Below the pieces are notes generated by a model. The model was not told the origin of the DNA, ran no database searches, and saw only the letters and a program-made list of their open reading frames with translations. Positions 1-35,285 of a stretch of DNA of 35,285 bases are shown here, in pieces. Source of the DNA: Lentisphaerota bacterium (GTDB taxonomy: Bacteria; Verrucomicrobiota; Kiritimatiellia; UBA8416; JAUUYL01). Position 1 is the first letter of the stretch, and every line of letters starts with the position of its first letter. The DNA is taken from NCBI GenBank assembly GCA_030590485.1, contig JAUUYL010000023.1, positions 1 through 35,285 of the forward strand. The letters run 5' to 3'. The translations under genes were made by a program, and so were the position numbers.

Positions 1-92
1 GGGAGGTCGTTGAGGAACGACAGGAACTCATCAGCCATGCAGAACTTTGACCCGAGATGGAGGTCGCTCACAATATACGTGTTTTCAGACAT
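1..92 (-). CDS. Metallophosphoesterase, N-terminal 30 residues (runs off window)
   Basis: Reading leftwards from ATG 92..90, the frame stays open to the window edge and encodes about 30 residues containing SDLHLGS. This is the first metal-binding motif (DxH) of calcineurin-like phosphoesterases, including the LpxH-type UDP-2,3-diacylglucosamine pyrophosphatases that act in lipid A synthesis. Its start overlaps the end of the O-antigen-ligase-like gene by 8 bases (85-92), so the two are probably translated together. A lipid A or cell-envelope role would suit the polysaccharide neighbours, but only the N-terminus is visible, so the exact substrate cannot be decided. Confidence 0.75.
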   Translation of the reverse strand, partial: MSENTYIVSDLHLGSKFCMADEFLSFLNDL

Positions 93-1461
93 CATCGCCC
101 TCTTGCTGTATAGGTTGTCTGAGATACGTGGCGATGGGAAGAGCGATGATGGCTGAGAGTAACCATGTTATTGATGGCATCTGCAGATTAAAATCACCGA
201 GCGAATGAAATGCCATGCATACAAGTGCAAGCAAGCCACCAAGTCCAGCTGCATGGTCACACTTTCTGCTTCTGAGCAGAATCATAAACGTAAAAGAGGC
301 GGGAATACAGAAAAGCAGAAGGCCAATAATCCCGTATTCTTCAAGCAGTTGAAGCCAGTCGTTATGGACTTCATAGGATGCGTATGCGTATTGACGTTTT
401 GGCCATTTGCCAGTTTCTTTGTTTCCATCGAGACTGTTGTTGTAATATGGCCAGAGGTTTTGGTGCATTCCCGGACCGATACCCAGTAAAGGGGCTGTTT
501 TCCATGCGTTGAGGGCTCCAGCATACATGTGCCCCCTGGATGTTTTGCGCAATTTTTGTGCAACACCATGATATTGTTCTATCAGAGATTTATCTTTTGT
601 GTTTCGCGAGATAAAATATGACTTAAATCTTTTTGTATATGGTGTGTCCAGAGCGCAGAATAAGAGAATTATCAGTGTCATGAATGTCAGGCAGACGAAA
701 CGGTAATACCGTCTGACAAGTTTTCGATGTAAAGATAATCCCCATATCAGTGCAGAAATACAGATGACTGCAACCGTAAGCCCACCACCCCTGGATTTAC
801 TGAGCACGACGCCAGTCATCGCCATCAGGCAAAGAAGGCTTGGGAATATCTTCAGCTTCCACTCAATCTTGCGGGTCAAGACGATTGCCAGTCCAAGGCA
901 TAGCGCCAGCTCCATGATACCTGAGAAATGGTCAGGACAAAAGAAAGTGCCTGTAGCTCTATTATCTATGTAATATTGGGCATAACCTTTTTCAAACAGC
1001 ACGTATTTGTTGTGCGTAACAAAGTGGTTGATAATCCCGTATGCCCCTAGGCAGAGGAGGTCGGCCAGGATTAGCACATAAAGAATTCTTCTTTGCTTTC
1101 GTGAAAAGCCGAGAATAATCTGGAGGCCCAGCAGGAAGGGGAGGAGGAATAACAGAAAACTGCGTTCGGCATCCATATGAACCTCCGCCATGCAGCACCG
1201 AATCAGAGCGTATAATAGAAAGGGAAGGAAACTTAGAATCAGCACAGAGGCTGGTTTCTTTCTTCCAATGTTTATTATGTCTGCTCTGGCGGGCGAGAGC
1301 AGTAAGCGCAGAGCAAAACAGGCGGTAGAGAGGAAAAGTATTACCGCCAAAGGCCAAAACCACCACATCTCCCAGGCTCCGTAAAGCCAGGGGCCGATTA
1401 CGACCACACCGGTAGCAAGGGAAAAAGCCACCCACGACAATATATTATCAATTTTTGACAT
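85..1461 (-). CDS. O-antigen ligase / Wzy-type polymerase family membrane protein
   Basis: The 458-residue product is almost entirely hydrophobic, with about eleven probable membrane spans. It has a long polar loop at roughly residues 275-370 that ends in YEVHNDWLQLLEEYGIIG. An H-N-D/E-W/Y-L-Q signature before the last spans is typical of the Wzy_C (O-antigen ligase/polymerase) superfamily, which joins or polymerises polysaccharide at the outer face of the inner membrane. ATG 1461 is preferred; a TTG five codons upstream (1476) is possible, and neither has a clear Shine-Dalgarno. The gene lies downstream of nucleotide-sugar genes on the same strand, consistent with surface polysaccharide or exopolysaccharide assembly. 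Ligase versus polymerase cannot be settled from sequence alone. Confidence 0.85.
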   Translation of the reverse strand: MSKIDNILSWVAFSLATGVVVIGPWLYGAWEMWWFWPLAVILFLSTACFALRLLLSPARADIINIGRKKPASVLILSFLPFLLYALIRCCMAEVHMDAERSFLLFLLPFLLGLQIILGFSRKQRRILYVLILADLLCLGAYGIINHFVTHNKYVLFEKGYAQYYIDNRATGTFFCPDHFSGIMELALCLGLAIVLTRKIEWKLKIFPSLLCLMAMTGVVLSKSRGGGLTVAVICISALIWGLSLHRKLVRRYYRFVCLTFMTLIILLFCALDTPYTKRFKSYFISRNTKDKSLIEQYHGVAQKLRKTSRGHMYAGALNAWKTAPLLGIGPGMHQNLWPYYNNSLDGNKETGKWPKRQYAYASYEVHNDWLQLLEEYGIIGLLLFCIPASFTFMILLRSRKCDHAAGLGGLLALVCMAFHSLGDFNLQMPSITWLLSAIIALPIATYLRQPIQQEGDDV

Positions 1462-1469
1462 CGGAATAC

Positions 1470-1489
1470 CGTTCAATTTGTTTTGAACG
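1470..1489. promoter_or_regulatory. Short inverted repeat upstream of the O-antigen-ligase-like gene
   Basis: CGTTCAA (1470-1476) and TTGAACG (1483-1489) form a 7-bp inverted repeat with a 6-base spacer just upstream of ATG 1461. It could be an operator or a small 5' hairpin. It is short enough to occur by chance. Confidence 0.25.
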
Positions 1490-1546
1490 TATCAAAACGC
1501 ACAGTTTATGTCAAGAAGGCGTTTTGTAGGGTTTTATAGAGAAAAA

Positions 1547-1597
1547 GGGCAATTCATGACCCATGCATCAATGTCAGATATATTTATTTTGTAGCCA
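1547..1597 (-). pseudogene. Fossil duplicate of an RmlC-like gene segment, fused to the end of the epimerase gene
   Basis: Positions 1547-1597 match 2712-2759, inside the RmlC-like gene, with three substitutions and one 3-base insertion. Homology stops sharply on both sides. Read leftwards in the rmlC frame it still encodes SDIDAWV followed by MNCPFSL and a stop, where the intact gene has SDIDAWV, TNCPNRL and continues. The last codons of the GDP-mannose epimerase (ending at 1584) lie inside this copy, in a different frame. It is best explained as the remnant of a second RmlC-like gene or of a local recombination event. Confidence 0.75.
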
Positions 1598-2546
1598 ATT
1601 GCTGTTCAATCCACGTGTAAGTCTTTTCCATACCCATTCTTAATGATTGAGCAGGGGCCCATCCAAGTTTCTCCTTAATCAATGTGTTTTCCGAGTTTCG
1701 GCCACGCACGCCAGTTGGTCCAGGGATATGGTTGATGTGGATCTTTTTGCCTGCTATATCGGCGGACATGAGGGCAAGATCATTGATGGAGATTATTTCA
1801 TCAGAGCCGATGTTAATTGGCCCTGAAAAATCTGAATTCATGAGTCTGCGGACGGCTTCGATACATTCGTCGATGAAGAGGAATGAGCGAGTCTGCTTGC
1901 CGTCGCCCCACATTTCAATCTCACCGTCGGCTTCAATCTCCGCAACCTTACGGCACATAGCAGCTGGGGCCTTTTCTTTTCCGCCGCACCATGTTCCGCA
2001 AGGACCGAATATATTATGAAATCGGGCTATATGGACTTCGAGACCATGATTTCGCTGATAGGCCATATACATACGTTCGGAAAAGAGCTTTTCCCAACCG
2101 TATTCACTGTCTGGTCCTGCGGGATACGCCATATCTTCCTTTAGGCCTTCATTGTCTGTATCCATCTGTATAGATTCAGGGTAGATGCAGGCTGAAGATG
2201 AATAAAAGATTTTGCCGACAGATTTGCGCACAGCCTCATCAACAACATTCAAATTGCACATAGCCGAGTTATGCATGACATTAGCATCGTGCTCACCAGT
2301 AAATATATATCCGGCTCCGCCCATATCGGCCGCAAACTGATATATCTCATCCATATTATCGTCGACTACATCAGCCACCAGGCGAGGATCTCTCAAATCA
2401 CCTAAGACAAATTCATCGCAGGTCAGTTCAGTATATTCATGCTCCTTAATATCCACGCCTCTGACCCAATATCCTTCCTCCTTAAGACGCTTGACCATAT
2501 GCCCACCGATAAATCCGCCAGCACCACAAACTAATGCTTTTTTCAT
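1584..2546 (-). CDS. GDP-mannose 3,5-epimerase-like SDR
   Basis: This 320-residue extended short-chain dehydrogenase has the NAD-binding GAGGFIGGH at residues 8-16. It closely follows the plant GDP-mannose 3,5-epimerase pattern: SSACIYPE with C120, YGWEK (Y149, K153), RFHNIFGP, GGKEKAPAA with K192, MWGDGKQTRSF and PGPTGVRGRNS. In the plant enzyme the equivalents of C120 and K192 are the acid/base pair, and Y149/K153 the SDR pair. The reaction converts GDP-D-mannose to GDP-L-galactose and/or GDP-L-gulose in the cytosol. Here it probably supplies a sugar for surface polysaccharide, being beside rmlA, an rmlC-like gene and an O-antigen ligase-like gene. The C-terminal codons lie within a duplicated fragment of the rmlC-like gene. 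Confidence 0.88.
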   Translation of the reverse strand: MKKALVCGAGGFIGGHMVKRLKEEGYWVRGVDIKEHEYTELTCDEFVLGDLRDPRLVADVVDDNMDEIYQFAADMGGAGYIFTGEHDANVMHNSAMCNLNVVDEAVRKSVGKIFYSSSACIYPESIQMDTDNEGLKEDMAYPAGPDSEYGWEKLFSERMYMAYQRNHGLEVHIARFHNIFGPCGTWCGGKEKAPAAMCRKVAEIEADGEIEMWGDGKQTRSFLFIDECIEAVRRLMNSDFSGPINIGSDEIISINDLALMSADIAGKKIHINHIPGPTGVRGRNSENTLIKEKLGWAPAQSLRMGMEKTYTWIEQQLATK

Positions 2547-2623
2547 TATGTATTCCTTGTTATTTGATTAACGAAATCACTAGTGCAACAAAACATTTTT
2601 TAGAATGTAGCATTAGGAATCTC

Positions 2624-3112
2624 TTATATCGTAAAAGGGCTGTTCTGCTCGTTTTCGTGACGTATTTCATCTACGGGCTCTTTTCGGCCTTCGCCGGCGA
2701 AGAGTCGGTTGGGGCAATTCGTGACCCATGCATCAATATCAGATATGTTTTTGTAGCCATGCACAACACCGGGCGGCACGGTAACAACCGTGGGGTTTTT
2801 CTCTCCAACATGAAGCGTTTGGAGTTTTCCGAAAGAAGGGGACTCGCTCCGATTGTCCCACAGTTTTAATTCGAAGTCGCCCGGCCCCATAAATGCGAAG
2901 ATATCTGTTTGCTCATGGTGGGCATGTGGTCCCCGTGAAGCCTGAGGTTTTGTGACTGAAAGGTAACTCATGACAGGCATGAGATCGGAAGCAATCTCAT
3001 CTGAACGAAAGACCTCTGCGAGCCATCCGCGGTCATCGTCATGCTTATTGATGGGTTTGATTATAACATCATCAATATCGCCTTCTATCCATGTTGTGTT
3101 TTCGTCGTTCAT
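2624..3112 (-). CDS. RmlC-like sugar 3,5-epimerase family cupin
   Basis: The 162-residue product resembles dTDP-4-dehydrorhamnose 3,5-epimerase (RmlC) and related WxcM/FdtA-like cupins. It has DDRGWLAEVFR (residues 26-36), ASRGPHAHHEQ with the conserved histidines, and a C-terminal VPPGVVHGY followed by NCPNRLFAGEGRKEPVDEI, which is typical of RmlC relatives. Classical RmlC is somewhat longer and has RGLH rather than RGPH, so the substrate may not be the rhamnose intermediate. The start codon overlaps the stop of rmlA by one base (TAATG), indicating coupled translation. No rmlB or rmlD lies in the window. Confidence 0.85.
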   Translation of the reverse strand: MNDENTTWIEGDIDDVIIKPINKHDDDRGWLAEVFRSDEIASDLMPVMSYLSVTKPQASRGPHAHHEQTDIFAFMGPGDFELKLWDNRSESPSFGKLQTLHVGEKNPTVVTVPPGVVHGYKNISDIDAWVTNCPNRLFAGEGRKEPVDEIRHENEQNSPFTI

Positions 3113-3996
3113 TATTCCTTCAGCATTTCTAGTAAGTACTGTCCGTAATCGTTGTTTTCATATCGTTTCGCCAGTTCTCGGACTTGTTCTGCGTCAATGT
3201 AGCCTTGACGAAACGCCACTTCCTCAAGACAGCCAATTTTTAATCCCTGCCGGGTTTCAATTGCCTCAACAAAGTTTGACGCCTGTAGCAGACTTGCGGG
3301 AGTGCCAGTATCAAGCCAGGCCATTCCGCGACAGAGGATTTTTACATGCAAATCTCCCATTTTGAGGTATTTCCTATTGATGTCTGTAATCTCAAGTTCG
3401 TCACGGGCGGAAGGGGCAAGGTTCTTTGCCATCTCTACCACTCTGTTGTCATAGCAGTAAATACCGGTGACGGCATATTTGCTTTTGGGCGCGCTGGGCT
3501 TTTCTTCAATACTGATAGCTTTTCCATCTTTATCAAATTCGACAACACCGTATCGCTCAGGGTCTGAGACCGGATAGCCGAAGACCGTTGCACCCTTTTT
3601 AAGGGATTCTGCTTCACGGAGGAAATCCATATCACCGTAAAACAGATTGTCACCAAGAATAAGGCAGACCGATGAATCACCAATAAAATCAGCTCCGATT
3701 ATAAATGCCTCTGCGATGCCCTTTGGCTCGGCTTGTTCCGCGAATGAAAAGCTGACACCAAGATCCTTGCCTTCACCCAGAAGATCGCGAAATTTCGGAA
3801 GATCGCCAGGCGTCGATATTATGAGGATTTCCCTTATGCCGGCTCGCATAAGGAGCGATACAGGATAATAAATCATTGGTTTATCATATACCGGAAGCAG
3901 TTGCTTGCTGGCCGCAAGCGTTGCCGGGTAAAGACGGCTTCCGGAGCCGCCAGCCAAAACAATACCCTTCCAATCGACGGTTTGATTTTTTGTCAT
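3112..3996 (-). CDS. rmlA: Glucose-1-phosphate thymidylyltransferase (RmlA)
   Basis: The 294-residue protein starts with the nucleotidyltransferase signature [14 protein letters not shown] (residues 11-24) and [15 protein letters not shown], then has [10 protein letters not shown] and WLDTGTP. These are hallmark segments of RmlA/RfbA, which makes dTDP-glucose from glucose-1-phosphate and dTTP in the cytosol. The length is normal for the short RmlA form. A strong Shine-Dalgarno (AGGAGG, complement near 4012-4017) precedes ATG 3996. It is the first gene of the leftward polysaccharide operon, divergent from pyrH. Confidence 0.95.
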
Positions 3997-4076
3997 CGTT
4001 TGTTCCTCCTGTAACCAGCCACAAAGTAGTGAAAGTACGTACCAAGGTCAATAATAACCATTTCGAGCGGGCGGAC

Positions 4077-4105
4077 TTGCAATATGAATTTGCATTTGTT
4101 AGATT
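4077..4105 (+). promoter_or_regulatory. Possible promoter for pyrH, giving a leaderless transcript
   Basis: TTGCAA (4077-4082) and TAGATT (4100-4105) are separated by exactly 17 bases, each matching 4 of 6 sigma-70 consensus positions. Transcription starting about 7 bases after the -10 box would begin at or next to ATG 4112. No Shine-Dalgarno is visible before that ATG, which fits a leaderless mRNA. The match is modest and the assignment is an inference. Confidence 0.35.
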
Positions 4106-4111
4106 TTGCTC

Positions 4112-4840
4112 ATGACTGCTAAGAAAAAATGTAGGTATAAGAGAATCCTTCTTAAACTCAGCGGTGAAACGCTGCAGAACAAGGAGAAAGGTCTCTGCAT
4201 TGACCCAGAGATAATCGGTGATGTAGCCGCGCGTATTAAGACAATAACCGAAATGGGCACTGAGGTTGCAATTGTTATTGGAGGCGGAAATATTTTCAGA
4301 GGTCTCAGCGGAGCGGCGAGGGGTATCGACCGGACGTCCGGCGATTATATGGGCATGATGGCAACAATCATCAATGCGCTTGCGCTTCAGAATGCAATGG
4401 AGTCTGCCGGCCTGGCAACAAGAGTAATGACTTCGATAGAAATGAACAAAGTCGCCGAACCGTTTATTCTCAGGCGGGCTTTACGTCATCTCTCCAAAGG
4501 CCGCGTCCTTATATTTGCTGGTGGAACAGGAAATCCATATTTCAGTACTGATACGGCTGCAGCCTTGCGCGCAAGTGAGATAGGCGCGGATATCCTCATG
4601 AAAGCCACGAAGGTTGACGGGGTCTATACTTCAGATCCTATGAAAGATCCCGAAGCTAAGCGCTTTGACAAGCTTACATATTCAGAGGCCTTGGCAGGGC
4701 AGTATGGAGTAATGGATGCTGCGGCATTTTCACTTTGCATGGAGAACTCAATACCCATAGTGATATTCAATTTCTTTGAACCTGATAGTATGGAAAATGT
4801 TGTTGCAGGTGAGGTGCGAGGCACTCTGATCTCTGAATGA
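4112..4840 (+). CDS. pyrH: UMP kinase
   Basis: The 242-residue product belongs to the amino-acid kinase fold and phosphorylates UMP to UDP in the cytosol. Visible hallmarks are RILLKLSGETL near the N-terminus, VIGGGNIFRG, the residues around DYMGMMATIINALALQ, and DTAAALRASEIGAD with MKATKVDGVYTSDP. The length matches bacterial PyrH. ATG 4112 is preferred over the TTG at 4106, six bases upstream. The gene is followed by frr after 45 bases, the widely conserved pyrH-frr order, but rpsB and tsf, which often precede it, are absent. Confidence 0.96.
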   Translation: MTAKKKCRYKRILLKLSGETLQNKEKGLCIDPEIIGDVAARIKTITEMGTEVAIVIGGGNIFRGLSGAARGIDRTSGDYMGMMATIINALALQNAMESAGLATRVMTSIEMNKVAEPFILRRALRHLSKGRVLIFAGGTGNPYFSTDTAAALRASEIGADILMKATKVDGVYTSDPMKDPEAKRFDKLTYSEALAGQYGVMDAAAFSLCMENSIPIVIFNFFEPDSMENVVAGEVRGTLISE

Positions 4841-4885
4841 ATAGTCTGAGGATATTCATTGGCAATTAATAAAGGAGGAAATATA

Positions 4886-5449
4886 ATGGAATCTATTGAT
4901 GATGTCTTTATGGATGCAGAAGATAAGATGGAAAAGACACTTGTTTTCCTGAACGAACAATTTTCTGGAATTCGCACGGGTAAAGCATCGCCCGCGCTGG
5001 TCGAAAATATCCAGGTCCCTTACTACGGAACACCCACCAGGATGAAAGAGCTGGCGGGGATATCAACGCCAGAACCGAGGCTTATTGTCGTTAACGCTTT
5101 TGACCCTACGGTTCTCCCTGAGATTGAAAAAGCAATATTGGCGGCGAACCTTGGTGTTACTCCGATGAATGACGGGCGAGTAATAAGGGTGCCAATCCCT
5201 CAGCTCGATGAAGAACGCCGGTTAGAGTTGGGCAAAGTCGCCAAACGTATGGCTGAAGAGGGTCGCGTTGCCGTAAGAAACATCCGTCGTGATGCGAATG
5301 AGAGTATAAAAACGCTCCAGAAATCCGGCAAAATCACCGAGGATGATCGGGCTCAGGGGCTGAAAGACGTCCAAAAGAATACTAATGACTATATATCCAA
5401 GATTGATGACACCCTCCAGGCAAAAGAATCTGAAATAATGGAGGTTTAG
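4886..5449 (+). CDS. frr: Ribosome recycling factor
   Basis: The 187-residue protein has the RRF pattern: an N-terminal helix, FSGIRTGKASPALVENI, VPYYGTPTRMKELAGIS, a middle beta domain, and IPQLDEERRLELGKVAKRMA, then RNIRRDANE. It splits post-termination 70S ribosomes together with EF-G. ATG 4886 is chosen because a perfect AGGAGG lies at 4873-4878 with ideal spacing; an in-frame TTG at 4859 would add nine unlikely residues. It follows pyrH in the same operon. Confidence 0.96.
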   Translation: MESIDDVFMDAEDKMEKTLVFLNEQFSGIRTGKASPALVENIQVPYYGTPTRMKELAGISTPEPRLIVVNAFDPTVLPEIEKAILAANLGVTPMNDGRVIRVPIPQLDEERRLELGKVAKRMAEEGRVAVRNIRRDANESIKTLQKSGKITEDDRAQGLKDVQKNTNDYISKIDDTLQAKESEIMEV

Positions 5450-5510
5450 ATTGACTCTAGCTCTCCCTTTGGTAATGTGTTGTGTGTATTTTTAACCGAG
5501 GATTTTATTG

Positions 5511-6785
5511 ATGGCTGACAGTATGGACAACGCAGGCGACGGTTTACCTCCAAAGCTGGATTTGCGCGGTAGCGGTATATTAAAAGAGAGCGATGCTCCT
5601 GCAGATATTCCCACCCCGGCGCCAGTAGCACCCAAACCTATGCCGACAGCAGTAAAGCCCTTGTCTCCAAAGCCTGCGCCCGTTGCAGTAAAGCCAGCCA
5701 TGACAGAACCGGCGCCAGCAGAACCGGTACCAGTAGCGCCTGCGGCAGTGAAACCTTTAGCTCCAAAGCCTGCGCCGGCAGCAGTGAAGCCTTTAGCTCC
5801 GAAACCAGCGCCAGCAGCAGTGAAGCCTTTGGCTCCGAAACCAGCGCCTGCGGCAGTGAAACCCTTGGCACCAAAACCGGCACCAGTAGCAGCGAAGCCC
5901 TTAGTAACTAAGCCTGGAGCGCTAGCACCAAAACCAACAATTTCAAAGCCTGCGCCTGTGGCGGCGTTAGGGGCTGAATCCTCTCAGACGACGCATGTAC
6001 AGCTCCCGGAAGATGGTGCAGCTAAACCTGTGTCTATTTCGAAACCTCAAGCTGCTGCCTCTGTTTCAGCACCAGTGGATCCGAAACGAGAAACGTCCAA
6101 GATACCGCTGGGGTCAGCTAAACCAGCACCCGGAATATCCCTTACTGGTGCGGCTGATAAGAGTGCAGTCAAGATTCAGCCCGCAGGAACAACAACAATT
6201 AAAGCAGTGAAGTCTATCAAGCCTGTAGCCGCCGCACCAGCTACGGTTGATGAGAAACGCAAGACATCACGAATCTCGCTGGAAGCAGCCTTGGCGCCAG
6301 GTTCTGACGACGGTTCGTCGGCCGCACCCAAGACCATAAAGATTAAAAAGCCTAGCGAAGCACCCACGATTAAAGCCGCTGTTAATGACCCATCGAAGAC
6401 GGCGCGACTCGATGAGACGTTAGCCATAGAGTCTTCGGCCGGATCGGCTACAGGACGGAAGACAATCAAAGTTAAGCGACCGACTCAACGGCCGGGCGTT
6501 AAAGGTGTAACCGTTAAACGACCGTCGGCAGCAGGCGCACCCGCTGCAGCCCCGGTTGCACAGCCAGTAGCAGCAGGCGCAGCGCCAGTGTTGCAGCCAC
6601 TCGTCACTCCTAAACTGAATCCTACATGGCCGATTCTCGCTCTGGCCGCAAGTTTTGTTATCATCACAACAATTTATATGTTTTGTGCACAGGCGTTTGG
6701 ACCCAATATTTCCCTGACGGAGCTTTCGTACGGCGCGCCGGGTATGGATCTGCCTTGGGCTGGTAAGCTGAGGATTATGGAATAA
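5511..6785 (+). CDS. Pro/Ala/Lys-repeat protein with C-terminal membrane anchor
   Basis: I do not recognise this 424-residue protein. Residues 30-155 are Pro/Ala/Lys-rich and include four perfect copies of a 12-residue unit, AAVKPLAPKPAP (about 78-125). Residues 188-340 hold two families of short basic motifs: KRETSKIPL / KRKTSRISL / SKTARLDETL, and KTIKIKKP / KTIKVKRP / VTVKRP. A single hydrophobic span (about 373-395) is followed by a 29-residue tail, so the long disordered part is probably cytoplasmic with a tail anchor. GAGG precedes ATG 5511. It lies between frr and trxA on the same strand. It may be a scaffold whose short motifs are docking or phosphorylation sites, but that is speculation. 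Confidence 0.8.
   Translation: MADSMDNAGDGLPPKLDLRGSGILKESDAPADIPTPAPVAPKPMPTAVKPLSPKPAPVAVKPAMTEPAPAEPVPVAPAAVKPLAPKPAPAAVKPLAPKPAPAAVKPLAPKPAPAAVKPLAPKPAPVAAKPLVTKPGALAPKPTISKPAPVAALGAESSQTTHVQLPEDGAAKPVSISKPQAAASVSAPVDPKRETSKIPLGSAKPAPGISLTGAADKSAVKIQPAGTTTIKAVKSIKPVAAAPATVDEKRKTSRISLEAALAPGSDDGSSAAPKTIKIKKPSEAPTIKAAVNDPSKTARLDETLAIESSAGSATGRKTIKVKRPTQRPGVKGVTVKRPSAAGAPAAAPVAQPVAAGAAPVLQPLVTPKLNPTWPILALAASFVIITTIYMFCAQAFGPNISLTELSYGAPGMDLPWAGKLRIME
5742..5885 (+). repeat. 36-bp coding tandem repeat, four units
   Basis: Four successive 36-base units each encode AAVKPLAPKPAP. The amino-acid sequence is identical while synonymous third positions vary between units, which suggests selection on the protein or old duplications with drift. 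Confidence 0.85.
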
Positions 6786-6809
6786 CATTTAAGGTGGAGG
6801 AATCGCGTA

Positions 6810-7136
6810 ATGTCTGATGCGGTAATTTATATTAATGATGAGAATTGGCAATCTGAAGTTCTTAAATCAGACATCCCTGTGCTGGTAGACTTTTGGGCTG
6901 AATGGTGCGGACCCTGCAAGACGATTGCTCCAATATTAGACGAACTGGCTGACGAACTGGTCGGCAAACTCAAGATTGCTAAAGTCAATGTTGATGACAA
7001 CCAGAAGCTTGCCGGAGACTTTGGCGTCCGCTCAATACCTACACTGCTTATACTGAAGGGCGGAGTGGTGCAGGAGCAAGTAGTTGGAGCGATGAGCAAA
7101 GTCGACCTTCAGGCAAAACTGGACGCCTACCTGTAG
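6810..7136 (+). CDS. trxA: Thioredoxin
   Basis: The 108-residue protein is a standard thioredoxin: VDFWAEWCGPCKTIAP carries the redox-active WCGPC (about residues 31-35), the conserved cis-proline is in RSIPTLLI, and the C-terminus has the usual GGVVQEQVVGAMSK. It reduces protein disulfides in the cytosol. A purine-rich Shine-Dalgarno (GGTGGAGG) precedes ATG 6810. It lies 24 bases after the Pro/Ala-repeat gene and ends next to a hairpin at 7139-7161. Confidence 0.96.
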   Translation: MSDAVIYINDENWQSEVLKSDIPVLVDFWAEWCGPCKTIAPILDELADELVGKLKIAKVNVDDNQKLAGDFGVRSIPTLLILKGGVVQEQVVGAMSKVDLQAKLDAYL

Positions 7137-7138
7137 CA

Positions 7139-7161
7139 TTGTCCGAAAACATTTTGGACAA
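7139..7161. terminator. Hairpin between convergent genes (trxA side)
   Basis: TTGTCC (7139-7144) pairs with GGACAA (7156-7161), and the inner AAAA and TTTT can pair too. It lies two bases after the trxA stop and before the convergent GYF_2 gene, and resembles the hairpin at 16894-16920. There is no T-tract right after it, so termination is inferred from position and symmetry. Confidence 0.5.
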
Positions 7162-7229
7162 CGCATGATTGATGTTTCCGTTTTTTACGAAAGACCCGAA
7201 CAGGCTCAGTGTCTCACACGGGGGGTGGG

Positions 7230-10200
7230 TTAGTTTATCTGTTGCAATTTCTTCCTGATCATCTGTGGTGGGGGTGCTATGCTGTCCAGATCTACGGGTA
7301 GCTCTTTCATAAGCTCAAGTGCTTTCTGCGAATCGGCCAGTTTTGTCTCAAGTAATGTCATCTGCTTCCGGGCTTCGTCGAGGAGCTTGCCTTTTTCTTG
7401 AATCTGATCAAGTAATTCAATGTTCTTCTTCCTTGTGGAAATAACTTCTGATACAGGAAGCTTATTGATTGAACATTTCTCGGCATTGTTTTTGTTGACG
7501 GTTTTGGAGTCCGGCATGATGACACCGTCGTTAATCAAGTGATTAAGTGCGGACAAGTTGAGAGGGCCAAACGAATCACCATTTGTCAATTCAACATTCC
7601 ACTCCATAAATAGCTTTGGCACATCTTTAGCTGCAACCCACTTCTTCTTGTCGTCGGATATAAGGTGATCAGGACCAATTCGACATTGAGCAGCCCAGTT
7701 GTACATCTCTGTTATAGAGACAGGCCCGAAAACAGAATTGTTCTCGAGTTTGAGATACCACGAGTCAGTAGCATTGGCGTCTTCAAGCTCATTTATGCGC
7801 GCCATGAATTTGCTTTCTTTGTCCTTGCTCTTGCCGAGCTCGGTTTTGACGTAAGCTTTTTGTTTCGCGAGTTCTTTTTGAGCGTTCTCAAGGAGGTCAG
7901 TGGAGCTGGCATTATCCGCTTCGAGTTTCTTCAAACGGTCCGCAAGCGCAGGATCGGTCTTGCTGCCAGAGGTCTTAACAGGTGAATCTTTGCCGGAGAC
8001 AGGAAGGGGTTGAGCTTGTTTCCTGAGATCGGCCAGCTTCTGTTCCAGCTGTTTCTTTGCCACTGCGCTTGCAGACTGCAATTTCCTGTTGTCGGCGGCC
8101 CGCAAGTTGAGCTGTTCGACCCGCTTGTCGTTTTCGGCTTTGAGTTTGTTGTGCTTGGTATCGAGAGCCTTGAGTCGATCTAGGCTGGACTTGTTATTCG
8201 TCTGGAGCTCCTTATAGTCTGCTTCGAGTGTATTCAGCTGTTTCTGGCTCGCGGCATATTCATTGCTGAGCTTCTGGTGCTCATTCTTTTGTTTTGCAAG
8301 ACGTTTTTCTTTCTCGGCAGCCGAGGTGCTCTCTGTTTTCGACAATGTCTTAAGTTCTACGTCTTTCTGTTTTAGAATGTCCTCAAGATCTTTGCGCTGT
8401 TTAGTCTGCTGACTGATTTGTTTCCGACTGCTAACCATAGACTTGTTTGCAGAATTAATCTCTCGCTGAAGTGTCGACATCTCTTTTCGAAGATCTGCGG
8501 CTTTCTTGTTGCCCTCGAGCCGTATATCTGCCTGCTTCTTTTTCTCCTGCTCAATGAGCGCTTGCGCCTTTTTAAGTGCTTTAACAGCTGATTGCGCCTG
8601 TTTATCAAGCTTGGAAAGGCGCTGTTCAAGGTTCTTCTCGTTGGAGGCCGATACTTCAGTATTCTTTTGAAGTGTTGTAAGGCGGCACTCAAATTTCTTT
8701 AATTCAGTGTTGCTCCGCTTCTTCAGCTTGACGAACTCCGTCTTCTGTTCGGCTAGTTCGCTTCTGGCTGTCTCAAGTTCTCGATCGGACTTGTCGGCAA
8801 TTTGCTGAAGCTTGTTGATACGGGTGCTCAGCTTCTTGTCGACAAGCGTTTCTCTGCATACCACTTCGGCTCGAAGCTGTATTTCCTGCTCAAGGTTTCC
8901 TTTGAGCATTCTCAGCTCTTCTGAGGCTGCTGAATATGTAAGCTCAGCATCTTCAATCTGTTGAGCGAACTCAAGACTCTGTTTCTTGGCTTTCTTTTCG
9001 AGGCGCGAAATATGGTCCTTCTGTTTTTTAAGGTCTTGCCTGCTGTGGATGAGGTCATCTTCCGAAGCAAGTGTCTGCTCTTCCAGTTCAGCAACGTATT
9101 GTTTTAACTCGCTCTCGGACGACAAAGTCATGTCAGCTTGCTTTTGGAGTGCGTCCACCCGGTGCTGAAGCTGTTCCGATACCGTTTCGCTGTTTCGCTT
9201 GAAGTCTTGATGTTCTTCTTCCAGATTCTCAATGGTGAGCTGTTTGGCTGCGCTTGACTCCTCAAGTTCGTGACGCCTGGATTTCTCCTGCTTCAGTTGT
9301 TTCTGAACAGTCTTATGCGTCTTGGTTAGTTCTTCTCGTTCGGCTTTGTGTTTTTGGAGTGCGCTTTCTGTGCGGGCCAGTGCTTCGCACGATGTGTCCA
9401 AAGCTTTTTCCAGTTCGGTTATTCTAGCCTCAAGGTTTTTGTGTAGCAGTGAGGTGGACTTGTGGAGCGCTTTGTTGTCAGAGTTCTGCCGGTCGAGTTC
9501 TTCTTCAAGTCGGCTGATTGTGGTTGCGGCAGACGCAGATGTTTTTTCTGTCTGCTTAATGTGCTTCTGGAGCCGGATTTGGTTCTGTTGCCCGGATGTC
9601 TTGAGCTCTTTGCAAATCTTTTTCTGTTTCTTGAGCTCTTTTCGAGCCTTCTCTAACGCGGTGTCTGATGTTTTGGTCTGCTTTAATAGCTTCTCTATGC
9701 TGACACTGAGTTCTTTTTCGCGTTTGGCGTTGGAACTCTTTGTGCGGATGTGCTCGGTCTTTTCGGATTTAAGGTGTTTTTTAAAATTATCGGTTTGCGA
9801 TACAATGTCACTGACTTGCTGTTCGCGGCGCTTGATGTTGACAATAAGCTTTTTCTCTTTGGATGTGTACGCGTCGTGGAGCACCTGATATTGGGCTTTT
9901 TCCTCTTCAAGTTTCCCCCTGGCAGTTTCAAGCTGTTCTTTTGATTCAGCTGAGTTCTGCTGTAGCGTTTTGATTTGATTGAGAAGCTTGTTTTCGGTTT
10001 TCTTCTCACGGATTTCAGTCTTTGCCCGCTGCTGTTTTTCTTTTTCCAGTTCCTGTTTGAGCCCTTGAAGTGTTTCGGATGCTGAGGATGAGTCTTTCTC
10101 GGCGTTTTTAATGCGTTCTTGAAGGGTAGCTTCGCTTTTGGCTGCAGCGGATTCTAGTTTGCTGAATTCATTCTGCTGAGTCTCAAGTGCGGCCCGGGCT

Positions 10201-11828
10201 TCAGTCAGAGTCGAGGATGAGCCGTCTGCTTGTTTTTTCAATTCCGTAAGCCGTTTTTTCAGTTCGTTTTCCTTTCGAATCGCTTCGTCGGAAATAGTCT
10301 GTCTGTGTAGTTGCTTTGATTGTTCAGCCTCAATAAGTTGCCTGGAGAGCTCTTTGATCTGCTTTTCGAACTCAGCTTTCTGTTGAGCCAGCTCGGATTG
10401 CTTGGTCTGCAGGAGTTCGGCTTTAGCTGCATCGAGGTCTTTGACTGATATGTCGGCCTGTTTTTTAAGCTCGGTGATCTGAGTCTGAAGCTGTTGTTCT
10501 TTTGCTGAACCGGCCTGCTTGACTTGTTCGTGACCGGATTGCTGGTTCTTCAGTTCTTCCCTGGCGCTGTTAAGTTGCTCTGTGCTGTCGCTCAGGTTCG
10601 TCTTCAGGGTTTTGATGTGTTTTTGTAGTTGTTGATCGGCATTAGTTTTGTCGGATTCGAGTTTAAGTCGGGCGGTTGTTTCGCCAGCCAGTTTTTCTTT
10701 AAGTTTGTTTAACTCTGCGGCGAGGGAAGAAGTCTTTTTGTCTGAATCCTGTATGCGTTGAGCAAATTCAGTTTCCTTTTCCTTGATTTGCTTATCAAGA
10801 TCGATATGTATCTGCTTTTGTTTCGTGAGATCCTGTTTAGCGCTGTTTAGCGTCAGAATTGCTTCATCGGCCTGTTTCTGGAGTTCGCTGGCCTGCTTCT
10901 GAAGTTGGCCTTGTTTTTCGTTGCTGGCAGTAATAGCTGCTTCAGCACTTTCCTTTTGTTCTTCGAGTGCCTGTTTGACAGTTCCTAATTGTTTAGTGGA
11001 TGTGTCGAGAGAGCTTTGCAGTTCACTTACGCGTTTGCGAAGTTCAGCATCGGTGTTAGAGTCTTTGGCCGCAATGTCAGCTTGTCGTTTCTTCTCGTGC
11101 GCGAGCACTTTGGTGAGGTCGTCAATCTTGTTTGATTGCGTGGGTCCTGATTTCTCAAGCTCCTGTACTTTCTTGAAAAGATCGCGCGTCTTTATGTGGC
11201 TTTGTTCTTTTAGCTCGAGATATTTGGTCTTCTGTTGTTCGAGCTGCTCGGAGAGATTGTTTAGTGCCTGTGTTTTTTCCTGGAGTTCTTCTGATAGTTG
11301 TGAGGTAAGCTTTGTCAGCTCTTCTTTTTCGTCCGTTGGTTTTCTGGGTCCCTGTTCTATCGGCGTAATCTCTGCCAGTTCGCCCAGTGCTTGCTTTGCG
11401 GGTTGCTGGGTGACTGGAGCCGAAGGTGTGGCGGGAGTAGCTTTTTGTGCAGGGCCTTTGCTGTGTCCTTTCAGAATGTCCTGAAGAAGCATTTCCTTTT
11501 CCGTAATTATGTTGTTAAGTACGGCGTGAGGTTCGATTTTCCCTCGGCTGATCAGTTGTGGTGCGGCGAGAATATTGAAAGGCCCGTATTTCTCTCCGTT
11601 CTTGAGTTTGACCACCCATTCCATTTTGAGTTCGCCGAAAGATTCTGCGGGCATCCAGTTTGTGTTGTCGTGGGATACAAGATTGCCCTCGGCAATACGG
11701 CCTTCTTCAGCCCAAGCTCTCAGTGTAGACATTGAGATGGGTCCGTAAATCATGTCGTCTGATATTTTGAGATACCATTTCTCTGGATCAGACTCTGTGG
11801 CTTTAAAAGTCTCGTGTAATCGTGACAT
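7230..11828 (-). CDS. Giant coiled-coil protein with paired GYF_2 domains at both ends
   Basis: The 1532-residue protein begins with two tandem GYF_2 (DUF4339-like) modules, residues 18-62 (WYLKISDDMIYGPIS ... NWMPA) and about 70-105 (MEWVVKLKNGEKYGPFN). After a Pro/Ala linker there are about 1150 residues of nearly uninterrupted heptad-type coiled coil rich in Lys, Glu, Gln and Leu. A second tandem GYF_2 pair follows at about 1357-1402 and 1408-1445, then a short coiled coil and a Pro-containing tail. GYF_2 modules are thought to mediate protein interaction. There is no signal peptide or membrane span, so it is probably a cytoplasmic rod, over 100 nm long if fully extended (inference). Start ATG 11828 lies seven bases after GGGATGA. 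It is transcribed alone. Confidence 0.88.
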   Translation of the reverse strand: MSRLHETFKATESDPEKWYLKISDDMIYGPISMSTLRAWAEEGRIAEGNLVSHDNTNWMPAESFGELKMEWVVKLKNGEKYGPFNILAAPQLISRGKIEPHAVLNNIITEKEMLLQDILKGHSKGPAQKATPATPSAPVTQQPAKQALGELAEITPIEQGPRKPTDEKEELTKLTSQLSEELQEKTQALNNLSEQLEQQKTKYLELKEQSHIKTRDLFKKVQELEKSGPTQSNKIDDLTKVLAHEKKRQADIAAKDSNTDAELRKRVSELQSSLDTSTKQLGTVKQALEEQKESAEAAITASNEKQGQLQKQASELQKQADEAILTLNSAKQDLTKQKQIHIDLDKQIKEKETEFAQRIQDSDKKTSSLAAELNKLKEKLAGETTARLKLESDKTNADQQLQKHIKTLKTNLSDSTEQLNSAREELKNQQSGHEQVKQAGSAKEQQLQTQITELKKQADISVKDLDAAKAELLQTKQSELAQQKAEFEKQIKELSRQLIEAEQSKQLHRQTISDEAIRKENELKKRLTELKKQADGSSSTLTEARAALETQQNEFSKLESAAAKSEATLQERIKNAEKDSSSASETLQGLKQELEKEKQQRAKTEIREKKTENKLLNQIKTLQQNSAESKEQLETARGKLEEEKAQYQVLHDAYTSKEKKLIVNIKRREQQVSDIVSQTDNFKKHLKSEKTEHIRTKSSNAKREKELSVSIEKLLKQTKTSDTALEKARKELKKQKKICKELKTSGQQNQIRLQKHIKQTEKTSASAATTISRLEEELDRQNSDNKALHKSTSLLHKNLEARITELEKALDTSCEALARTESALQKHKAEREELTKTHKTVQKQLKQEKSRRHELEESSAAKQLTIENLEEEHQDFKRNSETVSEQLQHRVDALQKQADMTLSSESELKQYVAELEEQTLASEDDLIHSRQDLKKQKDHISRLEKKAKKQSLEFAQQIEDAELTYSAASEELRMLKGNLEQEIQLRAEVVCRETLVDKKLSTRINKLQQIADKSDRELETARSELAEQKTEFVKLKKRSNTELKKFECRLTTLQKNTEVSASNEKNLEQRLSKLDKQAQSAVKALKKAQALIEQEKKKQADIRLEGNKKAADLRKEMSTLQREINSANKSMVSSRKQISQQTKQRKDLEDILKQKDVELKTLSKTESTSAAEKEKRLAKQKNEHQKLSNEYAASQKQLNTLEADYKELQTNNKSSLDRLKALDTKHNKLKAENDKRVEQLNLRAADNRKLQSASAVAKKQLEQKLADLRKQAQPLPVSGKDSPVKTSGSKTDPALADRLKKLEADNASSTDLLENAQKELAKQKAYVKTELGKSKDKESKFMARINELEDANATDSWYLKLENNSVFGPVSITEMYNWAAQCRIGPDHLISDDKKKWVAAKDVPKLFMEWNVELTNGDSFGPLNLSALNHLINDGVIMPDSKTVNKNNAEKCSINKLPVSEVISTRKKNIELLDQIQEKGKLLDEARKQMTLLETKLADSQKALELMKELPVDLDSIAPPPQMIRKKLQQIN

Positions 11829-12003
11829 TGGTCATCCCGTAATTTCGATCAAAATACATACTTTGCTGTACAGGAGAATACTATAAAATTTTGGGCTTCA
11901 AGTGTCGAGTGGAATGTGGCCAGCAATTCTTAAAGGGGTGAGAATTGGGCAGACAAAGCCTGCGTTTAATGTTAAAATCTCGCGTTGTTTTTGGGAGTGT
12001 TTG

Positions 12004-12933
12004 ATGAGTCGATATGTTCTGTTGTTGCTGATATTATTAATGTTTTCGGGGTATTCTAAGGGTGGAGGCGAAATAATGGAGAAGAAAAAGCAGGTGATAC
12101 GCGAGACTATTGGGGATGGCAAATGGTTTCCCGGCAATAGGGATCAGTTGAAATCCATGGTAGATGGTTATATTGACGGGGCAGAAGTACCGAAAATACC
12201 AGGCAGAATTATTGCTGCGATAGCTCCGCATGCGGGGTACGTGTATTCCGGGAGAGTTGCGGGACACACGTTTCGAGCATTAAAAGAGAATGCTGTTCGT
12301 GTCGGGATGCCGGATGTTGTTGTTGTGATTGGGTTCTCGCACAGCAGGGGTTTCAAAGGTGTGGCGTTGATGGACGGAACGGTGTTGGAAAGTCCGCTAG
12401 GCAAGGTGGAACTTGATGTTGAGTCGGTAGATTTTCTGGCAGGGCAGAGTGATCGGATCTTCCTGAGTTATGAGCCTCATAACGGGGAGCATTCGGCGGA
12501 GAACGAAGTTCCGTTTGTGCAGACCGCGTTTCCGGATGCAAAAATACTGGTTGGTTTGATGGGGGATCATGATGAAGCGACTTTGAAGGAGCTGGTTTCC
12601 GCTTTGGTAAGCTTGTCGAAAAAGAAGAAAATTGTCGTAGTCGCCAGTACGGATCTTCTTCATTATGCGGATTATGATTTAGTGACAAGTACGGACGCTG
12701 AAACACTGAAGAAGATCTCAGCGCTGGATGATGCGGCGTTGATGAAGAGCTGGGGATATCAACATCAGGTTTGTTGTGGTGTTATGCCTGTATTGGCAGT
12801 TATGAGATACTCAAAGGCGCTGGGCTGCGTTGGCGGAAAGACGCTGATGTATCGCAACAGTGGGGATGACAATCCGGCAAGTCGCGGCAGCTTCGTTGTT
12901 GGTTATGGTTCTGTTGTTTTCTCAGTTGAGTGA
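12004..12933 (+). CDS. MEMO1 / AmmeMemoRadiSam-B family protein, possibly exported
   Basis: The protein has the MEMO family pattern: IAPHAGYVYSG (H76), GFSHSRGF (H113), GEHSAENEVPF, VASTDLLHYADYD and QVCCGVMPV. The family shares the fold of LigB-type non-haem iron dioxygenases, but its bacterial function is unsettled; B proteins often occur with AMMECR1 and radical-SAM partners, which are absent here. Two starts are plausible. ATG 12004 adds an N-terminus with an uninterrupted hydrophobic run (YVLLLLILLMF), like a signal peptide. ATG 12076 has a near-ideal GGAGG seven bases upstream and gives a 285-residue cytosolic form. The 3' end overlaps the convergent TPR-like gene by 12 bases. Confidence 0.85.
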   Translation: MSRYVLLLLILLMFSGYSKGGGEIMEKKKQVIRETIGDGKWFPGNRDQLKSMVDGYIDGAEVPKIPGRIIAAIAPHAGYVYSGRVAGHTFRALKENAVRVGMPDVVVVIGFSHSRGFKGVALMDGTVLESPLGKVELDVESVDFLAGQSDRIFLSYEPHNGEHSAENEVPFVQTAFPDAKILVGLMGDHDEATLKELVSALVSLSKKKKIVVVASTDLLHYADYDLVTSTDAETLKKISALDDAALMKSWGYQHQVCCGVMPVLAVMRYSKALGCVGGKTLMYRNSGDDNPASRGSFVVGYGSVVFSVE

Positions 12934-14487
12934 TAGAGACTTTTTCGCTTCAGCCAGCTCTGCTGTTCCCTTGTTAATGACGTCAATACTTTTTGTGTTT
13001 CGCTTGTCTATGGTGTTGCTGGCTTCGATATAATACTGTTTAGCTTCGGTGTACGCCTTGGCGGCATCTTCCTTCTTGTTGATTGATAGGTATATATCGC
13101 CAATCCGTTTCGCGTTACGGCCGAGTATCATTTCTGTTGTATGCAGTATGCCGGTTGTCGGGTCTGATTCAGGCTTGTTGATTTCCTCCGTAAGCTTCAT
13201 GAAGTCTCTGAAAGATTTGATGGCATCTTCATGTCGACCCTGCTGGAGTGCTAGATGTGCTTCAAGTTTCCTGATGATAAAAGCATGCCACGCATCGTCT
13301 TGTCCGGGAATGCGACTCTTGACAAGTGCGATGGATGCAGCATAATCTTCCAGTATAAACGTCAGGTCAAGCGTGATCAGTTTCATGCTCTGGGCATTAT
13401 TCTCTTCCAGTGATGGTGCCAGGCGCTTAGATATATCATAAAGAGTCGTTATGACGGCTTTATCGTTGGTCCCCAACAGATTGTAAATATACGTCCTGTA
13501 GAGCGTAAAGAATGCTTTGGGTTCGACGATATGTTTCTCTAGAAAGACAAGGCGGTTAACCAGTTCTTGAGGTTTGTTTTTTGCGTTCGTCAGATAGATA
13601 CGAGCTGTAGCCATGCATGTGTTTGAGAGGTTTTTATTGTTCTGTATGATGTGTTTGCACAACATGTCGATTCTTGCACTCTCTGTATTATTATTCAAGG
13701 CATCAAGCGATCTTCGTACGAGACTGCTGGTGAAGTTATCCTGGATTTGAGTGGCGGCGGATTTGAGCTGATCTATACCTTTATCCCATTCTTTACGGCC
13801 GAATAGAATGTCTATATTTGCTATTTTGATTATGACTTTTAATTCGGGGTCATCTTCAGAAAGCTTGCCGGCGCTCGCCAGTATTTTTTCGGCGTCATCA
13901 AGTTTGCTGTTTTTGATTGCGAAGTTGATGAGTGCCTGAAGTGTACGGTTGCGCGATTGAGGGGCGAAGTTCGCGACACGATCATTGATCATGGCTAGCA
14001 CGTCATTAATCTGGTCTTTAATCAGCAGGGTTTGTGCGAGTTGTAGTGTCACGCTTTGCTTAAATTTTTCTGGCAGATTCAGCTCCATCAGTTGGGACCC
14101 CCATGCCATTAGCGCATCCTGATTATTAGTTTGCTGATAGTAAGACATGATTCTGCCGAGTGCGTTTTGCAGAAGATCGGGTGTTTCTTTTTCAGCTGCA
14201 AGAAATCTTTCTTTTGCTGTGTCTGCTTGTCCGGCTTTGAGAAGAATGTTAATCAGGTTGTTAAATAAATATATTTTTGACTGGGGCTCAATCTTGCGGT
14301 TGAGGAGGGCGTCATTCAGGGTCTGAATAGCCGCGTTAGTGTTTCCCTCATAAAAAAGGGTCATGGCTGTTTCCTGGGCTTGCTGTCCGCGATCGATATT
14401 CTGATCCGTTTGCCGTCCGCAGCCGGACAATATGGTGCAAATGACAGCACTGAGGATGAAAAAAGAAAAAGTCTTCTTTTGAGGCAT
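12922..14487 (-). CDS. TPR-like repeat lipoprotein
   Basis: This 521-residue protein has an N-terminal signal ending in the lipobox LSGC (C23), so it should be lipid-anchored in the periplasm or outer membrane. The rest is helical, with repeated TPR-like pairs: AMTLFYEGNTNAAIQTLNDAL (split here as AMTLFYEGNTN then AAIQTLNDAL), LLKAGQADTAKERFLAAE, and near the C-terminus ALQQGRHEDAIKSFRDF and DIYLSINKKEDAAKAYTEA. TPR proteins are scaffolds for other proteins; the partner is unknown. GGAG lies eight bases before ATG 14487. The 3' end overlaps the MEMO gene on the opposite strand. Confidence 0.82.
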   Translation of the reverse strand: MPQKKTFSFFILSAVICTILSGCGRQTDQNIDRGQQAQETAMTLFYEGNTNAAIQTLNDALLNRKIEPQSKIYLFNNLINILLKAGQADTAKERFLAAEKETPDLLQNALGRIMSYYQQTNNQDALMAWGSQLMELNLPEKFKQSVTLQLAQTLLIKDQINDVLAMINDRVANFAPQSRNRTLQALINFAIKNSKLDDAEKILASAGKLSEDDPELKVIIKIANIDILFGRKEWDKGIDQLKSAATQIQDNFTSSLVRRSLDALNNNTESARIDMLCKHIIQNNKNLSNTCMATARIYLTNAKNKPQELVNRLVFLEKHIVEPKAFFTLYRTYIYNLLGTNDKAVITTLYDISKRLAPSLEENNAQSMKLITLDLTFILEDYAASIALVKSRIPGQDDAWHAFIIRKLEAHLALQQGRHEDAIKSFRDFMKLTEEINKPESDPTTGILHTTEMILGRNAKRIGDIYLSINKKEDAAKAYTEAKQYYIEASNTIDKRNTKSIDVINKGTAELAEAKKSLSLN

Positions 14488-14601
14488 GATGACGCTCCTT
14501 TTAAGTGTGTGACTCTATATGGATCAAGTATGTTTTACCATTCTTGACAAGTCAAGTGATGTTTTGTAACTATCAGGGTTATCTTTATAGAGGAGGATCT
14601 T

Positions 14602-15045
14602 ATGGATTTAAACGAGGAACAAAAAGGCGCTATCTCAGGATGGGTGCAAGAGGGGCAGGGATTGTCGGAGATACAGAAGGCGCTTGCGGAGCAATTTGAT
14701 ATCAGCATGACCTATATGGATGTCAGGTTTCTTTTGCTGGATTTGGGTCTTGATGTTCAAGACAAGCCGGAGGCCAAGCCGAAACAAGAGGCCGAAGATG
14801 AGCCTGGTATTTCTGATGCTGCTGCGCCTGGAGGTGTGTCGCTTGAAGTAGACCGCATAATGAAGCCGGGTGCGCTTGTGAGCGGAACGGTTGTTTTCAG
14901 CGATGGAAAAAGTGGATCATGGGGGCTGGATCAGGGTGGTCGCCTTGCCCTTGACATGGGGGATACTGACTACAAGCCGACGGAAGACGATATCGCGGCA
15001 TTTCAGCAGGATCTGAAAGCTACGCTTGAAAAACGGGGCTTCTGA
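14602..15045 (+). CDS. Small conserved-looking protein of unknown function
   Basis: The 147-residue product has a helical N-terminus (residues 1-50) with LSEIQKALAEQF and MTYMDVRFLLLDLGL, resembling a small helix-turn-helix that reads like 'how to search a sequence', then an acidic linker (about 55-80). The C-terminal region (about 80-145) looks like a beta-rich fold ending in a helix. I recall similar hypothetical proteins in Verrucomicrobia-type genomes but can name no function. A strong Shine-Dalgarno (GAGGAGG) precedes ATG 14602. It is the first gene of an operon with the HAD phosphatase (4 bases later) and proC. Confidence 0.7.
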   Translation: MDLNEEQKGAISGWVQEGQGLSEIQKALAEQFDISMTYMDVRFLLLDLGLDVQDKPEAKPKQEAEDEPGISDAAAPGGVSLEVDRIMKPGALVSGTVVFSDGKSGSWGLDQGGRLALDMGDTDYKPTEDDIAAFQQDLKATLEKRGF

Positions 15046-15049
15046 CTCT

Positions 15050-16075
15050 ATGAGTGATGTTAGGTTGATAGCCACAGATCTTGACGGAACACTTGTGGGG
15101 CATACTGCCGATTTTCGGCTATACGAGGAGTTGCGTGAGAAGCTCATAGAATATCGCCGCAAAAACAACACTGTTTGGGCGACATGCACAGGAAGAAGTC
15201 TTGCCAGCACAAAACAGTTTCTTGGTCCAATGGAAGACTTGGGCATCAGGCCGCACTATATCATTGTCAGTCATGCGTTCATCTACGAGCATACAAAGCT
15301 GGGGTACGTTCCTCATCTGGCATGGAACTTTAGGATGAGCAGTATTTTCCGCCAGAACAGTCGTGATATTCGGAGATCTATCGATAAATGGTACAAGACC
15401 ATAACGGCGGCATCGCTTGGTGTAGTGACTGTATACAGGCGGAAGACGAGACTGCGAATGCGTTTTAGAACGGAAGAGGCGGCCATTGTTATCGAGCGGA
15501 TGTTGGAAAAGGAATCAAGTCAGCATGCCTATCTCAGGGTGGTAAGGCACGATCGGGAAATAGATGTCTTTCAGTTACCGTTCTCAAAAGGGCTGGCGGT
15601 CTCAGAGTTGGCCGGTCACCTGCTCATTGATCGTAGCAATATATTAACAATAGGGGACGGCCACAACGATCTCAGCATGCTGGATCAGTCTGTAGCTGAG
15701 TATTCCGCCTGCCCGTCTAATGCAGAACCAGAAGTGCAGTATCTGGTTCATTGTAACCAAGGTCATCTGGCCAGCAAACCCGATCTGGCTGGGGTAATAG
15801 AGATATTAGATGCTCATTTGCAGAATAAGATTAACAGCGAATTGCCGGATTGCTGGAAGCCCAGCGAGCCCAGACTGTCGAGCCGCCGAATAAGTGACAT
15901 GGCAACCATACCGCACACAGGTGGTTTTAAAAGGAGTCTTCTTTTTGTACTTGTTTCTTTTACGGTACTGCTTGTCGTGGCATGGTTTAACGTGATACCG
16001 TTCTCACGTTACATTCTCACACCTTTCTACTTATTGATTAAGGTGATAGAAAAAATCGTGAATATATTTATATAG
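15050..16075 (+). CDS. HAD-superfamily (Cof-type) phosphatase with C-terminal membrane segment
   Basis: The 341-residue protein has HAD motif I in ATDLDGTLVGH (residues 8-18), motif II as the Thr/Ser in ATCTGRSLAS, the conserved Lys in the SKG segment, and motif IV in TIGDGHNDLSMLD. The cap resembles IIB (Cof / sucrose-phosphate-phosphatase-like) members, which dephosphorylate small sugar phosphates. Unusually, the last ~45 residues are hydrophobic (LLFVLVSFTVLLVVAWF and a second stretch), so the enzyme is probably anchored to the inner membrane with its catalytic domain in the cytosol. ATG 15050 is preferred to a TTG at 15026, which overlaps the upstream gene. The true substrate is not predictable. 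Confidence 0.85.
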   Translation: MSDVRLIATDLDGTLVGHTADFRLYEELREKLIEYRRKNNTVWATCTGRSLASTKQFLGPMEDLGIRPHYIIVSHAFIYEHTKLGYVPHLAWNFRMSSIFRQNSRDIRRSIDKWYKTITAASLGVVTVYRRKTRLRMRFRTEEAAIVIERMLEKESSQHAYLRVVRHDREIDVFQLPFSKGLAVSELAGHLLIDRSNILTIGDGHNDLSMLDQSVAEYSACPSNAEPEVQYLVHCNQGHLASKPDLAGVIEILDAHLQNKINSELPDCWKPSEPRLSSRRISDMATIPHTGGFKRSLLFVLVSFTVLLVVAWFNVIPFSRYILTPFYLLIKVIEKIVNIFI

Positions 16076-16092
16076 ATGAGGAATGGCAAGAC

Positions 16093-16884
16093 ATGAAAGT
16101 AGGGTTTATAGGAACCGGCAAGATGGGCGAGGCTATAATTGCAGCGCTGACGGCGAGCCGGGGTACATATAGGATATTTGCATGCGAGGTAGATGCTGAA
16201 CGAGCAAAGACCATAAAACGCCGTTACGCGATTAATGTCTACAAACGAAGCGTTTCCGTTTTAGAAAGCACAAATATCATATTCCTGGCGGTCAAGCCTC
16301 AGGATCTCGACGCGGTTCTAAAGGAGATGGCACCCAGCATCACCAAGGATCATCTTTTCATTTCAATTGCGGCAGGGAAGACAATAGCTCACATGAACTC
16401 GATTATTCGCAAGGGCAAAGTAGTAAGGGTGATGCCGAACCTTGCCACTCTTGTATCAGAAGGCATGAGCGTTTTCTGCAAGAGCAAGCGCGTAACCGCA
16501 CAGGATAAGAAGATGGTGGTATCGTTGCTGTCCTGTTTCGGGAAAGTCCTCGAGCTACCCGAAGCCAGGTTCGATGCTGTCACGGCTCTCAGTGGTTCGG
16601 GACCCGCGTTTTTTGCCTATTTAATGGATCTGATGGTAAACGCAGCAGTTGAGGAAGGATTGGAGAGGAAGGACGCTCTCCTTATGGCCGAGCAGACAAT
16701 GCTCGGAACGTCCAAACTGTTGATTGAGAACAATCTTGATCCTCAGGAGCTGATTGATGCGGTCTCTTCGCCAAAAGGAACGACGGCGGCTGGCATGACC
16801 CGTCTTAAGAATCAGGAAGTATCCAAGATTATAAGCCGCACGATAAAAGCCGCCGCCAAACGCTCTAAAGAACTCAGCAAGTAG
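16093..16884 (+). CDS. proC: Pyrroline-5-carboxylate reductase
   Basis: The 263-residue protein begins with the Rossmann motif GFIGTGKMGEAI (residues 4-15) and has AVKPQDL, VRVMPNLATLVSEG, the substrate-site segment ALSGSGPAFFAYLMD and AVSSPKGTTAAGM. All are typical of ProC, which reduces pyrroline-5-carboxylate to proline with NAD(P)H in the cytosol. Length is normal. A purine-rich TGAGGA precedes ATG 16093, 17 bases after the HAD gene. It ends just before a convergent hairpin. Confidence 0.95.
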   Translation: MKVGFIGTGKMGEAIIAALTASRGTYRIFACEVDAERAKTIKRRYAINVYKRSVSVLESTNIIFLAVKPQDLDAVLKEMAPSITKDHLFISIAAGKTIAHMNSIIRKGKVVRVMPNLATLVSEGMSVFCKSKRVTAQDKKMVVSLLSCFGKVLELPEARFDAVTALSGSGPAFFAYLMDLMVNAAVEEGLERKDALLMAEQTMLGTSKLLIENNLDPQELIDAVSSPKGTTAAGMTRLKNQEVSKIISRTIKAAAKRSKELSK

Positions 16885-16893
16885 TTGACCATT

Positions 16894-16920
16894 CGTTGTC
16901 CGAAATCTTTTCGAACAACG
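16894..16920. terminator. Bidirectional hairpin between proC and the acyl-CoA dehydrogenase gene
   Basis: CGTTGT (16894-16899) pairs with ACAACG (16915-16920), and the inner CGAAA (16901-16905) with TTTCG (16909-16913), one mismatch between them. It fills most of the 47-base space between two convergent genes and shares TTGTCCGAAA with the hairpin after trxA. A shared terminator is the simplest reading. Confidence 0.55.
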
Positions 16921-16931
16921 TCTAGCTATTG

Positions 16932-18092
16932 TTATTTCTTGGCAGCAGCAGCTTCTTTAATAAGGTTGCTGGCTATAACTTCACGCTGTATCTGGTTGGT
17001 ACCTTCGTAGATCTGTGTGATTTTTGCGTCACGCATCATCTTCTCGACAGGATACTCTTTCATGTAGCCGTAACCGCCAAGTATCTGCACAGCGTCAGTT
17101 GTCACCTTCATGGCGACGTCAGAGGCGTAAACCTTAGCCATTGCAGATATCTTGGAAATGTTTTTGGCACCTGAATCGATGTGGCGTGCTGATGCATAGG
17201 TCAGGTGTCTTGCGGCTTCGACTGCTGTAGCCATATCCGCCAGCATGAACTGTACCCCCTGGAAAGATGAGATCGGTTTGCCGAACTGAACTCTTTCACG
17301 GCTGTAGCGTACAGCTTCGTCGAGTGCGCCGGTAGCTATACCAAGAGCTTGAGCAGCAACTCCGGGGCGAGACATGTCCAGCGTCTTCATGGCTACAATA
17401 AAGCCCATGCCTTCTTTAGCGATAAGGTTTTCCTTGGGTATCCGGCAGTCCTGAAAGACCAGCTCGCTGGTAACGGATGCTCTTATGCCCATTTTGTTTT
17501 CCTTTTTGCCGAAGGTAAATCCGGGCGTGTCCTTGTCGACGATGAAAGCACTTGCTCCGCGTGCGCCTTTGGCCTTGTTGGTCATGGCGATCACGGTATA
17601 TATTTCTGCTGCACTGCCGTTGGTGATCCACTGTTTTGTCCCATTGAGCACATATTCGTTTCCGTCGAGTACCGCAGTGGTCTGAATGGCGCCTGCGTCA
17701 CTACCAGCATTGGCTTCAGTAAGGCCGAAAGCGGCCAACTTGGTTCCTGCGGCGACATCCGGCAGATACTTCTTCTTCTGTTCGTCTGATCCATAAAGTA
17801 CGATAGGATATGTTCCGAGACTGGTTGCGAAGAGGCAAAGCGCAATGCCTCCGCATACCTTGGAAAGTTCTTCGACCGCTACAACACCGTCCATTACGCC
17901 GCCGCCCATGCCGCCGTATTCTTCTTCTAGGGCTATTCCTGCGAGATCTGCGTCGGCAAAGGCCTTCATGACATCCCATGGAAACTCGCCTGTTTCATCA
18001 AATTCTTCTCTAACCGGCTTAATCTTCTCTTCGCCGATCTGCTGGCACAGCTCTTTGATCATCAACTGTTCTTCGGTATATCCGTAATCCAT
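16932..18092 (-). CDS. Acyl-CoA dehydrogenase (short-chain type)
   Basis: The 386-residue protein has the family plan: N-terminal helical domain (YTEEQLMIKELCQQI), middle beta domain with FGLTEANAGSDAG and WITNGSAAEIY, and C-terminal helical domain with SRERVQFGKPIS, QILGGYGYMKEYPVEKMMRDA and QIYEGTNQIQR. The Glu in YEGTNQ (about residue 363) is the catalytic base of the butyryl-CoA-type enzymes. It oxidises acyl-CoA to enoyl-CoA using FAD, with electrons going to ETF. Which chain length it uses is not certain, though short-chain is likely. It is a single-gene unit, convergent with proC. Confidence 0.93.
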   Translation of the reverse strand: MDYGYTEEQLMIKELCQQIGEEKIKPVREEFDETGEFPWDVMKAFADADLAGIALEEEYGGMGGGVMDGVVAVEELSKVCGGIALCLFATSLGTYPIVLYGSDEQKKKYLPDVAAGTKLAAFGLTEANAGSDAGAIQTTAVLDGNEYVLNGTKQWITNGSAAEIYTVIAMTNKAKGARGASAFIVDKDTPGFTFGKKENKMGIRASVTSELVFQDCRIPKENLIAKEGMGFIVAMKTLDMSRPGVAAQALGIATGALDEAVRYSRERVQFGKPISSFQGVQFMLADMATAVEAARHLTYASARHIDSGAKNISKISAMAKVYASDVAMKVTTDAVQILGGYGYMKEYPVEKMMRDAKITQIYEGTNQIQREVIASNLIKEAAAAKK

Positions 18093-18385
18093 TATCTGTC
18101 TCCTATATAATCAACATAATTGAGGGACATCCTATTGGCGCGTGCCTAAAGTGTCAAGCAGTTAGCAGAATCAACTCCAGCCATAAATCAGATTCCGCAA
18201 CCGATCAAACAAATATCGGCCATCTTTTCGTGCCCCGATCCCGCGAGCCTTTTCGTTCACCACGGCAATCACCCCGGTACGGCCATATATTTGGAACCGT
18301 TGGCCCTTTATTAACCTTATGGACATTAAGTAGATAATAGTGTAGTTTAGTAACAGAAGAAGCAAACAAGGAGAAACCAGATATT

Positions 18386-18889
18386 ATGAAGAAAATACTG
18401 ATTAGTTTATTGCTGTTTATTGTTGTTGCATCGTTCTCTCAAGCGGAAGAGGGCAGAGACGCCAGCGGTACGATTAATAAAATGTTGAAAGAACTGGGAT
18501 ATAAAGTCCAAATGACCCAAAGCGGCAACTTCATGTTGGATTTTGATCTTCGGGACAGCAATAATCAGCCGACCGGCAGAAGCCACAGAGTGATTATCAA
18601 TAAAACCACACAAAAATGGGGGGCCCTGGAGGTGATCAATATAATGGCAACGGTCATGAAGTCTAAGACGGAATTCGATTCGGTCAAGGCAAGTCAGCTT
18701 CTGATAGAGAACAGTGTTGAGAAATTTGGTAGATGGGAAATAATCAAAAGCGATGCTGGCTACAGACTGATGTATGTGGTCAAGCTCTCCGTGCGCGACC
18801 CGACGTCGGCCATGAAGAAAGCCATCCTAAACGTTTTTGGGCGAGCCGATGCCATGGAGAAACTCTGGACGGGCAAGGATGACTTTTAG
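18386..18889 (+). CDS. Secreted YbjN-like protein
   Basis: The 167-residue product starts with a signal peptide (MKKILISLLLFIVVASFSQA, cleavage likely after Ala). The mature part has an alternating helix-strand pattern, with VINIMATVMKSKTEFDS and RWEIIKSDAGYRLMYVVKLS, reminiscent of the YbjN / T3SS-chaperone-like fold. That assignment is tentative. AAGGAG lies upstream, somewhat far from ATG 18386. Its stop lies inside the next gene's start region (11-base overlap), so it is translationally coupled to the YfiR-family gene and probably acts with it in the periplasm. Confidence 0.7.
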   Translation: MKKILISLLLFIVVASFSQAEEGRDASGTINKMLKELGYKVQMTQSGNFMLDFDLRDSNNQPTGRSHRVIINKTTQKWGALEVINIMATVMKSKTEFDSVKASQLLIENSVEKFGRWEIIKSDAGYRLMYVVKLSVRDPTSAMKKAILNVFGRADAMEKLWTGKDDF

Positions 18890-19484
18890 AAATACACTTT
18901 CTATTAAATTTCTTATGGCGACCTGCACCTGTCTGACAATATTTTTCACGATGTTTAATATGGCCGCGTCCATGGACGACATGCTCACGGAAACAAAGAC
19001 AAAAGCGCAGACCATATATAAGGTCATACAATTTGTCGGCTTTCCGGAGAAGTCATTCAGCTCTCCCTCGCAACCCATTGCCGTTTGCGTGCTGGGTTAC
19101 GACTCGTTTGGCAAAATACTTGATTACGCCTTTAAAGATAAAAAAGTCGACGGCAGAGCGCTTAATATCATCCGTGTCCGAAACTTTAAAACCCTGAAAA
19201 AGATAACGGAGTCGTATCAGGTGATCTACATCACTAAATCGCTTCGAAAGGAAGTGCCAACTATACTCGCGCATTTGATGGGGAGTAATTGCCTGATCAT
19301 GGGCGAGTCGCCTGATTTTTGTCAGCAGGGCGGAATGATACAACTTAAAGTGTTGGCAAAAAAAGCACGGTTTAATATCAACACTACCGCTGCATGGCAG
19401 GAAGATCTTAAAATAAGTTCTAACCTTCTCAAACTTGCTACTATAGTCAAAACGGAGCCATTGATCAGCAAGACCAGGAATTAA
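18879..19484 (+). CDS. YfiR-family (DUF4154) periplasmic protein
   Basis: The 201-residue protein has an N-terminal hydrophobic signal (about residues 8-30) followed by the YfiR/DUF4154 pattern: YKVIQFVGFPE, PIAVCVLGYDSFGKILD, KKVDGRALNIIRVRNFKTLK, YQVIYITKS, then GESPDFCQQGGMIQL and FNINTTAAW. The family includes YfiR, a periplasmic repressor of the YfiN diguanylate cyclase. ATG 18879 overlaps the previous gene by 11 bases and is preferred to a more upstream ATG at 18837 that would add an unlikely prefix. The next gene encodes a CHASE8-type sensor kinase, so it probably regulates that kinase. Confidence 0.85.
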   Translation: MTFRNTLSIKFLMATCTCLTIFFTMFNMAASMDDMLTETKTKAQTIYKVIQFVGFPEKSFSSPSQPIAVCVLGYDSFGKILDYAFKDKKVDGRALNIIRVRNFKTLKKITESYQVIYITKSLRKEVPTILAHLMGSNCLIMGESPDFCQQGGMIQLKVLAKKARFNINTTAAWQEDLKISSNLLKLATIVKTEPLISKTRN

Positions 19485-19493
19485 AGGTTACCG

Positions 19494-21815
19494 ATGAAAT
19501 CCCTCAAGGACCTTTCTATTAAATATAAGGTCATGAGCATCATGATGCTCGTGAGTGGGGTCTCTCTTCTGCTAGCTGGCGGCATTTTACTTCTTGTTGA
19601 AACCAAATCATTCAAAAAACGATATATCACTAATCTTTCAACGATTTCCGAAATCATAGGAGCTAACAGCACTTCTGCGCTTTTGTTTGACGATAAGGAA
19701 GCGGCGCGAACCACGCTGTCAGCGCTTGCCAGGCAGAAAACATTTACCGAGTGCGGAATTTATCGTCCGGACGAACAACTTTTCGCCCGTTACGTAATGC
19801 AAGGCCACAAAAGAGAACTGCCGCCGAATTTTCGGGCGCCTGGCACATATTTTGAAGGCGGCAAATTAATCCATTTTTCGTCCATCATCTGGAAGGGCGA
19901 AACCATGGGCATGGTGTACATCTGCACGGATATAGGTGAACTCCAGGAGCGTGTGAAACAATATGCAGGAATAACCTCAACCATATTAATAGTCGCGCTA
20001 TGCGCTGCTGTCTTACTGTCACTTTGGTTGCATAGAATTGTTTCTTCGCCGGTTCTTCAGCTTACAAACGTCGCCTACACGATTGCGGCCGAGCAGGATT
20101 ATTCCATTAGAGTGCCTCTCAGCGAAAGTCATGATGAACTCGGTATTCTCGTGAGAGTCTTTAACCAGATGCTCGAACAAATACAGGAACGTGACAGCGC
20201 TCTACAAAATGCCAGAGACGAGCTCGAAGTCAAAGTGGAAGAGCGTGCAAAGGAAATACGAGAGATGAGCCAGATGCTCAAGGGTATTATTACAAACATG
20301 CCTGTCGTTGCATTTAGAATCAATGACAAGGGTGAGTTTACCGAAGCCATCGGAAAAGGTCTACAGCGGCTGGGGCTCAGATCGGGTGAAGTGGTAGACC
20401 AAAGCGCATACAACATATATCCGAACCTGGCAACATATATGGATAATGCCAAGGCAGGGACTATGACTTTTTGTGAAGTAACGGGAGTACATGATGGTGA
20501 ACACTGGTGTTTTTCCAGTTATTTCTTTCCTGACGACGACAGGCCTGGACATATTGTAGGATTCGCGCTGGATATAACAGAGCGCAAACGTGCCGAAGGA
20601 CACGAGAAGATTTTGCAGGACCAACTGATCAGGGCGGAACGAATGAGATCGCTGGGTGTTCTCGCCGGCGGAGTCGCGCATGACCTGAATAATATTCTAG
20701 GTTCCATGCTCATGTTGCCGGAACTTATCAAAGATGATGTGCAGAAAGAAATCGGCGAAGGCAACGAGAACCTTGCAGAGTCAATGAAGGATCTAAGCAC
20801 CATTGAATCATCCGCTAGAAGAGCATCCGCGATTATCAAAGATCTGATGACACTCGGGCGACGTGGTAAATATCAGAAAGTTCCCATGAGCCTTAATGTC
20901 GTCACTCAGAAATACACAAAATCCCATGAATTTGAAGCCCTGAAGAAGCAATTCCCACATATCAATATTACAAAACGCCTGTCACGTAAGATTAGCTTTA
21001 CCAACGCTTCAGAATCACATTTCACCAGAGTTATTTCTAATCTGGTTCGCAATGCCTGCGAGGCCATTCCGGAATCAAAGGGAGTAGTGCGGATGCAAAC
21101 TTCGAATATCACGCTCAAAGAACCGCTTATTGGGTACGAAACTATTCCCGCCGGTAAGTATGTCCTGTTTTCGGTGTCGGATAATGGCGCAGGTATTGCC
21201 GCCAGACATTTTGAGAAGATATTTGAACCATTCTTTACCAAAAAGAAAATAACTGGCCGCAGCGGTAGCGGGCTTGGGCTTTCGGTTGTGCATGGTGTCG
21301 TCAAGGATCACGATGGATATCTGAATGTCACCAGTGTTCCGGATAAGGGAACCAATTTCCAGCTTTATTTTCCGACTACAGAAGCCACCGCAGAAGATGA
21401 GAAAGAGCTGGTTAAAGAAGCTCTGCGAGGCGGAGCGGAGTCTATCCTTGTTGTTGATGATGAGGTATCGCAGCGTCAGCTCGCCAAGAGATCACTCGAA
21501 ACGATGGGCTACACGGTAACAACTGCCGAGAACGGTCATGACGCGCTCGAGAAGATAGGGGATGTTAAGAACGAGATATCTTCTTTCGATCTCGTTATCC
21601 TGGATATGATTATGGAAGATGATTTTGACGGGCTCACGACTTACGAACATATCCTGGAAAAATGCCCCGGCCAAAAAGTCATAATAGCAAGTGGTTATGC
21701 CCCAACCAGGCGGAGCCAGGCTGCGGTTGACCTGGGCGCGGTGTGGCTGGCAAAACCCTACGACAGTAGCGAGCTTGCCTCCGCCGTCAGAAGCAAGCTG
21801 GACGAAACTGCTTAA
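19494..21815 (+). CDS. CHASE8-HAMP-PAS hybrid sensor histidine kinase
   Basis: The 773-residue protein has membrane span 1 (about 14-35), a periplasmic region (36-155) with YITNLSTISEIIGANSTSALLFDD (read as YITNLSTISEIIGANS then TSALLFDD) typical of CHASE8 domains, span 2 (about 160-180), HAMP (about 180-232), coiled coil, PAS (about 262-365), HisKA with H396 in GGVAHDLNN, HATPase_c with N520 (NLVRNACEAI), DNGAGI and GSGLGLSVVHG, and a receiver (about 649-770) with acidic pair D655/D656, phospho-acceptor D704 and K754. It should autophosphorylate and pass phosphate to its own receiver. No DNA-binding output domain or separate regulator is visible nearby. It starts 9 bases after the YfiR-family gene. 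Confidence 0.92.
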   Translation: MKSLKDLSIKYKVMSIMMLVSGVSLLLAGGILLLVETKSFKKRYITNLSTISEIIGANSTSALLFDDKEAARTTLSALARQKTFTECGIYRPDEQLFARYVMQGHKRELPPNFRAPGTYFEGGKLIHFSSIIWKGETMGMVYICTDIGELQERVKQYAGITSTILIVALCAAVLLSLWLHRIVSSPVLQLTNVAYTIAAEQDYSIRVPLSESHDELGILVRVFNQMLEQIQERDSALQNARDELEVKVEERAKEIREMSQMLKGIITNMPVVAFRINDKGEFTEAIGKGLQRLGLRSGEVVDQSAYNIYPNLATYMDNAKAGTMTFCEVTGVHDGEHWCFSSYFFPDDDRPGHIVGFALDITERKRAEGHEKILQDQLIRAERMRSLGVLAGGVAHDLNNILGSMLMLPELIKDDVQKEIGEGNENLAESMKDLSTIESSARRASAIIKDLMTLGRRGKYQKVPMSLNVVTQKYTKSHEFEALKKQFPHINITKRLSRKISFTNASESHFTRVISNLVRNACEAIPESKGVVRMQTSNITLKEPLIGYETIPAGKYVLFSVSDNGAGIAARHFEKIFEPFFTKKKITGRSGSGLGLSVVHGVVKDHDGYLNVTSVPDKGTNFQLYFPTTEATAEDEKELVKEALRGGAESILVVDDEVSQRQLAKRSLETMGYTVTTAENGHDALEKIGDVKNEISSFDLVILDMIMEDDFDGLTTYEHILEKCPGQKVIIASGYAPTRRSQAAVDLGAVWLAKPYDSSELASAVRSKLDETA

Positions 21816-21849
21816 CCAAAAGGTGTACAGAGTTCATTTTACTTTCACC

Positions 21850-21906
21850 CGTCCTATTCTCCTATAATAAGTCCCATAAGTCCTATCGGTCCTATGGGGT
21901 TCTATC
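21850..21906. repeat. TCCTAT-core repeat array A
   Basis: Copies of TCCTAT or close variants (TCCCAT, TTCTAT) start at about 21852, 21860, 21872, 21881, 21890 and 21900, i.e. every 8-12 bases. It lies between the kinase gene and the convergent msrBA gene. It is the same type as the arrays at 25921-26013, 27630-27682 and 28293-28390. Confidence 0.7.
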
Positions 21907-22909
21907 ACTCCCGGGCATCAAGTCCCATTTTCTTCACTTTGGGTGCTATGACGAATCTGCAGTAGGACGCATTAGGATTATTACGAAAGTAGTCCTGGTG
22001 GGATACTTCTGCCTTGAAAAATGGTTTTGCTTTGGTGACTTCCGTGACAATCGGATCTTTTAATTTGCGCTGATGTTTTCTGATGACTTTTTGAGCTGTC
22101 TGCTTCTGTGCCTCGGTATGATAAAAGATCACCGACCTGTATTGTGGACCCACATCGTTACCCTGTCTGTTGACGGTTGTTGGGTCGTGGACTTTCCAAA
22201 ACACTTCCAGCAGTTCTTCATACGATACTCTGGCCGGGTCATACACAACCTGGGACACCTCGGTATGACCAGTCTTTCCTGAGGAGACGCTCTTATAATC
22301 GGCATCTTCCGTTGTCCCTCCCATATATCCTACCTGCACATCCTGAACCCCGGCCATAAGTTCAAACACCGCCTCTGTGCACCAGAAACAGCCGGCACCG
22401 AAAGTGGCTGTCTCTGTTTTCTGAAAATCAAGAGCAGCTGAATTTATGCAATACCTCAGTTCGGTCGGCTTTGGCCCGTCATTAAATACATGGCCCAGAT
22501 GCCCGTCGCATTTACTGCACAAGATCTCCGTCCTTCTCCTGCCAAGGCTGTCATCTACCTGCTCCTTGACCGCGTCATCTTTCGCCGGCTGGTAATAGCT
22601 TGGCCAGCCGCAACCGGAATCAAATTTGTTCTCAGAGCTAAACAACTCCTGTCTGCAACCCCTGCATTTATAAACACCATCTTCCTTATGTTTGTCATAT
22701 TTTCCGGAGAATGCCAGCTCCGTACCCTTCTTTCTCATAACACGGAACGCTTCTGGAGAAAGCACTTCTTTCCACTCTTCCTCGGTCTTTTTTGTATTAT
22801 CATTCATCTTCGACCTCCCCGCCGACTCGCCCATCGAGCAAGACATTGAGACACAAAGCGAGACAGTCAAAATCATCACTTTCTTGACAATAGCTGTTAT
22901 CGCTTTCAT
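21905..22909 (-). CDS. msrAB: Exported MsrB-MsrA fusion (methionine sulfoxide reductase)
   Basis: The 334-residue product has an N-terminal signal-like region ([18 protein letters not shown]) with nearby cysteines, so it is exported; lipid anchoring is possible but the lipobox is poor. MsrB comes first: zinc cysteines C82/C85 (CRGC) and C131/C134 (CSKC), and the catalytic C154 in RYCINSAAL. MsrA follows with C174 in GAGCFWCTE and the family motifs GYMGG, and [11 protein letters not shown]. It repairs both stereoisomers of methionine sulfoxide, here probably in the periplasm. ATG 22909 is preferred (GGTGAT upstream) over ATG/alternative codons at 22936. Confidence 0.92.
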
Positions 22910-22963
22910 TTCATCACCATCATATATCAAAAGCATAAACTATTCCAACCTCTTGTCGTCTGC

Positions 22964-23005
22964 GCCTATTGCCTATTGCCCATTGCCTATTGCCCATTGC
23001 CTATG
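22964..23005. repeat. Heptanucleotide array, six units of GCCTATT / GCCCATT
   Basis: Six contiguous 7-base units, GCCTATT twice, GCCCATT, GCCTATT, GCCCATT and GCCTATG, end 12 bases before ATG 23018 of the Na/Pi cotransporter gene. It occupies the position of the expected ribosome-binding site. Confidence 0.9.
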
Positions 23006-23017
23006 CTACAAAATCAT

Positions 23018-24667
23018 ATGGACGCGCCACAAAATATTATAACTGCCATATTCTGGATTCTCGGAGGACTGGGTCTTTTCCTTTACGGAATCGATATTAT
23101 GGGCAGGTCTCTTCGGAAAGCCGCCGGGTCGGCAATGAGAAAAGGTATTGGTGTTGTCACCCGAACACGATTTCACGGACTTGCAACAGGTGCTGTTGTT
23201 ACAGGCTTGCTTCAAAGTTCCAGCGCATCAACCGTGATGGTAGTGGGTTTCATCAGCGCGGGACTCTTGTCATTCCCTCGATCGATCAGCCTCATTCTCG
23301 GTGCCAATATAGGTTCGACCCTCACGTCGCAAATAACGGCTTTCAAAATTGACACTCTGGCTGTTCCGCTTATCGGTATCGGTTTTCTAATAAGCTTCAT
23401 TTCCAAGAAGCGCGTATGGCGTCAGCTCGGCAAAGCCGTCATGGGGTTCGGCATGCTCTTTTTCGGCCTGATGCTTATGAAGTTAGCGGTCACTGGATAC
23501 AGTGAAAACATTAAAAGTTGGCTTGAAGCATCGGTAGCCGGTGAATTCTGGGGTCAGCTTATAGCATTCTTAATCGCGATGATTGCAACCGCCATCATTC
23601 AAAGCAGTGCTGCCACGATTGCGATGATTCAGACGTTGGCCGTTGGTGGTGCCATTGCTAATATAGAAATTGCCATACCAATGATTCTTGGAGCGCAAGT
23701 CGGTACATGCATAACAGCAATGCTCGCCTGCTTGCAGGCGTCCAAGTCAGGAAAGAAAGCTGCGGTCGCGCATTTGCTTTTCAATACTATAGGTGCCTTG
23801 ATTGCCGTTGCGGCCTTCAGGATATATGCAAATGTTATTCCACTTACTTCGGATTCCATCGCGCGCCAGATTGCCAATGCGCATATGGCAATTCAGACTA
23901 TTAATGCCATGTTGTTTCTGCCTTTTACCCGTTATTTTGCTGGATTGGTCAATCTGGTAGTGCGCGGGGAAGACAAACTCGATGCTGCGCCCGCATTTCT
24001 TCATCAGGCCGACATTAAGACACCCGAGAAGGCTTTCAATAATGTGCATCATGAGATTCAACGGATGTGCTCCATCTGTATGGAAATAACAAGAGACGCC
24101 ATAAATGCTTTCTTCAGTGACGACGAAATGGCTGAGGAGATGGTTCTTAAGAGGGAAGAGCTGACTGATGACCTTTATGATAGTATTGTCGATTATGTGT
24201 TGGAGACTTCAGCATGCGCCATACCCACCGAGCTTGCGAGACGTCCTCCGGCATTGATGCAGATTATGAACGATGTTGAGCGCATCGGAGATCACGCAGA
24301 AAACATCATAGAATTAAGCCAAGCATACAGTAACAAGAATATCCGTCTGAGCGAAGACGCTCGTACAGATATTCGTACACTACTGGCAATAGTAGAAGAT
24401 ATGGGTCAACGAGCAATCAAACTTTTTGATGAAGCGGACGAACACAGTGTAAATGCAGTCCTGGATTTGCATGAGAGAGTAAAAGCCAAAACTCTGGAAT
24501 TATTAAAAAAGCATGAAGATCGATTAGTCGATGGAGAATGCACGGTCATTTCCGGCATTGTTTTCACCGATATGATCACGAATCTTCGTCGCATTTCTAA
24601 CCACTTACGTAATGCCACCACAGTTCTGGGTCATTATCCAGCCGAACCTGATCTCTCGGAAATATAA
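23018..24667 (+). CDS. Na+/Pi cotransporter family protein with PhoU-like domain
   Basis: The 549-residue protein has the two inverted Na/Pi-cotransporter repeats: GLFLYGIDIMGRSLRKA, LLQSSSASTVMVVGF and GANIGSTLTSQ in the first, and IIQSSAATIAMIQT with GAQVGTCITA in the second. The QSSS/QSSA motifs form the substrate core in this family. About nine membrane spans cover residues 1-320; the rest (about 340-549) is a helical PhoU-like domain with VERIGDHAENI. It probably imports phosphate with sodium. ATG 23018 is preferred, but no Shine-Dalgarno is seen because the heptamer array at 22964-23005 is upstream; ATG 23003 is an alternative. Confidence 0.93.
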   Translation: MDAPQNIITAIFWILGGLGLFLYGIDIMGRSLRKAAGSAMRKGIGVVTRTRFHGLATGAVVTGLLQSSSASTVMVVGFISAGLLSFPRSISLILGANIGSTLTSQITAFKIDTLAVPLIGIGFLISFISKKRVWRQLGKAVMGFGMLFFGLMLMKLAVTGYSENIKSWLEASVAGEFWGQLIAFLIAMIATAIIQSSAATIAMIQTLAVGGAIANIEIAIPMILGAQVGTCITAMLACLQASKSGKKAAVAHLLFNTIGALIAVAAFRIYANVIPLTSDSIARQIANAHMAIQTINAMLFLPFTRYFAGLVNLVVRGEDKLDAAPAFLHQADIKTPEKAFNNVHHEIQRMCSICMEITRDAINAFFSDDEMAEEMVLKREELTDDLYDSIVDYVLETSACAIPTELARRPPALMQIMNDVERIGDHAENIIELSQAYSNKNIRLSEDARTDIRTLLAIVEDMGQRAIKLFDEADEHSVNAVLDLHERVKAKTLELLKKHEDRLVDGECTVISGIVFTDMITNLRRISNHLRNATTVLGHYPAEPDLSEI

Positions 24668-24767
24668 GAGGGGTAGGTTAATAAAAGGTTTTCTCATTGC
24701 CGTGAGATGTTTGCCGTGGTAGAGTTCCGGCCAATTCACAAAGTTTTATAATAACAGGAGATAGAGT

Positions 24768-25067
24768 ATGGAAAAATATTTAGTGATGTTAATGGCGGTT
24801 TTGGTTGTATCAGCTGGCTGCGTGACAGGTGGCTGTGCTAAGAAAAAAGACTGCTGCGGCACATGCCCCAAAAGTGCTAAAAAAGAATGTGCCGGCAAAG
24901 CAAAATCCGCTACATGTGACAAAGCCAAGGCGGGCGTTACATGTCCTGTGGGTAAGAAATCATGCCCGGCTGGTTGCACAAAACCTTGTTGCGCTAAGAA
25001 GGTAGTGGCTAAGAAAGAGCTGACCGAAGCGCAGAAGACGAAAACAGATGCTGAAGCGAAAAAATAA
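24768..25067 (+). CDS. Small cysteine- and lysine-rich lipoprotein-like protein
   Basis: The 99-residue protein has a signal peptide ending in VSAGC (C18), lipobox-like. The mature part has 12 cysteines in total, many in CC, CxxC or CxxxC spacing (DCCGTCP, CPAGCTKPCC), surrounded by lysines. This looks like a metal-binding or redox-buffer lipoprotein, but I recognise no family. AGGAG (24756-24760) lies seven bases before ATG 24768, and a TATAAT-like hexamer (24747-24752) is present upstream. The next gene starts 15 bases after its stop. Confidence 0.75.
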   Translation: MEKYLVMLMAVLVVSAGCVTGGCAKKKDCCGTCPKSAKKECAGKAKSATCDKAKAGVTCPVGKKSCPAGCTKPCCAKKVVAKKELTEAQKTKTDAEAKK

Positions 25068-25082
25068 TATTTCTTTTTCAGA

Positions 25083-25880
25083 ATGACAAAGAAACAAAGA
25101 ACGTCAAATAAGAAGCCCGGCCCTCCGGTCGGTCTCTTTTTCCTCATATTTCTGGTCGGAGGCGCAATTGCCGCCCTGCATTTTACCGGCAAGCTCAAGC
25201 CGATTCTCGATTCCATTGGCAAGAAAAAGCCGATTCCTGTGCAACAGCCAGTTGTCACCAAGCCTGCTCCGGTTGTTACCAAACCTGCTCCGGTTGTTAC
25301 CAAACCTGCGCCTGTCAAGAAACCTGTGGCCAAAGTCGTTGAAAAGTCCGTGGAAAAGAAACCCGAGCCGGTCAAAAAAGTGTCCAAAGAAGACGCTGTG
25401 GCAGAAGTATACCGTAAGCGGTTTAAGGCACCGAGAGTAGGGCACCCCGTTACGGTCACATTGAAAGGCAACGTTAAGAAAACCGGCACATTACTCAGCA
25501 TGGACGAAGAATCGTTACGGATGAAAATCGGCAAGATCGAAATGACACTTTCCAGAAACCAACTCGCGCCGGTCGGTCTTGCGCGTTGCTACGAAGACGA
25601 ATACGTAAAATACATGGTCGCAAAATATCAGCGCCGTGAAAAGGCTCTGGCGTATCAAAAAGCACAAAGCAAGAAACTCAATGATGCGTACGCAAAATTC
25701 ATGGCGTCACGCGGCAAAAAACTCAATGCCAGCCCCAAGCCCGGCGCAAAACAATCGATTGAAGATGTTGATTTCAAAAAATGGATGGAAGAAAACGGCC
25801 AGACCGATCTGCTGAAAGCCCGCCAGGAACGCGTAGCGGCATACGAAGCAGAACGCAAAAAAGCCGGCCGCGCCCACTAA
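25083..25880 (+). CDS. Membrane-anchored basic protein with PVVTKPA repeats
   Basis: I do not recognise this 265-residue protein. A basic N-terminus precedes a single membrane span (about residues 17-35), then three near-identical PVVTKPA units (about 56-77), a Lys/Glu/Pro linker, a small beta-type region (about 117-160) with GHPVTVTLKGN and KKTGTLLSMDEESLRMKIG, and a long helical C-terminus ending in basic residues. The beta segment resembles an SH3/Sm-like fold in rhythm. No Shine-Dalgarno is clear before ATG 25083, so it may be read through from the cysteine-rich lipoprotein gene 15 bases away. Confidence 0.72.
   Translation: MTKKQRTSNKKPGPPVGLFFLIFLVGGAIAALHFTGKLKPILDSIGKKKPIPVQQPVVTKPAPVVTKPAPVVTKPAPVKKPVAKVVEKSVEKKPEPVKKVSKEDAVAEVYRKRFKAPRVGHPVTVTLKGNVKKTGTLLSMDEESLRMKIGKIEMTLSRNQLAPVGLARCYEDEYVKYMVAKYQRREKALAYQKAQSKKLNDAYAKFMASRGKKLNASPKPGAKQSIEDVDFKKWMEENGQTDLLKARQERVAAYEAERKKAGRAH
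25248..25310 (+). repeat. 21-bp coding tandem repeat, three units
   Basis: Three 21-base units (25248-25268, 25269-25289, 25290-25310) encode PVVTKPA each. Units two and three differ only at the last base; unit one has three synonymous changes. This indicates recent duplication. Confidence 0.85.
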
Positions 25881-25883
25881 GCT

Positions 25884-26013
25884 CGTTGTTCGTCGTTCGC
25901 CCTCCCGTAGCCCAGCCCCACTGTCCTATCATAAGTGTCCCATAGGCCTCCTATCGGTTCCATCAGTCCTGTCGCATGTCCTGTTGGTCCTATGGGGTCC
26001 TATAGGCCCTGGG
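25884..26013. repeat. Repeat array C, heptamer block then TCCTAT-core array
   Basis: Positions 25884-25905 contain period-7 units (GTTGTTC, GTCGTTC, GCCCTCC). From 25921 onwards there are many TCCTAT/TCCCAT/TCCTGT cores spaced at 8-12 bases, ending in two close copies at 25988 and 25998. It fills the space between the membrane-anchored protein and the hairpin upstream of the sigma-like gene. Confidence 0.7.
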
Positions 26014-26014
26014 C

Positions 26015-26047
26015 ACTTCCGTGTAAGGTTTATCCTTACACGGAAGT
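26015..26047. promoter_or_regulatory. Perfect 14-bp inverted repeat with 5-base loop
   Basis: ACTTCCGTGTAAGG (26015-26028) and CCTTACACGGAAGT (26034-26047) are perfect complements around a TTTAT loop. It lies 76 bases upstream of the sigma-like gene. No T-tract follows on either strand, so it is unlikely to be a simple intrinsic terminator. It could be an RNA structure in the leader or a DNA site for a dimeric protein. Confidence 0.8.
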
Positions 26048-26088
26048 CAGGGAAACCCCTACAAAAAAAATCAGGGTGTTACCCTACA
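26047..26088 (+). promoter_or_regulatory. Two direct repeats, each with an internal palindrome
   Basis: TCAGGGAAACCCCTACA (26047-26063) and TCAGGGTGTTACCCTACA (26071-26088) are 24 bases apart, separated by seven A. Each has a GGG...CCC small inverted repeat. They lie between the 14-bp inverted repeat and ATG 26124, so they may be operators or leader hairpins. Confidence 0.5.
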
Positions 26089-26123
26089 GACAAGCCACAC
26101 AGTCTTGTTGTAATCTACTGCGC

Positions 26124-26978
26124 ATGAAGTCACCTCTGACAACTGTAACTGCATGGATCGAATGGAAGAAACTCTGCGCATTGGATCTGTGCTCTCAGGA
26201 AACTGTGTCTGCCTTGCGATCATTTACAAAACTTCGTTTTGAAAGATTGCTTAACCGTTATTACCACGAAACCTCACAGGCACCTGACAATCCCTGGCAT
26301 CTGTTTGAGACGCATATGACCGTCACTCAGACCCGGCAGGGTAAATGCTATAAAGACTGGCTCTTTGCCCGACTGGAACATTCCTCGGATTCGGATATCA
26401 ATGTGCTGGAGGGTGGGGCATCCCTGATCATGCGCGATGTTGTCAGAGAATATCTTCGACAGGAATGCACAAGACCTAAGACGATTTCTCTTGATAAAAC
26501 ACTGAACAATGAATTCTCTGCCTGCACGCTACTGGATTTGCTCGCCGCGGAACAGGATACTATTGATGCAGTATGTCTTTTGGAATACGAGAACCGGGCC
26601 GCCAGCCATGTAGAGAAACTCATGCCGAATCTAACAGAGCGCGAAAGTATCGCGCTGCTGGCCAAATATATGGGCATTTCCCTGGTACACCCTCGTGTAC
26701 TGAAAGTTGCCGGATGCAAACCAACCGCCTTCACTCAGACATATCTTAAATTTGTGCAGAAAGTGGCCCGGCAAATCCGGATTAAATATGCAGGAGAAGA
26801 CACACAATCCATGCTGACGTTGGCATTGATGGTATTAAGGCAAATAAAAAGTCTGAATTTCGAACAGAAAAAAGCGAAGCAACCGCGTATAATTCTCTTT
26901 ATGTTTCAAGACAAAGAAGGGATGAAAGACCTCAATAGCCATGAAATTACCGAAACTGAACTTGAAGCCTGCATCTGA
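26124..26978 (+). CDS. Unknown helical protein, possibly sigma-factor-like
   Basis: I do not firmly recognise this 284-residue protein. It is largely helical. Residues 77-114 (KDWLFARLEHS ... RDVVREYLRQE) and 169-220 (LTERESIALLAKYMGISL, then a second helix around FTQTYLKFVQKVARQI) read like a distant sigma-70 region-2-like and region-4-like arrangement, with a helix-turn-helix in the second. This is a weak impression. ATG 26124 is chosen because upstream sequence is repeats and hairpins; no Shine-Dalgarno is seen. It overlaps the next gene by 38 bases, and ssb follows, suggesting a shared DNA- or RNA-polymerase-related task. Confidence 0.6.
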   Translation: MKSPLTTVTAWIEWKKLCALDLCSQETVSALRSFTKLRFERLLNRYYHETSQAPDNPWHLFETHMTVTQTRQGKCYKDWLFARLEHSSDSDINVLEGGASLIMRDVVREYLRQECTRPKTISLDKTLNNEFSACTLLDLLAAEQDTIDAVCLLEYENRAASHVEKLMPNLTERESIALLAKYMGISLVHPRVLKVAGCKPTAFTQTYLKFVQKVARQIRIKYAGEDTQSMLTLALMVLRQIKSLNFEQKKAKQPRIILFMFQDKEGMKDLNSHEITETELEACI

Positions 26979-27627
26979 TCAGCAGAAACATCGTCTTGCC
27001 AGATGGCTGGAAGAGTGGGAGCTCTTTCGCCACATCGACGAAGGCGCGCGCAATATAGAAGCAGATATACCTTTCCCCAGCGGCAAGAGATCTATAGTCG
27101 GCTCCGGCAAAAACAGTGAAGTGATTGCTGGGCAAATAAGACTATTCTTTCCCGGGCTACTGCCAGGAACATCCAGACCATTGTACTTTGCTGTTCTTGA
27201 TGTTGACGAGCGTGGGTCATGCCTTCTTGCTCCATTCGGTCGTTTTGCGGAACCATGCCTGCCTGATGAATATCTGACAGGTCGGAAAGTTTCCTGTTTG
27301 CGCGTACTCTGTTTCTGGAATCGGCTATATTTACCTGTCAATATCGTTGGCAACAGCTGGTTTGCCGACATGTTGTCACCTGCAGAAAGATGGAGCATCT
27401 TATCTGTGCTGGAACATATTACCGCCGGCTTTCCTTTAGCGAAACATCTTGCGTCCCTGCTCGGCCCGCCATGTTGGCATCCTGCCGACCCGCGCAGGGA
27501 CTATATTGCAGAAGAATCTGACCTTATCCAGACACTTCAACGCTTCTCTCAAAGGGAAACTATACAATATCCCGAACATAAGCCCTCACAACGCAAAGCA
27601 GCCGAAGACCACGATGAGTATGAATAA
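26941..27627 (+). CDS. Unknown protein coupled to the sigma-like gene
   Basis: I do not recognise this 228-residue protein. The N-terminal third is helical (HRLARWLEEWELFRHID), the middle looks like beta structure (GQIRLFFPGLLPG, PLYFAVLDVDERGSCLLAPFGRFAEPCLP, CLRVLCFWNRLYLP split by loops), and the C-terminus is charged. There is no membrane span or signal peptide. It starts 38 bases inside the end of the sigma-like gene on the same strand in another frame, so they are co-translated. A role as a regulator or partner of that protein is possible but not shown. Confidence 0.65.
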   Translation: MKLPKLNLKPASDQQKHRLARWLEEWELFRHIDEGARNIEADIPFPSGKRSIVGSGKNSEVIAGQIRLFFPGLLPGTSRPLYFAVLDVDERGSCLLAPFGRFAEPCLPDEYLTGRKVSCLRVLCFWNRLYLPVNIVGNSWFADMLSPAERWSILSVLEHITAGFPLAKHLASLLGPPCWHPADPRRDYIAEESDLIQTLQRFSQRETIQYPEHKPSQRKAAEDHDEYE

Positions 27628-27629
27628 TT

Positions 27630-27682
27630 CCATGTCCCATATGCCCTGTCAGTCCTACGGGGGCTTATTACTCCCGGGCCCG
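27630..27682. repeat. TCCTAT-core repeat array D
   Basis: Variants TCCCAT, TCCTAC and similar cores occur between the unknown gene and ssb, followed by ACTCCCGGGC that also occurs beside array A (within the msrBA end). Degeneracy is higher than in arrays A and C. Confidence 0.5.
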
Positions 27683-27899
27683 CTCCCAAAACTTTTTTCA
27701 CTTTTTCGCGAACTAAACACCGTTCGTTTCCTTTATGTATACGGACACATGAATGTCCAGAAAGGAAGGTAGCATGCAAAACGAGCAGAATAAGGGCGGT
27801 GCTCAGGTGCTTTTTGAAAAGGCATCCGAGGACCTGAACGAAAAACTGACAGCATGTAGAGATAAAAACGCAGGGTACAAGAAAGAAGGAAAGAAAATC

Positions 27900-28292
27900 A
27901 TGAGTAACTTCAACAGAGTAGTACTAATGGGCAGGTTAACACGTGACCCCGAAGTCAAAGAAATCGCACCAGGCCGATCGGTTGCCGATATGGGATTGGC
28001 TGTTACGGAGAAATACAAGGACAAGACTGGTGAGTTCGTGGAGAAAACCTGTTTTGTCGATATTGTCGCCTGGGGCAGGCAGGCGGAAACATGTGGTGAA
28101 TACCTGAAGAAGGGTTCGCCTGTGCTGGTAGAGGGGCGTTTACAGCTGGACCAGTGGACGAACAAGGAAGGGCAGAAGCGCAGCAAGCACTGCGTCAAGG
28201 CTGACCGCGTACAGTTCCTGAACGGCAAGCCGAAGGAAAACGCGGAAAATCCGGAACCCGGTACAGCAGAAGCCGAAGCATTGCCGTTCTAG
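27900..28292 (+). CDS. ssb: Single-stranded DNA-binding protein
   Basis: From ATG 27900 the product is 130 residues and starts in the usual way, NFNRVVLMGRLTRDPEVK, then GDx-like AVTEKYKD, VDIVAWGRQAETCGEYLKKG and VEGRLQLDQW, ending in an acidic tail with terminal LPF. It binds ssDNA as an OB-fold oligomer in replication, recombination and repair. The frame is open upstream: ATG 27774, with AAGGAAGG five bases before it, would add a 42-residue basic/acidic helical extension. Canonical SSB supports 27900, but the extended form has the better Shine-Dalgarno and is possible. The short length suggests an accessory rather than the only SSB. Confidence 0.9.
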   Translation: MSNFNRVVLMGRLTRDPEVKEIAPGRSVADMGLAVTEKYKDKTGEFVEKTCFVDIVAWGRQAETCGEYLKKGSPVLVEGRLQLDQWTNKEGQKRSKHCVKADRVQFLNGKPKENAENPEPGTAEAEALPF

Positions 28293-28407
28293 GGGAGGGG
28301 AATAGGACGCATAGGCCCGTCCGCCAGAGTGCTTGCATCCCGAACTTGTTTCGGGGCTCGTAGAGCGGCGGCGGGACCTATGGGTTCCAACAGCAAAGGA
28401 GAAGACT
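28293..28407. repeat. Repeat array E and a hairpin upstream of the four-helix-bundle remnant
   Basis: Cores of the opposite orientation (GGACGCATAGG, GGACCTATGGG) occur at 28306-28317 and 28374-28384. CCCGAA (28339-28344) and TTCGGG (28350-28355) form a hairpin with a 5-base loop. The region lies between ssb and the pseudogene and holds no other gene that I can support. Confidence 0.5.
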
Positions 28408-28574
28408 ATGCAAGCAACAGAACAACTTTTGGCTTCGCACGGTGGATTCAGAAACTTGCAGTCGTGTAGGGCTACAGAGATCACCAGCAGGCCCAGCAGG
28501 TACGTAACTTGGCCTGGGAAAAGAATAAGACCTGTGCGACCTACAGGACCTATGCCTCGTTCTACAAACCGTAG
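28408..28574 (+). pseudogene. Decayed four-helix-bundle-suffix-domain gene
   Basis: An intact start (GGAG before ATG 28408) leads into about 25 residues, with ASHGGFRNLQSCRATEI, which match from memory the N-terminus of the 'four helix bundle suffix domain' family. The family core (with its QMVQAARSG-type motif) is missing. After a frame change near 28480, another frame reads QQAQQVRNLAWEKNK, then TCATYRTYASFY and a stop at 28572-28574, which resembles the tail region of such proteins. This implies an internal deletion with frameshift. The in-frame continuation from the start gives only 66 residues of unlikely sequence. Function was unknown even in intact members; they are related to small bundle proteins. 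Confidence 0.6.
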
Positions 28575-28598
28575 TCTGTGGTCTGTAGTCCGCAGTCG
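28571..28598. repeat. Heptanucleotide array, four units of GTAGTCT type
   Basis: GTAGTCT, GTGGTCT, GTAGTCC and GCAGTCG are contiguous 7-base units at the end of the pseudogene and just before the convergent MATE gene. It is a third type of period-7 array in this window. Confidence 0.75.
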
Positions 28599-28604
28599 GA
28601 TCAC

Positions 28605-29921
28605 CTAGATCCCAATCCCTTCCCATTTCCGTCGACGCCACATTACGGCATAAACAATTCCGCCTATGGCTTTGTATGTCAATTGTGCGATCCAGATACC
28701 GGTGAGACCCATGCCTAATATTGGCCCGGCTATGTATGCTAGAGGAACGTACAATCCCCATTGAAGTAGAATAGACGTGAACATGACGCGTGTATTATCG
28801 CCGGCGCCCAGCAAAGCTTTGGAGCAAACGATCATAACAGCTTCAACACCTAAAATAAAACCGGTCATCTGCAATGGTAATTTCCCGACCGCTAATACCG
28901 CTGAATTTTCTGTAAAAAATACCAGAAGTCTTTCCGGGATAAACATCATTGGCAGGCCAATCAGCACAAGTATTGATATGGCAATCCCCATGACTTCCCA
29001 GCCCCATCGTTCGGCATCGTCCGGATCTTTTCTGCCCAACGCCTGGCTCACAAGAGATGTTGCGCTTAGGCCCATGCCTATACCTGGTAATATTCCAACA
29101 AGAAGAAGCATGGATATTATCTGTGAAGCCGCCAGCTCCATTGTCCCCACAAGCCCGATAATAAATATCACGGCAAGCAGGCCGCCCGCATAGCAAATGT
29201 GCTGTACTGCAACAGGTATTGTCAGCTTGATGATAGCCCTGTACATTTTCCTGTCGGGGTTTCTCTGCAAGAATCCGTTAGGTCTGGCAGTGATCAAGCC
29301 CATGACGAAATACATTATTGTTCCACAGAACATCGATATCGTAGAAGCTATACCGGCGCCAAGGGTTCCATACACCGGCGAGCCCAGATGCCCGAATATA
29401 AATACCCAGTTAAAAAAGATGTTCAGCACATTCATGGCAATCAATATGCACATATAATACTTTGATCGATTTGTCCCGTTCCAGAAACCGGCAAAAGAGA
29501 AGTTTATACCCATTGCAATAATTGCAATCAGACGCGACTGTAGATAGGGTCCTCCTAAACGAACTACTTCAGCATCATGATTGATATAAGGGAAGATATA
29601 AGGTGTCAGGATAAACAGCAGTGCGGCAATAGGTATGCCGGCAACAAGAGACAAGACAAGCCCGCCGTTCAATGGTATCGCCGTAATCTCAGGTTTACCT
29701 TCACCCAGCCGCCTTGCCGCCATCGACTGAACCGCTGTCGAGAAGCCTATAACATAGGCGCCAGCCAGGAAACTACACAGTCCGCCAACGCCGACAGCCG
29801 CTATAGCTGTTGGACCCAGCCGCCCGACCATTGCAATATCAACCAGATTCAGGACGTTCTGCGACATCATTCCTGCCATAATCGGCAAAGACAACACCAT
29901 GATTTTCTTCAATCGTTCCAT
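28605..29921 (-). CDS. MATE family efflux transporter
   Basis: The 438-residue protein has twelve probable membrane spans and MATE signatures: LSLPIMAGMMSQNVLNLVDIAMVGRLG near the N-terminus (here split: LSLPIMAGMMSQ, then NVLNLVDIAMVGRLG), GFSTAVQSMAARRLGEG, and the second half with IPGIGMGLSATSLVSQALG. This family exports drugs or metabolites using a Na+ or H+ gradient across the inner membrane; the substrate cannot be predicted. ATG 29921 is the best start because residues before it look unlike coding sequence, but no Shine-Dalgarno is clear. It converges on the pseudogene at its 3' end. Confidence 0.92.
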   Translation of the reverse strand: MERLKKIMVLSLPIMAGMMSQNVLNLVDIAMVGRLGPTAIAAVGVGGLCSFLAGAYVIGFSTAVQSMAARRLGEGKPEITAIPLNGGLVLSLVAGIPIAALLFILTPYIFPYINHDAEVVRLGGPYLQSRLIAIIAMGINFSFAGFWNGTNRSKYYMCILIAMNVLNIFFNWVFIFGHLGSPVYGTLGAGIASTISMFCGTIMYFVMGLITARPNGFLQRNPDRKMYRAIIKLTIPVAVQHICYAGGLLAVIFIIGLVGTMELAASQIISMLLLVGILPGIGMGLSATSLVSQALGRKDPDDAERWGWEVMGIAISILVLIGLPMMFIPERLLVFFTENSAVLAVGKLPLQMTGFILGVEAVMIVCSKALLGAGDNTRVMFTSILLQWGLYVPLAYIAGPILGMGLTGIWIAQLTYKAIGGIVYAVMWRRRKWEGIGI

Positions 29922-30148
29922 CCAGCGACAGTACAGACATATCCATCGGCTTTCAATGTCCGTCAATAAAAATTTAACACACACGCATGGTTGCCGAGAT
30001 AGACGGCGAATGGGTTCGGTGAGTGATAAGCGTAAAAGCAATTTCCTATCAGTCAGTCAGCGATGAGGAGAGGTGCGACCGCCATCCAGACTTTCTTGAT
30101 GAGTTTAATCAGGTTATGCGTCTGCTCTGTGCTAACAGTATATGCAGG

Positions 30149-31489
30149 CTAACACCAGTTCATATCATCACGCGGATTTAATCTACGCATGAAGAGACTG
30201 TTGTTGGCTACTTCATCATTGGTAATTTTCATCCTTTTGGAATCCCACTCGAGTGTCCTGCCGGGATGCATAAGAGCTATATCACCCAAAACGATGATTT
30301 CTGACAGTGGACCCGCGTAGTCAAACGGTGACATCGCTGTATCTTCCCCTTTACAGGCAAGAGTGAAATTTTGGAGATGACCTTTGCCCTCGCAACGAAA
30401 CGCTGTCCCATTTGCTTTACCTGTTTCCTGCATTTTGACTTCCGGTATGATGCGACCACCCTGACTGTGACTTCCTGCTATGATCGAAGCGCCTTCACCG
30501 ACCAGAACTGAGCCACTAGACTGAATTCTAGAGTTTCGCCCCTCCTCCATGTGTCTCGGACGCGGAGCATTTCTTGTGGAAGCGCCTAAGTAGAACTTCA
30601 TGATCACCGGGGGCATTTTTCCGCGTGCGGGGAATTTCCAGGTAACAACACCGCCGTCAGGCGGCAAAGACCATGGCTTGGCGGGTGTTATGACATCCGC
30701 TCTCACGCTCAGCGGAACCTTAAGATCCAACGAGTAGTAAGCCGGATCCAGAATATGTGCACCCATGTCACCGACGCTGCCGCTGAAGTGGTTGTATTTT
30801 ACCCATTCACGGTTTATGTAACTACTGCTGAATGGAATTTCACCGGCTCTGTTCAGGTAAAGGTTCCAATCCAAGTCGGCTGGAACCTTGCAGCCCTGAA
30901 CAATCGCCTTTTCTGTCGCATAACACTTTGTCGAGTAAGCGAAGACCTCTTTTATATCGCCAATGGCTCCGGCCTGAACCCAGTTACGTATATTCGCGGA
31001 ACTACTGCTAGAATGCCCTTGGTGCCCCATCTGAGTCACCACATTCAGCTTCTTCGCCTCTTCAGTAAGCAGGCGAACTTCGTTGAGAGTGTGACATAGT
31101 GGTTTCTGGCAATACACATGCTTGCCCCTGTGCATGGCATGCATTGATATCGTGTAGTGATTATGTTCTGGTGTTGCAACACATACGGCATCTATTTCCT
31201 TGCCGATCTTGTCAAACATCACCCTGTAATCTTTCCATAATTTTATGCCTTGCAAGTTCTTCACATCCTTGATCTGCTCCTTGTGCCATCCTTCATGAAC
31301 ATCACAAAGAGCAACAATATTGTCGGTGCTGGACAGTGAGCGCGCGTTGGCCGTGCCCTGCTTACCAACACCTATGACAGCAATATTGAGTTTGCTGTTC
31401 GGCGACGGGCCCGCCTTGAGAATGTTGAACGGCGCGGCTCCGAATGCCGTGCTGGCTAGTGTTGTCTTGAGAAATGATCGTCTTTTCAT
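30149..31489 (-). CDS. Tat-exported Gfo/Idh/MocA family oxidoreductase
   Basis: The 446-residue protein begins with a twin-arginine signal (RRSFLK, then an Ala-rich hydrophobic run), so it should be folded before export. It has a Rossmann motif (AVIGVGKQGTANA), CVATPEHNHYTISM, HVYCQKPLCHT in place of the usual EKP, and the C-terminal GGDMGAHILD-like segment (SVGDMGAHILDPAYYS), typical of the planctomycete/PVC-type branch. Such enzymes act on sugars or polyols with bound NAD(P). The start overlaps the stop of the DUF6807-ThuA gene by one base (TAATG), so they are translated together. Confidence 0.9.
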   Translation of the reverse strand: MKRRSFLKTTLASTAFGAAPFNILKAGPSPNSKLNIAVIGVGKQGTANARSLSSTDNIVALCDVHEGWHKEQIKDVKNLQGIKLWKDYRVMFDKIGKEIDAVCVATPEHNHYTISMHAMHRGKHVYCQKPLCHTLNEVRLLTEEAKKLNVVTQMGHQGHSSSSSANIRNWVQAGAIGDIKEVFAYSTKCYATEKAIVQGCKVPADLDWNLYLNRAGEIPFSSSYINREWVKYNHFSGSVGDMGAHILDPAYYSLDLKVPLSVRADVITPAKPWSLPPDGGVVTWKFPARGKMPPVIMKFYLGASTRNAPRPRHMEEGRNSRIQSSGSVLVGEGASIIAGSHSQGGRIIPEVKMQETGKANGTAFRCEGKGHLQNFTLACKGEDTAMSPFDYAGPLSEIIVLGDIALMHPGRTLEWDSKRMKITNDEVANNSLFMRRLNPRDDMNWC

Positions 31490-33264
31490 TATTTTTCCTT
31501 TATTTTCATTGGGCTGTCGTCACACTCAAAGTCACCTGCGGCATACTGTATGCCGTTGAGGATGAACTGCAGAAGGACGGGGTTTTCAAAACTCTGGGCG
31601 TTATGGGACGGGCTGCAGTAAAAGACCCGGCCTTTGCCGTATTTTTTGATCCAGGCCACATAACGTTTCTCCGATCTGACGATTTTGGTCTTGTTGCCGC
31701 AGTTCAGGTTGGTGGTATCCATTTCCAGAAGAGGTCGGAAGTTTTTATCTTTATACGCGTTATTAAACAGGTAGGGCTCGTCCTTATGTACTAGCGGCTT
31801 GCCATCAAATGGTTTGAGCAGTGGGTGCTTAGGGTCGACGACTGTACAGGTTATTTCCTGCTGTGCGGGGTGGAAAGCAAATGATCCGCCGAGCATCTTG
31901 CTGAATTCGGCTGAGTTGTTTTGCATAGCAATGCCGCCGTGCATAGCGACGAGGCCGTTGCCGTTGGCGATGTGATCAATAAGACTCTTCTCAAGCGCCG
32001 CGGCTTTTTCCTCGTTCTTCGTGACGTCCCAGAACATATCACGCTTTTTCCCGTCGGAGCAGGTATTGTTGAGGATGATGATATCGAATTGCTTGATGGT
32101 ATCAGGTTCGAACATCTTGACATCATCGCTCTCGACTACTTCGTATGCCCCGCTCTTGGTACCGAGCGTTTTGATTATGGCGGCGGTATGCGGGGTCACC
32201 CAGTGCTTGAATCCTGTCATCCGAGAGAAGACAAGTGCCTTGCGTTGCCTTAGCGGTGGTACGGTTGGCTTTTCCGGCGCTATTTTCTCTATCTTAGCGA
32301 TCCATTCAGGTGTCACTTTGAAGGCACTCAGAGAAGTAGACTTTTTCGGTATGGTTTCGGAATAATCTTTCCACAACTTCTCAGCCTGTTCGGAGGAGAT
32401 TTTCCCATCGTAGATAAAGAGTCTGTAGTGTCTGATATGTTTCTTTTTGGGCTGGATGGTCAGTGATTTATCCTTGACCGGGTTGAAGTTCACGAATATC
32501 GCACCGTTGTGTGTCTTTGGGTCCCATGTACGGAGTTTCTCAGGGTGAGCGTGGTTATCCGGCCGGCTCATCATCACAACGCCCCCGGTATTGTCATTCT
32601 CTGTTGCGCCTTCGACACGCACCCACTTTGCTTTGGTAAAGTTTGACTTAGTGTAGTCCTTGCCCTCACTGGTGAGAACGGTGCTGTTGTCATTGTTCCA
32701 TGCGTGAGTCCCTCTGAGGCAAAATCCGCTGTAACGGTGTTTGGTGACTTCAAGCGGTTTGTCGCCGACTACTTCATGAATGATCTCGAGGTCGAGGAAG
32801 TAACCGTTGGCCGGCTTGTCGATAATTTTTGAGACCGTCGCATTAAGCGTCTCGTTAATAAGTATTTTTGGGCCGTCGGGCGCTTTGCGGTCGATGTATA
32901 CGCTTTTAGCAGTGAAGCCGTCCTTGGTCAGCTTGCTTTCCTTTGCCTCGATAATGCCGTCGCCTTTCTGCAATTCCCAGCAGAGTACTTTGCGGCCTTC
33001 GGTTGCGACATACTTCCAGGGCCACCAGAGGCCGAAGTGATGAAGGTGATCCTTAGGCTGAAGGTCGGTTACGGCAAAGCCGGATGGCGTCTTTATCGGA
33101 TGAAAAAAGTTGCTGCCCTTGAACTTGTCGCCGCCGTTCGGCTCGCTCATAGGCTTTGCCTGATAGCTGATCAGCTCCTTGCCGTCGACTTTAACTGAAA
33201 GTGTTTCGTTTGCCCTAGCCTGACTGCCAATCAGCAAGATAAACAATAATAAACGTTTTGTCAT
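31489..33264 (-). CDS. DUF6807 (PmoA-like) - ThuA domain fusion, exported
   Basis: The 591-residue protein has a signal peptide (MTKRLLLFILLIGSQARA). Residues about 20-320 match the DUF6807 pattern: KDHLHHFGLWWPWKYV, HRYSGFCLRGTHAWNND, and GGVVMMSRPDNHAHPE. Residues about 345-580 are a ThuA-like domain: KALVFSRMTGFKHW, FDIIILNNT, GNGLVAMHGGIA, and GRVFYCSPSHNA. ThuA-type proteins are linked to sugar (trehalose-type) use but the reaction is not certain. Start ATG 33264 overlaps the end of the URO-D family gene (ATGA, 4 bases) and its stop overlaps the next start by one base, so the operon is tightly coupled. Confidence 0.88.
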   Translation of the reverse strand: MTKRLLLFILLIGSQARANETLSVKVDGKELISYQAKPMSEPNGGDKFKGSNFFHPIKTPSGFAVTDLQPKDHLHHFGLWWPWKYVATEGRKVLCWELQKGDGIIEAKESKLTKDGFTAKSVYIDRKAPDGPKILINETLNATVSKIIDKPANGYFLDLEIIHEVVGDKPLEVTKHRYSGFCLRGTHAWNNDNSTVLTSEGKDYTKSNFTKAKWVRVEGATENDNTGGVVMMSRPDNHAHPEKLRTWDPKTHNGAIFVNFNPVKDKSLTIQPKKKHIRHYRLFIYDGKISSEQAEKLWKDYSETIPKKSTSLSAFKVTPEWIAKIEKIAPEKPTVPPLRQRKALVFSRMTGFKHWVTPHTAAIIKTLGTKSGAYEVVESDDVKMFEPDTIKQFDIIILNNTCSDGKKRDMFWDVTKNEEKAAALEKSLIDHIANGNGLVAMHGGIAMQNNSAEFSKMLGGSFAFHPAQQEITCTVVDPKHPLLKPFDGKPLVHKDEPYLFNNAYKDKNFRPLLEMDTTNLNCGNKTKIVRSEKRYVAWIKKYGKGRVFYCSPSHNAQSFENPVLLQFILNGIQYAAGDFECDDSPMKIKEK

Positions 33265-34289
33265 ATTTGCGCCTCTTGCTTGAATGCTGTTATATTTTCC
33301 GTGCTCACATCCGGCGGCATACCGCCACCACATGATAGTATCACACGAGTCTGATCATCAGTAGAGTTTAACGACTCCCGGACAGCTTTTTGTACGTCAT
33401 ACGAGCTGCCTCCGGCCAGTACGTCGCGTGGTGGTATGTTTCCAAGAAGTGTGACTTTGTTGTCTGTCCATTCCTTCATCGCCGTCAGGCTGTGGTCGAA
33501 TGCGAAGTTGAATAGGTTGATTCCGATCTCCGGGAGGAACGGCGAGCACACCTTGCCTGGTGCGTCGTTGTGGAAGAATTTGACCTTTGCATCAAACGCA
33601 CCGTAGATCTCTTTAAGGCAGGGCAGGGCATACGAGCGGAAATCATCCTCTCCGATGAAACCGACTATATCGTCGAGAATGAATATGCCGTCAATTGACG
33701 GGAAGGCTTCTTTCTGGATTTTTATCCACTTCACTGTAAACCCTGTGATGATCTCCAGCAGCTTTTTGCACTCTTCAGGATCGGTATACATGGCCATGAG
33801 GAATTCAGTATTGCCCATGAGGAAGGAGGCAAGGTTCAGAGGACCGCGTGATACGGCAAACTTTATTTCATGGCCTTCGGCATTGATGGTCGGCTCGTGC
33901 TTCTTCAGTCGCTCAATGACTTTCGAGCAAAGGCCGCTTTTTAATGGGTCTGGTGTTTTGAGTTCGTTTATTTCAGAAGCATCATTGATGATCTTTTCGG
34001 CGAATGGCAGCTCATTGTCGTGCCAGACGCATTCGCTTCCGAAGGCTGAGGGTTCGGTGCACATGCCGAATTCTGACCAGAAGCCGGGAAGGAAGATGAT
34101 ATCGGGGAATTCCCGGATGGCTTTGAGGTTGGCCTTGAGCCACTTATCGTCATCCTCGAAATACTCACGGATAGTCATGCCGGCCCAGTTAGGTAGCCAT
34201 GGACTGTCGATGATGAACCCGACGGGCAGAGGAGATACCTCTTTCCCGTCAATAACATCAAGTAGCGTTGACCATTGTTTATTTGTCAT
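33261..34289 (-). CDS. URO-D family protein (uroporphyrinogen decarboxylase-like)
   Basis: The 342-residue protein has the URO-D fold signature near its N-terminus (PVGFIIDSPW) and the C-terminal pattern with KVKFFHNDAPGKV, INLFNFAFDHS, LLGNIPPRDVLAGGSS and VILSCGGGMPPD. This resembles the corrinoid/methyltransferase-like branch of the family common in PVC bacteria, rather than the haem-pathway HemE, whose N-terminal RQAGR motif is absent. In such operons it may demethylate or modify a substrate for the oxidoreductases. It starts four bases after the end of the truncated oxidoreductase gene, without a Shine-Dalgarno, so it depends on coupling. Confidence 0.85.
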   Translation of the reverse strand: MTNKQWSTLLDVIDGKEVSPLPVGFIIDSPWLPNWAGMTIREYFEDDDKWLKANLKAIREFPDIIFLPGFWSEFGMCTEPSAFGSECVWHDNELPFAEKIINDASEINELKTPDPLKSGLCSKVIERLKKHEPTINAEGHEIKFAVSRGPLNLASFLMGNTEFLMAMYTDPEECKKLLEIITGFTVKWIKIQKEAFPSIDGIFILDDIVGFIGEDDFRSYALPCLKEIYGAFDAKVKFFHNDAPGKVCSPFLPEIGINLFNFAFDHSLTAMKEWTDNKVTLLGNIPPRDVLAGGSSYDVQKAVRESLNSTDDQTRVILSCGGGMPPDVSTENITAFKQEAQI

Positions 34290-34293
34290 GATG

Positions 34294-34995
34294 TTAAAGT
34301 AATTCGATTTCCACTTCCTGGCCTTTGCGTTCTGCTGACAGATACGCGCAGTAGATCGTCATTATACAATCCGCGCCGAGGCTGCTGTCGCATTCGACCG
34401 GGTCGCCGTAGGCTACGGTGCGATAGAAAGCCTCCATCTCCTGGGGGTAGCCTGTGAACCAGTCCTCATTGGGTGATGTAAACGCCCAGCCCTGTTTCGT
34501 GCAGGCTTTTTCCACGGTATAGATGTCCTTGAAGTTTGCATCGACCGGGTTGTAGGTTTGCATGGCTGTGTTCGGGTTGATATTGCAGAGGGTGCGGTGG
34601 TTGTTGGTGCAGACTTCAAGCTGGTTATGGATGCCGCCCATGACTATGTCGGAGGTCATTATGTCAGCGATGGTGCCGTCGCCGCAGTAGCCGGTCATCG
34701 GTTTTTCGAGAATGACGTATTTATCATTTTTCAGAACTTTTATTGCGAGTTCCTCGTGCGAGGCAACAAGTGTGCAGACATGTACTACATCGCAGTCGTC
34801 TATCAGTGAATCCACATCAAGGTAGGCTTTGATGTCGCGTGTCTTTGTGTATTCCTTGAGATGCTCTCCATTAATTGCGTAAGCACCCTGTACTTCTACG
34901 TTAGTGCCGTAAACTTTCTTTATGGCTTCAAAATGAAAACTTCCGGAGAACCCCGTCCCGATGATTCCGCTCTTTACGGTCTTTTTGTTGGTCAT
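34294..34995 (-). CDS. Gfo/Idh/MocA oxidoreductase with internal deletion
   Basis: The 233-residue product has an intact N-terminal Rossmann part (GIIGTGFSGSFHFEA, then VHVCTLVASHEELAIK and EKPMTGYCGDG at residues 97-107) and then jumps to a C-terminal family segment (TIADIMTSDIVMGGIHN, QGWAFTSPNEDWFTGYPQEM). Family members are usually about 350-400 residues, so roughly 120-160 residues, including much of the substrate domain, are missing. The junction is near residue 107 (about 34677). The frame is not broken, so the gene may still be expressed. Shine-Dalgarno GGAGT precedes ATG 34995. It heads the four-gene operon. Confidence 0.85.
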   Translation of the reverse strand: MTNKKTVKSGIIGTGFSGSFHFEAIKKVYGTNVEVQGAYAINGEHLKEYTKTRDIKAYLDVDSLIDDCDVVHVCTLVASHEELAIKVLKNDKYVILEKPMTGYCGDGTIADIMTSDIVMGGIHNQLEVCTNNHRTLCNINPNTAMQTYNPVDANFKDIYTVEKACTKQGWAFTSPNEDWFTGYPQEMEAFYRTVAYGDPVECDSSLGADCIMTIYCAYLSAERKGQEVEIELL

Positions 34996-35130
34996 TTAGA
35001 TGACTCCTTTTGCCCGGGATAAGTGTGTTGTAATTCCGAAAACCAATCACAGTTTAACGGAGAACACATTAATATGATAGACATACAGACCCAGCTTTGT
35101 CCAGCTGAAGATTGTAATATTTGTTCGAGA

Positions 35131-35285
35131 CTGTCAAACCCGGCCCTGTCAAACCCGGCCCTGTCAAACCAATTTAGAAATGTCCCCATTCTTAACCATT
35201 TAGAAATGTCCTCTTTTGGACCTTCCGCTAAACTGTAGTCTTTGTATTTCCATGCTATGTGACCGGCTGCAGGCATCGGCCTGAA
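35131..35285 (-). mobile_element. Possible insertion-sequence end
   Basis: Two and two-thirds 15-base units (CTGTCAAACCCGGCC, from 35131) are followed by two 14-base direct repeats, ATTTAGAAATGTCC at 35172-35185 and 35198-35211, a pattern like the multiple end repeats of IS21-type elements. On the minus strand a frame open from the window edge ends in TAA inside the repeat, at about 35203, with KRGHF as its last residues. This may be the C-terminus of a transposase, but it is too short to identify. Confidence 0.4.

Follow-up and report, generated by a model that had tools for sequence, protein, structure and literature searches.

The locus studied here lies in a window of 35,285 nucleotides, the whole stretch of DNA analysed, from a Lentisphaerota bacterium, and it raises the question of what two overlapping genes of no named family are doing directly before a gene for a single-stranded DNA-binding protein (SSB). 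ORF1 and ORF2 share 38 bases, with ssb after them on the same strand, an arrangement given in the initial annotation with which our coordinates agree (Table 1). It is proposed, with a probability of about one half, that the three genes form a conserved chromosomal regulatory module in which ORF1 is a sigma-like driver of the accessory SSB (SSB2) and ORF2 is a partner exerting feedback. The proposal is drawn from computed evidence, namely the conserved gene pair, its co-occurrence with SSB2, the similarity of ORF1 to sigma factors, the predicted fold of ORF2 and a conserved promoter-like element. Literature searches found no paper on the ORF1-ORF2-SSB2 module.

Table 1. Features of the module, with positions in the window.
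Feature	Position	Strand	Basis
Perfect 14-bp inverted repeat, ORF1 leader (ACTTCCGTGTAAGG/CCTTACACGGAAGT)	26015-26028/26034-26047	+	sequence search
Two short palindromes, ORF1 leader	AGGGAAACCCCT 26049-26060; AGGGTGTTACCCT 26073-26085	+	read from sequence
ORF1, putative divergent ECF-type sigma-like protein, 284 aa	26124-26978	+	profile match, Foldseek
Candidate ORF2 promoter-like element, within ORF1 3' end	26874-26903	+	exact GCGAA-N18-CTTTATG
ORF2, predicted MazF/PemK-fold protein, 228 aa	26941-27627	+	AlphaFold2, Foldseek, hhalign
SSB2 promoter-like element: T-tract, GCGAA (-35-like), N18, CTTTATG (-10-like)	27692-27737	+	PWM 26.0
SSB2, accessory single-stranded DNA-binding protein, probably 172 aa	27774-28292	+	Pfam SSB E 1.9e-34; conserved domain from 27903

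The gene pair and its second SSB

Searches of Pfam, NCBIfam, PHROGs, PADLOC and PDB sequences returned no family for ORF1 or ORF2, in line with the earlier remark that the first two proteins match none. The pair was found in 17 of the 31 genomes of the order and 75 of the 346 of the class, and more weakly in other families of the phylum; the gene group containing it is present in 16 families of the class, so that the gene order is not peculiar to this genome, nor did either protein turn out to belong to a known, unrelated family. As a rule there is one copy per genome, and ORF1 and ORF2 adjoin on one strand at 64 of 67 loci. Clustering of neighbours across loci revealed nothing conserved beyond ORF1, ORF2, ssb and a Whirly-like gene, the remaining large clusters being antisense frames of module genes or confined to a few families.

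This genome has its housekeeping ssb elsewhere, in an rpsF-ssb-rplI-dnaB arrangement (G000:C126). SSB2 proteins form a single clade across families, and the window ssb falls within it, apart from the housekeeping SSB; judged from its sequence it is a member of an ancient second SSB clade and not the housekeeping copy, as had been supposed. Within the order, every one of the 17 genomes that have the pair carries two or more ssb genes, as against 1 of the 14 that lack it (Fisher p 7e-8). Where at least 3 kb of flank is available on each side, ssb is linked to the pair at only 19 of 36 loci. SSB2 has an OB-fold SSB domain (Pfam) and ends in ...AEAEALPF, an acidic -PF tip. Its described length of only 130 residues was counted from an internal ATG at 27903; the frame opens at the ATG at 27774, which is preceded by a good Shine-Dalgarno sequence and is favoured because the distance from the promoter-like element to the start codon in relatives, about 20-55 nt, fits it. 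The protein is thus probably 172 residues long.

In many relatives the SSB2 gene is followed by a gene for a Whirly-like ssDNA-binding protein, which was sought in this genome and found to be absent. Of its 19 members, 12 matched Pfam Whirly (PF08536), the best at E 2.5e-5, and the closest PDB match of the bacterial protein is potato Why2 (E 0.08). A distant Whirly is also encoded on one 154-kb viral contig.

Profile and structure comparisons of ORF1 and ORF2

The initial annotation had called ORF1 possibly sigma-like, and profile comparison bears this out. A class-wide ORF1 profile aligned with an ECF sigma profile over 131 columns, from sigma2.3 to sigma4 (hhalign, prob 93.5, E 2.2e-7), control comparisons being negative, and the class-wide HMM retrieved a bona fide ECF sigma factor (E 5e-7). 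No Pfam sigma model matched ORF1. Its structure model (pLDDT 83, pTM 0.49) gave SigH as the top Foldseek match, with a probability of 0.95 but an E of 0.11; several further sigma chains were matched with low probability. Profile similarity thus places ORF1 among the ECF-type sigma-like proteins, as a divergent member.

For ORF2 it is the predicted structure that is informative. All 50 matches listed for its AlphaFold2 model (pLDDT 80) in a Foldseek search of the PDB were MazF/Kid/PemK toxins (prob 0.91-1.00, best E 0.003), and its profile aligned with that of PemK (hhalign, E 6e-4); in the model, therefore, ORF2 adopts the MazF/PemK fold. At the MazF catalytic column Arg occurs in only 34 of 67 ORF2 relatives, and the position of the catalytic Thr is Gly or Ser in 65 of 67, whereas true PemK relatives from the same lineages keep RP in 29 of 30. 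RNase activity has probably been lost. ORF2 relatives also share a conserved C-terminal tail, GPPxxHPxDPRxxY...AAE.

The promoter-like element and other upstream sequences

A conserved element with the consensus T-tract-CCGGAAA-N13-TTTCTTTA, resembling an ECF promoter, stands before SSB2 in most families; GGAA-N16-CTTTA precedes that gene at 37 of 44 loci, in 19 of 21 families. GGAA is typical of the -35 boxes of ECF sigma factors. The window has variants of it: exact GCGAA-N18-CTTTATG occurs only twice, before ssb (27708-27737) and before ORF2, neither of which had been noted in the earlier reading. The site before ssb is the only strong match in the 663 kb scanned, about a quarter of the genome, and no other convincing target emerged there; a scan of 386 kb of a relative (G057) gave one unclear further site. 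The ORF2 site, 37 nt upstream of the ATG, scores low with the class PWM, which was trained only on sites upstream of SSB2. That same matrix detects the element before ORF2 in 6 families, at 14 of 67 loci. Two genomes have it ahead of an unlinked Whirly gene, and family f26 has it ahead of ORF1 (scores of 37.7 in L056/L069 and 21.9 in L061), ORF1 being mostly without one.

Most of the elements upstream of ORF2 also encode SEKxxARFF, a peptide conserved in ORF1, and some of the signal may therefore be due to conservation of the peptide. An encoded peptide alone is insufficient as an explanation: in L036 the element falls beyond the bounds of ORF1, and L102 and L095 have it in a different reading frame. 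In some genomes no more than about 15 nt separate the -10-like box from the ORF2 ATG, and such very short leaders fit a promoter rather than an RNA leader.

Both the inverted repeat and the two palindromic repeats described earlier are present in the ORF1 leader. Perfect 14-bp repeats with a short spacer occur elsewhere in the genome at about 0.5 per 35 kb (9 in 628 kb), and the one in the leader is thus unusual but not unique; it was considered as a conserved operator and rejected, as the leaders of ORF1 in the 16 orthologues examined showed no conservation of it. One genus of relatives has a 36-bp palindrome about 190 bp upstream of ssb. Together, the palindrome and the inverted repeats indicate that other regulators probably act at the module. 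TCCTAT-type words, which had been taken to bound it, number five at 25939-26000 before ORF1 and recur at 28377, with none at 27628-27690. The window holds 12, where 5.6 would be expected and the rest of the genome has 7.1 per 35 kb, so we regard them as common intergenic words and not as boundaries. The 66-aa frame from 28402, supposed to be a decayed four-helix-bundle gene, matched nothing in NCBIfam and was not confirmed as such.

Proposed role, alternatives and known systems

In the proposed module ORF1 would direct RNA polymerase to a dedicated promoter with a GGAA-type -35 box, a CTTTA-type -10 box and an upstream T-tract. Its targets would be the SSB2 gene, together with the Whirly-like gene behind it in many relatives, and ORF2. 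ORF2 would act as ORF1's partner, most likely in the role of anti-sigma factor or co-regulator, and its synthesis, driven by ORF1 itself, would feed back on ORF1. What speaks for an anti-sigma role is the adjacency of the two genes, at 64 of 67 loci, and the shared element. The output would be extra ssDNA-binding protein in some ssDNA-rich state, for example DNA uptake or repair. That ORF1 reads the element and that ORF2 binds ORF1, as well as the nature of the trigger, we infer as most likely. Several observations count against the proposal: the overlap of most ORF2 elements with a conserved peptide, the low score of the ORF2 site in the window, the lack of a Pfam sigma match and the Foldseek E of ORF1, the linkage of ssb at no more than 19 of 36 loci, and the usual lack of the element before ORF1.

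The element could instead be the operator of some transcription factor or an autoregulatory site of SSB2, with the housekeeping sigma factor transcribing the genes and ORF1 a degenerate sigma-fold regulator acting otherwise. We consider this unlikely, though the strongest competitor: the absence of Pfam sigma domains from ORF1, the palindrome before ssb in one genus and the inverted repeats in the window speak for it, but an operator accounts poorly for two boxes at fixed spacing below a T-tract, for the short leaders of about 10-60 nt, and for the lack of the element before the Whirly genes of six genomes that are without the pair and its ORF1. That ORF2 is a MazF-like RNase toxin and ORF1 its antitoxin is improbable. 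The fold matches are indeed to toxins and overlapping genes are common in such pairs, yet the catalytic residues are poorly kept, a single copy per genome with deep conservation is unlike such modules, and ORF1 resembles sigma factors and not antitoxins. Least credible is a nucleic-acid-handling unit that is mobile or of phage origin; the initial annotation had suspected something similar in an "accessory or mobile unit". Plasmids and phages commonly carry accessory SSBs, and the distribution in the class is patchy; against this, SSB2 is monophyletic across families, the pair is single-copy, no neighbours are conserved beyond the module and the flanking words are genome-wide. A plasmid search with ORF2 and a phage search with ORF1 gave no match, and searches of viral contigs found no relative of either. 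The accessory part of that suggestion stands, given the separate SSB2 clade, and the mobile part is not supported.

Returning to the proposed sigma-driven module, the element shared by group members points to a small switch in the handling of ssDNA that has not been described before. A fuller version, which we advance tentatively and at less than even odds, is that in PVC bacteria of the Kiritimatiellia/Lentisphaeria part a new ECF-like sigma family, itself under the control of a catalytically dead MazF-fold anti-sigma factor, turns on a dedicated ssDNA-protection regulon of SSB2 and bacterial Whirly, probably in natural transformation or replication stress. The proposal gives a concrete, testable role to two protein families that are widespread but unnamed in PVC bacteria, most of them uncultured, suggests that a MazF toxin fold was recruited as the regulatory partner of a sigma factor, and would bring bacterial relatives of Whirly and a second SSB together in one small regulon.

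The nearest known parallel is an ECF (group IV) sigma factor with its anti-sigma factor, which the module resembles in the sigma2-to-sigma4 profile similarity of ORF1, in the GGAA-type -35 box and in an adjoining partner gene that in several families is preceded by the same element. It differs in that ORF1 is too divergent for the Pfam sigma models, the partner has a predicted MazF fold and no known anti-sigma domain, and the putative targets are ssDNA-binding proteins. With the MazF/PemK (Kid) endoribonuclease toxins ORF2 shares the predicted beta-barrel and weak profile similarity, but the catalytic Arg and Thr are not conserved, an extra N-terminal helix accompanies the conserved C-terminal tail, and ORF2 has no antitoxin and is linked to a sigma-like gene. 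SSB2 recalls SsbB of Streptococcus, a second SSB under the competence sigma factor ComX, in that it too would apparently answer to an alternative sigma-like factor; here the sigma family is another one, and no competence genes were found near the module. Whirly proteins have been described as plant-specific (PMC9070903), whereas the proteins encoded after ssb in relatives, which match the same Pfam family, are bacterial.

The ORF1-ORF2 gene pair

The window corresponds to contig C100 in an assembly of 2.6 Mb and 134 contigs. Both ORFs, their 38-base overlap and the ssb gene downstream were re-checked on the window sequence and match the description in the initial annotation. ORF1 (284 aa) gave no match in sequence searches of Pfam, NCBIfam and PDB. 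A class-wide ORF1 profile aligned to one built from 19 ECF sigma factors of relatives with a probability of 93.5 and an E-value of 2.2e-7, spanning sigma2.3 to sigma4 (RpoD, 2e-4; PemK control, 0.7). The ORF1 profile also retrieves a genuine ECF sigma factor with an E-value of 5e-7. The best PDB match of the ORF1 model in Foldseek is SigH, with a probability of 0.95 but an E-value of 0.11. From these matches ORF1 is predicted to be a divergent sigma-like protein, in agreement with the original proposal.

ORF2 (228 aa) had been listed as unknown; it was indeed unnamed, and a MazF fold is now predicted. Its AlphaFold2 model is a beta barrel (pLDDT 80), all 50 PDB matches listed for this model are MazF/Kid/PemK toxins (probability 0.91-1.00, best E 0.003), and hhalign against PemK gives an E-value of 6e-4 with a negative control. 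The catalytic arginine is kept in about half of the sequences, and Gly or Ser stands in place of the threonine, the columns being set by aligning the RP and PF(G/S) motifs to R25 and T48 of Bacillus subtilis MazF. Conservation is highest at PF, E110, WN and the C-terminal GPPxxHPxDPRxxY and AAE motifs. We infer that ORF2 represents a regulatory, non-nuclease use of the MazF fold.

ORF1 has a single match per genome in 17 of the 31 genomes of the order and, with a profile built from order members, is found in 75/346 genomes of the class, a few by weak or partial matches; other families of the phylum give weak matches, again with ORF2 adjoining. ORF2 lies 3' of ORF1 on the same strand in 64 of the 67 class loci having both genes, and a second ssb is close to the pair in 31 loci (16 families), placed upstream, downstream or divergently. 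That gene order varies while the set remains together argues for a functional link. The only conserved neighbours found around the loci were the module genes and a fourth gene immediately 3' of ssb.

The second SSB and the Whirly-like gene

This genome carries three ssb genes: the window copy, a housekeeping copy on contig C126 within rpsF-ssb-rplI-dnaB, and one on contig C2 adjoining ArdC/RadC-like genes (neighbours identified by eye from their sequences). The window gene falls, together with linked ssb genes from 16 further families, in a clade, SSB2, that leaves the housekeeping genes outside (local support 0.79); its single member labelled housekeeping, at locus L209, is itself an SSB2 preceded by the element described below. 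Within the order, at least two ssb genes occur in 17/17 pair-bearing genomes versus 1/14 without the pair (Fisher p 7e-8, indicative because the genomes are incomplete and related). The accessory SSB first suspected is upheld, though as an ancient, chromosomal gene; the mobile, repeat-bounded unit proposed with it was not borne out. A 43-codon in-frame extension, which has a Shine-Dalgarno sequence of its own, lies 5' of the conserved SSB start; counting it, the window SSB may be 172 aa long. At four loci (L032, L034, L035 and L038) a 36-bp near-perfect palindrome (TGTCATATACATTCACGATCGTGAATGTATATGACA type) lies about 160-200 bp 5' of ssb; it is conserved in four congeneric species, both arms showing changes.

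The fourth gene, encoding a Whirly-like protein, lies 3' of ssb in 22 loci (13 families); of 19 members, 12 hit the Pfam Whirly model, the best with an E-value of 2.5e-5, and a search of this genome found none. Whirly proteins have been described as plant-specific (PMC9070903). Bacterial Whirly-like proteins directly follow the second ssb at locus L081 and in relatives, and occur in 138/346 class genomes; families f42 and f43 have them without the pair, and a 154-kb viral contig (L334, IMGVR_UViG_3300042991_000725) encodes a distant relative (31% identity).

Features located in the window and in related genomes
Feature	Position	Strand	Basis
Coiled-coil protein, 1532 aa, weak SMC similarity	7230-11828	-	
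ORF1	26124-26978	+	
Exact GCGAA-N18-CTTTATG, before ORF2	26874-26903	+	word search of window
ORF2	26941-27627	+	
Exact GCGAA-N18-CTTTATG, before ssb	27708-27737	+	word search of window
ssb (SSB2)	27774-28292	+	
5' extension of ssb	27774-27902	+	
Whirly-like gene after second ssb	L081:8611-9201		
Element, score 24.6, genome G030	L148:2466	+	
Element, score 25.8, genome G057	L284:2979	-	

A promoter-like element before SSB2

An element of ~45 nt recurs upstream of SSB2, consisting of a T-tract, CCGGAAA, N13 and TTTCTTTA. A seed, derived from the same sequences as those scored, reaches a score of at least 11 in 34/44 SSB2 loci versus about 1 in shuffles. When SSB2 leaders were used to train a weight matrix, a score of at least 17 was reached by 37 of 44 SSB2 leaders (19/21 families), 14/67 ORF2 leaders, 1/71 ORF1 leaders and 2/35 Whirly leaders, both of the latter from Whirly genes unlinked from ssb; in six pair-less genomes the Whirly genes score at most 2.6. 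A score of 17 is reached by 1.7% of random windows, an overestimate because real sites occur in many of the sampled loci.

The elements before ORF2 often fall within the 3' end of ORF1, in a stretch that encodes the conserved peptide SEKxxARFF, so that they could be read as encoded peptide only. This does not account for L036, where the element lies outside ORF1, or for L102 and L095, where it is in a different reading frame; the DNA itself is therefore kept. GCGAA-N18-CTTTATG has exactly two occurrences in the window, and its chance estimate is optimistic since the word was picked after both sites had been seen. No further convincing site was found in 663 kb (about a quarter) of this genome. 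In other genomes, strong copies precede an ORF whose start resembles a REP-associated (Y1) transposase (L148) and a short ORF of unknown kind (L284).

Proposed regulatory logic

We propose that ORF1 would read the element and that ORF2 would inhibit ORF1. DNA uptake is one candidate trigger of the module, because competence offers known cases of a second SSB controlled by an alternative sigma factor, for example SsbB in Streptococcus. ECF sigma factors recognize GGAA-type -35 boxes and often switch on their cognate anti-sigma gene; the module resembles this logic in its sigma-like gene, its adjoining partner and a common element before the partner and ssDNA-binding genes.
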